From Candidatus Nanoarchaeia archaeon (lineage in GTDB: Archaea > Nanobdellota > Nanobdellia > Woesearchaeales > JACPBV01), in contig JANQNH010000018.1 in NCBI GenBank assembly GCA_028279655.1, positions 186,001 to 250,000 on the forward strand: a stretch of DNA of 64,000 bases, written 5' to 3'. The stretch's first letter is position 1, and every line of letters begins with the position of its first letter. Positions 1-64,000 of this stretch are shown piece after piece. The translations under genes were made by a program, and so were the position numbers. Under the pieces are notes generated by a model that ran no database searches, had not been told where the DNA came from, and saw nothing but the letters and a program-made list of their open reading frames with translations.

Positions 1-774
1 TGGATACTCAGGCTGATAAAGAAGGGATGGGATAAATTCTCAAGGGATGTTCAGCAGACCCATCAAGAGGTGGATAAGGCAATTGCAAGGCACATTGTTG
101 GATTAGGGGTTACAGAGGATATGGTTAAAAGGGTGATTGAGGATCTTGATATTGCAGAGAAGCCCATATTAGAGTGGACTGATGAGGATCTTATGAAGAT
201 CGGAACCCAGGTAAGGAAGATAACAAAGCCAATGATTATTGCGTGCAATAAGATAGATGTCAAGGGAGCTATGGAGAATTTTGAAAGGGTCAAGGAGGAG
301 TTTCCTGACCATTATCTGGTCAAATGCAGTGCAGAGAGTGAGCTTGCATTGAGGGAAGCTGCAAAGCACGAGCTTATATCTTATGTTCCTGGTGATTCTG
401 GTTTTGAGGTTAAGGATGATGGAAAGTTGTCGGATAAGCAGAGGAATGCTTTGGAATTTGTAAAGGCAGGGATCTTGGATAAATTCGGCAGTACAGGTGT
501 TCAGGATGTTCTTGACAAGGCTGTTTTTGAGCTGCTCTCTTATATTGCTATCTTTCCTGGTGGAGTCAATAAACTTGAGGATCAAAATGGTAATGTTCTG
601 CCCGATTGTTTCCTGATGCCTAAAGATACAACAGCCTTGGATTTTGCTTATAGGCTGCATACTGATTTTGGAGATAATTTTATCAGAGCTATAGATGTAA
701 AGACAAAGATGACTGTGGGCAAGGAGCATAAGTTAAAGCATGGAGATATTGTTGAGGTTGTGGCTGATAGATAG
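1..774 (+). CDS. YchF/OBG-family GTP-binding protein, C-terminal part with TGS domain (5' end outside window)
   Basis: Frame 1 open from base 1; NKID G4 motif; C-terminal TGS-like segment (MPKDTTALDFAYRLHTDFGDNFIRAID..HGDIVEVVADR). Confidence 0.9.
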   Translation, partial: WILRLIKKGWDKFSRDVQQTHQEVDKAIARHIVGLGVTEDMVKRVIEDLDIAEKPILEWTDEDLMKIGTQVRKITKPMIIACNKIDVKGAMENFERVKEEFPDHYLVKCSAESELALREAAKHELISYVPGDSGFEVKDDGKLSDKQRNALEFVKAGILDKFGSTGVQDVLDKAVFELLSYIAIFPGGVNKLEDQNGNVLPDCFLMPKDTTALDFAYRLHTDFGDNFIRAIDVKTKMTVGKEHKLKHGDIVEVVADR

Positions 775-805
775 TTCTCTTTTTGACCATGTAACTTTTT
801 GTGGG

Positions 806-2518
806 TTATTTAACCCCCCTGCAACTCCAGGCTAGGATATACTTCTTTCTTAGTCTCCTGTCACTGATGTCTTTCCCATCCAATACCTTCCTGTATATTG
901 CTGTTATCTTCCCTACATTTTTCTCTGAGTCAATCAAGAAATTCCTAATTCCATTTTGGATTAAGTGTGAACTTTGACTAAATAGTCCCAGTTCTTTTTT
1001 GTTGATGATCTCGGTCCCATTGTGAATCTTTTTTATCTCGAAAAATCCCCCTTTTTCGTCTTTAATCCACCCTTCTTCGAGTTTATGTCTTAAGGTCATC
1101 AATTTTACTTTTCCGTGAACAAGAACTATGAAATTCTTATTTCTGAACTTGTTCATCTCATTCATGCTCAATTCAGGAGAGATTATGGGTAATGCATCTC
1201 TTTTTGTGAAGTATCTGATGTCTATGTCATTGAAGCAGTTAATGTTATAGTCAAGATGGATAGGTATTTTCAGGTTTAGATTTAATACTGCTAGATTTCC
1301 TGCCAGGATTCCATCTGGCTTTTTTTCTTTTATAACTCTTTTTATGTCTTCTATGTCATCGTCTGTGATTATCCTGGGTATTGCCCCAAACAGTCTGCAG
1401 CCTATCCTTTTCTTTACTTCACAAAAACCAGGATTGAGGATATCAAAATATATTATATCTGCCCTACTTGCGTCTGCTTCAACGGCGTCTTTTATATTGT
1501 ATGCTCTTACTATGAGTTGTTTTGTGTTGTTTCTTTTTCTTTCTATCTCTGGTAGTTTTGGTATGATGTTTTTTCTTCCTACCTTAACATCTTTTGTGTT
1601 TACTTCATAAAACTCTTTTTTGTGCTCTTTTATTGTTCCTGTTGCTTTGTTTCTGTTGAATATATCATGGGAATTTTTGAATATACCTTCTGTGAATTCC
1701 CTACTGAAAGCACCTTGGAGTTTTGTAATGGTTTCTTTTGGGATAATGAACTTTCCTTTGTAGAAACTGTCGATTGCTTTTCTGTATGCTTCGGTTGCGG
1801 CTGCTACATAATAAGGGGTTCTCATCCTTCCTTCAATCTTTATCGCATCTATCTTTAAGCCTATGATTTCTGGGATCTGTCTTATCAGGCATAGCTCTTT
1901 TGTTGAGAGGTAATACCCACCATTGTACCTTTTCCTGCAAGGTTGGGCACACCTTCCCCTGTTACCGCTTCTTCCTCCAAGGAGGCTTGAGAATAGGCAT
2001 TGTCCGGATATTGAGGCACATAAAGCCCCGTGGCAGAATATCTCCAGCCCTTTCTGGAAGCTGGTCCTTATCTTACATATCTCTTCTTTCTTAAGCTCTC
2101 TTGCCAGGGTTATCCTGTCTGCATTTCCTAATAGTTTTGAATGCTCTGAGTTCATTACTCCTGCCTGTGTTGATATATGAACCTTTAGGTCAGGGTAGTT
2201 TTTTTTGACAATGTCTATCAAAGATATTTCCTGGATTATTACAGAGTCTATGCCTTTTGAGTATGCAGCCGAAAGCTGTCTGAAGAAATCTGTAATCTCA
2301 TTGTTCTTTATCAGAGTGTTCATGGTAAGGTACGTCTTTACATTGTTTGATCTACATATCTTTATTGCCTCGCTTAGGTATTTCTCATTGAAATTAGTGG
2401 CGAAGTCTCTTGCACTGAACCTCTGCATTCCGAGATATATAGCGTCCGCTCCTCTGCTTACTGCAGCCTTTAGGTTGGCCATGCTTCCTGCAGGCGCTAA
2501 TAGTTCTATCTTTCCCAT
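806..2518 (-). CDS. Peptidase U32 family protein
   Basis: MGKIELLAPAGSMANLKAAVSRGADAIYLG; FCHGALCASISGQCLFSSLLGGRSGNRGRCAQPCR signature. Confidence 0.92.
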   Translation of the reverse strand: MGKIELLAPAGSMANLKAAVSRGADAIYLGMQRFSARDFATNFNEKYLSEAIKICRSNNVKTYLTMNTLIKNNEITDFFRQLSAAYSKGIDSVIIQEISLIDIVKKNYPDLKVHISTQAGVMNSEHSKLLGNADRITLARELKKEEICKIRTSFQKGLEIFCHGALCASISGQCLFSSLLGGRSGNRGRCAQPCRKRYNGGYYLSTKELCLIRQIPEIIGLKIDAIKIEGRMRTPYYVAAATEAYRKAIDSFYKGKFIIPKETITKLQGAFSREFTEGIFKNSHDIFNRNKATGTIKEHKKEFYEVNTKDVKVGRKNIIPKLPEIERKRNNTKQLIVRAYNIKDAVEADASRADIIYFDILNPGFCEVKKRIGCRLFGAIPRIITDDDIEDIKRVIKEKKPDGILAGNLAVLNLNLKIPIHLDYNINCFNDIDIRYFTKRDALPIISPELSMNEMNKFRNKNFIVLVHGKVKLMTLRHKLEEGWIKDEKGGFFEIKKIHNGTEIINKKELGLFSQSSHLIQNGIRNFLIDSEKNVGKITAIYRKVLDGKDISDRRLRKKYILAWSCRGVK

Positions 2519-2562
2519 ATCATCTCATAAGAAATAGCTTATCTTTAAAATTATCTGTTTTT

Positions 2563-2586
2563 ATGGAGATTGTTGCTGATAGATAG
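2563..2586 (+). repeat. Partial duplicate of the 3' end of the YchF-like gene
   Basis: ATGGAGAT-TGTTGCTGATAGATAG aligns with 740-774 ATGGAGAT(ATTGTTGAGGT)TGTGGCTGATAGATAG: one 11-nt gap, one mismatch. Confidence 0.55.
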
Positions 2587-2592
2587 GGTAAA

Positions 2593-2874
2593 TTACTTTA
2601 TGATGATATCTATCTTATGATTATGAATCCACTTATCTTTAAAACTCTTTGTTGTATATCCTGCAGTTTCCCCATCCTCACTGCTAAACCCCATAGAATG
2701 GAATCCCTTTTTGTATTCCAGTTTTTTTATAAGGTCTTTAGAGACCTTTCTGTCAAAAACTATATAAACATTGTGTTCATATCCAAGAAAACTTTCCTTC
2801 ATTTTAGCTTTGATAAGGGCCCCTCTCCATCTAGGTTTGAAATCCTTTAAATCTCCTTTTAGCACGAATACCAT
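2593..2874 (-). CDS. Hypothetical protein (93 aa)
   Basis: Intact ORF in the same-strand cluster with the oap-like genes. Confidence 0.6.
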   Translation of the reverse strand: MVFVLKGDLKDFKPRWRGALIKAKMKESFLGYEHNVYIVFDRKVSKDLIKKLEYKKGFHSMGFSSEDGETAGYTTKSFKDKWIHNHKIDIIIK

Positions 2875-2884
2875 TTTTACCCCC

Positions 2885-3280
2885 TTATTTTTCTTTACTC
2901 TTATCAGTAAACTTCTTAAAGCTCTCTACCAGGTCAATCATATACCTTCCTTCTTCGAGCTTAAAGATCAGCGGCTCTCCTTTGAAAAGATGGACCAGGT
3001 CCAATTCATATTTCCCTGGTTTTAGAACACGTATGGCCTCTAAGTCCAGGACTACTGGTTCGTCCCTGTCTACTTCAGAGCCAACCAGCTCAAATACATC
3101 CTTTTCTATCTGTTCTTTCTCTTGCGGGCTAAGCTTGGTTTCCTCTGCTACTTTCTGAGCCTGCTCTAATTTTTCTTTCTTTACGTAGAAGAAGAGTTTG
3201 CCACCGCACTTGCACCCCTTGATTATCTCTGTAGCTCCATCATCATAGAAGGTGCTGCATCTTACGCATTGGTGTGGCAT
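2885..3280 (-). CDS. Zn-ribbon protein, OapC-like
   Basis: MPHQCVRCSTFYDDGATEIIKGCKCGGKLFFYVKK; position next to DUF2073 and Era-like GTPase. Confidence 0.75.
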   Translation of the reverse strand: MPHQCVRCSTFYDDGATEIIKGCKCGGKLFFYVKKEKLEQAQKVAEETKLSPQEKEQIEKDVFELVGSEVDRDEPVVLDLEAIRVLKPGKYELDLVHLFKGEPLIFKLEEGRYMIDLVESFKKFTDKSKEK

Positions 3281-3329
3281 CTTAGATCATTTTTTATTTT
3301 TATATGTGATCAATATATTCTAATTACAT

Positions 3330-3719
3330 CTATTTTTTCTTCTTATTCTTGATATCTTTTGTGAACAACTCGATCTTATCAGGATCCTTTTTGATCTGCT
3401 TTACTATAGTTGCAGGACCTATTATGGTGAAGCCCTGCCTGTCTCCTAAAAGGAGGTTGATCATACCGCTCTTTACACCTTTCAGGATGCCCTGATCCTT
3501 CTTTTGGGGATTTATTACAGCCAGTTCAATGCCTTTGAACTTATTGCTGACTTCCTCCATTGTAATCTCTATAAGGTCTTTCTCCTCTTCCTTCTTCAGT
3601 CTCCCTTCCAGCAGCACTATCTTATTCTGCTTAGCGATGTCAAGTAGTTTGTTAACCCTTCTTGCGGGCCCCAGCTCTTCAATCTCTGAATATGGAACAA
3701 ATTGTAATACTAATCCCAT
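3330..3719 (-). CDS. DUF2073/OapB-like protein
   Basis: MGLVLQFVPYSEIEELGPARRVNKLLDIAKQNKIVLLEGRLKKEEEKDLIEITME; conserved neighbourhood. Confidence 0.75.
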   Translation of the reverse strand: MGLVLQFVPYSEIEELGPARRVNKLLDIAKQNKIVLLEGRLKKEEEKDLIEITMEEVSNKFKGIELAVINPQKKDQGILKGVKSGMINLLLGDRQGFTIIGPATIVKQIKKDPDKIELFTKDIKNKKKK

Positions 3720-3738
3720 TTTACACCTCTTTTTGACT

Positions 3739-4377
3739 TTAATTAATCAGAGCAAATAATCCCTCATAAAACTTGTCCATGTTTTTTCCGTATTTTCCTG
3801 ATATCCCAATGACCTCATACTGAGGGAATGCTGCCTGTACTTTCTTTATCTTTGATTTTTTCAGATCAATCTTGTTAGCTATTATCAAGACAGGGATATC
3901 TCTTGCCTGAAGATTTCCAATGATGGTTATATTAACCTGGGAATAGGGGTCTTTTGTTGAGTCAAGTACAATTACTACTGTGTCCATATCGTCAAGCCAT
4001 TTTATAGAATCTATCACTCCTTTGGTAGCTTCCTTTGCCCTTGTTTTTGCCTCTTTCTCCTTCATGCCTGCTTTTATAAAGTCTTCATAATCTATCTTTG
4101 TGGCAATCCCAGGGGTGTCTACAAGATTAAAGCTTAATTCCTTTCCATCCTTGGACTTTATGGTTACCTGTTCTTTTATCTGTATCTCTCTTGTCTCATG
4201 GGCTACATTTGATACTGAACCCATATCCTCTCCTAACCAGTCCTGGCATATCCTGTTGGCTAGAGTGGTCTTTCCTCCGTTTGGAGGGCCATATAGCCCA
4301 AGCTTGACTTTCTTCTTGTTTTTGAATATGTTCCTAAGAACTTTGTTTATGAACTTTTTTATCAAATTAACTACCAT
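3739..4377 (-). CDS. Era-like GTPase, OapA-like
   Basis: P-loop GPPNGGKTTL, DTPG, NKID motifs. Confidence 0.85.
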   Translation of the reverse strand: MVVNLIKKFINKVLRNIFKNKKKVKLGLYGPPNGGKTTLANRICQDWLGEDMGSVSNVAHETREIQIKEQVTIKSKDGKELSFNLVDTPGIATKIDYEDFIKAGMKEKEAKTRAKEATKGVIDSIKWLDDMDTVVIVLDSTKDPYSQVNITIIGNLQARDIPVLIIANKIDLKKSKIKKVQAAFPQYEVIGISGKYGKNMDKFYEGLFALIN

Positions 4378-4448
4378 TTAGACTCCCCTTTTCATCTTAA
4401 AGGATAGTGAGATAGTTTGTTTATATATTTTGCGTTTTTTTGTTTTTT

Positions 4449-4522
4449 GGATCATAAAGTTTTGGAAATAAAATTTCCAAATCGTTTAGGAAAGCTTTGC
4501 TTTCCAAAAAGTTTAAATATCC
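4449..4522. other. Structured intergenic element A: closing stem plus two hairpins
   Basis: GGAT-CA-TAAA / TTTA-AAT-ATCC closing stem; TTTGGAAAT-AAA-ATTTCCAAA (4461-4481); GGAAAGC-TTT-GCTTTCC (4489-4505). Confidence 0.6.
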
Positions 4523-4541
4523 TTTTGTTTGTAGAAGTGTT

Positions 4542-5093
4542 ATGGATGAAGTAGTAAAAAAGGATATTCTAGAGGTTCTAACCGATGTTATTGAGATTCT
4601 TAGGATAGAAGAAGAGAAGGATGTTGCTGAGCTTAGGGAACTGAGTAATCATACGATCCATAATGCATCTGTGTTTCAGGATGAGGATAGTGTGAGTATT
4701 GCTATACTCATATATTCCCTGAGCAAGGTTATTGAGAGGAGAGAGGGGATTGTAAATTACAGCGTATTGATGAAGATGATCAGGGAGGCTAAAAGGAACC
4801 TGAACAATGGAAAAAATGACAGTTATCGGAAGTCGATCAAGGGCTTGTTTAGGTTTATCTCCAGCCTGGACACTAAACTGAAGCTTTACATCGAGCAGGT
4901 AATCAACCAGGCTGAGATCAAGAAGGGAAGCAAGCTTTATGCCCATGGTATCTCTCTGGGGAGGGCTTCTGAGGTATTGGGGATCACCCAGTGGGAACTG
5001 ATGTTCTATATCGGGAAGACTAAGCTCACGGATGTAAAAGGAGGGGTTAATGTAAGGGAAAGGCTAAATTATGCAAGAGGTTTGTTCAAATGA
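4542..5093 (+). CDS. Conserved-looking hypothetical protein upstream of PIN-like gene
   Basis: ATG at 4542 downstream of an AT-rich promoter-like region; 4-nt overlap with next ORF. Track start 4497 lies inside the hairpins and is less likely. Confidence 0.75.
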   Translation: MDEVVKKDILEVLTDVIEILRIEEEKDVAELRELSNHTIHNASVFQDEDSVSIAILIYSLSKVIERREGIVNYSVLMKMIREAKRNLNNGKNDSYRKSIKGLFRFISSLDTKLKLYIEQVINQAEIKKGSKLYAHGISLGRASEVLGITQWELMFYIGKTKLTDVKGGVNVRERLNYARGLFK

Positions 5094-5782
5094 AGGTTAT
5101 TGTTTTTGATACAGGGCCAATTATAAGCTTAACCACCAACAATCTTCTTGGATTGCTGAAGAACCTTAAGGAGAAGTATAGAGGAAGCTTTTACATCACT
5201 AATTCAATACGTAAGGAACTCATAGAGAGGCCCCTGAAGACCAAGAAGTTTAAGTTTGAGGCGCTGCAGGTGCTTAGGGGTATACGAACTGGTGTTCTTG
5301 AGATATATAGCAGTGACGAGCTTAGGAAGAAGACCTTTCACCTGCTTGATCTTGCTAATAGATGTTTTATGGTTAAGGGAGAGTATGTCAGGATAGTGCA
5401 TTTTGCTGAGATAAGCGGGATTGCTGCTACTCTACTTAACGATGCTGAAGCTTTTGTGGTTGATGAGAGGAATACCAGGTTATTGATAGAGGATCCTAAG
5501 AAGCTGCAGGAGATCCTGGGAAGGAGACTGCATACAAAGGTGGATGTTGATAAGGGAAGTCTGAATGAGTTTAGTAAATTGGTGAAGGGAGTTAAGCTTA
5601 TCAGGTCTGTCGAGCTTGTAACAATCGCTTATGAGAAAGGATTACTGGATAAGTATATCGTAGATGTCCCATCTCCACGGAAAACCCTGCTGGAGGCTGT
5701 CCTTTGGGGGGTCAAGCTTAATGGATGTTCTGTTTCTGAAAGAGAGATAAGGGATATTGTTGGGATTGAGGTAAAGAGATAG
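5090..5782 (+). CDS. PIN-domain-like protein
   Basis: N-terminal [18 protein letters not shown] overlap with upstream ORF. Confidence 0.7.
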
Positions 5783-5880
5783 GCAATGTTGCCAAGTGGA
5801 GTCAAGTCATAATACTTTGTCTTGCGAAAGTACTTGGTTGCAGCATCTCTTTCTTGGTTCGCACGGAACGCAGCATTGCC
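5782..5880. other. Structured intergenic element F: closing stem plus two arms
   Basis: GGCAATGTTGC (5782-5792) / GCAGCATTGCC (5870-5880); arm CCAAGT/ACTTGG (5792-5837); hairpin GTTC-GCACG-GAAC (5857-5869). Confidence 0.5.
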
Positions 5881-5930
5881 ATCAAAATGTTTTGGTAAAG
5901 CTTAAATACATTCTTAGATTAACTCTTCTT

Positions 5931-7454
5931 GTGATAAAAGGACAGGTGATATCCGGGGAGTATGGTAAGATACTGATTAGGCAGAAGGCTAGTGAGAAGA
6001 TAGAGTTAGGGGAATTGTTGGTTGGAGAGGCTTCTGGTGTTAAGATTCTTTTACAGGCTGTCAACCTTCTTTATGGTAGCCAGATATCCCAGCAGAATCT
6101 TGAGCTTATTTCCGGTATGAGCCTGGAGGATAATGAAAGGGTAGATTTTATGGATGCTGAGCTGCGTAATTATAATTTAGCTGTCCTTAAGAATCTGATT
6201 ACTATCTCTGATAATAATGCTATGGTGTGTAAGAGGCTGCCTGCTTTTTTTTCTTCTGTAAGGGATGTTACAAAAGATGATCTTAGTTTTTTGACCCAGC
6301 CAAGAGACAGCTTGTTTATTGGTAATCTTCGGAGTGGAAGCAAGATGTTGGATCTGCCTATCTATCTAGACGGAAAAGAGGTCTTTTCACATCATATCTT
6401 AGTTCCTGCTACGACTGGCAGGGGCAAATCTAATATGACTTCGGTGCTATTGTGGGATACGCTGGATAAGGATTACTGCGGGATATTGGTGTTGGATCCG
6501 CATGATGAGTATTATGGAAGGAATAAACTAGGGCTAAAGGATCATCCTTCTTCGGATAAGGTTGTTTATTATACCCCTACGGATGTTCCTGCTGGTTGCA
6601 GGACCCTGAAGATCAACCTTGATCTGTTGAAGCCTGGGCATTTTAATGGGGTGGTGGAGTGGAGCGACCCTCAGATACAGTGTCTTTCTCAATATTATAG
6701 GGAGTTTGGGAATAAATGGATAGAGTCAATTGTACTTGATAAGCCGCTGAAGGCTGATTTCTTTGAGGGTACTATAGCTGTTGTCAAGAGGCGGATAATG
6801 TCCTTATTGGACCTTGAGTTCAATGGTTCTGAGCTGTTCTGTAATGGTGTTTTTAGCCTGAATGCAGGTGAGGCTACTATTGCTGATATATGTAAGGAGC
6901 TTGAAGAGAGCAGGACAGTGATCATAGATACCTCTGATTTTTCTGGTTCTGTAGAGATCCTGATAGGAAGTTTAATTGTAACAGAGGTCTTTTCTAAATA
7001 TAAGAGATATAAGGTTAAGGGGCTTTTGCGGGACAAACCGGTTGTGTCTGTTGTATTGGAGGAAGCACCCAGGGTTCTTGGGAAGGAGGCTTTGGAGAAA
7101 GGACCTAATATATTCTCAACTATCGCTCGGGAAGGCAGGAAGTTTAAGGTGGGGTTGTTTGCTATAACTCAATTGCCTTCCCTCATTCCAAGGCAGATAT
7201 TAGCTAATATGAACACCAAGATAATACTCGGTATAGAGATGAAGCCTGAACGTGAGGCAATAATCCAAAGCGCTGCACAGGACCTTTCTGATGATGACAG
7301 GAATATAGCTTCACTTGATAAAGGAGAGGCCATCATTAGCTCTAATTTTGCTAAATTTGCTACACCTGTGAAGATTCCGTTGTTTGAGGATTTTGTAAAG
7401 GGAAGTGAGAAGGTTGAGGTAAAAAAGGATTTTGGTGGAATTAGCCTTAATTAA
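5931..7454 (+). CDS. herA: HerA-family ATPase/helicase
   Basis: GTG at 5931; Walker [39 protein letters not shown]-terminal [23 protein letters not shown]. Track start 5796 reads through element F. Confidence 0.88.
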
Positions 7455-7547
7455 TCCTAAGTCGGTAGTAAAAAAAAATATAGACTAGGATATTGCGTAT
7501 TCTTTTATATAAATGTTTATAAACTGTATAATAACTACTAACCTTGT

Positions 7548-8096
7548 ATGACTCTAGATCAATATCTAACCAGTTTTGGTTTTGCAATGGCTGATTTTCT
7601 TAATGATCCAACTAGTGATCAGGAAGAATCTGCTAGGTTTGTTCCTTCTTTGGAGAAAATTGCTAGGGAACATTTGTCTTCTGGGGGATTAGTACAAGAA
7701 CCAGCGGATATCACTAAGGTTGTTAGAGACCTTAGAAGATATAAGCTTGATCGACATAATATTCTATATTTAACTCTTGAGGCTATGGGTGAGGATGATA
7801 TAGTTACTCAGGTTAAGGTAATCAAATTTTATGCAGAACTGTTTCTTAAGGCAGTTGCTTTGGAAAATGAAATTCCAGAATCTAAAAATATGGTAAGTGC
7901 ATACTTTGCAAGGTTAGGAAGGGGATTAAAGGATATAAAAAGCGCCGCAACACGTTTTAATGTTATTGTTGAGCAATTACAACCAGATGATCCAACTAGG
8001 TATTTAATGAAAAATCCTACTAAAAAACTTAGCGATTATGCAGCAGGGGCTGTTGTTAACTATAGCCGTGGGCAGCGTCTTTCTCCTACAGGATAG
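7548..8096 (+). CDS. Hypothetical protein (182 aa) between herA and mre11
   Basis: ATG preceded by TTTATATAAATGTTTATAAA promoter-like sequence. Confidence 0.65.
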   Translation: MTLDQYLTSFGFAMADFLNDPTSDQEESARFVPSLEKIAREHLSSGGLVQEPADITKVVRDLRRYKLDRHNILYLTLEAMGEDDIVTQVKVIKFYAELFLKAVALENEIPESKNMVSAYFARLGRGLKDIKSAATRFNVIVEQLQPDDPTRYLMKNPTKKLSDYAAGAVVNYSRGQRLSPTG

Positions 8097-8177
8097 ATAA
8101 TCAGATTCAAATTAGGTTATATGTTTCTACAATAGAATTAGATAATCTTTAAATATTATGCATAATTTCTTTTTCTT

Positions 8178-9386
8178 ATGAAATTCGCTCACATTGCAGA
8201 TTGCCACATAGGAGGTTGGAGGGATCCTAAGCTTAGAAATGTTGGGGCTTTGGCGTTTGAGAAGGCTATCGATGCTTGTGTTGAGAAGGATGTTGATTTT
8301 GTTATTGTCTCTGGGGATCTATTCAATACTTCTCTTCCTAGTGTAGATGGCCTGAAGATGGTTGTTAAGAAGCTTAGGCAATTGAGCAACAGGTCAATCC
8401 CTGTGTATCTTATCGCTGGCAGCCATGATTTCTCTCCATCTGGAAAGACCATGCTTGATGTCTTAGAGGGAGCTGGGTTGTTCGTGAATGTTGCCAAAGG
8501 GGAGGAGGTTGAGGGTAGATTAAAGCTTAACTTTACTGTTGATAGCAAGACAGGTGCTAAGATTACAGGCCTGCTTGGAAAGAAAGGGGGTTTGGAGAGA
8601 GGCTATTATGAGGCTTTAATGAAGGAAGGGCTTGAGAAAGAGGAGGGGTATAAGATCTTCTTGTTTCATTCATTACTGTCTGAGCTTAAGCCGAAGTCTC
8701 TTGAAAAGGTAGACTCCCATCCTCTTAGCCTTTTGCCAAAGAACTTTGATTACTATGCTGGAGGGCATCCGCATATAGTTACAAATGCTAAGATGGATGG
8801 TTATGGCACTATAGCTTATCCGGGGCCTTTGTTCCCGAACAATTTCAGGGAGTTGGAGGAATTGAGCAGTGGAGGATTTTATGTTGTTGAGGATGGTGTT
8901 TTGGAGTTTGAGCCTGTTCAGATCTATAACGTGTTTAATATAAAGGTTGATGCTGAGCATAAGGCGCCCAAGCAGGTGAGTGAAGAGATCATGGATCACA
9001 TTACAGGAAAGGAGTTTAATGATACGATTGTCACGATAAGGGTGAGTGGTATTTTGGAGAGCGGTAAGCCATCTGATATTGATTTTAAAGGAATATTTGA
9101 GAAACTTTATGAGAAATCCGCATATTTTGTAATGAAGAACACAAATGCTTTGGTTTCGAAGGAGTTTGAGGAGATCAAGATCGATGCAAAGGACGTAGAG
9201 GATGTTGAGGAGAGGATCATCAAGGAACATATCGGTCAGATCAATGTTGAAGGGATAGGAGATAAGGAGGTCTTTGTTACTAAAGAACTGATGAGGGTCT
9301 TATCTGACTCCAGGATTGAAGGAGAGAAGGTGGCTGATTTTGAGATAAGGGTGAGGGAGGATATGGAAAAGGTGTTGGGGGTTTGA
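8178..9386 (+). CDS. mre11: Mre11/SbcD-like DNA repair exonuclease
   Basis: MKFAHIADCHIGG, VSGDLFN, IAGSHD, FHSLL, YYAGGHPH phosphoesterase motifs. Confidence 0.92.
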   Translation: MKFAHIADCHIGGWRDPKLRNVGALAFEKAIDACVEKDVDFVIVSGDLFNTSLPSVDGLKMVVKKLRQLSNRSIPVYLIAGSHDFSPSGKTMLDVLEGAGLFVNVAKGEEVEGRLKLNFTVDSKTGAKITGLLGKKGGLERGYYEALMKEGLEKEEGYKIFLFHSLLSELKPKSLEKVDSHPLSLLPKNFDYYAGGHPHIVTNAKMDGYGTIAYPGPLFPNNFRELEELSSGGFYVVEDGVLEFEPVQIYNVFNIKVDAEHKAPKQVSEEIMDHITGKEFNDTIVTIRVSGILESGKPSDIDFKGIFEKLYEKSAYFVMKNTNALVSKEFEEIKIDAKDVEDVEERIIKEHIGQINVEGIGDKEVFVTKELMRVLSDSRIEGEKVADFEIRVREDMEKVLGV

Positions 9387-9509
9387 TCCCTCCCTCTTTA
9401 GTTCTTGGGGAGAAGGTTATCCTGATTTATAAGGTCTTGCTATTTTGTAACTACTTTGTAATAGTTTTTTATGGTTATGTTTATATATATCTAACCCTTC
9501 CCTTATTAT

Positions 9510-10682
9510 ATGATTGATATTGAAGGGGCATTAGATGGATTTTTTCTAAGAAAGCTGAGAGAAGGTTTAGGTGATGTCACATATGATCTGGTGTCTGAAA
9601 GATTTATGGATTCTGGTTTTGGAGATATTGATGGAGTTTCATTAGCAAACATTCTATCTGTACTAGACCAATTAAATCTATCATATTATTTTGGTAATGT
9701 AAAAATTATGTTCGATAGTGCTAATGCTCCTGACAGAGATATTACTTTGGATGGAATCAGGGAACGTGCATCGGGGCTTTGTAATAGATTGAACGCAGTA
9801 AAAGAAAGAAGGAATGCAGTTGTTCTTTCAATTATCTTTATGGATTACTTTTTGTCTAGAACTAATGATCTTGAAGTGTTATTTGGTGGGGGAACTGGGA
9901 TCAAAGGGAGAGATGATAATTTGGAGGATAGAACTAACGTGATATCATCCAATGGATCTGAAAAGCAGACTTTATATGATTCTTTACGCAATATACTTAT
10001 ATCATATTACAAGTTAATAAAGAATTATCAAAGGGGAGTTGATTTTATGTCTGTTGAGCCGTTTTTTTATAGAAAGATATGTGAAAGACTATACAGATAT
10101 GGATTGGATCTTTCTACCTTTGGTGCGGATGATGGTAATCATAGACGGGCTCTTTCAGCTGCGGTTGATTATGTTCTTTGTATCCCTCAACCCAGAGAAA
10201 AAATGGAGATTCTATTGGAGGCAGAGGAAGTTTTTTGTAAAATCATTAATACTTCTGATGATTACAATACACAGCAAATAGCTTTCTTGTCTCTTTTCCT
10301 CTATTATGATAATTCTGTTAGGCAGCAGGTTAATCAAGACTACGTTATGTATGTTTATGATTATCTCTCTCAGGCTTATGATATGCTTGAAGATGCGATT
10401 GATTCTTTTCAGCTTGGGCCTAATCACGGGAGGAAGGGGAATTCTGTTAGTAATTTATGGGAGATTGCACATATCCTAAAACATAGTAATGAAAATGTTT
10501 CGAGATTCTTAACAGAGGTTAATAGCTCTCAACTGCCAGTTTTGGATGATTCTATGACGGTTAATGTATGTTTCAGAAGAGCGTATGATCTATTTTTGCC
10601 TGTTGCTGACAGAATGATTACTTTAGGCATAATCCCAGAGAAGGATGTGCCATCTTTTAGACACAATCCTTATAGAGTTTAG
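9510..10682 (+). CDS. Hypothetical protein (390 aa)
   Basis: Long ORF with upstream TTTATATATATC box; no recognised domain. Confidence 0.7.
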   Translation: MIDIEGALDGFFLRKLREGLGDVTYDLVSERFMDSGFGDIDGVSLANILSVLDQLNLSYYFGNVKIMFDSANAPDRDITLDGIRERASGLCNRLNAVKERRNAVVLSIIFMDYFLSRTNDLEVLFGGGTGIKGRDDNLEDRTNVISSNGSEKQTLYDSLRNILISYYKLIKNYQRGVDFMSVEPFFYRKICERLYRYGLDLSTFGADDGNHRRALSAAVDYVLCIPQPREKMEILLEAEEVFCKIINTSDDYNTQQIAFLSLFLYYDNSVRQQVNQDYVMYVYDYLSQAYDMLEDAIDSFQLGPNHGRKGNSVSNLWEIAHILKHSNENVSRFLTEVNSSQLPVLDDSMTVNVCFRRAYDLFLPVADRMITLGIIPEKDVPSFRHNPYRV

Positions 10683-10735
10683 GCATGTAGTTATTTATCA
10701 TATCCCAGATCAACGCAGAACTTTAGTTAATGGTA

Positions 10736-12157
10736 TTAGTATATTAGCTTTTTCAGAATCTCATTAACCTCTTTTGGAGATGCTTTTCCCCTTGACTTCT
10801 TCATGACAATGCCAACCACAAAGTTTAATGCTTTCTCTTTTCCTGCTTTGTACTCTTCAACTGCCTGTGGTGCTTCTTTTATGGCTTCTTTGCATAGTTT
10901 TTCTATCTCGCCCTGATCTGATACTGTCTCTAATCCTTGTTCCTTTACATATCTGCCTATATCGAATGATTTTTCTACTAACTTCTCAATTATCCTTTGG
11001 GCTACTGTTTCAGTGATCTTCTTTTCTTCAATAAGCTTGAGCAGTTCTATCATATGGGATTCCTTTATCTCTGTGTCCTTTAATTTCTTCTTGTTGTAGT
11101 TCAATACTCTTGTAAGTTCTCTTCTAATCCATTTTGCTGCCAACTCTGGATTAACTGCTGTGGATACTGCCTCGAACATCTCAGCTAAAGCCTTGTCTTT
11201 TGATATTACCTTTGCCATCTCTTCCTTTATCCCATGTTCTTTGGTGAATTTAGCCAATTTTTCATGTGCCAGCTCTGGCATCTGTTTTTTTATCTCGTTT
11301 ATCCATTCTTTTGTCAGGTCTATCTTTACAAGGTTAGGATCTACTATATAGCCATAGTCTGCTTCTGTCTCTTTTGTCCTTAGGGAAAAGGTGATCCCTT
11401 TTTCTGAGTCCCATGCTCTTGTCTCTTGCACTATCTTTTTTCCTTCTTCTACTTCCTTCTTTTGTCTTGCAACCTCATAATTCAAAGCTCTTTCAATCTC
11501 CTTGAAGCCTGTTATGTTTTTTATCTCTGCTCTTGTATAGCTGCTTTCCTTAATCGAGATGTTTGCGTCTGCTTTTATTATGCAATTGTCAACATCAAAG
11601 ATTTCCAGGTATTCCAGGATGGTTATCAGCTGTTTCATAAAATCACGAGCTTCTCCTGGGCTTGTAAGGTCTGGTTTTGTGACTACCTCTACCAGAGGAT
11701 CTCCACTTCTGTTATAATCAACAAGGACATATTTTGAGTCTTTCATTCCTGCTGGATGGACTAAAGCTGCAGGATCCTCTTCCATGTGGATCCTAACCAA
11801 CCCTATCTCTTTTTTGGATTCCAGCTTTATCTTTCCGTCTGTAGCTAGTGGTACTTCGTATTGGGTTATCTGGTAGTTCTTGGACATGTCTGGGTAGAAG
11901 TACGATTTTCTGGAGAAGATAAGTTCTTCTGCTATCTTTGAGTCGGTTGCCAAAGCCAGCTTTATTGCGAATTCAACTGCTTTTTTATTCAGGACTGGTT
12001 TTGATCCAGGGTGGCCAAGGCATACCTGGCAGGTTCTTGTGTTTGGTTCTTCGCCTTCAGTTCCTGACCTTTTGCAGCTGCAGAACAGTTTTGAATCTGT
12101 CTTTAGCTCAACGTGGATCTCAAGTCCTATTACTATGTCTGAGGTGAAATTAACCAT
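10736..12157 (-). CDS. gatB: Asp-tRNA(Asn)/Glu-tRNA(Gln) amidotransferase subunit B
   Basis: IGLEIHVELKTDSKLFCSC..CLGHPGSKPVLNKKAVE; DYNRSGDPLVEVVTKPD. Confidence 0.97.
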   Translation of the reverse strand: MVNFTSDIVIGLEIHVELKTDSKLFCSCKRSGTEGEEPNTRTCQVCLGHPGSKPVLNKKAVEFAIKLALATDSKIAEELIFSRKSYFYPDMSKNYQITQYEVPLATDGKIKLESKKEIGLVRIHMEEDPAALVHPAGMKDSKYVLVDYNRSGDPLVEVVTKPDLTSPGEARDFMKQLITILEYLEIFDVDNCIIKADANISIKESSYTRAEIKNITGFKEIERALNYEVARQKKEVEEGKKIVQETRAWDSEKGITFSLRTKETEADYGYIVDPNLVKIDLTKEWINEIKKQMPELAHEKLAKFTKEHGIKEEMAKVISKDKALAEMFEAVSTAVNPELAAKWIRRELTRVLNYNKKKLKDTEIKESHMIELLKLIEEKKITETVAQRIIEKLVEKSFDIGRYVKEQGLETVSDQGEIEKLCKEAIKEAPQAVEEYKAGKEKALNFVVGIVMKKSRGKASPKEVNEILKKLIY

Positions 12158-12740
12158 GTGCCAACCCTCTCACTTTAGGGATGCAGATTATCTCCACTAT
12201 CCCGAATTCGAAGAATTTTGATGTAGTAGAAGGCTCTACAAGAAGACAGGTGTCAACTCCATGGGACGTACCACCTAATGCCAAAACCTGCTCTTTTGCT
12301 TTTATGGCACCAACGTCTGCTGCCATCAGGGCAGATTCAACTGCAACTTTTGTACCTTCTGATATGAGCTTTAGGGTTTCAGAGATTAATACACTTGAAG
12401 TAGGGCCTCCGAACTTCTTGAACAGGCATTTGTCTATCCCGCTAAAGGCATGTGTGCATTTTACTATCTTTATGTCTTTTTCCTCTAGTTTCTCTTTGTT
12501 TTTTCTGAATGCTTCCAGGGTTTCTTCATATGAAACTGCCTCTGAGTAAGTTACATCAATAACCTCTAATTCAGGAGCTTTTTCTTTTAGCTTTAAAGCT
12601 GATGCGCCTGTTGCTGAGCCTATAACTATTGTTTTTATGTTATTCTCTTTTGCATACTTTATTGCTAAGTCAATAGTCTTATCTGTATTTTTTTCTCCTG
12701 GTTCTGTGAAATATGTTATCTTTTTTTCTTCTGAGGTCAT
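12150..12740 (-). CDS. Pyruvate kinase alpha/beta (C-terminal) domain-like protein
   Basis: YFTEPGEKNTDKTIDLAIKYAKENNIKTIVIGSATGASALKL; free-standing. Confidence 0.75.
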   Translation of the reverse strand: MTSEEKKITYFTEPGEKNTDKTIDLAIKYAKENNIKTIVIGSATGASALKLKEKAPELEVIDVTYSEAVSYEETLEAFRKNKEKLEEKDIKIVKCTHAFSGIDKCLFKKFGGPTSSVLISETLKLISEGTKVAVESALMAADVGAIKAKEQVLALGGTSHGVDTCLLVEPSTTSKFFEFGIVEIICIPKVRGLAHG

Positions 12741-12761
12741 TTTTTCAATCCTCTCATTTCT

Positions 12762-13184
12762 TTATTTTTTATAAACCATCTTGATATGTTTTATTTTTGC
12801 TTCATTGAATGTTTTTCCGACAGCTTTGAATCCTAACTTTTCATAAAACTCTTTTGCGTAACATTGTGCATGCAATACAATATTTGATATGTGTTTTTTT
12901 CTTACGAAGTTAATCATGAATCTTGTTAGTTTTGTCCCAATCCCTTTGTGCCTGAATCTTTTGTCTATTGCTATCCTTTCTATCTTGGCTTTTTTATTGT
13001 AAATCCTAACTCTGCCTGTACCTATCACCTTTTTCTTTTGTAATGCAATAAAATGATAAGCGCTCTTGTCGAATTGGTCCATCTCAATCAAAGGGTCTAC
13101 TTTTTGTTCTTTGTAAAAAACCTCAAGTCTTAATCTTACAGCTTCTGCGAATTCTGGCAGTGTTTTGATTTGTTTGAGTCTCAT
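12762..13184 (-). CDS. GNAT-family N-acetyltransferase
   Basis: IGTGRVRIYNKKAKIERIAIDKRFRHKGIGTKL acetyl-CoA-binding pattern. Confidence 0.88.
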   Translation of the reverse strand: MRLKQIKTLPEFAEAVRLRLEVFYKEQKVDPLIEMDQFDKSAYHFIALQKKKVIGTGRVRIYNKKAKIERIAIDKRFRHKGIGTKLTRFMINFVRKKHISNIVLHAQCYAKEFYEKLGFKAVGKTFNEAKIKHIKMVYKK

Positions 13185-14515
13185 TTTTCTAGTTTGCTTG
13201 AAGCCTGTATCAGGGTCTCTTCCTTCAGATGGTCTGCTGTCAGCATAAGTCCAATTGGCATTTTGTCTTTGTTTGTTCCTATAGGCACTGAGATATGGGG
13301 CAGTCCTGCAAGGTTTGGGCCTACTGTGAGGGTATCTGCCATATAGTTCTGTAAGGGACTAAGCTTTTCTATCTCCTTGAATCTTGGAGCAACAAAGGGC
13401 ATTGTTGGGCTTACTAACAGGTCAACTTTCTCGAATGCCTTTTTGTACTCATCTATTATCTTTGCCCTTACCTTTGCTGCCTTTATGTAGTAGGCGTCTC
13501 GGTATCCTGCCATCCTGGCAAATGTACCTATTATTATCCTTCTTTTGCTTTCATCATTAAAGTAGTCGCTTCTTATATTTGAGAAATATTCATTGAAATT
13601 ACCTTTTATCTGCTCGGAAGCACCATAACGCATACCACAGAATTTTGCCAGGTTGGTAGAGGCTTCACACATTGCAAGCAGGTAGTAGGTCTCTACCCCA
13701 TATTTTTTTGTTAGGGGCAATGAGATGTCTTCTATCTTTGCTCCCTGCTGTTCCAGCATTTTTATCCCTTCTTCGACCTTCTCTTTTAATTCTGCTTCTA
13801 TTCCTTTTCCGAAGGCTTCTTTTATTATCCCTATCTTTAGGTTCTTTATGTCTTTTTTTATGTAGCTGGTGTATTTTGGGACAGGTTCATTCAGGGTTGT
13901 GCTTTCTTTTTCATCATAACCTGCTATTATCTCTAGCATCAATGCAACTTCTTCAACTGTTTTTGCTATTGGGCCTATCTTGTCCAGGCTATTGGCATAG
14001 TCCATCAATCCATATCTAGATATTCTGCCATAGGTGGGGCATAATCCTACTACACCGCAGAATGAGGCTGGGGCTACTATAGAACCTCCGGTGCTCTGTC
14101 CTAATGCTATGTGTTTAAAGGTTGATTTCTGCGTGAATCCTGCTGCACCTCCGGAAGATCCACCGCAGGCCCTTTCTTTATCGAAAGGATTTAATGGAAT
14201 TTTCATATCCTTGCCGACATTTGTTGAGAAAGATCCAAAGCCAAAGGCGTCTTGAGCTGTCTTTCCTATTATAACAGCCCCTTCTTTCCTTATCCTCTGG
14301 ATAACAGTTGCATCAAATACTGGTTTATAGGTACTCAGGATTTTTGATCCTGCTCTTGATTCCATATCTTTTACACATATACAGTCTTTAACTGAGACTG
14401 CTACGTTATTGAGATTTCCATTACCTTCCTTTTTTGGAGAATCATCTATGGTGTTGAAGTAATGGTATTCCTTATCTATCTTCTTTGTCTCTGATATTAT
14501 CTTATTTATATCCAT
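13181..14515 (-). CDS. gatA: Asp-tRNA(Asn)/Glu-tRNA(Gln) amidotransferase subunit A
   Basis: Amidase signature GGSSGGAAG..LGQSTGGSIVAPASFCGVVGLCPTYGRISRYGL. Confidence 0.96.
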   Translation of the reverse strand: MDINKIISETKKIDKEYHYFNTIDDSPKKEGNGNLNNVAVSVKDCICVKDMESRAGSKILSTYKPVFDATVIQRIRKEGAVIIGKTAQDAFGFGSFSTNVGKDMKIPLNPFDKERACGGSSGGAAGFTQKSTFKHIALGQSTGGSIVAPASFCGVVGLCPTYGRISRYGLMDYANSLDKIGPIAKTVEEVALMLEIIAGYDEKESTTLNEPVPKYTSYIKKDIKNLKIGIIKEAFGKGIEAELKEKVEEGIKMLEQQGAKIEDISLPLTKKYGVETYYLLAMCEASTNLAKFCGMRYGASEQIKGNFNEYFSNIRSDYFNDESKRRIIIGTFARMAGYRDAYYIKAAKVRAKIIDEYKKAFEKVDLLVSPTMPFVAPRFKEIEKLSPLQNYMADTLTVGPNLAGLPHISVPIGTNKDKMPIGLMLTADHLKEETLIQASSKLEK

Positions 14516-14516
14516 C

Positions 14517-15071
14517 TTACTTTATTGTAACCTTTTTCATCACAACATCTTCTACTGGTTTGTCCATTGCTCCTTTCTGTACTTTTCCTATTGCTTTTAC
14601 AACATCCATCCCTGATGTTACCTTACCGAACACTGAATGTTTTCCATCCAGCCAGGGTGTTGGTGCCAGTGTTATGAAGAACTGTGAGCCTCCTGTGTTT
14701 GGGCCGGCATTGGCCATTGACAGAACCCCTTCTGAATCGTGCTTTAGATCAGGGTGGAACTCGTCCTCTATCGTATATCCTGGTCCTCCGGAGCCTCTTC
14801 CTTCAGGATCTCCGCCTTGTATCATGAACCCGTCAATGACCCTATGGAATATCAATCCGTTGTAGAATCCTTTTTCTGTAAGGTCAATAAAGTTTTTTGT
14901 TGTAATAGGTGCCTTTTCAGTATATAATTCAATCTCAAATGTGCCTTTGTTTGTCTCGAAAACTGCTGTTTTCATCTTATCGCCTCCTGTGCAGCCGATC
15001 ATCATCGCCAATGTTATGGCTGCAATCATAATCTGTATTGTTCTTATGGTTATCTTTTTTGTTTTGTTCAT
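14517..15071 (-). CDS. Cyclophilin-type peptidyl-prolyl isomerase, predicted lipoprotein
   Basis: [32 protein letters not shown]-terminal hydrophobic segment ending IGCTGG. Start ATG 15071 avoids overlap with gatC. Confidence 0.92.
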
Positions 15072-15073
15072 TG

Positions 15074-15358
15074 TTACACCGCCATCGGGCCTTTGAAATA
15101 GCCGTCTTTCTTTTCCTTTGAATTTGAGAGTGCTTCTTCTTGCTTTAGGCATTTTCCTACCTTGTCCTCTCGCATCATGTTCTTTAGCTCTACAGGCTGG
15201 AAAGAAGGTTTTGTATCTTTTGTGTCAACCTTGTCAAGTTTAGAGAATGCGTCCAGGATCTCTTTAAGTTGAGGTAAGAATCTTTTGATCTCTGCTTCTG
15301 TGAGCTTTATCCTGGCAAGGTCTGAAATATGTTCTATCAGTTCTTTGTCTATGTTCAT
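15074..15358 (-). CDS. gatC: Asp-tRNA(Asn)/Glu-tRNA(Gln) amidotransferase subunit C
   Basis: [37 protein letters not shown]; first gene of gat operon (alternative start 15379). Confidence 0.88.
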
Positions 15359-15695
15359 TATAGGATGGTTGGTTGTCAATTGATTTAAATAATTTACGTT
15401 AATGTCGGTTTTTGGTCTTAAATCGTAGTTTTCATCTACAGAACGGATGAAAAAGTTGAGAATTTATCCAGTGCTTTTTTCAGGGCCACAAAAACCATTA
15501 CGAAAAGTATTTATACTTGCTGTTATTAATTTTTTTAAACCTGGTAATAATGGATAGTATGGTTCGAAAATCCTTTAATATTCAGGTCTTTTTGTATCTA
15601 TAGAAATATAGATGATTGTGAGTTTTTAGGTTAAAAAAAGAGGGGTAGGTTATTATTCTCAGGTTGGGGAACAAAAAAATAAAGGAGGGGTATGT

Positions 15696-16526
15696 ATGAA
15701 AAGAAGATTAGGGATATTAGTTGCAGTTTTGGCTTTGGTTCTGCCTTTTGTTATGTCTGACAGTGCTACTATACAGGTAACTGTTCAGGGGGCAGCACCT
15801 ACTGTGGACAATATTGTGATTGCTGGTACAGATGTAGCTGCAACTGTAAGCCCAAGTGCAGGAACCACTGTTTCTGTGTCATTAGCGGCAGAGGTAACAG
15901 ACAACAATGGACATGGAGATATCTCTGGAGTGCAATGTGAAATAACTGGCCCAGGAACTGTTCAGGATTCTCCTGTAACAATGTCAGCTGGAACAGTAAT
16001 TGGATCTACAACAAGGGAATATACAGGATCTTTCGATATGGACTTCTATGATGCAGCAGGAACATATACAGTAAACTGCTCTGCTAGTGATACAACTGCA
16101 AGGAAAGGAGATAGACAAGAAACTTTTACATACAATTCAGAGACTGCTCTTGAACTGGATATAGACAACGGAACAATAGACTTCTCAAATATGATCCCGG
16201 GAGGAGTCTCAACAGTAGATGGTGATCAGAATATGGGAACGAGTTCTGCACCTACAATACAGAACATTGGAAATGCTGTGATTGATACACAATATTCAGC
16301 GTCAGGTGATCTGAGTGGCGGTGGAAATACCATTCCTATTGGTAACTTAGAGGTACAATTTGCTAGTGAAGGATTCAATGCTTTAAGTACGACAGCACAA
16401 ACAGAGTCAGACCTGGATCTAGCAGCAGGTTCTAGTTCGCTTGCTAAGACAGACCTTAGGCTTACTGTGCCTACAGGGACTTCAGAAGCTACCTATAGCA
16501 CAACTATAACCATAAGCGCAACATAA
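15696..16526 (+). CDS. Secreted surface protein with beta-rich modules
   Basis: Signal peptide, upstream AAAGGAGGGG; modules shared with the 17380 and 18846 ORFs. Confidence 0.75.
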   Translation: MKRRLGILVAVLALVLPFVMSDSATIQVTVQGAAPTVDNIVIAGTDVAATVSPSAGTTVSVSLAAEVTDNNGHGDISGVQCEITGPGTVQDSPVTMSAGTVIGSTTREYTGSFDMDFYDAAGTYTVNCSASDTTARKGDRQETFTYNSETALELDIDNGTIDFSNMIPGGVSTVDGDQNMGTSSAPTIQNIGNAVIDTQYSASGDLSGGGNTIPIGNLEVQFASEGFNALSTTAQTESDLDLAAGSSSLAKTDLRLTVPTGTSEATYSTTITISAT

Positions 16527-16571
16527 ACATTAAATTTTTTTATTTTTTTATAATCTTGGGGGACAATTGAC

Positions 16572-17405
16572 ATGAAAAGATGGATCATAACTATATCAAT
16601 CCTTATTCTAATAATTCCACTTACAAATGCAGCAGGGATAGGAATCGCTCCAAGTACAATAGAGTTTATTGATGTTCTTAGAGGCAGCACATACGAGAAG
16701 GAATTCAAGATAGATAATACTGCTGATGAGGATATAAATGCAATGATTTCTATAGATGAATACGAAGATTGGATCACCTTGGTGCCTGGAAACTCTGTAC
16801 CTGTTTCGGCAAGGGATTCCTCTATGGTCAAAATGATGGTAGATGTTCCAAGAGATGCAAGGGAAGGAGTATATGAAACTGATATGCATGTGGAAGGGAA
16901 GCCTGTGGAGACAAGGGAGGGAGTAGGTCTGATACCTGGTGCAGGATTTAAGGCTGTGATTAGGGTTACTGATGAGAAGATAATTGAGGGTTATGTGGAC
17001 AATATCAGGACAAGGGACGGTAATCTGGAAGAGAAGCCTAAATTTCTGATAACATTGCTGAATAAAGGAAATGTAGAGGTTACTCCTAATGTTGAGATCC
17101 TTGTTGGAGATGATAAGATGGAGGAAGAGCTGGATAGTCTTCTGCCATGGAAGAGCGATACGTATACTATTGAATATGACAAAGAGGTCTTTAGGGGGCT
17201 TCAAACAGCTATCGTAAAGGTCTATCTAGGTAAGAAACTCGTTACAGAAAAGGAGGTTAGCTTTAGTATGCTGGAGGGGGAGTTTGCACCTGATGAAACA
17301 GTAGAGGAGAGCAAGACCAATATTGTAGTTGGGATAATGATCATTGCTGTAATAGTGGTTGTGGGGCTAATTTTGTACTATGTCATCACAAAAAAGAAAA
17401 AGTAA
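16572..17405 (+). CDS. Membrane-anchored surface protein
   Basis: N-terminal signal peptide, C-terminal TM helix followed by KKKK. Confidence 0.75.
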   Translation: MKRWIITISILILIIPLTNAAGIGIAPSTIEFIDVLRGSTYEKEFKIDNTADEDINAMISIDEYEDWITLVPGNSVPVSARDSSMVKMMVDVPRDAREGVYETDMHVEGKPVETREGVGLIPGAGFKAVIRVTDEKIIEGYVDNIRTRDGNLEEKPKFLITLLNKGNVEVTPNVEILVGDDKMEEELDSLLPWKSDTYTIEYDKEVFRGLQTAIVKVYLGKKLVTEKEVSFSMLEGEFAPDETVEESKTNIVVGIMIIAVIVVVGLILYYVITKKKK

Positions 17406-18849
17406 ATTTTTATTCTTGTTATTCATTCTAAGCCTAACTATATGCTATGCTACTGAACTTGAGGATGAGTTGATGATAGGAGATGTAAATGAGATCAAGG
17501 AGATCTATAAGGAAAGGAACTCAATAGAGGGACTTGGACAAACAGAAGTAGTGTTTGATTTCATTGGGGTGGAGGAGGAAAAAGTTGAGGAATCAAAGCG
17601 CAGTTTGCAGTCTGTTAGCATGGCTAACTTACAATGCATCGGCCAACCAATGAAAAAGGATGAGATAAGGTTGAAGCGTGGCTTTAATATTATCTCAATC
17701 CCAATATCATTAAGGAACAGATCTCCGGTGTGGTTATGTGAACAGATAGATTGTGTAGTGATTTCAACATATGTTAACAGGAGATGGCTCTTCTATTCTC
17801 CAAGAGTTCCTATCCACATAAGTTCCCTAAAGGAGATAAATGAAACTATTGGATTGGAGGTTATCGTAAGGAAAAACACAAAATTTCCGATCAATGCTTC
17901 TATGAGGGAGATTGCTGTAGATCATCTTAAAGGGTGGAATCTTGTGGGTTATCCTTCTCTAAAGGAAACCCCTATAGAGGATATCTATGATATTTCAAAA
18001 ATAAATCTAATCCTGATGTATGACGGGAAATGGAAATTTTACCGTCCTGGGAGGAGAAGAAACAGTTTTACATCATTAAAGCCTGGCTTTGGATATTGGG
18101 TGAGGGCAAAGGAACCATTTTCAATAACCTATAACGAGGGTCAAGAGAACAATGCTCCAGTAGTAGATTTCATAGAGATACTGCCAGACGATTCCTCGGA
18201 TCCAGGAACCCAGGTAATGCCGAATGCAAACCATGCAAAAGAGGTAAGGATAAATGCAGAGATCACTGATGAAGATGGGGTAGGGGATATAGTATCTGTT
18301 GAAGCAATGACCCCTAAGGGAGGTATAACCTTGGAAAAACAGACAGATATAGACCATAATACTGCAAATTTTTCAGGATCGTTTGACATGGATTATCATG
18401 ATCTACCTGCTGTTTATGATATAGTTGTAGTAGCTTCTGATGGAGAGGATACTGTAAACGAGACAGAGGATTTTGAATATCTGGAGTTGGTTGCATTAGA
18501 ACTCGATACGGCGAACCTTGATTTTGGAGTTCTTGCAGATATGCAGATCGGAAATATCTCAGGAGACGAGGATATGTCTACTGATTTCCCAACAATAAAG
18601 AACGTTGGTAATTCCGTTATTGATGCTGAGATATCAGGAACAGACCTTGTGTATTCTAATTGGGAAATAACTGTAGATAATATAGAGTACAGGCTGGATG
18701 GGGAGTATAGGATCTTGTCTGAGACAATCACGGAGATAGACCTGGACCTGCAGTTAGATGAAACGCAGAGGATGGACCTGTCCTTGTTCATACCAAATGG
18801 AACAACACCAGGCACTTATGGAGGTTCAATCACATTATCAGCAAAATGA
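17380..18849 (+). CDS. Secreted surface protein
   Basis: Signal peptide; duplicated GFNIISIPIS / GWNLVGYPS modules; C-terminal module shared with 15696 ORF. Confidence 0.75.
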   Translation: MSSQKRKSKFLFLLFILSLTICYATELEDELMIGDVNEIKEIYKERNSIEGLGQTEVVFDFIGVEEEKVEESKRSLQSVSMANLQCIGQPMKKDEIRLKRGFNIISIPISLRNRSPVWLCEQIDCVVISTYVNRRWLFYSPRVPIHISSLKEINETIGLEVIVRKNTKFPINASMREIAVDHLKGWNLVGYPSLKETPIEDIYDISKINLILMYDGKWKFYRPGRRRNSFTSLKPGFGYWVRAKEPFSITYNEGQENNAPVVDFIEILPDDSSDPGTQVMPNANHAKEVRINAEITDEDGVGDIVSVEAMTPKGGITLEKQTDIDHNTANFSGSFDMDYHDLPAVYDIVVVASDGEDTVNETEDFEYLELVALELDTANLDFGVLADMQIGNISGDEDMSTDFPTIKNVGNSVIDAEISGTDLVYSNWEITVDNIEYRLDGEYRILSETITEIDLDLQLDETQRMDLSLFIPNGTTPGTYGGSITLSAK

Positions 18850-20669
18850 AAGGAATAATATGGTTTATTTTTTTATTAGTAATGTCTTTTGCAGTATTTT
18901 CGGACTCTGCAGACCTATCTGTTAATATCATAAATGTAGCTCCATCTGTTAAAGAGATCTCGATAGGGCCAAGCGAAACACAAAAAATCTATAAAACAGG
19001 ATCTGCAATACAGGTTAGTGTTAATGCAACTGTTGGAGATAATAATGGCGTTGGGAGGATTGATGCAGTTAGTGCTTCTGTGATAGGGCCAAGCGTAATT
19101 GAGGAAAGTCCAATCTCATTAACAAATATTACCAATATTAATATAACAGACGGATTATATGGTGGAAGCTTTACTCTGGATGATGGGGATAACACAGGTA
19201 ATTATACTGTAAATGTTACTGTAAATGATAGTTCTCTTTCCAGCTGGAGTGCTTTATTTTTTGAGTATCTTGAAAAAATCTTCTCGGTTTACCTAAATGA
19301 TCCTGAGAACAACACAGAGATACCAGGGGTAAAATATCTGCTGGATGCTTCAACAAATATGGGGGCTGATGATATTGAATTTGATGTTGCATGGGCTTAT
19401 TACTCTGAAGGCAGCTGGCGCTGCAGGTTAAATGAGACCTTCTCTCTTTTTTGCTACAATGATACCCCTGGTACGGAATTTACATGCTTAGGGGATTTTT
19501 CTCAAGATTATCTGAATCCAATGGATGATTGGTTATGCCTTAAGGCTAATGCATCTGATAATGGGAATAATGCAGTCGCCTATTCTGTGGTCCATGTTGA
19601 CAATATCCCTCCTGGTGATATATCAGATCTGAGTGCAATGCCTTCCAGTACTGATGGTTCTATTGATATTAGCTGGACAGCACCTGGGGAGAACAACATA
19701 ACAGGGACTGTAAGCAGCTATCTAATGAAGATAGCGACTTCTGAGATTATAACTGAGGGGGATTTTAATGATGCACAGGATGTTGGTGGAGATTGCTCTA
19801 GCGTTGCTATATCCGGACCTGGAAGTACACAAACCTGCACACAAGAATCTTCTGATCTTCCCGGATATGTTCAGAACAGCAGCACAACATATTACTATGC
19901 ATTCAAGTCTGTTGATGATTTTGGCCAGAATTCCAGTATCTCCAATTCCCCTGGTTCTGTGGCTCCTTATCATGATATTGAAGTTGATACAATATCCTGC
20001 GTAAACAACAAGAATGGGGTAGTATGCAATGATACAACAACAGAGTCTACTAATTACTTATATGATATAATGAATATTAGTGGCAACATAAGCAATGCTG
20101 GGAATTTAAATGAAAGTATAACAGTAGAGGTAAAGCGTTCATCAGTTGTAGTAGATTCAAAACAAGAATATATAACAATTGGTGAGAAAAAGTACATAAG
20201 TGGATTAGAATGGAATGCTTCATATGAATATCCCCCCTTTACTAATCTAGAATTATCAGTCTATGGATTTTCACATAAAAAAACTTACTCAGCTATTAAA
20301 GTTGTTTCTATATTAGATAATGTAAGATTAAGTTGGTATGATGTATCTTTATACCCTGCTCCAACAGAAAGTACCCCCTTCTTTGTTTCAATTAATGTTA
20401 ATAACACCAATTTGGAGGACCATTTTTGGGAAATCCCTATTGAACTTGTCATCAATACTTCCGAGAGTTATTCAATAACTCTCAAAGCTCCTAAAATGCG
20501 CTGTCCTGATAATCTAAGGAAATGCTATATTAATGTAACTTCTCAAGATGATGAGTTGGCATATTGGCAAGTAGATGATTTGAGTAGTGGCTATTATAAT
20601 ATTACAGTAATATCTGGTGAAAATCCCTTGGATCATGTTAGTATTACGAGGTATACTACATTTATTTAA
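18846..20669 (+). CDS. Secreted surface protein with fibronectin-III-like segment
   Basis: Signal peptide; N-terminal module shared with neighbours; PPGDISDLSA..SIDISWTAPGENN FnIII-like start. Confidence 0.7.
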   Translation: MKGIIWFIFLLVMSFAVFSDSADLSVNIINVAPSVKEISIGPSETQKIYKTGSAIQVSVNATVGDNNGVGRIDAVSASVIGPSVIEESPISLTNITNINITDGLYGGSFTLDDGDNTGNYTVNVTVNDSSLSSWSALFFEYLEKIFSVYLNDPENNTEIPGVKYLLDASTNMGADDIEFDVAWAYYSEGSWRCRLNETFSLFCYNDTPGTEFTCLGDFSQDYLNPMDDWLCLKANASDNGNNAVAYSVVHVDNIPPGDISDLSAMPSSTDGSIDISWTAPGENNITGTVSSYLMKIATSEIITEGDFNDAQDVGGDCSSVAISGPGSTQTCTQESSDLPGYVQNSSTTYYYAFKSVDDFGQNSSISNSPGSVAPYHDIEVDTISCVNNKNGVVCNDTTTESTNYLYDIMNISGNISNAGNLNESITVEVKRSSVVVDSKQEYITIGEKKYISGLEWNASYEYPPFTNLELSVYGFSHKKTYSAIKVVSILDNVRLSWYDVSLYPAPTESTPFFVSINVNNTNLEDHFWEIPIELVINTSESYSITLKAPKMRCPDNLRKCYINVTSQDDELAYWQVDDLSSGYYNITVISGENPLDHVSITRYTTFI

Positions 20670-20675
20670 GTTAAA

Positions 20676-21191
20676 ATGAAAAAAAGAATATTATTACTTG
20701 CCTTTTTATTTTTCATGAATGGCCTATTCTTGGTATCTAGTGAATGTGAGAGTAATTTTGAGGTTAATGCTTTTTACATAAACAAAACTCCAAGTTGTGA
20801 AAATTTAATGTATATCCAAATTAGAGATACTGCCTGTAAACCATTCCCGCCACCAGGTAATTGTTGGGAATCCTATGAAGAAGCGACATTACAACTTCCA
20901 AAAGAACTGGATACATCTAAGACGAGAACAGTGAAATTAAGAAAAGATGAAGATTCTTTGGAATGGATTTCAATGGAATGTCATACACAAGGAATCTATA
21001 ATGTATCCATACTACTGTTAGCGGAAGAATTTTCTTGTGACAAGACATTAATTTTGAATCTTACTTCCTTTGAAGAGAGTAAAGAATTCATCCCTTTTTC
21101 AGGCTATTCACTACTCGGTCCATTACTTATTATGATAGCATTTATCTCTTTAACTATAGCTTCTTTATTCCTTATTTTTAAAAGGAAATGA
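20676..21191 (+). CDS. Small membrane-anchored surface protein, paralogous to N-terminus of the 21390 ORF
   Basis: Signal peptide; CWESYEEATLQLPKELDTS..EWISMECHTQGIYNVSILL; C-terminal TM. Confidence 0.7.
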   Translation: MKKRILLLAFLFFMNGLFLVSSECESNFEVNAFYINKTPSCENLMYIQIRDTACKPFPPPGNCWESYEEATLQLPKELDTSKTRTVKLRKDEDSLEWISMECHTQGIYNVSILLLAEEFSCDKTLILNLTSFEESKEFIPFSGYSLLGPLLIMIAFISLTIASLFLIFKRK

Positions 21192-21262
21192 ACTAATCAA
21201 AGATGGAAAATAGAAAACCTTATATATTACTGAATACATTATTAATACATTATTAATGTATA

Positions 21263-21403
21263 ATGAAAGTTCAAGTAGATAATGTAGATGAAGTATTGGA
21301 GAAAGAAGTTGATTCTTACAGTACAAGTACTAGGATTATTATACCAAAAAAATACGCTAACAGGAGGGTAAAAGTTCTTATCTTGAAAAATGAAAAGAGA
21401 TAG
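21263..21403 (+). CDS. 46-aa DUF2080/TnpW-like or AbrB-like small protein (absent from ORF track)
   Basis: MKVQVDNVDEVLEKEVDSYSTSTRIIIPKKYANRRVKVLILKNEKR*; upstream CCTTATATATTAC; 14-nt overlap with next gene. Confidence 0.6.
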   Translation: MKVQVDNVDEVLEKEVDSYSTSTRIIIPKKYANRRVKVLILKNEKR

Positions 21404-24400
21404 TTATCTAATTTTTATTTTTTTACTTGTATTTTTGGTAGGTTTAGTAAAGATAATTAGTGCTACTTCCTGTGATTCAGATATTACTCTTTCAGCTACA
21501 TATACAGGGGGAAACTCCAATTCCATATATTGTGACAAACTTTTAACTATAGATCTAGAGGACACTAGCTGCACTGGCATGCCACCTGAATGTTGGAATG
21601 GTTATGGAAATGCAACTTTATCATTACCTCCTAATATAAGCACAACTTCAAATCTAGCTATTGAATTGTCCACAGGAGATTCAGACGAATCATGGACTGG
21701 AATGTCTTGCAATACAACTGGATTATATCTTGTGAATGCAACTTTAAATATATCAGACGGAACCGAATGCAATGTTAATTTTACCTTAAACTTTACAGGG
21801 TTTTCTACCAATCCAAATCTAATTATAACTTTTCCATCCATCCCAGAAAATCAGACAATAGGGTCTCATTATGTTTTTAATATTACAATTAACAATACAG
21901 GAGATGATAATGCAACTCTAGTTGATGGAACGCTCACAGCTAGCGATTCCTCTATAATTAATGTGTCTAATGGAACAATAAACGTTACAAAAATAGTGAA
22001 TGCTACTTTGATTAATGTCACACTTAATATCTCCTTTTTGGATGGAGGAGACACATATGTTGAAGTTGCTCAATTAGACTACTATAGAAGCAGCGGGATC
22101 TACTATGGAAGTGCAACTGGCACCAGTAATACCTTTCATGTTAATTATGATCCCTCACTTACTACGATCCCAAATATCTCAATCCAAGCCAACCTGACTG
22201 GCTCTTTAGAGATGGATTCGTATCATTCAGATACAGATACCTATGACAGTGATGGGACGGTTAATTATACATGGTCTGGGCAGACCAATGTATCTGTGAT
22301 ATTTAATAAGACCTCAAGGATCTTTAGCTTTACGGGGAACAATAATTTTACAGGGGCTGAGAATATAACTGTGCAGGCAAGAGATCAGCTGAACGCCAGT
22401 GTTAACCAGACTTTCTCAATCTTTTTCTACAACTCTTCTTCTGAATCCTGTAATGGGGTAGACGACGATGGAGATACGCTGGATGATGAGAACGAGGACA
22501 ATGATGGATTATTGACACAGTCCTGCTGCCCTGGGTCATGCACCTCTGCTGGTTCTCAAACATGCACTAATGGAACCTGGACTGACTGTGCAGGATACAC
22601 CCTGGCTTCTGGCAGTTCAGGAGGGGGTTCAGGCAGGGCTTCATCAGCAGTACAAAAATCAGTTGTGGACTCAGCTCAAAGCGGACAAAGCACAGAATCA
22701 AAAGAAGAAAAGGCTTCGACACCAGCACCAGCTAAAGTTGATGCACCAAGAAATGATGGCGGTTCTGTGGAAAAGGTAAGAACCATACAGGAAAAGATGA
22801 TAGAGAAGATAGCAAACAACAGGGTGAAACACATAAGGGAGGTCCATTCTGCAGGAGGAAAGACAAAGTTTGTTGAGAAGATAAGGAATATTGACTTTTT
22901 TAGCCTGCAGAATGTTAGGGTAACCTTGGAGATCCCTAAGGATGTTGTCAAAACAACAGATGATATAATCGAGATAACTCCATATAAAATATTGAATTAT
23001 GATCCTAAGGTGCAGTTCAACCTCGGTAGCATAGCGGTAAGGGAAGAGAAGCTGATAGAGTATGTAGTAAACAAGCAGTTGACAAAGGAGGATATTGAAA
23101 GGATAATCTTCAGTATTGATATGGAAAATGTTTCAAGGGAAAACGAAAGAGAAGAGCTGTTTGAAAAGACCCATGAGGTTGTTAATATAACGACAAAGGC
23201 AAGAGTGGATGAGAAGAACAATGAAACAGAGTTCACTATCGATCTTGGAATAAGGAATGATACGATATTGTATGATACTAATGTATATACAGAGATCCCA
23301 AAATGCATGGTGGAGATAATAGAAGAAGTTATGATAGAATCAGACATAGAGTTTGAGATCGTTGCCAGAGACCCTTTGGTTATGTGGCACTTCAAGACAT
23401 TGGGTAGAGGAGACCAGCTAAAGTACGTGATAAAGTCTATAGCAGACGAGGACTGCCTTAATGAGATGAAGACCTATGCGGTTGCCCTTCATATAGTATC
23501 ACTGAATGTAGATCTATCTTCTCCTGAACAACAGATGAAAAGAATCTATCTTCCAGTTGCTATCTTGGTGCTTTTGATTGTTGGATTCTTTGCTTCAGCA
23601 GATTATCTGGACAATAAAAAACATCATATAAGAAGGTTAGAGGATATTGTTAGATATATACACCAAAAATTCAAGAATGGATTCAAAACCGAGAATATTG
23701 AATCCAAACTAGTATGGCATGGCTTTGACTCAGAGGATGTAACACAAGTGATGAAATACTATAAGAAGCATAGACTGACAAGGTTCGTCCATAGGCATAT
23801 ATTTGGGGGTGAGATATTATTCCTGACTATCTTGATCATCTTTAATGTCCTTGATTTCCTTAAATTCCTTCCAGGGGATATGGATTTCCTGAAGAAGATA
23901 ATCTCATGGACACTGTTGAGCTATTTGCTATATAGGCTTAGCCTGATGAAGATATTATTCGGGGATGTAAAATACAGAAAGATATTGGATATAACCCTGT
24001 TAATCCTGTTCTTTTCTCTTATATTCAAGCTAATAATCAATTTCGCAAAAAGCTCCTTTGTTGAAACAAGGTTCTTTAGTACCCTACTGGCGACTATCGG
24101 GAGGTTTGCTCCGGAAGTAAACATCATAACACTGTATCTTGGTTTTGTAGGCCTCATACTGGTCTCTGTATTTATCTCCTTCTTCATAAAGACCAGCAGC
24201 CCTTCTTTCTTCTATGCATTTACATCTATATTTGGAAGACATAAGCTGAATAGTAAACACTATATACTGAAAAAGATAGTAAAACTGGTATTCGTATATC
24301 TCACTCTTCTGATATTCTATATCACAGTCTACAATTTTGCATTTGAATGGCTTGCAATGGCTATAGATGCATCTATCCTGATGGTAGCTATAGCGGTAAC

Positions 24401-25937
24401 TATATTTACCTTTATCAGAAGGGAGTATCATCTGCTGATATATCACAAGATAAAAGGCTTGTTTAAGGTTCAGGTAAGCTCTGGTCTTGAAAGGATTGTG
24501 TCAATGACAGATTCCTTTAATATCAAGTTCTTTAACCTTCTCCCTTACAGAAAGTTCATCTACCTTGCGATCATAGGAGTGCTTATACTCCATCTGATAG
24601 CTGAGGCAGGCATATTCTTGATACCTTATGCTTCAGGAATGACAGATACTCCTTATTTCAAGGAGCTTGGAAAGGATCATTCTCCATTGTTCAATGTGAT
24701 GGGAGATTTAAGCCATTCTGATGATGTAAGGAGCTTGTATGCGCAGAAAACAGATGAACTGGATGCTAGAAGGAGTGTTGAGGTTTTCCTGATTTATTTA
24801 ATGAATATTATGGCTGTTTTTTTCCTTTTAGTGAATCCTATGATAATATGGCTTCATATGCATAAAGAAAGGAACAAACCAGCACACAAGGTGGAACCAA
24901 TAAAATCAAGGTCTTATACTGTATTCCAGTTCCTTTTTATAATAAGCATGGTAGCATTATTCATCCTTCCTGTATTTAAGATCGATTATGCTCCTGAAAG
25001 AAAAGGGGATGGATGGATGTACGGTTCAAGTATCAGCGGTATTGACATAAAGACTCAGCAGCTTGATGATGAGATGATATACCTCATCGGGTGGGTCATA
25101 TTGATCGGTGTAGCATTAGGCATAAACTTCCTAATATATAAGAAGGAATTCTACAAACAGATGACTGCTGTTATAAATACTCTTAATATATCGATAGTGT
25201 TGGTCTATCTTGGGAGATTTTACCTGGATATACACAGGTATTTTGTGGGGTCTCTGGAAATCCTTGTCAGTTCGGATATCTTCCTGTTCATAAATATAGG
25301 AATATTCTTCATTGCGAGCTCATTATTCTATATATTTGGAATCCTGTTGCTGGCATTAGAGCTTTTCGTAAGGGGAGAGATATATATGCCAAGGTTCATA
25401 ATCAGTATAATCAAGGTAGTCTATAAGGATACGGACAGGATTTTCTATCACCTAACAAGACATCATCACCTAAGGCATCTAAGGTTCTATGAACACCACA
25501 TTGAGGCAGAACACGGCAAGAGGGAAGAATACCTTCACAAACACATAAAAGAGGTAATAAAGCATACTCATGATAATGAGGAACTGTTGATGCAGGTGAT
25601 CAGAAGGGATGTAAGGAAAGAGAAGCACGATCTTCATTTTATCGAAGAGCACCTCTTGGAGCATAACTGGCCAGAGGCAATGGTCAAAAAAGCGCTAAAT
25701 AAGATAAGAAGAGACCCCCGTATGAAGAAGGAGATATTAAAAATCAGGTCTATCCATGACCTCCATAAGAAGAGCAAATCTACAAAAACCAAGGTCCAGG
25801 AGGAGTATAAGAACCATAGGAATATCTCGAAAATTCTTAGGAAGCACGGTAATAATAAAGAGACCAAGGAAATCTTGTCAAAGATTCGTCTGAGAAGAAA
25901 GGATAGGAAGAAATTAAGGAAGCATATAAAAAGCTAA
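21390..25937 (+). CDS. Very large multi-pass membrane/surface protein (1515 aa)
   Basis: Signal peptide, Cys-rich ectodomain, Asp-rich CNGVDDDGDTLDDENEDNDG segment, many TM segments, His/Lys-rich C-terminal tail. Confidence 0.8.
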   Translation: MKRDSYLIFIFLLVFLVGLVKIISATSCDSDITLSATYTGGNSNSIYCDKLLTIDLEDTSCTGMPPECWNGYGNATLSLPPNISTTSNLAIELSTGDSDESWTGMSCNTTGLYLVNATLNISDGTECNVNFTLNFTGFSTNPNLIITFPSIPENQTIGSHYVFNITINNTGDDNATLVDGTLTASDSSIINVSNGTINVTKIVNATLINVTLNISFLDGGDTYVEVAQLDYYRSSGIYYGSATGTSNTFHVNYDPSLTTIPNISIQANLTGSLEMDSYHSDTDTYDSDGTVNYTWSGQTNVSVIFNKTSRIFSFTGNNNFTGAENITVQARDQLNASVNQTFSIFFYNSSSESCNGVDDDGDTLDDENEDNDGLLTQSCCPGSCTSAGSQTCTNGTWTDCAGYTLASGSSGGGSGRASSAVQKSVVDSAQSGQSTESKEEKASTPAPAKVDAPRNDGGSVEKVRTIQEKMIEKIANNRVKHIREVHSAGGKTKFVEKIRNIDFFSLQNVRVTLEIPKDVVKTTDDIIEITPYKILNYDPKVQFNLGSIAVREEKLIEYVVNKQLTKEDIERIIFSIDMENVSRENEREELFEKTHEVVNITTKARVDEKNNETEFTIDLGIRNDTILYDTNVYTEIPKCMVEIIEEVMIESDIEFEIVARDPLVMWHFKTLGRGDQLKYVIKSIADEDCLNEMKTYAVALHIVSLNVDLSSPEQQMKRIYLPVAILVLLIVGFFASADYLDNKKHHIRRLEDIVRYIHQKFKNGFKTENIESKLVWHGFDSEDVTQVMKYYKKHRLTRFVHRHIFGGEILFLTILIIFNVLDFLKFLPGDMDFLKKIISWTLLSYLLYRLSLMKILFGDVKYRKILDITLLILFFSLIFKLIINFAKSSFVETRFFSTLLATIGRFAPEVNIITLYLGFVGLILVSVFISFFIKTSSPSFFYAFTSIFGRHKLNSKHYILKKIVKLVFVYLTLLIFYITVYNFAFEWLAMAIDASILMVAIAVTIFTFIRREYHLLIYHKIKGLFKVQVSSGLERIVSMTDSFNIKFFNLLPYRKFIYLAIIGVLILHLIAEAGIFLIPYASGMTDTPYFKELGKDHSPLFNVMGDLSHSDDVRSLYAQKTDELDARRSVEVFLIYLMNIMAVFFLLVNPMIIWLHMHKERNKPAHKVEPIKSRSYTVFQFLFIISMVALFILPVFKIDYAPERKGDGWMYGSSISGIDIKTQQLDDEMIYLIGWVILIGVALGINFLIYKKEFYKQMTAVINTLNISIVLVYLGRFYLDIHRYFVGSLEILVSSDIFLFINIGIFFIASSLFYIFGILLLALELFVRGEIYMPRFIISIIKVVYKDTDRIFYHLTRHHHLRHLRFYEHHIEAEHGKREEYLHKHIKEVIKHTHDNEELLMQVIRRDVRKEKHDLHFIEEHLLEHNWPEAMVKKALNKIRRDPRMKKEILKIRSIHDLHKKSKSTKTKVQEEYKNHRNISKILRKHGNNKETKEILSKIRLRRKDRKKLRKHIKS

Positions 25938-25949
25938 GTATATCCTTGT

Positions 25950-26307
25950 CTCCGTTCAAAATCTAGCTACGCTAGGGTTAGCAGCTTCAAAGTTCTCGAT
26001 GTTAGTATCTATAGCTGACATTCCCCGTAAGGGACATCCCCCTTGTCAGTTACATCTAAATTATTTCAAAAAAATTTTAAGTCAGTCCCTACCTCAACCC
26101 TTTTAGAAATAAAAGATTTCTAAACCTTCAAAGTTGCTTTGCAACGTTTGAAGTAAAGGGTAAGGATTGATCGGGACTGACTAAATTTTTAGGAAATTAG
26201 GAAGCCTAAATGAATCCATTCACCTCCAATCCTAAAGGATAGAGATATCTGGCTTCCTAATTTATAGAACTTTGACCTTAGGCTGCTAACCTACATTTTG
26301 AACGGAG
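25950..26307. other. 358-nt multi-branched palindromic element B (candidate structured RNA or cruciform element)
   Basis: Outer stems 25950-25962/26295-26307 (13 bp), 25976-25985/26282-26291 (10 bp), 25987-25996/26266-26275 (10 bp); internal domains closed by 26080-26089/26173-26182 and 26194-26206/26251-26263, with further hairpins. Confidence 0.75.
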
Positions 26308-26364
26308 CCACATTAATGCAAACATTTTTAAACCATGCGTTTCAATATTGATATAGGTGGTTTT

Positions 26365-27003
26365 ATGAAATATGATCTACATGTACATACCCATTATTCG
26401 GCATGTTCTATACTTAGACCTAGAACCATACTGAAGGTAGCTAAGAAAGCTAAACTGGACGGTCTGGCGGTAGTAGACCATAACTCTGTAAGAGGGGGGC
26501 TTGAGGTCAAAAAGGAGAATAAGGATAAGAGCCTGGAGATAGTACCCTCCACTGAGATCAGTACAGACAGGGGGCATGTTGTCGGTCTGTATGTCACAAA
26601 AGATATCAAGTCAAGGGAATTCTTTAATGTTACAGAGGAGATAAAGAATCAGGGGGGGATAGTCATACTTGCGCATCCATTCAGGATGATCCCCTATCTG
26701 AGGTCCAAGGTCAAGGGCATAGATATCAGGAAATATCTGGATGCTGTTGAATGCTACAATGCAAGGACCTCTTATTTCGGGAATAGAGGTGCTGGGAAAC
26801 TTGCGGAAGAATTTAATCTGGCAAAGACAGGCGGTTCTGATGCACATTTCTCTTTTGAGGTTGGCAGGAGCTATACATTATTTGACGGAGACCTTAGGAA
26901 AGCGATCCAGAAAAAGGAGACAAGGGCTGCAGGAAGCAATGTTACAGGCTTAGCAGGCAGCACTTTTAGTTTCTTTAAAAAGCACTTACTGAGGTGGTGG
27001 TAA
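26365..27003 (+). CDS. PHP-domain metal-dependent phosphoesterase
   Basis: YDLHVHTHYSACS, VVDHNSVRG, ILAHPFR, TGGSDAHF motifs. Confidence 0.9.
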   Translation: MKYDLHVHTHYSACSILRPRTILKVAKKAKLDGLAVVDHNSVRGGLEVKKENKDKSLEIVPSTEISTDRGHVVGLYVTKDIKSREFFNVTEEIKNQGGIVILAHPFRMIPYLRSKVKGIDIRKYLDAVECYNARTSYFGNRGAGKLAEEFNLAKTGGSDAHFSFEVGRSYTLFDGDLRKAIQKKETRAAGSNVTGLAGSTFSFFKKHLLRWW

Positions 27004-27004
27004 G

Positions 27005-27529
27005 GTGTGGTTCTTTATCCTCCAATGCTTCTATTTCATGTTGCCTGCATATCTTGCAAATATGGCTCCGGTTATCGTCAAGGATTGGTTTAAATGGCTG
27101 GCGGTCCCTACTGACTTTGGAAAGAACATATTTGGGGACAACAAGACCTATAGGGGATTGATATTTGGAATCTTGTTCGGAATCCTTGTTGCGTTTATAC
27201 AGTTCCTGCTCTACAATATCAGTTTTTTCAGGGAACTTAGCTTTGTCGATTACTCCAACTGGCTTCTGCTTGGATTCCTTTTTGGTTTTGGAGCTTTGTC
27301 TGGGGATATGATTGAGAGTTTCATCAAAAGAAGGCTTAAGATAGGGCCAGGGCAGAGGTTTGTCCCATGGGACCAGCTGGATTTTGTTATCGGCTCTTTG
27401 GTACTTGTTGGTATTGTTGTTAATATCACCTGGAGAAGGATATTTTTTATTGCCATAATAAGCGTAATAGGGCATATCTTGGTAAATCATGCTGCTTATT
27501 ATCTTAAGATACGAAACGAAAAATGGTAG
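27005..27529 (+). CDS. carS: CDP-archaeol synthase
   Basis: YLANMAPVIVKD..FGDNKTYRGLIFG..RLKIGPGQRFVPWDQLDFVIGS; GTG start. Confidence 0.93.
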   Translation: MWFFILQCFYFMLPAYLANMAPVIVKDWFKWLAVPTDFGKNIFGDNKTYRGLIFGILFGILVAFIQFLLYNISFFRELSFVDYSNWLLLGFLFGFGALSGDMIESFIKRRLKIGPGQRFVPWDQLDFVIGSLVLVGIVVNITWRRIFFIAIISVIGHILVNHAAYYLKIRNEKW

Positions 27530-28167
27530 TTGGTCTTTTCTTGATTGTTCTGATTGTTTTTTTACTTATTTTTGTATTGTTGTTTGGGTTCTATAGAATT
27601 GTTTTTTTGAGGGATCCTGAAAGGGAGGTCCCTTCTGGGAATAATATAGTTTCCCCTGCAGATGGAAAGGTAATAAAGGTCATTAAGCTCTGGAACCTGG
27701 ATAGTGTTAAGATTGAGAAAGGGCTTGCAGGAAGGATCAGTTCGTTTGTTCCTGAAAATTGCAAGGAGGGTTATCTTATCAATATAATGATGGATATTTT
27801 TAATGTACATGTTCAGAGGGCACCTATAGATGGAAGAGTGAGAAGGGTGAAGCATTCTGGTGGCAATTTTAGGAATGCAGTCTATGGGGATAGGTTTAAG
27901 AATGGATTGGAGAACGAGAAGAATGAGATCCTGATAGAGAATGATAAGATTGGAAAGTTTAAGGTGATCCAGATAGCTGGTTTTTTGGCCAGAAGGATAG
28001 AATGTTCTGTAAAGGAGAAACAGAAGATTAATAAAGGTGAAAGGATAGGGAGGATATTGATGGGCAGCCAGGTTAGCCTTATATTGCCAGGGGGTGTCAG
28101 GTTATCAGTCAATGAAGGAGATAAGGTCCGGGCTGGGGAGACAATACTTGGTAATGTAGCTGGGTAA
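27523..28167 (+). CDS. Phosphatidylserine (archaetidylserine) decarboxylase-like proenzyme
   Basis: SPADGKVIKV; MDIFNVHVQRAPIDGRV; C-terminal MGSQVSLILPGG (putative G/S self-cleavage site). Confidence 0.9.
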   Translation: MVVGLFLIVLIVFLLIFVLLFGFYRIVFLRDPEREVPSGNNIVSPADGKVIKVIKLWNLDSVKIEKGLAGRISSFVPENCKEGYLINIMMDIFNVHVQRAPIDGRVRRVKHSGGNFRNAVYGDRFKNGLENEKNEILIENDKIGKFKVIQIAGFLARRIECSVKEKQKINKGERIGRILMGSQVSLILPGGVRLSVNEGDKVRAGETILGNVAG

Positions 28168-28195
28168 CTTTTGGTATGACAAAACTATCTTTAAG

Positions 28196-29254
28196 ATGAA
28201 GAAGATTACAAAAATTATGTTTAAGGGGAGGGGAGGAGGTCTTACCCTCACTTTGCTGAGGATCCTGCTCGCTTTTATAGTCTTCCTGCTCATATACTCC
28301 TCGGACAACGATCTGGCGCTTTATCTGTTTGTGCTTACTGCTTTTGTATCTTTTTTAGATGGATTTCTTGCTAAGAGAAATAATTCAAAGAGTCAGTTGC
28401 GATCTATGCTGGACCCTTTTGCTGATAAACTCCTTATAAATCTTGTCGCTGTTACCTTGTTCTTTAAGGGTTTTTTACCTTTCTGGGTAATGGCAGTGTA
28501 CCTTTCCAAGGATTTGATGGTTGTTTTTGGGGCTATCTGGATCCTTAGCCAGAATACCAAAACTATCTTTCGAATGAACGTTATCGATAAGATCAGTGTT
28601 TTTATACAGACCTTCACATTACTTACTGTCCTTATGGGTTATCTGGATCCAGTACTTTTATGGGTATCTGTTGGGTTTGTTGTACTGTCTTTTATAGTTA
28701 CCTTGTTCAGATCAGGTGTGAGGGTAGTTAGGTATAAGACAGACATCGAGGAGATACGTTTCAGTAAATTAATCAGATTGCCAGATTTCTTTACATTTAT
28801 GAATATATTTATGGGTCTTACTGCCATATTGCTAGTGGTTAATGAAGAACATTTTTTTGCAGTCATCTCTCTTTTGATAGCTGTTGTTTTTGACTATCTT
28901 GATGGGAAGGTAGCTAGGTGGACAAACAGGGAAGGGGAGTTTGGAAAGCAGCTGGATAGCCTGGCAGACACTATAAGTTTTGGGGTTGCCCCTGCTATCT
29001 TTGGATTTAGCATGGTGCAGACCAACCTTGCACTCATCACCTTTGCCTTGTTCCTTTTTGCAGGGGTGCTTAGGCTTGCCAGGTATAACATAATGGAATT
29101 TACAGGAGATTTTGCAGGCATGCCCATAACCGTCAATGGTGTTATAATACCCCTGATATTCTTAGCAAAGGTACCTGTTGTTGCATATCCTTATATCTAT
29201 CTTTTCTTGGCAATATTGATGGTCAGTCCTTTAAAGTTTAAGAAGTTGTTTTAG
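28196..29254 (+). CDS. Tandem CDP-alcohol phosphatidyltransferase fusion (PgsA-like + PssA-like)
   Basis: Two CDP-AP-type motifs: degenerate DGFLAKRNNSKSQLRSMLDPFADK and canonical DGKVARWTNREGEFGKQLDSLAD. Confidence 0.85.
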   Translation: MKKITKIMFKGRGGGLTLTLLRILLAFIVFLLIYSSDNDLALYLFVLTAFVSFLDGFLAKRNNSKSQLRSMLDPFADKLLINLVAVTLFFKGFLPFWVMAVYLSKDLMVVFGAIWILSQNTKTIFRMNVIDKISVFIQTFTLLTVLMGYLDPVLLWVSVGFVVLSFIVTLFRSGVRVVRYKTDIEEIRFSKLIRLPDFFTFMNIFMGLTAILLVVNEEHFFAVISLLIAVVFDYLDGKVARWTNREGEFGKQLDSLADTISFGVAPAIFGFSMVQTNLALITFALFLFAGVLRLARYNIMEFTGDFAGMPITVNGVIIPLIFLAKVPVVAYPYIYLFLAILMVSPLKFKKLF

Positions 29255-29333
29255 GAGATAGAATATGTAGTTGATAAGGTGTGTCTTTTTCTAATAAGCG
29301 AGAATAGAGGTTGCTCACATGTCCTTTACTAAT

Positions 29334-29794
29334 CTAGAAGAACAAGAAGAATGATACTGCTGTAATTATTAATCCTATATTCTTTAGCAGGTTTATTATC
29401 GATTTCTTTTTGCTCTTCTCTGCCAATAATGAACCTGTAGGCAAACCATAAATGAAAACTAAGGATGATTCTATAATAAATAGATCAGGTATTTTGGATG
29501 ATAAGTAGATGGCCACTCCTAAGATCATGTATATATATGGGGACGTATTGATCCTTTTCTCTGTTCTTAATATAGGGATCAGGATCGCTAGCAATATAAT
29601 TACTGTCAGGATATTACTCAATCTGAGATATATCAATAAGAATAGGAATAACAATAGCAGTATTAACTTCTGCAGCATCAGAAAATACTTCTTTCCCTGC
29701 TTCATCTCTTCTTTTGCTATTATTGCAAGTAGGAGTCCTAAGAATAATCCCAAGTAGGCCAATATCGCTGCAAGAGAATATGTTAATAGATTCA
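29334..29794 (-). CDS. Hydrophobic membrane protein
   Basis: MNLLTYSLAAILAYLGLFLGLLLAII; start 29794 overlaps rpiB stop by a few nt. Confidence 0.7.
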
Positions 29795-30226
29795 TAGAGC
29801 ATCCATTTCTTTTACTCTTCTTTTGTGCCTTTCTTCCTTTGATCTTTGGGTAGTTAAGAATCTTTTGATGATCTTCCTGTAATTCTTTGCTGAACCTGTT
29901 CTGGCTCCCAAACATAGGATGTTTGCATTATTATGCTCCCTGGAAAGTTCTGCTGTCTCTTCATCATAGCATAATGCAGCCCTGATGCCTTTTATCTTGT
30001 TGGCTGTTATGCACATCCCTATCCCAGATCCACATACCAATATGCCTGTTGATTTGGTCTTTGCTACCTTTTCTGCCACCTCTTTTGCTATCAAAGGATA
30101 ATCCACTGACTCTTCGGAGTGTGCCCCTATATCTTCTGTGCTTATCTTCTTCTCTTCCAGGTATTTTTTTATATCTTCTTTAAGCCTAAAACCAGCATGG
30201 TCCGAACCTATTATTATCTTATTCAT
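29792..30226 (-). CDS. rpiB: RpiB/LacA/LacB-family sugar-phosphate isomerase
   Basis: IIGSDHAGFRLKEDIKKYL; GILVCGSGIGMCITANKIKGIRAALC. Confidence 0.95.
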   Translation of the reverse strand: MNKIIIGSDHAGFRLKEDIKKYLEEKKISTEDIGAHSEESVDYPLIAKEVAEKVAKTKSTGILVCGSGIGMCITANKIKGIRAALCYDEETAELSREHNNANILCLGARTGSAKNYRKIIKRFLTTQRSKEERHKRRVKEMDAL

Positions 30227-30974
30227 TTTCTATCCTCACTACGAAGTCTTCTGCATACTCATTATCTTCTGCGAATACGCTTATCTGGCATAGGTATTGA
30301 CCATTAGGTATCCTGCTTTCTAATCTTAAGAGAAGAACGTTCGTCTTGAACTCTCCGGTTTCGATTGCCTCAAGCTTTCTTTTGAAAGGCTTTTCCATAA
30401 TCCTATCATCACAGGCCATAAATACATCTATGCCTTCTATTGGGTTGCAGTCTGGATCCCTGCTCAGTTCGTTGATATTTGGACAGTACATCTCTGGCAG
30501 ATTGCTGATCAGGCAGGGAGATTTTTCACTGTTCTCCTGACAGTCCATCCCTGTAAAGATACCTGTGCTGCAGTCAGGGTCATTATCTTTAGCGTTACTC
30601 TCAGTATCGCAAGTGCCTGTCTGATCTTTAATATCTATGGTACATATCCCATCCGCTTTTCCGCATAGTCCTTCTGTATTGATGAACTGTCTGTTGATCC
30701 AGTTATCCTTGGAGGGGTTTAGTACACTCAACTTGATCACCTCTACTGTTTCCTGCTCTGTGATTATTGGATTACGTGATAGCTGGATATTATTGGAGGT
30801 GGTTGGTGAAGGCGGCTCAGGTTCTTCTGAGATCTGCTCATCAAACCTCGAGAACATCTTACCAAGCATACCTTTTATGAAAACAAGACCAAGGCTTAGG
30901 AAGGTTATGGCTATTATCAGGGTAACTATCGCCCCTATAGAAAGCTCCATCGAACCCCTTTTTTTATTTCTCAT
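30219..30974 (-). CDS. Pilin-like/class III-like signal membrane protein
   Basis: KKRGSMELSIGAIVTLIIAITFLSLGLVFIKG N-terminus; Cys-rich ectodomain. Confidence 0.65.
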   Translation of the reverse strand: MRNKKRGSMELSIGAIVTLIIAITFLSLGLVFIKGMLGKMFSRFDEQISEEPEPPSPTTSNNIQLSRNPIITEQETVEVIKLSVLNPSKDNWINRQFINTEGLCGKADGICTIDIKDQTGTCDTESNAKDNDPDCSTGIFTGMDCQENSEKSPCLISNLPEMYCPNINELSRDPDCNPIEGIDVFMACDDRIMEKPFKRKLEAIETGEFKTNVLLLRLESRIPNGQYLCQISVFAEDNEYAEDFVVRIENE

Positions 30975-31012
30975 ATCCTGATTGTGGTGCTTGGAGTTTT
31001 TAAACTTTGCCT

Positions 31013-31909
31013 TTATGTTGCGGCAATTAGGTATAATCCTCCGAGCATTAACACTACTGATATTATTTTTATGCTTATTGTCTTTATGTCTGTCTCTTCT
31101 TTTAGGATCTTTGGAATAGACTTGGATATTACTATCGCCATTACCAATATAAATACTGACTCAAAGCCCTCTAGAACACTTACTAGCGATACCGGTCCTT
31201 TCTGCAATGCTAGATATGAGAAGAACATGCCTGTTATTCCTATGATCTCTGAGAGGTAGACCAGTGCAGTTTTTTTTAGGTTCATGTCTTTTATTATCTT
31301 CTTTGTGTACTGGCGCGATCTTGGGATAAATGCCAGGATGAATATGATTGTTATGATGTACCCTAATTCCCTATAAATCATCACTGTTGTTATGTTGATC
31401 GTTGAGAGATATTTCAGGAGTACTTTATGTACAGAAAAGAAGAACGAAGATACTAATACGCACAGTGCTCCTGTGCTGAGCTTAATCTTCTCTTCTATCT
31501 TTCTGAATGAGATCAATATAGATCCTATAAAGATCAGTATAAATGCCATATACTGGTTTATTGTCAGTATCTCGTTTAGGAATATTGTTGAGAGGATTAA
31601 TACTATCAGTGGGGAGACTCCGTATAGGATAATCACTCTTGAGACTTCTTCTTTGTGGATGGCTTCGATGTAGAAATAGCCTCCAAAGAATATTAATACC
31701 CCTGTTAGCAGCAGGATGGCTGTTTCTTTAAGGCTTAGCAGGATAAGAGGTTCGAAGAATAATAGGATTGATACATAGAAAACGGTGGGAGTTATAAATA
31801 TGAGATAGCCCAGGCTGCTTTCAAAATACTCTACTCTAACATACTTATGAATTATGGACATTATTGCCCATAATAATGCTGCGATTAAAACAAGAAGTAT
31901 CCAGTTCAT
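31013..31909 (-). CDS. EamA/DMT-family transporter
   Basis: About 10 hydrophobic segments; internal two-fold repeat with LYGVSPLIVLILSTIFLNE. Confidence 0.88.
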   Translation of the reverse strand: MNWILLVLIAALLWAIMSIIHKYVRVEYFESSLGYLIFITPTVFYVSILLFFEPLILLSLKETAILLLTGVLIFFGGYFYIEAIHKEEVSRVIILYGVSPLIVLILSTIFLNEILTINQYMAFILIFIGSILISFRKIEEKIKLSTGALCVLVSSFFFSVHKVLLKYLSTINITTVMIYRELGYIITIIFILAFIPRSRQYTKKIIKDMNLKKTALVYLSEIIGITGMFFSYLALQKGPVSLVSVLEGFESVFILVMAIVISKSIPKILKEETDIKTISIKIISVVLMLGGLYLIAAT

Positions 31910-32148
31910 TTTTCAAATCTAGAATGTCCCCATTGTATGAGCAGGTCGATATCTTCTAAGGGGGGCGTGTCACATGCACCGAAGCATGAGCCCATCCAGA
32001 TAAGTACTTTAGCTTTTGTCTGTTCTTCTATACTGTCTGCTATCTCTTTTGCTCTTGGCTTTAGTCCTTCAGGTAGCTGGATGCATACTGACTTTGCTTT
32101 TTGTTGCCTTATCGTTCTTATTGCTTTTTCTAGCTCCAGGTTGTACAT
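31906..32148 (-). pseudogene. Truncated Dph2-like N-terminal domain (80 aa)
   Basis: VCIQLPEGLKPRAKEIADSIE..GSCFGACDTP..DLLIQWGHS then stop; ATGA overlap with EamA gene. Confidence 0.6.
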
Positions 32149-32173
32149 GCTTGTTGAGAATAAGAGTTTACTA

Positions 32174-32248
32174 TATAAAAACTACGTTTTTAGAAATTAT
32201 TTCATAATTTCTAAACCAACAAAAATCTGTGATTTTTGTAGTTTTATA
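32174..32248. other. Structured intergenic element C: closing stem plus two hairpins
   Basis: TATAAAA(A)CTAC/GTAGTTTTATA; TTTAGAAATTAT-TTC-ATAATTTCTAAA (32189-32215); ACAAAAATC-TGT-GATTTTTGT (32219-32239). Confidence 0.65.
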
Positions 32249-32312
32249 ATGTCAGGAATTTTACATGCTTGAGATACAAAAAGGTTTGTTTATTCAATCT
32301 GTTTTAATCATT

Positions 32313-32582
32313 TTATTGACTAGAAGGGGCACCTTCATATGATGGAATTGTCTGGATAATATCCCCGATATGTAGATTTGGTTCATTTGGAGTTTGTTCT
32401 GGTTGTTTTTCTAAGGTTTCTGCTTCTAATCTGCTTGGAGGTAGTTCTGTTTGTTCTTGCGGTAATAAACTATGGTGGCCTATTGTTAATGCAGCCATTA
32501 ATGCTCCGTACGCTGCTACGTATTTGAGAGCACCCATCAGATTTCCCATACATTCCTCATGATTAGCATTATCACTTCTCAT
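32313..32582 (-). CDS. Small predicted membrane protein
   Basis: 89 aa; one hydrophobic segment then Pro/Glu-rich tail. Confidence 0.5.
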   Translation of the reverse strand: MRSDNANHEECMGNLMGALKYVAAYGALMAALTIGHHSLLPQEQTELPPSRLEAETLEKQPEQTPNEPNLHIGDIIQTIPSYEGAPSSQ

Positions 32583-32619
32583 TTTATTATCTCTTAAAAG
32601 GACACATATATAAATCTAA

Positions 32620-32763
32620 TCAAAAATCCAGAAATAATTCATCCATCTCATATGAGCTCAGCTTTTTCTTGTTGAGTATAGCCATCTTTGGCTTTTTTCC
32701 ATGGGCTCCTCTAATCTCATCAAATTCAAAATCTTCCCTTTTTGAGCTTTCAAAATCTTCCAT
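32620..32763 (-). CDS. Small acidic protein (47 aa, absent from track)
   Basis: MEDFESSKREDFEFDEIRGAHGKKPKMAILNKKKLSSYEMDELFLDF*; 1 nt after the stop of the upstream small ORF. Confidence 0.45.
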   Translation of the reverse strand: MEDFESSKREDFEFDEIRGAHGKKPKMAILNKKKLSSYEMDELFLDF

Positions 32764-32764
32764 T

Positions 32765-32887
32765 TTACTCTCCGATAAAGCCTAGTTTTTCGTATTCTCT
32801 TAGTTTCCTTACTTCCCTGTCTACTTCTTTTCTTTTCTCTTCGTTGATCTTTTCCTTTTCTGTTTCCAGTTTTTCTAAAAGGCTCAT
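32765..32887 (-). CDS. Small charged helical protein (40 aa, absent from track)
   Basis: MSLLEKLETEKEKINEEKRKEVDREVRKLREYEKLGFIGE*; tandem with 32620-32763. Confidence 0.45.
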   Translation of the reverse strand: MSLLEKLETEKEKINEEKRKEVDREVRKLREYEKLGFIGE

Positions 32888-32998
32888 TTTTTTCCCTCTG
32901 AGATAATCCTCATAAACTATTGGATAAGTTATACAAAATAGTGAGAAATAGGGTATATATAAATCTTTCGTTTTTGTTGTTATTTTTAAGTAGTGAAA

Positions 32999-33316
32999 TT
33001 AATTCAGGAGGATTCTGGTATACTTTTTGCAGTCGAGACAGTATATAACAAGCCAGTTATTGTTGGTTCTTACCCTGCAGTTAATTGAAGGGATCAATAC
33101 CCTGTAACAGTGTTTGCAGAGCTGCCTCTTGATGGTCTTTGGAAGCTTAATCTTGTGTTTCATGTATAAGAACCTTATCTTCTTAGAGTATGTCAGGGAA
33201 AGCTTCTTATCTCCTTTCTTGTAGGCTAGCTTTGACTTCTTCAATAGATCTGGGATTAGTGCTTTTGCATCCTGTTTGGCCTTTATCTTCTTGGCTATTT
33301 TCCTTCTCATTATCAT
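32999..33316 (-). CDS. rnp4: RNase P protein subunit Rpp21/Rpr2-like
   Basis: Basic protein, LCKHCYRVLIPSINCRVR..YCLDCKKYTR zinc motif. Confidence 0.85.
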   Translation of the reverse strand: MIMRRKIAKKIKAKQDAKALIPDLLKKSKLAYKKGDKKLSLTYSKKIRFLYMKHKIKLPKTIKRQLCKHCYRVLIPSINCRVRTNNNWLVIYCLDCKKYTRILLN

Positions 33317-33421
33317 GTAATTTTTTTCTTTTTTTATTAAGTTTTCTATTTGATTTATATGTAATATTTTATTTACATTTTAGAAAAGTTTATATATTAA
33401 ATGTATAATTTATTATACATT

Positions 33422-33616
33422 ATGTATAATAATATAAGAAGATACAGAAGAATGCTGAAATTAAGGCAGGGGGATCTTGCAGAAAGTCTTGGGGTGACTA
33501 GGCAGACCATCAATGCCATAGAGCAAGGGAAGCACGATCCTAGCTTAAAGCTGGCTTTTAAGATGGGAAGGGTGTTTAATTGTAGGGTTGAAGATCTGTT
33601 TGATTTTTCATTTTGA
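33422..33616 (+). CDS. XRE-family HTH regulator
   Basis: IRRYRRMLKLRQGDLAESLGVTRQTINAIEQGKHDPSLKLAFKMGRVFNCRVEDLFDF. Confidence 0.92.
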   Translation: MYNNIRRYRRMLKLRQGDLAESLGVTRQTINAIEQGKHDPSLKLAFKMGRVFNCRVEDLFDFSF

Positions 33617-33675
33617 GACTATATTCTTGATAACCTATACTTTTTTAAATCCCTTTTCATTACCTTTTCTGTAGA

Positions 33676-34935
33676 ATGCTTAAATTTCTTAAAAGACTCT
33701 TTGCTGAAGAGGAGCCTGAAGTAAAAGAAGAGGGAATCCTGGCTGAGGATCTGGAGAATTGGTTCAAGGTTAGGTCAGATGAGCTACTTGGCTTACTGGA
33801 TTCTAAGGTAACTGACATTAGGCATAGGCTTCAGGAAGAGATATCAAAGACAAAGGATAATCTTGCTATATTAAGCACTTCAAAGCTACATAACCCTAAG
33901 ATAAGTGTAAAAGAGAACCAGTTCATGGAGGGTAACAGGAAGGCTTATGTAATGGCTGTAAATGCTTTTCTAAGAGGCATGGACCTGAATGTTGAAGGCC
34001 ATTCTAATCTTTTGAGCTTCTGTGAAGATTTTAATGTTAGGTTAGAGAAGTTTGGGAAGTCAACTGTAAGGACTTACCATATCCTGCAGGAATTTTTTGC
34101 ACATGAGAGCAGGAATATTGCCATTAACATTAAGAATCTAGGGAGTATAGTTGGAGAGCTTAACAGCAGCATATCCAAAGCAAAGGTTGACAGAATTTCT
34201 GAGATTAAAGAGGGAATAAAGCTGTTGAACAGCAAAATAAACCAGAGCAAAGAGATAGAGAAACTATTGATAGAGAAGGAGGATGTTAAGTCCGGCATGA
34301 TCAAGAATCAAGATAGTATTAAAAGGGAAATCAGTAAACTGATTAAAAGCAAGGAGTATAAGGCTCTTGAAGAATTGAAGGATAAGAAGGAAGTACTCAT
34401 GAGCAGTATACGGGAACATAATGCCAAGATTGTGCATGCTTTTTCAGTCATGGAGAAACCATTAAAGAAACTTACAAGAGTAGTGATTGAGGAAATCGAT
34501 CTATTGAAAAGATACATGGAGAAGCCTGTTGAAACCCTGATAAGCGATGATGAGCTTAAGATTGTGGATTTGTTGAAAAAATTGGAGAAGAATATAAACA
34601 ACCTTACACTGGAGTTAAAGGATAAGAAAAGGGAGAAGGTTTTAGAGACAGTTAAAGGACTAACGGAGGAGTTCTTAAGAGAGTTTGTAAATAAGCATAA
34701 CGAACTTGACAAGCAGCTGAGGGATTTGGAGAATTCGATTAATGAAAGCGAGGCCCTGAAGAACGAGAACAGGCTGAATTATGAATTGAATAACGTAGGG
34801 GACAATCTGGAGAAGATTGGGAGAGAAATTGAAACAAACGAGGCTGAGCTGAGCAAGATTGATATTGATGCTATGAAAAAAGAGTTAAGTTCTAAGATAA
34901 ACGATCTTTTGAAGGTTGATGTTGTTATTTCTTGA
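33676..34935 (+). CDS. Long coiled-coil protein
   Basis: Extended Lys/Glu/Leu heptad-like sequence over ~350 residues. Confidence 0.7.
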   Translation: MLKFLKRLFAEEEPEVKEEGILAEDLENWFKVRSDELLGLLDSKVTDIRHRLQEEISKTKDNLAILSTSKLHNPKISVKENQFMEGNRKAYVMAVNAFLRGMDLNVEGHSNLLSFCEDFNVRLEKFGKSTVRTYHILQEFFAHESRNIAINIKNLGSIVGELNSSISKAKVDRISEIKEGIKLLNSKINQSKEIEKLLIEKEDVKSGMIKNQDSIKREISKLIKSKEYKALEELKDKKEVLMSSIREHNAKIVHAFSVMEKPLKKLTRVVIEEIDLLKRYMEKPVETLISDDELKIVDLLKKLEKNINNLTLELKDKKREKVLETVKGLTEEFLREFVNKHNELDKQLRDLENSINESEALKNENRLNYELNNVGDNLEKIGREIETNEAELSKIDIDAMKKELSSKINDLLKVDVVIS

Positions 34936-36157
34936 AAAAATCTTTGTTTCCTTTCAGAGCTTCGATTCCATCAAGTGTTCCTTTGGTGTATAGCTTTATT
35001 GATGCTCCCCCTCCTGTTGAGATTACTCTTCTTTTTAATCCCTTTGATGCTGTTACTGAGTCTCCACCCCCTACAACGACGTAGGCTTCTGGATTGATCG
35101 CATTCTTGAAGTCTTCTGTTCCTTTACTGAATGGGAAGCTGCCTTCTACCTCTATATCAGAGATTCCTATGTTTCCAAACCAGATTACAACCTGTGCTTT
35201 TGCTATCTCTGCCTTTAGTTTCTCATCTATAATCAGGTCTGCTATCATGTATCCCTGAGGTATTCCTTCTTCTATGCTTATAGTCCTTATATCACTATAA
35301 TCTTCTTTTTTTGCTATTACAGCCTTATATGCAAGGAGCAGATTATCTGCATTTTCAGATATCTCTTTGCCTTTTTCTGTATAGTCTTTATCTTTTTCCT
35401 TTACTAGCGAATCACCAACATCAATCCCTTTACCAGCCATAACTATATTAAAGACTGCTCCTCCAACGAGGACGGAATCAACAGATTTGTAGAGCTTGCT
35501 GATTGCTTTTGTCTTTTCCTTTAGTTTTGCTCCCCCTATAACCAGGAGCTTGTTTCCTTGCTTTTCCCTTGCATCTGACCATAGCCTGAGTTCTTTTTCC
35601 AGCAGGAATCCTGCAACAACCTCTTTCTTTTGGTCAAGCATGTATAAGGGTGTTGCTGCTGTGGAGGCGTTTGTCCTATGTGCGATTCCAAAACCGTCCA
35701 AAACATATATATCGTAAACCTCTGAGAGAGATTTTGCGAAACTTTCATCGTTCTCCTCTTCTTCCTTGTGCCACCTTAGGTTTTCTAGCAGCAATATGTC
35801 TCCTTCCTCCATATCATCTACGAATTTTTCTGTCTCTGGCCCCACACAGTCTGGAGCCAGTTTTACTTCTTTTTTGATTAGTTCGCTTAGATGGGCTGCA
35901 ACTGGTGATAAGGTGCTTGCCTTTTTCACTTCTTCAAGAGATTTTCCTTTTGCTATATCTTCCTGTGGTCTGCCAAGGTGAGACATTAGGATGACCTTTG
36001 CTTTGTTCTTGATCAGGTGGTTTATGGTGTCTAGGGAAGAGGTTATCCGTGTATCATCTTTTATCTTTCCTTCCTTTATCTTAACGTTATAATCAACTCT
36101 CACCAAGACCTTCTTTCCAGAAACGTCCAAACCTTCTAATCTTTTATAATCGCTCAT
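34925..36157 (-). CDS. pgk: Phosphoglycerate kinase
   Basis: VLVRVDYNVKIKEGKIKDDTRI; MSHLGRP; VIGGAKLKEKTKAI; STGGGA. Confidence 0.95.
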   Translation of the reverse strand: MSDYKRLEGLDVSGKKVLVRVDYNVKIKEGKIKDDTRITSSLDTINHLIKNKAKVILMSHLGRPQEDIAKGKSLEEVKKASTLSPVAAHLSELIKKEVKLAPDCVGPETEKFVDDMEEGDILLLENLRWHKEEEENDESFAKSLSEVYDIYVLDGFGIAHRTNASTAATPLYMLDQKKEVVAGFLLEKELRLWSDAREKQGNKLLVIGGAKLKEKTKAISKLYKSVDSVLVGGAVFNIVMAGKGIDVGDSLVKEKDKDYTEKGKEISENADNLLLAYKAVIAKKEDYSDIRTISIEEGIPQGYMIADLIIDEKLKAEIAKAQVVIWFGNIGISDIEVEGSFPFSKGTEDFKNAINPEAYVVVGGGDSVTASKGLKRRVISTGGGASIKLYTKGTLDGIEALKGNKDFFKK

Positions 36158-36206
36158 TCTTGAATCACCCCAAGGAATTCTTTTTGTAATAGGTATATAA
36201 ACTTTA

Positions 36207-37352
36207 TTATCCTTCACCAAATATTTCTTTAACCTTCTTGTAGACTCTTGTAATCAGGTTATGGCCTAAGTCAATTGCGTTGTGAGGGCAGTTCTCATGG
36301 CAGCAATAGCATAGTATGCATTTCTGCCTGTTGAACTCTGGATATGGATCAAGCTCTATCGCATCGACAGGACAGACATCTGCGCAGACATTACACTTCT
36401 TGCACCTATCTTTATTAGTGTATGGTTTATAAGATGCAAGGTTGAACAGGAATTTTAACATTGGCTTTGGCAGCTTGCTTGCTAGCTGGGTCTTAGCTGT
36501 TGGTTTTTTGAAGTTTACATTTATGTTCTTTTCTCCTATGATCTCAACATCTTCTATCTTTGGGGATAGGTTTCTCTCTATGGCATAGCTGATGCTCTTT
36601 ATGTCTAATGGGTTGTATCCAATTATCCTTGAGGCTTCTATATCCAAGGAAGGAGCATTTTCTGATACAAGGATAAGGCCTGCTTTTTTTGGGATACCTG
36701 CAGATCCTGGGCCGTCTCCTTCTAATCCGACTATGGCGTCCATTATGTTCAGATGAATGGGGATGTTTTGATAGATGTCTAAAAGCAACTGTGAGAATGA
36801 GTCTTCGTTTGGTGCTAATGCATGCTTCTTTGCCTTTCCTCCTCCAGGGACGCACCCATATATGTTTTTTACAGCCCCTGTATATTTTGTAAGGACATGG
36901 GTCTTTAGTTTTGGTATATTTATTACCATGTCTGCAAGGAATGGTTCCCCTGCAAGGATAAATTCCTTTAGGATCTTTGCGTTGTTGTCTATGATCTTTT
37001 TTCTTCGTGAGCCTTCGAAAGAGATTAGTTTTGCATTGTGCTTTTTTGCTGCTGCTTCTATCCCGGATACCTGGAAGGCTTTTTTTGTCCCACCATAGGC
37101 ACTTATGCCTCCAGAGTCTCCTATCCATATCTCGTTATCCTTTTCCTTCAACAATCTGCATACTGCGTCTATGACTGCAGGGTGTGTGTCTACTGCTGTC
37201 TCTGGCTTTCTCTGTCCTAAGACATTTGGCTTTAGAAGAACAGTTTTGTTCGTTGGGAGGTGAAAATCTATGTTAACCAAGGATTGTTTTATAACATTGT
37301 AAATAAGTTCTGGATCGTATTCGTTACATCTTAATACAGAAACTTTTGACAT
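36207..37352 (-). CDS. DUF362 protein with two [4Fe-4S] ferredoxin motifs
   Basis: CKKCNVCADVCPVDAI and CILCYCCHENCPHNAI; DUF362-like core. Confidence 0.9.
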   Translation of the reverse strand: MSKVSVLRCNEYDPELIYNVIKQSLVNIDFHLPTNKTVLLKPNVLGQRKPETAVDTHPAVIDAVCRLLKEKDNEIWIGDSGGISAYGGTKKAFQVSGIEAAAKKHNAKLISFEGSRRKKIIDNNAKILKEFILAGEPFLADMVINIPKLKTHVLTKYTGAVKNIYGCVPGGGKAKKHALAPNEDSFSQLLLDIYQNIPIHLNIMDAIVGLEGDGPGSAGIPKKAGLILVSENAPSLDIEASRIIGYNPLDIKSISYAIERNLSPKIEDVEIIGEKNINVNFKKPTAKTQLASKLPKPMLKFLFNLASYKPYTNKDRCKKCNVCADVCPVDAIELDPYPEFNRQKCILCYCCHENCPHNAIDLGHNLITRVYKKVKEIFGEG

Positions 37353-37624
37353 TAGAAATTACCTCTGATATACATTATTTCTTTTTTCATTGATTCGTTC
37401 AAAGAGACAGCCATTCCGTGCTTTGTTGGTTTTGGGATTAAAAATCTGTCTTTTATTAATAGTTTAATAACTTCTTTTATTTTTCCGATTTCATGGGCAG
37501 GAAAACCAGATTCTAGATTTTTTATTAGCAAATGATTAGATGCCCATTTGTCTAAAGAATGTAGTTTCTTGATTATGCCTTTCCTTATTCTAATGAAATT
37601 TGCATCTGTTCTTTTGATTGCCAT
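37352..37624 (-). CDS. Hypothetical protein (90 aa)
   Basis: ORF overlapping DUF362 start by 1 nt. Confidence 0.5.
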   Translation of the reverse strand: MAIKRTDANFIRIRKGIIKKLHSLDKWASNHLLIKNLESGFPAHEIGKIKEVIKLLIKDRFLIPKPTKHGMAVSLNESMKKEIMYIRGNF

Positions 37625-37730
37625 TGAAAAATGGAATTAAATATGAATATAAAAATATTGTGCTAAAAAATAGTATTTAAGCGCTAAAAATGGAAACATT
37701 TAAATATTAGCTGTATTTAACAATATTAAA

Positions 37731-38051
37731 ATGGAAGAGAGATCAGTTTTTCTCCAGACTTTTGGAGATAGCCCGAAGCTTAGAATAGTTGATTTTCTAG
37801 TTGTGCATTCTGACTTTGATTATGCAATGAAGGAAATTGCTGTTAAGTCAGGTGTTGGTTATTCAACATTGAGGTTGTTTTGGAATGATTTGGTAAAAAA
37901 TGATATTGTTGAGCTGACAAGGACATTAGGAAAGGCGAAATTGTATAGGCTTAATAGAAATAATCCTGCTGTAAGGACTTTTGAAAAGATGTATTGGGAA
38001 ACAACAGATAAGATTATAGAGCAGAGACATAAGAAGAAGGTTTTGGCTTGA
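37731..38051 (+). CDS. Winged-helix transcriptional regulator-like protein
   Basis: MKEIAVKSGVGYSTLRLFWNDLVKNDIVELTRTLGKAKLYRLN. Confidence 0.75.
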   Translation: MEERSVFLQTFGDSPKLRIVDFLVVHSDFDYAMKEIAVKSGVGYSTLRLFWNDLVKNDIVELTRTLGKAKLYRLNRNNPAVRTFEKMYWETTDKIIEQRHKKKVLA

Positions 38052-38065
38052 GGTGGGTATGATTT

Positions 38066-38434
38066 GTGATTAAGATGAAGTTGGCTGATCGTATTGTTGG
38101 CATACTTGTTTCTTTACTCTTAACATTGGGTTTTATCTCTGTGTTTAGTGATATTTTTAGTAAATCTAAGTGGGAAATTTTTGTTTTAATTACCCTTCCA
38201 TTGATTATTGGTTCGGTTACTGATAAGAAAGAGCATAAGTTAGCTGGTCTTTTGTTTCTTGCATCTTCTATCATGTTAATAACAGGGGTCTTATTGTATT
38301 TTAGCCTACCTTGGACTGATCTTAAGTTGACTGGAATAATATTCATTTGGGGAGGTGCTTTTGTTTTTTCGTATGGTTTAGTTGAATTAGGAGATATTTT
38401 CCGTGATATATTCAAGATGATTTTTAAGAAATAA
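38066..38434 (+). CDS. Small membrane protein
   Basis: About four hydrophobic segments in 122 aa. Confidence 0.6.
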   Translation: MIKMKLADRIVGILVSLLLTLGFISVFSDIFSKSKWEIFVLITLPLIIGSVTDKKEHKLAGLLFLASSIMLITGVLLYFSLPWTDLKLTGIIFIWGGAFVFSYGLVELGDIFRDIFKMIFKK

Positions 38435-38537
38435 ACTGTTTATTTTTCAACAACTCTCCTTTGATTTCTTCTCTTAATTTATTCCATCCTTTTTCTATTT
38501 CATTGTATTTTATTAGAACTAATATAAAAAATAAAAA

Positions 38538-40529
38538 TTAAATAAAAAGTGGTAAAAATACAAGGGAGACTATGCTAATGAGTTTTATAAGGATGTTAAT
38601 TGATGGTCCTGCAGTATCTTTGAAACCATCCCCTACAGTATCTCCAACAACAGCTGCCTTATGTGGATTACTTCCTTTTCCTCCGAATTTTCCAGACTCA
38701 ATATACTTCTTTGCATTATCCCACGTAGCCCCAGAGTTTGCCATAAATACTGCCATTAAAAATCCAGTTACAGTTGCTCCAGCAAGCAATCCACCTAATG
38801 CTTCTACACCTAAGAACATGCCTACCAGAATTGGTGTTACAAGTGTTATTACAGTTGGTAATATCATTTGCCTTAAGGCGGCGCCTGTTACTATTGAAAT
38901 GCACTTATTAGAATCTGGTTTTGCTTTTCCCTGCATAAGCCCTTTTATCTGCTTGAATTGCCTCCTTACTTCTATTACAACAGACTCTGCTGCTCTTCCT
39001 ACTGCACTCATCGACATTGCTGAGAAGATAAATGGAAGGACCCCTCCAATGAACAATCCGACAATAACACTTGGAGTTGTAATATCTATGACTGTTGTTT
39101 TTCCTGTGAGTTGGGCTGCTACTTGTGTGAATGAAGCGAATAATGCCAATGCAGTCAGGGCTGCTGAGCCTATTGCAAAGCCCTTTCCTATGGCTGCAGT
39201 TGTGTTTCCTACAGCATCCAGGCCTTCGCATCTTTTTCTTATGCCTGGTCCTAGGTTAGCCATCTCTGCTATTCCTGCGGCGTTATCAGCGACAGGACCA
39301 TAGCAGTCAGTAGCTAATGTGATACCCAGGGTTGATAACATACCAACTGCTGCTATTGCTATTCCGTATAGTCCTGAAAAGTGATATGCTATAAGGATTG
39401 CTGCGCATACGGTCAATACTGGGATCAATGTAGAGCTCATCCCTACTGATAGTCCCTGGATAAGATTGGTTCCTGCTCCTGTCTTCGCTGCCTCTGCAAC
39501 CTCTTGTGTCGGTCTTCTGCTATCTGAGGTGTAGTATTCTGTTGCGAGGCCGATTATAACACCCCCGGCAAGTCCTGAAAGCATTGAATAAAAGACACCC
39601 AGGCCATGGGAGTTTGGGATTATATATCCGATGACGAAGAACGAGATGATGGCCATTATTATTGCTGATGCAAATACCCCTTTATCCAGGGCATGCTGGG
39701 CCTTTCCGCCTTTTTTTATCCTTACGAAATATGTTCCTAATATGGACGATAAGATGCCGAGTGTAGCCAGCACCAATGGCAAAAGTATATATCCTTTTGC
39801 TATTCTTGTTGTTATCAGGATGGATGTTCCGATAACCATCGCTGCTATTATCGAGTCTACATAGCTTTCAAACAGGTCTGCGCCCATGCCAGCAATGTCT
39901 CCTACATTATCACCTACATTGTCTGCTATCACCGCAGGATTTCTTGGATCGTCTTCTGGGATACCTGCTTCTACCTTTCCAACCAGGTCTGCTCCAACGT
40001 CAGCTGCCTTAGTGTAGATGCCCCCTCCAACCCTGGCAAATAAGGCTATACTGGATGCTCCAAAGCCGAACCCATATATTATGTTAGGATCTCCAAATAT
40101 CAGATACAGCATTGTTACTCCAAGAAGGCCAAGACCTACAACTGTAAGGCCCATCACACTTCCAGATGAAAAAGCTATGTTTAATCCTTCGTTCAATGAT
40201 TTTTTAGCTCCTTCAGCTGCCCTTGCATTTGCTTTAGTTGCTATCCTCATCCCAACATTGCCTGCCAAAGCTGAGAATATTGCTCCAATAACAAAGGATA
40301 TTGCTATATTCTGGCCGATGAAATAGAAAAGGGATATGGTAACGAGAATTACGAATACCACAAGGATAAGGTATTCCTTATTTAAGAAGGTCATTGCCCC
40401 CCTGTGGATAAGGTCTGAAATCTCCTTGGTCTTCTCATTTCCAGGTGACTTGCTTATCACCCTAAATGCCTTGTATGCTGCAACAAATAGACTTAGTATG
40501 CTTATTGCTAATATTATATATAATATCAT
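38538..40529 (-). CDS. hppA: Membrane-bound ion-translocating pyrophosphatase
   Basis: GGGIYTKAADVGADLVGKVEAGIPEDDPRNPAVIADNVGDNVGD; GNTTAAIGKGFAIGSAALTALAL. Confidence 0.97.
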   Translation of the reverse strand: MILYIILAISILSLFVAAYKAFRVISKSPGNEKTKEISDLIHRGAMTFLNKEYLILVVFVILVTISLFYFIGQNIAISFVIGAIFSALAGNVGMRIATKANARAAEGAKKSLNEGLNIAFSSGSVMGLTVVGLGLLGVTMLYLIFGDPNIIYGFGFGASSIALFARVGGGIYTKAADVGADLVGKVEAGIPEDDPRNPAVIADNVGDNVGDIAGMGADLFESYVDSIIAAMVIGTSILITTRIAKGYILLPLVLATLGILSSILGTYFVRIKKGGKAQHALDKGVFASAIIMAIISFFVIGYIIPNSHGLGVFYSMLSGLAGGVIIGLATEYYTSDSRRPTQEVAEAAKTGAGTNLIQGLSVGMSSTLIPVLTVCAAILIAYHFSGLYGIAIAAVGMLSTLGITLATDCYGPVADNAAGIAEMANLGPGIRKRCEGLDAVGNTTAAIGKGFAIGSAALTALALFASFTQVAAQLTGKTTVIDITTPSVIVGLFIGGVLPFIFSAMSMSAVGRAAESVVIEVRRQFKQIKGLMQGKAKPDSNKCISIVTGAALRQMILPTVITLVTPILVGMFLGVEALGGLLAGATVTGFLMAVFMANSGATWDNAKKYIESGKFGGKGSNPHKAAVVGDTVGDGFKDTAGPSINILIKLISIVSLVFLPLFI

Positions 40530-40585
40530 GGTTCCACCTCATGGATTTTAGAAAAACAGGGGGTATAAAAAGATTTCTATATGGT

Positions 40586-40924
40586 TTAGAGATCAACTGC
40601 AAACTTTTCCTGTGGTTTTTTTTGCTTCTCTACCTTCAAGGATGATATTGAAAGGTCTTTCTTGTTTACAGTAACGATAAACCTTGCTTTCTTAAACTCA
40701 TTATCGATTTTCTTTAATGCCAGGTACATAAAGGAGATCTCTTGTTCATCTTCAGAATATAACCTTCGGAATATCCTTGTGTCCTCCACCATAGATAGCT
40801 TATGATAGAATTTTCCGCTTTGCAGTACAAAACTGTCGGCAGCTTTGATTGCTTCCATCTCTGTTGAAGCGTAACTATGCGGTATTGTTACAAGTAACAT
40901 TAAAAGTAGTATATAAATTTTCAT
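40586..40924 (-). CDS. Small secreted protein
   Basis: N-terminal signal peptide MKIYILLLMLLVTIPHSYAS. Confidence 0.55.
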   Translation of the reverse strand: MKIYILLLMLLVTIPHSYASTEMEAIKAADSFVLQSGKFYHKLSMVEDTRIFRRLYSEDEQEISFMYLALKKIDNEFKKARFIVTVNKKDLSISSLKVEKQKKPQEKFAVDL

Positions 40925-41048
40925 ATCTTCACCCCCATCCTTTTTTTTGAATCCACTAGTATTTAAGGCTTTGCATTAGAAAAAATCTGGACTCTTATCA
41001 GTATTTAGGATAGAACTGGCTCAGACATTCAGTAACTTATAGGATGAT

Positions 41049-42050
41049 CTATTTTCCGATAAGCTTTATCATATCGACCATCCTGTTACTGTAACCCCAT
41101 TCGTTGTCATACCATCCAACAACAATAAGATTGTTTCCTACGCATGTGGTCAGTTGGGAGTCAAAGAGGCAGGAATGAGGATTTCCTATTACGTCGGTTG
41201 AAACCAATGCTTCGTCTGAGTATTCAATGATGTTTTTGAATTTGGTCTGTGACATCTTTTTGAAGAGGGAGTTTACATCATCTGTCAGGCAGATCCTTTT
41301 CTTGTCAGGCAGTTCTGCTACAAAATGGCATAGGGATGCGTCTGGTGTTGGAACCCTTATTGCTGAGCCTATGAGCTTTCCTTTTAGCTCTGGGATAACA
41401 TGCCCGATCGCTTTTGCAGCGCCTGTTGATGTTGGGATTATATTTAAGGCAGCTGATCTTGCCCTTCTCAGGTCTTTGTGGGGGCCGTCTAGGATACTTT
41501 GATCATTGGTGTAGGAATGGACTGTTGTCATGACTCCATCTATGATATTGTATTTGTCATTTATGATCTTTGCCATAGGAGCAAAGCAGTTGGTTGTGCA
41601 GGATGCGTTTGAGACTATCTCTTCTCCATGGTATTCCTTGTGGTTTACGCCCATCACTATCTGTTTTATGGGCTTGGTCCCTTTTGGCGGTGCGCTTAAG
41701 AGAACCTTTTTTGCACCTGCTTTGATGTGCATCTGACAGTCATTGTATTCTCTGAACCTTCCTGTGCATTCAACAGCCACGTCTATCTTAAGCTTTTTCC
41801 AGGGTAGCTTTCTTGGATCCTTTTCAGCAGTAATCCTAATCTCTTTTCCATTTACAACAATCGACTTGTCCTTTGCCTTTATGGTTCCTGGGAATTTCCC
41901 ATGGACCGAGTCCCATCTCAGAATATGAGCCAAGGTTCCTGGATTTGTCAAGTCGTTTATTGCTGTGAATCTTATATTTTTGTTTTTAATCCCTGCTTTC
42001 AAAACCAACCTTCCTATCCTTCCAAACCCGTTTATCGCGACGTTTATCAT
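41049..42050 (-). CDS. gap: Type I (bacterial-type) glyceraldehyde-3-phosphate dehydrogenase
   Basis: INVAINGFGRIGRLVLKA; SNASCTTNCFAPMAK; RVPTPDASL; WYDNEWGYSNRMVDM. Confidence 0.96.
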   Translation of the reverse strand: MINVAINGFGRIGRLVLKAGIKNKNIRFTAINDLTNPGTLAHILRWDSVHGKFPGTIKAKDKSIVVNGKEIRITAEKDPRKLPWKKLKIDVAVECTGRFREYNDCQMHIKAGAKKVLLSAPPKGTKPIKQIVMGVNHKEYHGEEIVSNASCTTNCFAPMAKIINDKYNIIDGVMTTVHSYTNDQSILDGPHKDLRRARSAALNIIPTSTGAAKAIGHVIPELKGKLIGSAIRVPTPDASLCHFVAELPDKKRICLTDDVNSLFKKMSQTKFKNIIEYSDEALVSTDVIGNPHSCLFDSQLTTCVGNNLIVVGWYDNEWGYSNRMVDMIKLIGK

Positions 42051-42157
42051 GAGTATCACCCTTTTTTACTATCTTAATATGAATCCTTTTTTTGGTCTAT
42101 TTAAATATTTTGGAAATGTTTATATATTATGCTAGATTCACCTGTTTAGGGGAAATG

Positions 42158-42505
42158 ACTGTTGCTGATACTGCAAAACCTGTATCTTTTCCAGATTATT
42201 CTGTTTTAGAAGAACAAGCTCTTGCTCTTATTTCTGCTATTGGAAAATACGATATTTGGAAATCTGCTGCTGAACGGATTGGGCTGGGAGAGCTGGTTAG
42301 TAGGAGGGCAAGAAGGCAATTGACTCTTTTGGATGAGGGCCATGTTCTGGATTATGACGCTATGATTGCTGGATTGAGGCATTACGAGGGGACTGAACCA
42401 GAGGCAGAGGGTTTGAGAAATAAGGTTGAACGTGCTGTGAAGATTATGAGGGCTGTTGCAGAGGATAAATATGTTGTTGGTGAGTATATATCAGGCTTTA
42501 ACTAG
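42158..42505 (+). CDS. Hypothetical protein (115 aa)
   Basis: ATG 42158 downstream of TTTATATATTATG; internal ATG preferred over track start 42092. Confidence 0.55.
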   Translation, partial: TVADTAKPVSFPDYSVLEEQALALISAIGKYDIWKSAAERIGLGELVSRRARRQLTLLDEGHVLDYDAMIAGLRHYEGTEPEAEGLRNKVERAVKIMRAVAEDKYVVGEYISGFN

Positions 42506-43437
42506 TCTTTCCTTATTTTTGCTACAAAGAACCCTTCTGTGTCATTGTCCTGCGGCCATATCCTAAGGCATTTTTTTACTTCTTCGGAATATTTGTTGCC
42601 TTCGAACTCAAGGATCGGTTCGGATCTTTTTATGTTAAGCTCTATCTTCTCTAGCTTTGCGTTGTTGTTCTCAAGAAATTCACTTATTACTGATTCATCT
42701 TCTTCTGGTTCTAGAGAGCAGGTTGAGTATACTAAAGTACCTTCTTTTTTGAGAATACTGAATGCTGTTTCTAAAAGCTGTTTTTGCTGAGCATGCAGTC
42801 TTTTTACTGCGTTAGGATTCCATATCCTTAAGGTTTTTAGGGATTTTCTTATTGTTCCTGTCCCTGAGCATGGGGCATCTACCAGGATCCTGTCAAATTC
42901 TATCCTGGAGTCTTTGAAGTATCTGCCTTCCATCAAGGTTACTATGGAGTTTGTGATTCCTGTCCTTTGGAGGTTGATGCCTAACGGTTGTAACCTTATG
43001 TATTGATAATCGTTTGCTATGAGGATTCCTTTGTTCTGCATATATTGTGCTATCTGGGAGGATTTGGAGCCAGGGGCTGCACACATATCCAGGATTATCT
43101 CTCCAGGTCTTGCGTCTAACACCAAGGGGGGTATCATGGATGCTGCTTCCTGTACATAGAAATATCCCAGTTGGTGCTCGATTGTGTTTCCTATATCTCT
43201 TCTGCCTTGTTTGTGCTTTACCCAGAATCCTTCCTTGCACCATGGCACCTGTTTTAATTCCCAATTTTGCTCTTCCAGGCGTCTTTTTAGTTCTTTGGCT
43301 TGTATCTTTAGTGTATTTACCCTGATTGACCTTCTTAGGTAGGTTAAGGAGATATCCTTAAATTTTTTCCAGTCTGTAAGTTTTTTGTAGCGCTCTACAA
43401 ATGCTGGTTTGAACTGGATCTTTTCCTGGTTTTGCAT
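42502..43437 (-). CDS. NSUN/RsmB-family RNA (cytosine-5-)-methyltransferase
   Basis: DMCAAPGSKSSQIAQ; DAPCSGTGTIRK; YSTCSLEPEEDE. Confidence 0.95.
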   Translation of the reverse strand: MQNQEKIQFKPAFVERYKKLTDWKKFKDISLTYLRRSIRVNTLKIQAKELKRRLEEQNWELKQVPWCKEGFWVKHKQGRRDIGNTIEHQLGYFYVQEAASMIPPLVLDARPGEIILDMCAAPGSKSSQIAQYMQNKGILIANDYQYIRLQPLGINLQRTGITNSIVTLMEGRYFKDSRIEFDRILVDAPCSGTGTIRKSLKTLRIWNPNAVKRLHAQQKQLLETAFSILKKEGTLVYSTCSLEPEEDESVISEFLENNNAKLEKIELNIKRSEPILEFEGNKYSEEVKKCLRIWPQDNDTEGFFVAKIRKD

Positions 43438-43480
43438 GAAGGATAGTTTTTTTGTGGTTATTTAAATCTTTTCTCTTTAT

Positions 43481-46400
43481 CTATGCAGCCAGCCTTCTAT
43501 AGGCTTGGTCTATCTTTTGATATAACATGCTATCCTCTATATTCCTGTACGGGCCACCTATCTTAAAGAAATCTCCGAATGCTCTCATCATTCTTTCATT
43601 GCAACGGTAGATAGAGCCATCTGAATCAAGTTGAAGTTGTAATCCATTGAATGCCTGATTGTTGTTTAGTTTCAACTTGTGTACAATTATAGTTTCCATG
43701 GGATCTTCTAGCCTTCTTACCTGGTCATCACCAACCTTCCTGGCCATTCTTGCTACATCTGTTAGTTTGTACAGCTCTGCTTTATTATATCTTATGTCCC
43801 CTGAAGGCGAGTCATGCCCTATTGGGATTATTCTAAGTTGTCCTGCTGTTTCGTCAAGATCTCTTCCCTTTCTTCCTAGGATTGTACCTGTCTCCTTTCT
43901 TGTGTAATAGCTATTTTCCGGATCTACAGTTTCACCTTCCCTACTTGTGGTCTTCCTGAATTTCTTTATATTGTGGATACTATTTTTCATCAATAGCTGC
44001 TGAAACGTGTTTAATGTTTCAAGGTCGGTATCAATATAACTGTAGCCTGGATTGTTTTCTGTTGTTATGTTCAGATCATCCATCATATATTTTACTAGTC
44101 TTTCCTGGGCTCTTTCTCTTTCTGCAGCAACATTCCCATTTCCAGTAACTTCCTCTGCCATATATTCTGTCCATCCTTTCCTTTTCTTTGCCAGCAATAC
44201 CATCCCTTTTTCAGTAATATCACTTACATGGTGCCCCATAACATATTGGGCTACTGCTTCTCCTGGGAATAATATAGTTCCCCTGTTTGAGTAGCTATAT
44301 CCATCTATGTCTCGATTCTGTCTCAGGGTTCTTGAGATCTCTCCTAGATGGTGCTCTGAGTGGGAATCTCTGACAAGTCTCCTGAAATCCTCTTCAGGAA
44401 CCCCTCTTTCGCATAGGTTTAGATAACCCTCTTCTTGAAACTTTACTACTCTTTGACTATCTATCTGCATTCTTGTTGAAGCGCTTTGGAGGGAATTAGT
44501 AAGCCTGCTAACATCGGCATCATGGTATACATTGCCCAGGAATACTATGTTGCCAGGAGCGGTCTTTTCCATCAATCTTGTTAGTGAGTGATCATCTTTG
44601 AATATTAAACCTGTATTTTCCTGTATCTGTTGTCTTCCATAGCATCTTTTCCTAAATTGAGCAACTGAGTCTGTAAGAGAAGCTATTCCTGCTTTGTCCC
44701 TTGTGGATACTGTCAGACCATATCTTCTTGGTAATATCTGATATGATCCTGTCAGTTCGTGTCCTGCTTCTTTTCTTAATATATCAAGACTCATATGTTT
44801 TTCCAGATGATCCTTTGCTGCTGTAACATCGGAGCTATGGATCCTTTTTTCTATCTCATCCTTATTAATATCTGCTTCTTTTTTCGCTATTCTGAGATAA
44901 ATGGGCTCTACCTCATTGAGGCAATGTTCAAAAACAGCCTCAGCTAGCTTCCCTTCTCCTACTATTTCTTTTTGAGCTTCATCTAGGGTGGAGGTTTGTC
45001 TAATGAATTCATCCAGATTAGTAACCCCTTCTTCCAAAGGAGCAGAGTATTTGTCATCTGTTTTGCAGAACCTTCTCACTTCTGGAGAGGATACTATCTT
45101 TACCTGAAGGGAATTGTTGATTATATCTGTCAGATGAGGAACAATACCCATATCAATGGTTGTCAGATACTTCCCGGTTAGTTTTTCAAGGTCGTTAAGT
45201 GTTATTCCAAGTGTTCTTGCAGCTTCATTTAGGGTAGGGTATAATTTTTTCTTTGCAGCAGCTTTTGCATCCTGGTAGAATTCTCTTATTCCAATTGCCA
45301 GATGAAGTTGATTTAGTTTTACTGTTCCAAGACCTTGCTTCCAAGCAGCGATCTCTGGTCCGAAATAAAACTCTCCTTTGTTGGTTTCTGTGTCTAACCT
45401 ATATGGTGTGAATGGCTTGGTGTCAATCTCCAGTTTTCCTGCTTCCTCTAATATAGCATCAATGCTTGTTGCTGCTTTGGTTTGTCTAGCTGTAGGTTTA
45501 TAATCAATTACTGATCTTGCAGCATCTTGGGCACTGACAAATCTTTCTTCAAAGGTGTTTGCATATACAATGGTTACATAGTCTTTTGGCTGGTCTTCAA
45601 AGTAATTTTGGTCAAATTCAGAAGGTGTTAGGAACCCATTTTTCTTCTTTGTTTGTTCGCTTTCTAATTTTTGAAGTTCAGGATTGCAGGTGTTTATATG
45701 AGCTTTTGCTCTTTCCCATCTTTCTGTTGGCAGTTTTAGGTTAATATTTAGATCATCTACAACAACATATCCATGTTCCTTTGGATTATTATAGAATTCT
45801 GATAGTCTCTTTCCCCATAAGATCCTCTTTTTTAGCTGTTGGTTTTTGTTCAGAGCTTCGTTTAGGACAACTATCTCTGCATCTGTATATTTCGGTTTTT
45901 CTTTATGGATTATCGGTGCTGGTAGCTCTGGAAGATATTCTCCTTCAACTTCATCTATTTTGTATTGTCTCTTAAGTTCCTGCTCTGCTTCAGAAGGAAC
46001 ATATGGTGCTTCATTTAGATCATCCTTGAACAGCTCAAGGGATTTTCTTGTTATTCTCCAGTTCCTGACCTGACCCTCTGTCAATATGCCATTTGGCTTG
46101 AAGTATTTTTCATAGAAATCATTAGCAGCTTCGTATCCAAGCCCTGATTGTAATCCAAAATGCTGAAGAAAGCCGAAATCCTGGCATAGACCGAAGCTTT
46201 GAACTCTTTCTACAGATACTCCAAGTTCATCTGCTACTTCTTTGAGAGATACCCCCGTGTCTGTAGGGACATAGGTTTCGAAATCTACCTTCATTCTTAT
46301 ACCTACCTGCATGCTGGTAAGTATATTGAGTCTTTTCATGATTTCATGGATCTCTAAAACGTCAGTTGCATGGTATCTTCTCTTTCCTTCTATATCGAAA

Positions 46401-46714
46401 GCTTGGAGGAAATGAACATCTTCTTTAGCATATATGCCAGCTTCTTCATTCAGGACCTTTTCAAGATCAAAATCATCTCCCATGTCTAAGAAGTATTTAT
46501 GGCAGGGAGCGGTAAATGTTTTTAGAGCCAACTGGAGGGGGCTTATTGTGTGTTTCTTAAACTCTTCAATAGCTTCTGCTGTTGTCCTTAGGTCAATACC
46601 ATGAAGAAGGGTTCTTGCTCCCACATCGTCTTCTGGTTCTGCAAAAACGCCAAATATCTCATCTGCACTGTAATAATCGATGTAAGTATTCCAAAGCCGC
46701 TTGTAAAGCGACAA
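43481..46714 (-). CDS. 1077-aa orphan protein with several HTH-like modules; probably 5'-truncated
   Basis: VSLKEVADELGVSVERVQSF; YPTLNEAARTLGITLNDLEKLTG; YYTRKETGTILGRKGRDLDE..DIRYNKAELYKLTDVAR; only a TTG start, ~50 nt from the IS end repeat. Confidence 0.75.
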   Translation of the reverse strand: MSLYKRLWNTYIDYYSADEIFGVFAEPEDDVGARTLLHGIDLRTTAEAIEEFKKHTISPLQLALKTFTAPCHKYFLDMGDDFDLEKVLNEEAGIYAKEDVHFLQAFDIEGKRRYHATDVLEIHEIMKRLNILTSMQVGIRMKVDFETYVPTDTGVSLKEVADELGVSVERVQSFGLCQDFGFLQHFGLQSGLGYEAANDFYEKYFKPNGILTEGQVRNWRITRKSLELFKDDLNEAPYVPSEAEQELKRQYKIDEVEGEYLPELPAPIIHKEKPKYTDAEIVVLNEALNKNQQLKKRILWGKRLSEFYNNPKEHGYVVVDDLNINLKLPTERWERAKAHINTCNPELQKLESEQTKKKNGFLTPSEFDQNYFEDQPKDYVTIVYANTFEERFVSAQDAARSVIDYKPTARQTKAATSIDAILEEAGKLEIDTKPFTPYRLDTETNKGEFYFGPEIAAWKQGLGTVKLNQLHLAIGIREFYQDAKAAAKKKLYPTLNEAARTLGITLNDLEKLTGKYLTTIDMGIVPHLTDIINNSLQVKIVSSPEVRRFCKTDDKYSAPLEEGVTNLDEFIRQTSTLDEAQKEIVGEGKLAEAVFEHCLNEVEPIYLRIAKKEADINKDEIEKRIHSSDVTAAKDHLEKHMSLDILRKEAGHELTGSYQILPRRYGLTVSTRDKAGIASLTDSVAQFRKRCYGRQQIQENTGLIFKDDHSLTRLMEKTAPGNIVFLGNVYHDADVSRLTNSLQSASTRMQIDSQRVVKFQEEGYLNLCERGVPEEDFRRLVRDSHSEHHLGEISRTLRQNRDIDGYSYSNRGTILFPGEAVAQYVMGHHVSDITEKGMVLLAKKRKGWTEYMAEEVTGNGNVAAERERAQERLVKYMMDDLNITTENNPGYSYIDTDLETLNTFQQLLMKNSIHNIKKFRKTTSREGETVDPENSYYTRKETGTILGRKGRDLDETAGQLRIIPIGHDSPSGDIRYNKAELYKLTDVARMARKVGDDQVRRLEDPMETIIVHKLKLNNNQAFNGLQLQLDSDGSIYRCNERMMRAFGDFFKIGGPYRNIEDSMLYQKIDQAYRRLAA

Positions 46715-46739
46715 CTTATCATCGGGGTTTATTATTGGT

Positions 46740-47356
46740 GAGCGTTAGCGAGCCATGGGGTTTAATACCCCGACCTTTAGGTCGCTTATTCTAGAAAGAA
46801 ATTTATGCGGCTTCGCCGCAGAATATTCTGCGAACGAAGTTGCGCAATAATCTACTTTCACTTAAGTAGTGTGAGCTTTGTTCGCGGAGGCGAACAAAAT
46901 GTTAAAACACTATAGCCACAAGGTTGGCACAAATTTCTGGCATATTGAGTTTGGAACCAAATATCGCTACAGGATGTTTGGCAAGTTCAAGCAAAAAAAC
47001 ATTGCTGAAGCCTCAATACGCAAGGTATGTAGTAAGCATCATATAAAAATACATACTATTTTTGTGATGCCAGAACACGTTCATATGAGAGTTACGTTAC
47101 CTCATAACATAACCGAGTCAAAAGGGATGCAGCTTATCAAAGGAGGTTCAGCATATATTTTCTTTAAGAATCACCCTAAAAGCAGGCTAAGGCTTCCTCA
47201 AGGACATCTTTGGAGTGCTGGAGGTTGTGCGACAACTGTTGGATACAATGATGTAGATACAGTTGATGATTATATTAGAAATCAGGCTAAACATCATGCA
47301 GTAGCCTAAGGCCTTAGCTGGATACCCCGACCTTTAGGTCGTGGGAGGAGGTCATT
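46740..47356 (+). mobile_element. IS200/IS605-family element (tnpA only)
   Basis: Y1 TnpA flanked by 20-bp ATACCCCGACCTTTAGGTCG at 46765-46784 and 47322-47341; subterminal hairpins CGACCTTTAGGTCG, GCGGCTTCGCCGC, TTGTTCGC-GGAG-GCGAACAA. Exact ends uncertain. Confidence 0.85.
46899..47309 (+). CDS. tnpA: IS200/IS605 Y1 transposase TnpA
   Basis: HUH motif HVHMRV; C-terminal VDDYIRNQ with putative catalytic Tyr; KGMQLIKGGSAYIFF. Confidence 0.93.
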   Translation: MLKHYSHKVGTNFWHIEFGTKYRYRMFGKFKQKNIAEASIRKVCSKHHIKIHTIFVMPEHVHMRVTLPHNITESKGMQLIKGGSAYIFFKNHPKSRLRLPQGHLWSAGGCATTVGYNDVDTVDDYIRNQAKHHAVA

Positions 47357-47387
47357 TATTAAAAATGGTGTATAGGATTTATTAACC

Positions 47388-47672
47388 TTATTTTGGGACT
47401 TCATATATTCCAAAAACACCCATACTTTCCAATTCATTAGGACTATACCTGCTACTTTCTTTGGGACTGGAGATTATAACTTTATGACCCAATTTTGCAT
47501 CTTCACTAAATCTCTCTGCTTCAATTAATATTGCCTCTTCTATCTGACTTTCACTTGTAATATCTGAAGGTCCATTATTTAGCCACTCAGCTCCCCCTGG
47601 TAGTGTGACATACCCTATTCTACCTTTTATCATACCTAATGTTGTATCATTCAAATGAATATCTTGTTCCAT
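47388..47672 (-). CDS. Hypothetical protein (94 aa)
   Basis: Intact ORF with upstream AT-rich promoter-like region. Confidence 0.5.
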   Translation of the reverse strand: MEQDIHLNDTTLGMIKGRIGYVTLPGGAEWLNNGPSDITSESQIEEAILIEAERFSEDAKLGHKVIISSPKESSRYSPNELESMGVFGIYEVPK

Positions 47673-47841
47673 TTTAGGTTGTGGTAATCCTTTGTAGTTT
47701 ATAAATCTTTCTTTTTTAACTATATATAAGTGGTAACAATAAAGGAATGTTTGTTTATCTTTTGATAAGGCATTATATTTATAAATATTAAGTCATTCCT
47801 TAGATTAAGGGGTGTGCAACTCCAGAGGTTCTGGGGATACT

Positions 47842-48585
47842 ATGCAAGGTGCAGTTTTTATTGTGGATTCTGAGAATGACTTGGTTGATCTAGTTAAGAG
47901 CATGACTGATAGATATTTAGTTTGTAATACTGAGTCTTTTTATGAACCTAGTTTGGGAGAAGACTCTTTAGTTGTTATGGATGACGGCCCTATACAAACA
48001 TTAGATGATTCCCTGCCTCTAGTTGAGGATTCTATTCCGCCTCAATCTACAGATAGCCTAGGTGGGATGGTCAATGCATATGCAAATCAGATCTTGGATA
48101 GGGCAACACAACTTGGAATAGTTACATCAAATGATCTCGAAGGGCCAAATTATACTGTAACAACTTCGGGTCATATAGTTGAGGTTGGATCAGAGCCTTT
48201 TTGTACAGCAAAGGAGATTGGATATCCTAAAAAACAAAAACTTCTTTACTTAATCGATGCAGATCTGATTCCAGGAGAGCTTGAACCATTTAGGGCGGAT
48301 TCTATGGGTTTATTCCATGGGATTGCAGGTACTCAAAATTTAGCATCAGTTGCTGAAGATGTTTGTCAAGACTTAAGGCGCTGGTTACAGGATTTAAATA
48401 AGGGTATTGCTGAGTTTGCAAATATGTGTGGTCTTTATATAATGTATAAGATTGTTCTTGTCTCAGATTCGAAAGAGGTTGAATCCAGGTATGGACTGGA
48501 GTCAATTTCTAGGGGAGATCCCCAACTTAGATCTAGAATAGGCGAATGGCTTCAAAGCGATGATGGGTATATTTCTCCTACGTAG
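47842..48585 (+). CDS. Hypothetical protein (247 aa)
   Basis: ATG 47842 (MQGAVFIVDSENDLVDLVK); upstream TATTTATAAATATT box. Confidence 0.6.
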   Translation: MQGAVFIVDSENDLVDLVKSMTDRYLVCNTESFYEPSLGEDSLVVMDDGPIQTLDDSLPLVEDSIPPQSTDSLGGMVNAYANQILDRATQLGIVTSNDLEGPNYTVTTSGHIVEVGSEPFCTAKEIGYPKKQKLLYLIDADLIPGELEPFRADSMGLFHGIAGTQNLASVAEDVCQDLRRWLQDLNKGIAEFANMCGLYIMYKIVLVSDSKEVESRYGLESISRGDPQLRSRIGEWLQSDDGYISPT

Positions 48586-48743
48586 TGTATTTAGCTCATT
48601 TTTTAATATAATATAGATTTTATTTGTGGCAAAAGAGCAGACTATGATACTTTTAAGTAGTTACATAATCATAATGTTTATAAGGGAGTATCGTATCCGA
48701 ATCAATATAAAAAGATTATTTAATCCTGATTGAGGGTATTTGT

Positions 48744-50315
48744 ATGCTTGATTTCGGAAGAGAATGGAAGAGAATATTTGCTCCGGCTACGATTGCAAAT
48801 GTTGGGCCGGGATTTGATGTACTTGGTCTTGCGGTTAGAAACATTGAGGATGTAGATAGAGATGGAGTAACTTTGTTGGGTGATGTTTTACATGTTAGAG
48901 AAACAGCCGGGAGATCTACAAGAATAAGTGAGATATATGTTAATGGGGCTGCTGATTATTCTTTACCTATTGAAGTTGAAGAAAATGTTGTTGGTGTGGC
49001 GGCCTTAGCTGTTTCTACTCTGGCTGACTGTGCTCCATTGGATATGAGACTTGAAAAGATGCCTTTTTTCGGATCAGGTATGGGTAGCTCTGCAGCAAGT
49101 GTTGTTGCAGGTGCTTATGCTGCATTATTGATGTCAGGCGATGATGATAAATCTAGGATTGCAGACACTGTAGTTAAGTGTGAAGTAGGCCAGCACCCTG
49201 ATAATGTTTTGCCTTCTTTGCTTGGAGGAATGGTGATTTCCTACGGTTTAACTGATGATAAGGCAGCATTTGGTACCTTATATGACCAGGATATAATTGC
49301 TTTGAAATATGCCTCAAGTGCACTGAGGCATTCTGATAAGGGTTTAGATGAGCTTATTGGGCAGATTGGCGAAGAGGGATGTACTGATATTACTAGTGTA
49401 TTGAGTGGATTTGAGGAAGAAAGAGCAACCATAGCAGATAAGACAACCCGTCACTTAAATTATATGGCTGAACAGCATTCTATTCAGTATTATAATTTAC
49501 TAATTCATTATTTGGAGAAAAGAGCGGAGTTACTGAGAAATCTTAGATATCAAGACGGCGGGGAGGCAGCAAGACAGATTGCTGACAGGATTTCAAGTAC
49601 GGTTGCGGGTTTAAGTTTAGGTGAAGATCTAACGTCGATATTAGATAGATTGGGAGAATTAGGGATCGCTGAAATAGAACCGGATTTGGCTAGGATTCGA
49701 ACTTATGAGAGCAGAAGGATGCGTAGAGTTGAGAATATACCAAAGATTGTTGAGGATTTGCAGAAATCAGAATTAATAAAGTTACTTGGAAAATCTTTAT
49801 CGCAAAAACTAAAGCAATATTGTCGTGCAGACATTAGTTTAAAATATCGTAGGTTGAATATCCCTTCTGAGGTTTTGGATAATCTTTATTTTGTTTTGGT
49901 AAAACCTGATGTTACTATAAGTACGGTGGAAGCACGAGCTAGAATGAATCAAAATCCTGATCTTCCAGATGCTGTAGCAAATTTTAGAAGTTTATCCAAT
50001 TTATTTACCTCATTATATGAGAAGGATATAAAATCATTCGGTGAAGCCACATGTCAGGATAGAATTGCTGAAGTTGCAAGGGGGCCTTTGATTCCAGGAT
50101 ACTACTCAGTTAAGGAGGCAGCATTACAGAATGGTGCTTATGGATTTAATATTAGCGGTTCTGGTCCGACTTGTTTTGCTGTTTGTGATTCACAAGATGT
50201 AGCAAGGAGAGTTGCCAGGGCATGTATGTCAAAATTTAGTGATGCTGGAGTTGAAAGTAACGGATACATCTGCAAGGTTGACTTGGAAGGTGCAAGGTTA
50301 ATTAAGCATGTATAG
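48744..50315 (+). CDS. GHMP kinase (homoserine kinase-like) with ~200-aa internal insertion
   Basis: APATIANVGPGFDVLGLAV; PFFGSGMGSSAASVVAGA; LVKPDVTISTVEARA; GAYGFNISGSGPTCFAV. Confidence 0.8.
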   Translation: MLDFGREWKRIFAPATIANVGPGFDVLGLAVRNIEDVDRDGVTLLGDVLHVRETAGRSTRISEIYVNGAADYSLPIEVEENVVGVAALAVSTLADCAPLDMRLEKMPFFGSGMGSSAASVVAGAYAALLMSGDDDKSRIADTVVKCEVGQHPDNVLPSLLGGMVISYGLTDDKAAFGTLYDQDIIALKYASSALRHSDKGLDELIGQIGEEGCTDITSVLSGFEEERATIADKTTRHLNYMAEQHSIQYYNLLIHYLEKRAELLRNLRYQDGGEAARQIADRISSTVAGLSLGEDLTSILDRLGELGIAEIEPDLARIRTYESRRMRRVENIPKIVEDLQKSELIKLLGKSLSQKLKQYCRADISLKYRRLNIPSEVLDNLYFVLVKPDVTISTVEARARMNQNPDLPDAVANFRSLSNLFTSLYEKDIKSFGEATCQDRIAEVARGPLIPGYYSVKEAALQNGAYGFNISGSGPTCFAVCDSQDVARRVARACMSKFSDAGVESNGYICKVDLEGARLIKHV

Positions 50316-50347
50316 CTATATTTGTATTCTTTTAGAAATAAAAAAAG

Positions 50348-50486
50348 TGCGGAGAGGAGGACTTGAACCCCCGTAGGCACTAAGCCAATAGATGACTTAC
50401 AAATGGTTCTTTCATCGCACTCTTTATGAGCACTCAACACTCAAATGCCTTGAGTCTATCCCGTTTGACCACTCCGGCATCTCCGC
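50348..50486 (-). tRNA. tRNA-Leu (CAA) with 55-nt intron at 37/38
   Basis: Acceptor GCGGAGA/TCTCCGC; anticodon stem ATAGA/TCTAT; loop CTCAAG|intron 50394-50448|A; variable arm GGCTTAGTGCC; T-arm GGGGGTTCAAGTCCTCC. Confidence 0.9.
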
Positions 50487-50561
50487 ATAAGGTTCTTAGA
50501 ATCTCTCCCTTTTTAAAAAATTTACTAAAAAAGATATATTCCTGAAACAAATCTAATTAAC

Positions 50562-50623
50562 GTACCTCATTATCCCTCTCGAGAGATAGCGAGATTGCAA
50601 TTGTTTTGCTGAGATTAAGGTAC
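50562..50623. other. Possible further closing-stem-plus-hairpins element (G)
   Basis: GTACCT (50562-50567)/AGGTAC (50618-50623) enclosing CTCTCGAGAG palindrome and GCAATTGTTTTGC hairpin. Confidence 0.35.
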
Positions 50624-50697
50624 TTAGATGATGCGGTAGTTACTTAAAAGTAATAAATTTGATAATATTTATAAATAGTAGAGTGTGCCCATTCAAT

Positions 50698-51435
50698 ATG
50701 AGAAATATTTACCTATTATCCCTTGCATATGATGATTGGATACGTTTCTTTAATAAGAGGCACCATCGGAAAGTAAATCTTGCTAACAAGTTAATTGAAG
50801 AAATACTTAAAAACACACCTCATGCACGTATAGCTAGTATGCATAATGACTCAGCAAGATATGATGTGATTAGGTCCTATTTAGATGAATTGAAGAATCA
50901 TATACATCCAAATGATATATTTTGGTTTCAATATAATGGTCATGGTAGCAACCTTGAAAGGCATATACCTATAGATTTGACAGATAATTGGGACGGCAAA
51001 GGACAATCACCATTTACCGGAGATAATGAATTAATGGACAGAAGGGAATTATTTGAGAAAATTGCACAATTAAGTGGATTAAAATTTATTGTAATGGATT
51101 CCTGTTATTCTGATGTTGATGAGGGACTGCCTGCTGACACAATCTATGTAGCAGCAGCAGAGCAAGATGCTACAGCTCATGGGGATCTATCAAGTGGAGT
51201 TATTCACCCAACATTATCGAGATATAGTGTTGAGGATATTGTCCAAAATGGGGCATATCAGATGTGGGATGGACTTGAATATGAATTTGGGGAGAGAAGT
51301 GTAGTTAGGTCTAATATTGTAAGTCCACAATTTAGAATAACAGAGGGACATGATTTACCTCGTTGCCAGTTTGCACAGGATTTTTATCAGAAACTAACTG
51401 GTGAAAGAGGAATAATCATGCGTAGATTTGACTAA
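50698..51435 (+). CDS. Caspase-like (clan CD) cysteine peptidase
   Basis: Candidate catalytic His FWFQYNGHGS and Cys FIVMDSCYSDVDEG, each after a hydrophobic strand; MRNIYLLSLAYDD start. Confidence 0.7.
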   Translation: MRNIYLLSLAYDDWIRFFNKRHHRKVNLANKLIEEILKNTPHARIASMHNDSARYDVIRSYLDELKNHIHPNDIFWFQYNGHGSNLERHIPIDLTDNWDGKGQSPFTGDNELMDRRELFEKIAQLSGLKFIVMDSCYSDVDEGLPADTIYVAAAEQDATAHGDLSSGVIHPTLSRYSVEDIVQNGAYQMWDGLEYEFGERSVVRSNIVSPQFRITEGHDLPRCQFAQDFYQKLTGERGIIMRRFD

Positions 51436-51491
51436 CAATCCCAGTTTAACTCAAAGTTATTGTATATTTTGAAAAAAGTTGCTAAAAAAAG

Positions 51492-51863
51492 TTAATTTAG
51501 GCTCTTAAGCTTACTCTCTATATCGTTCAGTTCTGCTTCCAGCTTCTCAAGCTCTGTGCTGGGTTTTACTTCCTTGACAGGTTTTGGTTTGTTCTCTTTT
51601 GGTTTCTGAATCTCTACCTTTTTTACTCCAGTGTCCTTTACTTTTGGCAGATGTGTCTTTAGGGAATTGATCATCTTGGATAGGGATTTTATCTCGGTCT
51701 TGAGCTGCTGGATGAGCCTTAGCTTTTCTGCCCTTAGGTCCTTAAACGTTTCATGCTCTTTGAGAGACTCCAGAATACCTTTACAGCACTCTAACATACT
51801 CTTCCTTAGCTCATTGCCTCCGCTAATACCTACAAACAATGAATTCTCTTCTTTTTTAGCCAT
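51492..51863 (-). CDS. Coiled-coil protein
   Basis: MAKKEENSLFVGISGGNELRK..; heptad-like core (track start 51884 also possible). Confidence 0.65.
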   Translation of the reverse strand: MAKKEENSLFVGISGGNELRKSMLECCKGILESLKEHETFKDLRAEKLRLIQQLKTEIKSLSKMINSLKTHLPKVKDTGVKKVEIQKPKENKPKPVKEVKPSTELEKLEAELNDIESKLKSLN

Positions 51864-51864
51864 C

Positions 51865-52092
51865 TTATAATGTTCCTGGATCAAATAATATCTTATCTAT
51901 GCCTTCAATCTTGCCCTCTATCTCTCCTATCTTGCTGCCCCACCCTTCAAGTTCAGCATCTTCCTGTGCTTTAAGTTCTTTTACCTTCTGGAGGGTTGTC
52001 TTAGCATCATTCAACTTGCTTTTTATCAGGCCAACTGTCCTTAAAACATCCTTGTATTCATCGATTTTTACAAAAACTTGAGCTTCTACCAT
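51865..52092 (-). CDS. Small helical protein, paralogous to C-terminus of the next ORF
   Basis: FVKIDEYKDVLRTVGLIKSKLNDAK..GIDKILF. Confidence 0.7.
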   Translation of the reverse strand: MVEAQVFVKIDEYKDVLRTVGLIKSKLNDAKTTLQKVKELKAQEDAELEGWGSKIGEIEGKIEGIDKILFDPGTL

Positions 52093-52101
52093 TTTACACC
52101 T

Positions 52102-52896
52102 CTAAGCACTTTCTTCTTTGAATAAAGCCTTATCTACGAACATTATCTTAGTATGAGCATCTTTTAGCTTATTGTATAATCCAACATACTCGCTGTCACC
52201 ATCAGCTTTTACTTCCTCAACTTTGGCAAAAACACCATCTACTCCTTTAAGTATATCCTTAATATCAGCTATATTAGATTGTATGTCTCTGAATTCATTT
52301 ATTGAAACGAATTTTTTAGCTGGTCTTTCTTTTACTTCTTCTACTGGAGGCAGAACTGGGGTCTCTGGTATCTTGGGCATCTCCTTAGGAGCTGTTTCAG
52401 GCGGTGCCTCTGGTTCTGTTTCAGTAAGTTCGGGCATATCTGGAAGTTCTTCCCCCCTAATATCAGGCAGTTCGGGCATATCCTGTCCTTTGATATCCGG
52501 CAAAGGAGGCATATCTGTTCCTTCTTCTATCTTTGGAAGTTCCAGGTCTTTAGGAGTCTTTTTTGATTTAAGGAATGAAAAGAATCCCTGCTTCTTTTCT
52601 TTTATCTCCGGAGGCGGAGGAAGATCTGCTCCCATATCTGGAGGAGGTTCTTCAGGAAGATCGGGTAAGTCAGGTAAAGATCCAATGTCTCCTTCTGCTG
52701 GTAATGGGGGGAGCTCAGGCATCTCTTTAGGTTCTGGCGCCTTCATGGTTTTAGCAGGCGTCATCAACTCTTCATTTATAGGTTCTTCTGATATCTGTTC
52801 TTCCTTGCCCATCTTAGGCGGCTCTGGAGGTACATCTAGGTTCATAGCGTCCATACCTGTTGGTGCCTCTTTTTTTTTGAAGTGCAAAAAAGCCAT
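52102..52896 (-). CDS. Proline/acidic-rich protein with C-terminal helical module
   Basis: Repeated LPDLPDLPEEPP, MPELPDIRGEELPDMPEL; C-terminal FVSINEFRDIQSNIADIKDILKGV..VDKALF. Confidence 0.7.
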   Translation of the reverse strand: MAFLHFKKKEAPTGMDAMNLDVPPEPPKMGKEEQISEEPINEELMTPAKTMKAPEPKEMPELPPLPAEGDIGSLPDLPDLPEEPPPDMGADLPPPPEIKEKKQGFFSFLKSKKTPKDLELPKIEEGTDMPPLPDIKGQDMPELPDIRGEELPDMPELTETEPEAPPETAPKEMPKIPETPVLPPVEEVKERPAKKFVSINEFRDIQSNIADIKDILKGVDGVFAKVEEVKADGDSEYVGLYNKLKDAHTKIMFVDKALFKEESA

Positions 52897-52985
52897 TTTA
52901 TTAAGTATATTGGTATCCCTTAAATCCACCCTTAGCCTTAAAAATAAAAATTTGATTATTAAAGCTTTGTGTAGCATTTTGAAAT

Positions 52986-53135
52986 GGTAACATCTTGTTT
53001 TTAGGAATTTATCTTAAATAACAACAAAGGGTTCATACACGGATTTTTCTAAAGAAAAATCCTATATCAAAAGGGAATTTCCGAACTTCGTAACGGAAAT
53101 TTCCTCTTCAGATAGTATTCACCCATGTTGTTACC
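52986..53135. other. Structured intergenic element D: nested stems plus two hairpins
   Basis: GGTAACA/TGTTACC; GGGT-TC-ATAC/GTAT-TC-ACCC; GGATTTTTC-TAAA-GAAAAATCC (53041-53062); GGGAATTTCCG/CGGAAATTTCC (53073-53104). Confidence 0.65.
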
Positions 53136-53194
53136 TTTTGTTTTACTTTTATTCTCCAGAAAAATTATTAAATAGTCTGAACATTCCCTTTTAT

Positions 53195-54199
53195 ATGAAG
53201 GAAGCTCTCTACTATAAGAAACTGAAGGAGAATGCAGTAAACTGCAACTTATGCCCTACTAAATGTGTTATAAAACAAGGGGATTTTGGGAATTGTGGTG
53301 CTAGGAAGAATATTGATGGCAGGCTTTATTCCCTAGTATATGGAAAGCCCGTGTCTACTGCGATTGATCCAATCGAAAAAAAACCTTTGTATCATTTCCT
53401 GCCTGGATCTAATTCATTGTCTGTTGGGACGCTTGGTTGCAATTTACACTGTCTGCACTGCCAGAATTATGATATCTCTCAGGCAGATGCTGATGAATCT
53501 TCCAGTAGAGAGATCTTGCCTAAGGATCTGATTGATATTGCTGTTGAGAATGGTTGTAAGAGTATTTCTTATACGTATAATGAGCCAACTATATTCTTTG
53601 AGTATGTTCTGGAAACAGCCAAGTTGGCTAGGAAGAAGGGTATAAAGAATATTATGGTGACGAATGGTTATATCAACAAGGAACCGTTAAAGGAACTTTA
53701 TCCCCTGATAGATGCTGCTAATATTGATCTGAAGTCTATTGATGAGGATTTCTATAAGAATATATGCAAAGTAAGGTTAAAACCTGTTTTGGATTCTATA
53801 AAGATGATACATGGTATGGATACTTGGATCGAGGTGACTAATTTGTTAATTCCCGGACATAATGATAGTGATGAACAGATAAAGAAACTTGTGGGGTGGG
53901 TTAAGAAGAATCTTGGAGAGAGGGTTCCTCTGCATTTTTCTGCTTTTTTTCCAACCTATAATCTATTGGATGCTCCTAGAACCTCTCCTGATAGGATGTT
54001 GAAGGCAAAGGAAATCGCACTGAAACAGGGTTTGAAGCATGTATATCTTGGGAATGTCTCTTTGCCTGGTTCTGGGGATACAAAATGCCCTAAATGTGAT
54101 AGGGTGTTGGTGGAGAGAGGAAGGTTTGAAGTGAAGAGGAATGATATAAAGAAAGGTTCGTGCCCATATTGTAATGAAGAGATTGATGGGCTTTTTTAG
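53195..54199 (+). CDS. AmmeMemoRadiSam-system radical SAM enzyme (AmrS-like)
   Basis: CNLCPTKCVIKQGDFGNCGARKN; LGCNLHCLHCQNYDIS (CX3CX2C); YTYNEPTIFFEY. Confidence 0.92.
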   Translation: MKEALYYKKLKENAVNCNLCPTKCVIKQGDFGNCGARKNIDGRLYSLVYGKPVSTAIDPIEKKPLYHFLPGSNSLSVGTLGCNLHCLHCQNYDISQADADESSSREILPKDLIDIAVENGCKSISYTYNEPTIFFEYVLETAKLARKKGIKNIMVTNGYINKEPLKELYPLIDAANIDLKSIDEDFYKNICKVRLKPVLDSIKMIHGMDTWIEVTNLLIPGHNDSDEQIKKLVGWVKKNLGERVPLHFSAFFPTYNLLDAPRTSPDRMLKAKEIALKQGLKHVYLGNVSLPGSGDTKCPKCDRVLVERGRFEVKRNDIKKGSCPYCNEEIDGLF

Positions 54200-54241
54200 T
54201 TCACTTCTGTTATTCTTTCAATAAGTAGCCTAAATCAAGGG

Positions 54242-55216
54242 TTATAGTATTTTTGGTAAGAATTCTAGTTTCATTTCATCAGAGATAATAACAGATTCAA
54301 CTTTTCTTACTATACTTGAGAATATGTTCCGTATATCATTGCTCAGTTCTTGAAATTGTTTGGCTGAGGTTACTTCAATCTCTAATTCTAATTCCCAGGG
54401 TCCAATAGATTCAATAAGATGTACAATATTTGGCTGATTCTTGCAAAATGTAATTAAATCTTTGTAGCTTTTCTCGTTTAATTCCTTCAGATAAACACAG
54501 ATTTTATAGAATTCGTAATTGATCTTGTTGAGATCAAAAAAAGTGGTGTATCCCTGAATAATCCCTAATTTCTCCAGATTGTCTATCTTACTGATAACAG
54601 TCCTAACATTAAGATCAAGCTTCTTAGAAAGTTCCACTATCTTGATTCTTGCATCATTGGTCATAAGTTGGAGTAATCTCCTATCATCTCTGTCTAGTTT
54701 AACAACCTCTGTACCTCCAATATACTTTTCTATGAATTCTCTATTTTTTTTATCTGATAAATGGGTTCTTTCAAGAATATATGCTTCGTCAATGATGGTT
54801 ATAGCATAATCTGAGATGTATTTTCCGTATTTCAAGAGGAAATTGCTCTTGATTCTGCCAAAGTCTATCACGTTCTCAGCATATACTCCTAGAAGTAAGT
54901 CCCACCTACCCTCACATTTTGCGATCCAGATAAAGTTATCATCTTTGATTAAATCTTCATAAAATTTTTCCTGATCCTCTCTTGACAAACCTGAAATCTG
55001 GCAGTAGATCCTATAGATAAAAAATCCTACTTTTCCTAGAGCAACTTCTGTGACAAATTTGGTAATTATCTTTTCACTGGTAAGCTTCTTGATTCGGTAT
55101 TCAACAATGCTTCTTGGAATCTTTGTTTTTTTGCTGATCTCTGCGATACTTTGTCTGGCATTCTTGTCAAGTTCGAACATGATTTTTTTATCCCTTGTAT
55201 CAATTTTATAGCTCAT
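54242..55216 (-). CDS. Tandem-duplicated Lrp/AsnC-family regulator
   Basis: Two HTH + ligand-binding halves: IDTRDKKIMFELDKNARQSIAEISKKTKIPRSIVEYRI and LDRDDRRLLQLMTNDARIKIVELSKKLDLNVRTVISKI. Confidence 0.88.
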   Translation of the reverse strand: MSYKIDTRDKKIMFELDKNARQSIAEISKKTKIPRSIVEYRIKKLTSEKIITKFVTEVALGKVGFFIYRIYCQISGLSREDQEKFYEDLIKDDNFIWIAKCEGRWDLLLGVYAENVIDFGRIKSNFLLKYGKYISDYAITIIDEAYILERTHLSDKKNREFIEKYIGGTEVVKLDRDDRRLLQLMTNDARIKIVELSKKLDLNVRTVISKIDNLEKLGIIQGYTTFFDLNKINYEFYKICVYLKELNEKSYKDLITFCKNQPNIVHLIESIGPWELELEIEVTSAKQFQELSNDIRNIFSSIVRKVESVIISDEMKLEFLPKIL

Positions 55217-55310
55217 TTCTTTAAAAAGTGTAATTTAGTATATAAATATTACTAAAAATCAAGAAAATTGCTAAGTAAATTTTATATATTTGCTTTCTTT
55301 CCTTTATTTT

Positions 55311-55352
55311 ATGAAATACACAATTGGTGGTGATGACGACTGCTGCGGGTAA
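55311..55352 (+). promoter_or_regulatory. Possible leader ORF MKYTIGGDDDCCG* overlapping a 15-bp hairpin
   Basis: ATG ~25-30 nt after TTTTATATATTTG; hairpin GGTGATG-A-CGACTGCT-GCGGGTA-AGCAGTCG-CATTACC. Confidence 0.4.
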
Positions 55353-55403
55353 GCAGTCGCATTACCCAAAGATTTAAAGAAAACAAATTTGGTGGTATTT
55401 AAA

Positions 55404-55835
55404 ATGAAAAACAAGGTTTCAGGTTCGTGTCATTGTGGAAATATTCAATGGACAATTCATACTGATGTCGAATTGGATGATTTACCACGAAGAAAATGCG
55501 GTTGTAGTTACTGTAAAAAGCATGGTGCAGTATATACCTCAGACCCAAAGGGCAAACTTAAAATAAGGATTAAAGATAAGGGTAAGGTGAGATTATATCG
55601 TTTTGGTACTAAAACTGCAGATGTTTATGTCTGTTCTGTTTGTGGGGTCGAGCCATTCTTCATCAGCAGGATCAATGGAAATGACTATGCAGTTGTTAAT
55701 CTAAACACATCAGTAGATCCTGCTCTATCAACAGAAAAATATGTTAAAACTGATTTTAGCAAAGAAACAAAGGAAGAACGTTTGGATAGAAGAAGCAAAA
55801 CATGGATTCCAAAGGTTATTTTTGAGGATAACTAA
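55404..55835 (+). CDS. GFA/CENP-V-like (Mss4-fold) zinc protein
   Basis: GSCHCGNIQW; CGCSYCKKHGAVY; VYVCSVCGVEPFF. Confidence 0.88.
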   Translation: MKNKVSGSCHCGNIQWTIHTDVELDDLPRRKCGCSYCKKHGAVYTSDPKGKLKIRIKDKGKVRLYRFGTKTADVYVCSVCGVEPFFISRINGNDYAVVNLNTSVDPALSTEKYVKTDFSKETKEERLDRRSKTWIPKVIFEDN

Positions 55836-55880
55836 TGCTTTTCAAAAAAGTTTATATATTAGTTTATCTACTACGGATAT

Positions 55881-56624
55881 ATGCCGGATCCATTTGCAAA
55901 ACCTGAAGAGAAAAAAACCATGTCTATACTTAAGAGAGTTCTTAAGGTAACTAAAGTCGTGTTTACAACCAAGTTTCCTATGAATCTTATGTTCTTGATC
56001 ATAATAATCGTTCTTTCAGTTGTGGGTTTTGAATATATGCAGCCAGAGGATGTAAGCACCCCTACAGGCAATGTGATCATGGAAGAGGAGTGTCCTGAAT
56101 GTGTCTGCGAAGAGGCTGAGTGCGAGCAGGATTGTGATCTTTGTCCAATTAAAACTAAGGTTGAGACTAAGAATGTCATCTATTACGAATGCAAGGGCGG
56201 GGAGTTGGTTACAGACCTGGAGGATTGTGAGGATAATCTGCCTGATATACCTGACGAATATGCAGGTACTGTGGAAGGAGTATCTTTGATCATCGATAAT
56301 ATTGAGTATGAGGGGGATGAGGAGGATTCTGGTTTTGTAACAAGGGTCGATTATACGATTATCAATAAGGGGGATCTGCCACTTGTTCCAAAGGTAGAGG
56401 TAAAGGTTTATGAGGATTGGACTCTGAAGGTTAAGAAAACTGTGGCAAATAAGGTTGTCAATCCAGAGATTGTTGTCAATCCCGGGGAGTATGTAACAAG
56501 AAAGGATAGGGTTAGGATATATTTTAAGGGAACAGACCAAACATTGAGGTTATTGCTGGTTAATTCTCTGCCTACTATCGAGCAGGATGTTGTTGCTGTA
56601 ACTAGGGAATTTTCAATGGATTAG
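55881..56624 (+). CDS. Membrane-anchored protein with Cys-rich segment
   Basis: TM helix; ECPECVCEEAECEQDCDLCP. Confidence 0.7.
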   Translation: MPDPFAKPEEKKTMSILKRVLKVTKVVFTTKFPMNLMFLIIIIVLSVVGFEYMQPEDVSTPTGNVIMEEECPECVCEEAECEQDCDLCPIKTKVETKNVIYYECKGGELVTDLEDCEDNLPDIPDEYAGTVEGVSLIIDNIEYEGDEEDSGFVTRVDYTIINKGDLPLVPKVEVKVYEDWTLKVKKTVANKVVNPEIVVNPGEYVTRKDRVRIYFKGTDQTLRLLLVNSLPTIEQDVVAVTREFSMD

Positions 56625-56795
56625 ATTCTTTTGTATTGCTATACTGCGCTACGTGCGAATATGCTATTTTATTATGCAGTCATGGATTCTCACAGGGCAG
56701 GATGTTCTGCTTGGACTTCGCTTGGCAGTGTCTTCACTCATATTGCTTGAAATGACAATAAGTTTTTAAATTATTATTCATTCTCTAATGATTAC

Positions 56796-58598
56796 ATGGG
56801 AGTAGGACTTTTTAGACTGGTTATTCTCTTTTTGGTTCTATCTTTTTCTCTAGCTTGTGTTTCTGCTGCTTTTTATATCAATGAGGTTATGTACAATCCT
56901 GAGGGGAGTGATAATAATAGGGAATTTGTTGAGATATATTCTGATGATGATGTTAATCTGTCTGATTATGTGATTGGGGACCTGGATTCCAACGATAGCT
57001 TGAGTTTAATTAATGAATGTGATTCTGATTATTCCTTAATTGTAGAGGGGGAGTTTAATTATTCTGGTATGGATGCTTGTGTATATTCTGCTGGAGCTTC
57101 AATAGGAAACGGCCTGAATAAAGAGGATACTTTGTTTCTTTATTACAATGATTCTCTGGTCTTGGATGTTTCATATACTGATGATTGCCAAGAAGGGCAT
57201 TCGCTTGAGTACTTTGAAGGCGGGTTTTTTTGTAGTTTTTATATCGGAGGCACTCCTGGAGATGAGAACAGTTGTGGTAAGGTGGATTTTAGTGATATAA
57301 GGATCAATGAATTTTTTCCAGACCCTCGCGGGGATGATGATGTTCCTATGCCTAAGGGCGAGTTTATCGAGCTTTACAATTTAGGGGAGGAGGTTGATCT
57401 AGCTGGAATGTATCTTGAGGATAGTGCAGGGCATAAGATCTATGTTTCTGATGTTACTACAGTTGATGGCACTTTAATAGAGTCTGAGGGGTTTTTGGCT
57501 GTCTATACGAACGGCTTTTCTGGGTTTTTGAACAACGCGGGCTTTGAGGAGATCAGATTGTTTGATCCTTATAGAAACCTAATCGATAAGGTAAGTTATG
57601 GTGACTCTGAGGAGTCCTTGTCCTGGGGCTTGGTGAAGGGGGTCTGGAGAAATAGCGTACCTTCTCCTGATGAGGAAAATCCTGATGAGGAGGTAGAGAT
57701 GGATTCTTTTTTTCAGATTGCTGGTCTAGAGGACCTAGGTTCTGATAATGAGTCTGAATTCGGGGATGTAATCAAGGTAAGGTTTAATGTCTATAAAGGA
57801 AATACCTCAAAGAAAAGCATTAAGCTATATATCGATAATGATGAACACAGGGTATCCAAACTAACAAAAGCTATGCTTCATGAGAGATATACAAACTACA
57901 GCTTGACTCTGCCAATGTTTATTGATCCTAACTGTAATAAGAAATATGCTGATGGGGATTATTTTGTTAATATCGGATGGACTTCTTCTTCTGTTGTTGA
58001 AGATAGGTTTAGGTTTAGGATTAATGGTATAAACGAACGTAACTGTGATAAGATGTATGTTGAGAGAAGTCCAAGGAAAGGCACTCTAAACCATAATTTA
58101 TTGGAGGCCCCTGGTGTGGTGGAGCAGGAAAAGGATTTTACTGTAATGGTCGAACTTACGAATAATGATGGGGAAGACCATCTAGTTGATCTATACAGCT
58201 ATGTGTATAGGGGAAGAACCACCTATAGCGGAGATAAGGAGCTAAATAAGAAGAGTGTTTTGGTCAAGGCAGGTGAAACTAGAGAGGTGGGGCTTTCTAA
58301 TAGTGTTGATGCTGATCCTGGAGAGTATAAGCTTAAGATCAAGGTTAAAAGAGACGATCAAAAGACCGAGAAGGAGATAACACAGCCCATAACTGTGCTG
58401 GGCGGGTCTTTTGAGGAGAAGGTAGATGTTAAAGCTGGCAGGGTAGATGGAGGGGAGGGTGAAACCTCTTTTACAGCTTATGAGGTTGTTGATGAAGTGA
58501 TCTATGAGTCTACTTCTGAGAAGGCTGGTAATCTGGTTGTTCCTTTTTTAATTGGTTTATTGGTAATATATTCTTGTGTTTTGACGTGGAAGAAGTAG
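56796..58598 (+). CDS. Secreted/membrane protein with lamin-tail-like domains
   Basis: FYINEVMYNPEGSDNNREFVEIYS and IRINEFFPDPRGDDDVPMPKGEFIELYNLG; C-terminal TM. Confidence 0.8.
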   Translation: MGVGLFRLVILFLVLSFSLACVSAAFYINEVMYNPEGSDNNREFVEIYSDDDVNLSDYVIGDLDSNDSLSLINECDSDYSLIVEGEFNYSGMDACVYSAGASIGNGLNKEDTLFLYYNDSLVLDVSYTDDCQEGHSLEYFEGGFFCSFYIGGTPGDENSCGKVDFSDIRINEFFPDPRGDDDVPMPKGEFIELYNLGEEVDLAGMYLEDSAGHKIYVSDVTTVDGTLIESEGFLAVYTNGFSGFLNNAGFEEIRLFDPYRNLIDKVSYGDSEESLSWGLVKGVWRNSVPSPDEENPDEEVEMDSFFQIAGLEDLGSDNESEFGDVIKVRFNVYKGNTSKKSIKLYIDNDEHRVSKLTKAMLHERYTNYSLTLPMFIDPNCNKKYADGDYFVNIGWTSSSVVEDRFRFRINGINERNCDKMYVERSPRKGTLNHNLLEAPGVVEQEKDFTVMVELTNNDGEDHLVDLYSYVYRGRTTYSGDKELNKKSVLVKAGETREVGLSNSVDADPGEYKLKIKVKRDDQKTEKEITQPITVLGGSFEEKVDVKAGRVDGGEGETSFTAYEVVDEVIYESTSEKAGNLVVPFLIGLLVIYSCVLTWKK

Positions 58599-58615
58599 GA
58601 TTTTTCTGAAATTTT

Positions 58616-59119
58616 TTAAGCATTCTCCGGTTTTAATGTCAATCTTTCTTTTAAACCACCATAAATTTTATCTAGCCTCTCAAAATCCGAATCCTTATTT
58701 GCAACAATGTTGATGTACTTAGAATTTTCACATGCTCCAAAAACTGTGAATTGTAATTGTTCTTCTGCATCTACAATCATAAATACTCCTTGGGCATAAA
58801 GTTCCAACTGATTCCAATCTGGAATTAGCCCCTGCTGTTTTTGTTGGTATCTGAAGTCTGAATCATCTAATTCCCGCGGTCTGGCAATATGATAATCACA
58901 GCCGCTTTCAACTAATTGATCTAGCAAGCGTACAGCAACAATTCTTCCATCTATGAATTGATTATAAGCTATTGTTGCAGCATAGGGGAGGACATTATGG
59001 AATACTGACGGATTTGGGAGAGGCGTTGATCTACTCCTTTTCTGGAATTCTTCCCTAGTTATCTGATCCACAGCCTTTGCTTCTTTAAGTGCATCCCAGT
59101 TTTTTCTAGGTGAGTCCAT
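58616..59119 (-). CDS. Hypothetical protein (167 aa)
   Basis: Intact ORF with upstream AT-rich promoter-like sequence. Confidence 0.55.
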   Translation of the reverse strand: MDSPRKNWDALKEAKAVDQITREEFQKRSRSTPLPNPSVFHNVLPYAATIAYNQFIDGRIVAVRLLDQLVESGCDYHIARPRELDDSDFRYQQKQQGLIPDWNQLELYAQGVFMIVDAEEQLQFTVFGACENSKYINIVANKDSDFERLDKIYGGLKERLTLKPENA

Positions 59120-59285
59120 CTTACGTTATGTAGTTGTATATCTGTATTTAAATATTTCTGTCTGTAATCACTTTATAGTAAAAATATTTTTTGTGTAACA
59201 TGCAGGCAATTTAATATTGTAATAATTGGTTTTTTCAGACTATAGAAACATTTTTATAAACTCTAGGGTTCTTTATTATGTTAAA

Positions 59286-59864
59286 ATGGCAGAGGAAAAA
59301 AAAGACCCCATACGATGCAGAGCTATATTAGAGGTACTTGGGAAGCCAAAGGGGCATGTTGAAAAGACCATCAAGCTATTGGTGGAGAAGGTTAAAGAGA
59401 ATCCTGAGAATTCTGTTCTTAACGAGAAGTTTGCAGACATCCAGCCAGAGGGGGAGACTGTTTTCAGCACCTTTGTGGAACTGGAGATCGTATTCAAAGG
59501 GATGGGTCCTTTGATTGGATTTTGTTTTGATTTCATGCCTTCTTCTTTAGAGGTGGATAAACCAGACAGCCTTCTATTGAAGAACCGCGATATATCAAAT
59601 GCACTGAATGATCTTCAGGCGAAGCTGCATAATGTCGATATGATTGCCAAGACCCTGAAGGCGGAAAGGGATTTTTTGAAGAGAAATTTCAATACAGTCA
59701 TCGGGAATCTAATCACTGTTCTGATAAAGGTAGGGAAAAATAACCTGGAGGACCTGTCTAAGTTTACAGGTATCAATTCACAAGAGTTAGAGAAGTATAT
59801 AGATGAACTTACCAAGGATGGAAAGATTAAAAAAGAAGAGGATAAATACTCTTTAGTTAAATAA
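59286..59864 (+). CDS. Conserved-looking protein with C-terminal winged-helix-like segment
   Basis: NLEDLSKFTGINSQELEKYIDELTKDGKIKKEEDKYSL; immediately upstream of scpB-like gene. Confidence 0.7.
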   Translation: MAEEKKDPIRCRAILEVLGKPKGHVEKTIKLLVEKVKENPENSVLNEKFADIQPEGETVFSTFVELEIVFKGMGPLIGFCFDFMPSSLEVDKPDSLLLKNRDISNALNDLQAKLHNVDMIAKTLKAERDFLKRNFNTVIGNLITVLIKVGKNNLEDLSKFTGINSQELEKYIDELTKDGKIKKEEDKYSLVK

Positions 59865-59887
59865 GTCTAAAAAAGGTGATAAAGCTA

Positions 59888-61183
59888 ATGTCTAATCTTA
59901 AGTATAAGCTTGAGGCTCTTCTATTTTCTTCTGCCAGGAGCATGAAGGTTGAGGAACTTGCAAACCTTACTAAAGCCAGTCCTGAGGAGGTCAGAGAGAG
60001 GCTCGATGAGCTGGCTAAGGAGTATGAGAATAGGGACAGTTCTATCACTATGATTGATGAAGGGGATGCATTTAAGCTGAATGTTAAGTCAGAGCATGCA
60101 TCTGTTGTACAGCAGGTAGTTTCTGAAACAGAGCTTAGCAAGACCCTTATGGAGACCCTGGCTGTAATTGCATTCAAGTATCCTATCAAACAGTCTGATC
60201 TGATCAAGATAAGGACAAATAAGGCTTATGATCATCTTCGTGAACTGGAAGAGGCTGGTTATATCATCCGACAGAAGTTTGGTAGAACGAAACTGATCAA
60301 GTTAACCCCTAAATTCTTTGATTACTTTGATCTTCCGGCTGACAAGCTTAAGGAGAAATTCCAGGATTTTAGCGGAATCGCAAAGGCAATACAGGATAAG
60401 GAATCTGAGGTTAAGAGTATGAAGGAGGAGATCAAGAAGAAGGCAATAGAAGCTGGTAAGAAGGAAGAGGTCGATCTTGTTGATGATAAAGGGCATAAGA
60501 AGAAATTAGAGACATATGATAAAACAGAATCAGAGACTGAGGAGGAAAGTAGCGAGGTGAAACCTTATACTGATAAGGTTGGAGAGTTGGAGGTTACTGA
60601 TGTTCCTGAAAAAGAAGAGCAGGTAGATTCTGAAGGAGAGTCATCTGATGAAACTTTGGAAGAGACTTCAGAGGAAATTTCCGAGGAACCACCCGAGGAA
60701 GCTATAGGGGATGTTGAAGAGCCTAGTTTGGAATCAGAGGATAAGCCCTTGGAAGAATCTAGTGGGGAACCCCTGGAAGAGGAGACTGATAGAGGAATAA
60801 AGATGACAGCGAAGATGGGGGCAGATGTTGTTGAGAAGATAAGGGGGCATGTCAAGGGAGAGGAGTCTGTGACATCCGAGGAAGCAGGGGGAGATATGGT
60901 TTCTAAGTCTCCTGAAGATGTGGAGAGTGATGTTGATAGTAAGGTAGAGGCGATGTTGCATCCTAAGGAAGAAACTGAGCAAGGTGTTCAGGAAGACTTC
61001 CAGCAGCCGCCTGAAGAGCTTGGAGAAGAGCAGCCAGCAGAGGAGGTTAAGGAAAAAGAGACTATTGAGAATGTTCAGGGGAGTATAGGGGATTCTCAAG
61101 AGGAACCGAAGGACCTTTTAGAGGCTGCTGCAGAAGAGGAGAAGAAGGATAAAAAGGATAAAAATGAAAATATTTCTTCTTAG
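59888..61183 (+). CDS. scpB: ScpB-like protein with long acidic C-terminal tail
   Basis: KLEALLFSSARSMKVEELANLT; ETLAVIAFKYPIKQSDLIKIR; Glu-rich tail. Confidence 0.85.
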   Translation: MSNLKYKLEALLFSSARSMKVEELANLTKASPEEVRERLDELAKEYENRDSSITMIDEGDAFKLNVKSEHASVVQQVVSETELSKTLMETLAVIAFKYPIKQSDLIKIRTNKAYDHLRELEEAGYIIRQKFGRTKLIKLTPKFFDYFDLPADKLKEKFQDFSGIAKAIQDKESEVKSMKEEIKKKAIEAGKKEEVDLVDDKGHKKKLETYDKTESETEEESSEVKPYTDKVGELEVTDVPEKEEQVDSEGESSDETLEETSEEISEEPPEEAIGDVEEPSLESEDKPLEESSGEPLEEETDRGIKMTAKMGADVVEKIRGHVKGEESVTSEEAGGDMVSKSPEDVESDVDSKVEAMLHPKEETEQGVQEDFQQPPEELGEEQPAEEVKEKETIENVQGSIGDSQEEPKDLLEAAAEEEKKDKKDKNENISS

Positions 61184-61310
61184 GTGTCCTAAGTGCAAGC
61201 ATACTATGAAGTATCAGAGTAAAGACTGTATTCTAACTGGTAAGAGGAAGGTCTGCGTGTATTGTGGGTTTTCTATGAATGTTAGGAAGTCTTTAACTGC
61301 ACAGACATAA
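61164..61310 (+). CDS. 48-aa zinc-ribbon protein (absent from track)
   Basis: MKIFLLRCPKCKHTMKYQSKDCILTGKRKVCVYCGFSMNVRKSLTAQT*; overlaps scpB 3' end by 20 nt. Confidence 0.75.
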   Translation: MKIFLLRCPKCKHTMKYQSKDCILTGKRKVCVYCGFSMNVRKSLTAQT

Positions 61311-61319
61311 TTATGCTCC

Positions 61320-61341
61320 ACTTGCCAAACAGTTGGCAAGT
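61320..61341. repeat. Inverted repeat ACTTGCCAA-ACAG-TTGGCAAGT, part of an ACTTGCC cluster
   Basis: Further copies at 61396-61402 (ACTTGCC) and 61403-61411 (ACTTGCCAA). Confidence 0.6.
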
Positions 61342-61520
61342 GAAGAGAAGGCTTTTATTCTTGGAATTTTGCCATTACAGCCATTTTGAGTTTGCACTTG
61401 CCACTTGCCAACCCCTGGCGTGAGGTATTTAAACTAGGACATCTTCTTTACAACTCCATTTTATTTTTAATTATCATTCAATATTCACACCACCTTAAAC
61501 ATAATTCAACAATCAAATAA

Positions 61521-61576
61521 TGATTTTCACTAAGCTGAAAATCAATTACACCATTTCACCATAATAAAAAATGGTG
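61521..61576. other. Hairpin doublet immediately upstream of LAGLIDADG ORF
   Basis: TGATTTTCA-CTAAGC-TGAAAATCA (61521-61544); CACCATTT/AAATGGTG (61549-61576). Confidence 0.55.
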
Positions 61577-61583
61577 ATGTAAA

Positions 61584-62630
61584 ATGATTTTAACTAATCA
61601 AAAAATAAAAACAAGAAGTTTAGATGAGTACAACCTAGTTATGAACCTAAGAAGGGAGAAAAAAGGTCGTGGGGCTATAACCCTCTCTAGGATGACTGGG
61701 ATTCCTAGACATACCATTCATGATTGGATTTATAGGAGAACAAAACCTAAATGCTTAAGGAAAACTAAGATATTACCATCTAGAGCAAAGAAACTAAGTC
61801 CTGAATTAGCTTACATTCTTGGAGTAATAGAAGGCGATGGTTGTTTATACAAATATAGAAGACATTCTTTGAGAGGGGAGTGTTATGGCTATGGTTTAGT
61901 CTTGAGTGTTACAGATAAAGACTTTGCTGATTATTTCTACGATCAGGTCAAGAAATGGTGTGGTTTTCATTTGTATAGAAATAGAGGACCTCAAACTGGT
62001 ATAGGTTATAAAGATATTTATACCATAAGACTTAGGTCAAAAGATGCTTATGAATTTCTCAAAACCTTTGATTTAGATGAACTAAAAGAATCTTCAGAAG
62101 AAATAAAATGCATGTTCTTAAATGGATTCTTTGATAGTGAAGGACACGTCCCAAAAAGGAAAAATGGATTTATCCATATCGGTGTTGTAAATTTGGATAT
62201 TATACTCCTTGTAAGAAATTTGTTACAGTCACTGAATATAAAATTTGGATCAATATTGGAAAAAAACTTAACTGATAAGACATTTTATTATTTTCATATT
62301 GGGTCAATAGAATCACTTCAGAGATTCAAAGATAAAGTGGGTTTTTCAATAAAAAGAAAACAAGATAGGTTAGTCCACATACTGGATTCCAATCAGAGTT
62401 ACAAAGAACTTCAACTTCAAAAAGAGCAGTATAAACTTAATAAAGAGGTAGTTTATAAACTAATACTAAATAACCAAGGAATAAGCCTATCTGAGATTGC
62501 TAGGAAACTAAACTGGGATGTTGGTAAAGCAAGTAATTACACCAAACGTATGGAGAAAAAGGGGAGGATTTATAAGGTGCCATCTGGATATAAAGATGAG
62601 AAGTTAATTTTCTCTAAAGTTCATATTTAA
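61584..62630 (+). CDS. Free-standing LAGLIDADG homing endonuclease-like protein with flanking HTH domains
   Basis: LAYILGVIEGDGCLYK and FLNGFFDSEGHV; N-terminal LSRMTGIPRHTIHDWIYRRTKP; C-terminal ISLSEIARKLNWDVGKASNYTKRMEKKG. Confidence 0.85.
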   Translation: MILTNQKIKTRSLDEYNLVMNLRREKKGRGAITLSRMTGIPRHTIHDWIYRRTKPKCLRKTKILPSRAKKLSPELAYILGVIEGDGCLYKYRRHSLRGECYGYGLVLSVTDKDFADYFYDQVKKWCGFHLYRNRGPQTGIGYKDIYTIRLRSKDAYEFLKTFDLDELKESSEEIKCMFLNGFFDSEGHVPKRKNGFIHIGVVNLDIILLVRNLLQSLNIKFGSILEKNLTDKTFYYFHIGSIESLQRFKDKVGFSIKRKQDRLVHILDSNQSYKELQLQKEQYKLNKEVVYKLILNNQGISLSEIARKLNWDVGKASNYTKRMEKKGRIYKVPSGYKDEKLIFSKVHI

Positions 62631-62674
62631 TAAGCGGATATATTTAAATAACTCATTGAATTACCTTACATTCT

Positions 62675-63589
62675 ATGGGCAACTTTAAATCGGCAAAAGA
62701 ACATGCACTTAACTTGGCAATGACTACTATGAATTTGTTAGTTTCAGGTAATTGTGAAACTCATGCTATACTTAGAAGTTGTTACGCAGTTGCTTCTTTG
62801 ATAGGAGATAACGAAAATAAAGAGTGGGTGGATAACGAACTCTCTGGTTATGGCAAAGATAATGAAGAGATTCCTAGTTATAGGAGTTTTAGAAAGCTTG
62901 AAAGAGAAGGCGAAATAGAAAATTGGGATGTTCCAAATGCTATCCATAGGATTGAACACTCCATGAAATCAAAAGAATCTCTTAAAGTTTGGAAAGGAGA
63001 CTTTGAAAAATATGCAAAAATTCCACCTGATTGGTGCTATAATATCTTATCAAGTGTTCAAGATAGGTGTTTAAAATTCTCGATTGACACTATTAATCAA
63101 TTGGAATATAGTGGTACAATTCATTCATTAATTGAGACTACACAAAACGAAGTTAATAAGAAACTTATTGAAATAAATCCTAAAATAAATAGTGAACTAC
63201 AATCAATATCTAACAATGTTAAGAGTCAAGAGCCAACAGATAGGTCTAAAGCAATTCATTCTTGTAGGAGGATTTTAAAACTCATTGCGGATGATGCATT
63301 TCCAGCTAGAAAGGGGCTTTATAAGGATTCTTTAGGAGAAGAACACCCAGTAAAAGAAAATGATTACATGAATAGGCTTTTATTTTTTCTAGAAGAAAAG
63401 AAGGTAAGTAAATTAGTAGAGAAAGAAATTCAATATCTAGCTCCTTTTTTTGATACTATCAGAGAGCTATCTTGCAAGGGAGAGCATTTTGAAATATCTA
63501 AGTTTGAGACAGAACAGGTAGTTGTCCATACTTATTTAATTCTAAGCCAGATATTGAAATTACTTAATAAATCAAGCCTCTTAAAGTAA
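62675..63589 (+). CDS. AbiTii-like domain protein
   Basis: NKEWVDNELSGYGKDNEEIPSYR resembles the AbiTii W..xEL.GY..xE.P.YR pattern. Confidence 0.6.
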   Translation: MGNFKSAKEHALNLAMTTMNLLVSGNCETHAILRSCYAVASLIGDNENKEWVDNELSGYGKDNEEIPSYRSFRKLEREGEIENWDVPNAIHRIEHSMKSKESLKVWKGDFEKYAKIPPDWCYNILSSVQDRCLKFSIDTINQLEYSGTIHSLIETTQNEVNKKLIEINPKINSELQSISNNVKSQEPTDRSKAIHSCRRILKLIADDAFPARKGLYKDSLGEEHPVKENDYMNRLLFFLEEKKVSKLVEKEIQYLAPFFDTIRELSCKGEHFEISKFETEQVVVHTYLILSQILKLLNKSSLLK

Positions 63590-63740
63590 TCGATTTTTTT
63601 GTAAAAATGCTTCCAAAATAACTTTTTCTCGTCAAGCTGAAATGGCTAAATTTTATGGTTATAGGTCTTCTAGAGGTAAAATTTAATCGTAACATTTATA
63701 AAGGGACCTATATTCTGAAGTATATAATACACTTCTCAGA

Positions 63741-64000
63741 ATGACTGAAAAGATAGCTTTGGAAGGAGAGGAAATTGTACCTCGGGAAATCGAAGAGGAG
63801 ATGAAACAGTCCTATGTAGATTATGCTATGTCTGTGATTGTTGGCAGGGCTTTGCCTGATGTTAGGGATGGTTTAAAGCCGGTTCATAGAAGGATTCTGT
63901 TTGCTATGAATGATATGGGTATGAACCATAATAAACCCTTTAAAAAGAGCGCCAGAATCGTTGGAGAGGTACTAGGAAAGTATCATCCTCATGGTGATAC
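63741..64000 (+). CDS. gyrA: DNA gyrase subunit A (5' part; absent from track)
   Basis: [58 protein letters not shown]; upstream ACATTTATAAAGG box. Confidence 0.97.

Follow-up and report, generated by a model that had tools for sequence, protein, structure and literature searches.

The 358-nt palindromic sequence at positions 25950-26307 of the window, by which we mean the whole 64,000-nt stretch of Candidatus Nanoarchaeia archaeon DNA analysed here, is a by-product of nesting and not one unit: three mobile elements lie one inside another. The sequence-only reading had offered either a new class of structured RNA or a complex non-autonomous mobile element, and the latter proved right. We consider it very probable, from sequence comparisons, that the outermost element, A, was moved in trans by an IS5-family transposase to a promoter-adjacent site, and that two further elements, B and C, were inserted together later, in the manner of a Russian doll. 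In a first step the 165-bp non-autonomous A would have transposed just upstream of the BRE/TATA box of a PHP-domain protein gene, through an IS5-family DDE transposase acting in trans, making 9-bp duplications and inserting at a fixed distance from archaeal promoters; elsewhere, B, formed of two large stem-loops, would have acquired the 53-bp C; and B+C would then have entered two A copies independently, that of the window and one other, each time at a TATTT^ATAG but not at the same one. What carries this explanation is the three layers with their empty sites, the 9-bp duplications, the promoter spacing, candidate parent insertion sequences (IS) with matching ends, and covariation within A, as read from the genomes compared below.

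Three nested layers and their empty sites

Searched against its own genome, the composite returns 24 matches, which divide it into blocks and place its true outer ends at 25948 and 26309. From the outermost layer inward these are A (165 bp, with terminal inverted repeats), B (144 bp) and C (53 bp), arranged with their downstream neighbours as follows.

25948..26066, + strand: left part of element A (IS5-type MITE), 119 bp, contiguous with 26264-26309 in uninterrupted copies; it holds terminal repeat GTCTCCGTTCAAAAT, the side hairpin CTAGC-TAC-GCTAG, the left strand of helix P2 and the conserved core hairpin CTGACATTCCCCGTAAGGGACATCCCCCTTGTCAG
26067..26101, no strand assigned: 5' part of element B (CAAAAAAATTTTAAGTCAGTCCC...), interrupting A at TATTT^ATAG with no duplication of the target
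26102..26154, no strand assigned: element C (53 bp), made of two small hairpins and set into B at ACCCT^AAAGGG (junction +/-1 nt)
26155..26263, no strand assigned: remainder of element B (AAATTAGGAAGCC...GGCTTCCTAATTT), supplying the strand that closes stem-loop 1 and all of stem-loop 2
26264..26309, + strand: right part of element A, 46 bp, with the right strand of P2 and terminal repeat ATTTTGAACGGAGCC
26310..26318, + strand: 9-mer ACATTAATG at the would-be target duplication, its left partner missing (left flank GTATATCCTT)
26319..26332, + strand: downstream archaeal promoter, BRE-like CAAACA and TATA box TTTTTAAA, 15 nt past the A end
26365..27003, + strand: downstream gene for a PHP-domain protein (Pfam PF02811 and PF13263)

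The two A parts of the window sum to 119 + 46 = 165 bp, equal to the family length, and uninterrupted 165-bp copies stand elsewhere in the genome at C27:10153, C27:3672, C30:189708, C35:370344 and C37:33613, making seven full-length copies with the two interrupted ones included; truncated copies lie on C10 and at C35:128263. The copies without B provide the empty site for the split at 26066/26264 (TATTT^ATAG). B in turn occurs outside A, alone at C13:5229 and C20:29257, the two copies whose comparison with the window defines its 144-bp length, and truncated on C31. C is missing from B at C13 and C20, and its two copies in the genome both lie within B copies that are themselves inside A; the second of these, at C35:135607, sits at a different position in another A, again at TATTT^ATAG, and that second composite is bounded on both sides by the perfect target repeat TCAGTAAAAC. 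Because both copies of C sit in B+C at different A positions, the simplest order of events would be that C entered B once and that B+C then entered two A copies. The A copy of the window, which begins ~10 bp past the stop codon of the 1515-aa gene, has no recognisable target duplication of its own, and since it is the left-hand duplication that is missing, its left flank may be rearranged. The same genome also holds, at C35:284388-284505, a ~118-120-bp form matching only positions 29-148 of the A model described below.

Element B has neither terminal inverted repeats nor, as judged from the two empty sites inside A, a target duplication, and carries near-terminal palindromes; on its reverse strand it is preceded by CTAT in four copies and ATAT in one, among five copies only. 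A search of 198 relatives gave just one weak 39-nt match, in one genome, and both B and C are lineage-specific. In its sequence features B resembles the palindrome-associated transposable elements (PATEs) of Haloquadratum, where nesting of small mobile elements is on record; PATEs derive from IS200/IS605 (PMC3119063). Like B, PATEs have no terminal repeats, make no duplication, carry near-terminal palindromes and nest in other mobile elements, whereas B differs in that its palindromes extend to the very end of the element and in that the search for an IS200/605 parent sharing its ends gave none. The two Y1 transposase loci of the genome were considered as parents and set aside, as they share no ends with B. 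One of them is an intact IS200-like Y1 gene at 46878-47309 of the window (Pfam PF01797, 80.8 bits) flanked by hairpin repeats, and the other lies at C8:814-1173.

The element A family and its place upstream of promoters

A DNA search found A in 42 of the 198 relatives, and a covariance model built from 24 copies extended this to 138 of 362 Woesearchaeales genomes in 99 genera. In a phylum-wide sample, 57 of the 58 A-positive genomes fall within Woesearchaeales, the remaining one having a single weak match; a core-motif scan of 85,488 species genomes returned 84 stretches, titled Woesearchaeota, Nanoarchaeota/Nanoarchaeia or unclassified archaeon, and the core pattern was not found in viral contigs. 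The family is thus found essentially nowhere outside Woesearchaeales among the genomes tested. Across the order, copies measure 161-167 bp. Among 66 distinct full-length copies, mean identity between the two flanks is 0.72 at a length of 9 bp as compared with 0.29-0.40 at other lengths; 26 copies have perfect duplications and 35 agree at at least eight of nine positions (0.05 expected with mismatched flanks). Judged by these flanks, A is mobile and makes 9-bp target duplications.

Shorter and longer relatives accompany the full-length copies. Forms of ~118-120 bp, spanning model positions 29-148 without the GGCTCTGT ends, occur at L130:3138-3255, L160:5680-5797 and L162:3862-3981, and as adjacent inverted pairs at L166:1551-1798 and L177:7602-7853, where the partner core has a GCTGCG/CGCGAC-type stem replacing CTGACA/TGTCAG. 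Relatives of 209-224 bp, whose ends are of the GGCTCTGTAGAAA type and whose 9-bp duplications are perfect, lie at L106:2337-2560, L115:2616-2825, L131:420-628, L172:4127-4336 and L178:1228-1437.

The insertions stand in a fixed relation to promoters. In 46 of 132 flanks an outward TATA-like string begins 15-17 nt past the A end (the 9-bp duplication and a further 6-8 nt), where neighbouring positions would predict 2.7, and 51 of the 66 copies have a TATA at 14-18 nt on at least one side. Positions 11-12, on which no selection was made, are 80-84% adenine, as a BRE predicts, and an ORF start follows at 35-90 nt on 41 of 49 TATA sides versus 19 of 72 other sides. By side, the TATA of 65 A loci is on the right only in 30, on the left only in 19, on both in one and on neither in 15; these last 15 of 65 have no standard TATA string at 14-18 nt, several having near-matches. 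A fixed orientation of A relative to the promoter was considered and is ruled out by the occurrence of both orientations (30 right, 19 left). In the window, A is followed by ACATTAATG, CAAACA and TTTTTAAA and then by the PHP-domain gene at 26365, so that the 15-nt TATA spacing there is that of the family. As part of the nested-insertion explanation as a whole, we hold it highly probable that insertion is directed to a fixed distance from archaeal promoters; the targeting would act either through the TBP/TFB-bound promoter or through the BRE/TATA sequence itself.

Internal fold and candidate parents of element A

In a sequence-only alignment of 57 copies, from which the terminal repeats were excluded, 96.6% of the cells in the internal helices of A pair, 133 of them with double changes; five measures were used, and all 500 shuffles fall short on every one. 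With slid partners, 28-52% of cells pair. Concerted change between the arms of A could mimic such compensated covariation. Single copies folded as RNA lie far beyond shuffles (median z = -6.5), and one copy folded as DNA gives z = -9.9. The changes in the helices are almost all from one Watson-Crick pair to another, and G-U pairs amount to ~1% in P2, near the level of the terminal repeats, compared with 9.6% in the acceptor stems of a small reference set of 18 tRNAs.

These data bear directly on the possibility that A holds a functional structured RNA of about 118-165 nt, captured by IS5-type ends and spreading as their cargo. The covariation of the internal helices across genera, the near invariance of the core loop and the existence of forms lacking the outer repeats (model positions 29-148) are what such an RNA would lead one to expect; we nevertheless judge it unlikely, given that A lies upstream of the TATA box of the downstream gene and hence outside that transcript, that it occurs in both orientations relative to the promoter and that its G-U share is that of DNA-level terminal repeats and not of the tRNA stems. 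For these same reasons (position outside the downstream transcript, both orientations, rarity of G-U pairs), we infer that selection has more probably acted on a DNA fold of A (hairpin or cruciform) than on an RNA, and the fold would accordingly be used as DNA. It may be suggested, tentatively and with more doubt than confidence, that the interior, with its near-invariant core hairpin, is a DNA or RNA fold that helps to load the IS5-type transposase or TBP/TFB and so steers insertion to promoters. The core itself (26014-26050 in the window, and in homologues too) reads pyrimidine-purine-pyrimidine, TTCCCC / GGGA / CCCCTT, and its three tracts seem to covary (e.g. CTCC/GGAG/CCTC), in the way that those of a triplex or a protein-binding site might.

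As for the agent of transposition, the PF01609 transposase loci of the order include IS of 884-909 bp with A-matching ends and 9-bp duplications. Nine intact parent-type IS of 877-909 bp combine A-like terminal repeats and 9-bp duplications with an outward TATA at 15-17 nt in 9/9, and about 10 of 13 further copies without clean duplications also have the TATA spacing. The end types GGCTCTGTCCTGAATCTC and GGCTCTGTCCTAAATC are common to A copies and IS. Only ~15-17 terminal bases are shared between A and the parent IS, so the pairing is made on end sequence, duplication length and target choice. The parent transposases belong to Pfam PF01609 (DDE_Tnp_1), and all four tested have NF033579 (IS5_2) as their best NCBIfam model, two of them reaching its cut-off of 140 (151.4 and 140.2 bits) and two falling just under it (133.9 and 124.7 bits); they are best described, from these matches, as IS5 family. 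A profile of the four finds relatives in 139 of 356 genomes, with about 40 strong matches. In IS5-type parents a strong hairpin separates the left end from the start codon of the transposase (L215:1145-1230, L221:122-200, L222:1142-1225) and possibly limits read-through translation. The IS5-type copies L234, L246 and L259 are flanked at either end by an outward TATA, 15-16 nt away, and show no matching duplication, a pattern that suggests recombination between copies or misassembly.

Other loci were tried as parents and rejected. IS903 makes 9-bp duplications, which was the reason for trying PF13737; its loci gave no element combining matching ends with the promoter spacing, whereas PF01609 supplied such elements. 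L229 (1183 bp) has GGCTCCATCC ends and is flanked by a 9-bp duplication; because its transposase is dissimilar and no TATA stands at the family's spacing, it was left out of the parent count.

That an IS5 transposase moves A would thus be consistent with ends, duplications and targets alike. The alternative, that a different transposase with 9-bp duplications moves A and that the IS5-type elements just resemble it at their ends, draws on the window's genome (an 89.9%-complete draft in 39 contigs), where no IS5-type transposase was found, profile search included, and on the ends themselves, which vary widely in A and differ between A and IS in some genomes (e.g. G001 and G272). We regard it as very unlikely: the end types match within a base in G295 and G349, duplication length and promoter spacing are identical in A and IS, and the loci around A copies yielded no other IS-size element with terminal inverted repeats and a duplication, a 3.5-kb window match having poor terminal repeats. 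The window's genome may have lost its parent element, or the parent may be missing or collapsed there; a MITE usually, though not of strict necessity, has its source of transposase in the same genome.

Since parent IS and MITE share the TATA spacing, it appears to be the transposase that sets the choice of promoter. Less probable again than a different transposase, in our estimate, is random insertion after which only promoter-upstream copies survive; these are small, gene-dense genomes in which insertions into genes or promoters would be harmful, but survival would permit a wide range of distances, and TATA starts are confined to a 3-nt window at 15-17 nt, the same for A and the parent IS.

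The composite fold, known systems and significance

All helices listed by the sequence-only reading are present in the sequence, and they map onto the layers: element A accounts for its closing helix, side hairpin and Domain I, the two stem-loops of B for its Domains II and III, and C for the pair of hairpins within Domain II. The folding excess it looked for is also there, the RNA fold of 25950-26307 reaching -132.6 kcal/mol as against a shuffled mean of -72.8 (z = -12.6, equalled by none of 100 shuffles) and that of the minus strand z = -9.3; no ORF of at least 80 aa overlaps the interval, in keeping with its remark that none explains the element, and neither the gathering threshold nor a limit of E <= 1 brought up an Rfam family. 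That the composite takes on a single branched shape follows from A being an almost complete imperfect palindrome and from B and C being hairpins. A single large structured non-coding RNA, for which the very strong folding on both strands and the lack of an ORF would speak, has next to no likelihood, its parts being found apart and differently combined in the same genome, B and C being lineage-specific, the sequence having no Rfam match, and uninterrupted A and B copies already refuting it as a unit; nested insertion, with separate copies in the same genome, likewise explains away a 358-nt cruciform. The proposed ~360-nt RNA class consequently falls, as A, B and B+C occur apart or in other combinations, and the extra genomic copies and covarying homologues that the reading had set as its test do exist, for the 165-bp outer element alone. 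Genes for phosphatidylserine decarboxylase and CDP-alcohol phosphatidyltransferase at 27523-29254 are consistent with the lipid operon it had placed downstream.

Archaea are known to carry IS5-derived MITEs 140-250 bp long, e.g. derivatives of ISMma12 and ISMba19 (PMC3852290). They resemble A in their DDE_Tnp_1/IS5_2-type parents, short terminal inverted repeats and mostly ends-only likeness to the parent; they are listed with a duplication of 0 or 3 bp (PMC3852290), whereas that of A is 9 bp, and the A family is further distinguished by its order-wide range, constant length, covarying internal helices and promoter-fixed insertion. The insertion rule has its closest counterpart in TnGBS, ISLre2 and ISKra4, where Mutator-like transposases act on bacterial sigma-A promoters and insert, mostly in one orientation, at 15-17 bp from the -35 region (PMC3942029). 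A keeps a similarly fixed upstream distance, 15-17 nt from the TATA, but its promoters are archaeal BRE/TATA ones, its transposase is of the IS5 family and its insertions occur in both orientations. Among the parent transposases there are no Mutator-like matches, NCBIfam and Pfam giving IS5/IS4-type DDE enzymes, and the A family thus works like TnGBS, ISLre2 and ISKra4 without being a member of that group by its transposase. Fixed-distance, promoter-targeted transposition is also a property of yeast Ty elements. The bacterial intergenic repeats ERIC, BOX and RUP are likewise short, conserved, imperfect palindromes found in many genomes, and follow other insertion rules. The open-licence papers searched yielded no Woesearchaeota MITE, no archaeal IS that targets TATA boxes and no archaeal or IS5-family case of fixed-distance promoter targeting. 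To judge from the papers and libraries searched, a promoter-targeting family of IS5-type MITEs with a conserved internal fold, confined to one archaeal order, appears not to have been described before.

In Woesearchaeales there are many natural insertion sites, resolved to the single base, upstream of BRE/TATA promoters, together with candidate transposases, and in an order that is uncultured the A insertions mark promoters. It also poses a puzzle, in that the interior of a MITE, which would be expected to drift freely, keeps a compensated structure and a constant length over about a hundred genera. If the fold is indeed part of the mobility apparatus, A would represent a class of transposon with an order-wide structured nucleic-acid module in promoter-targeted transposition.
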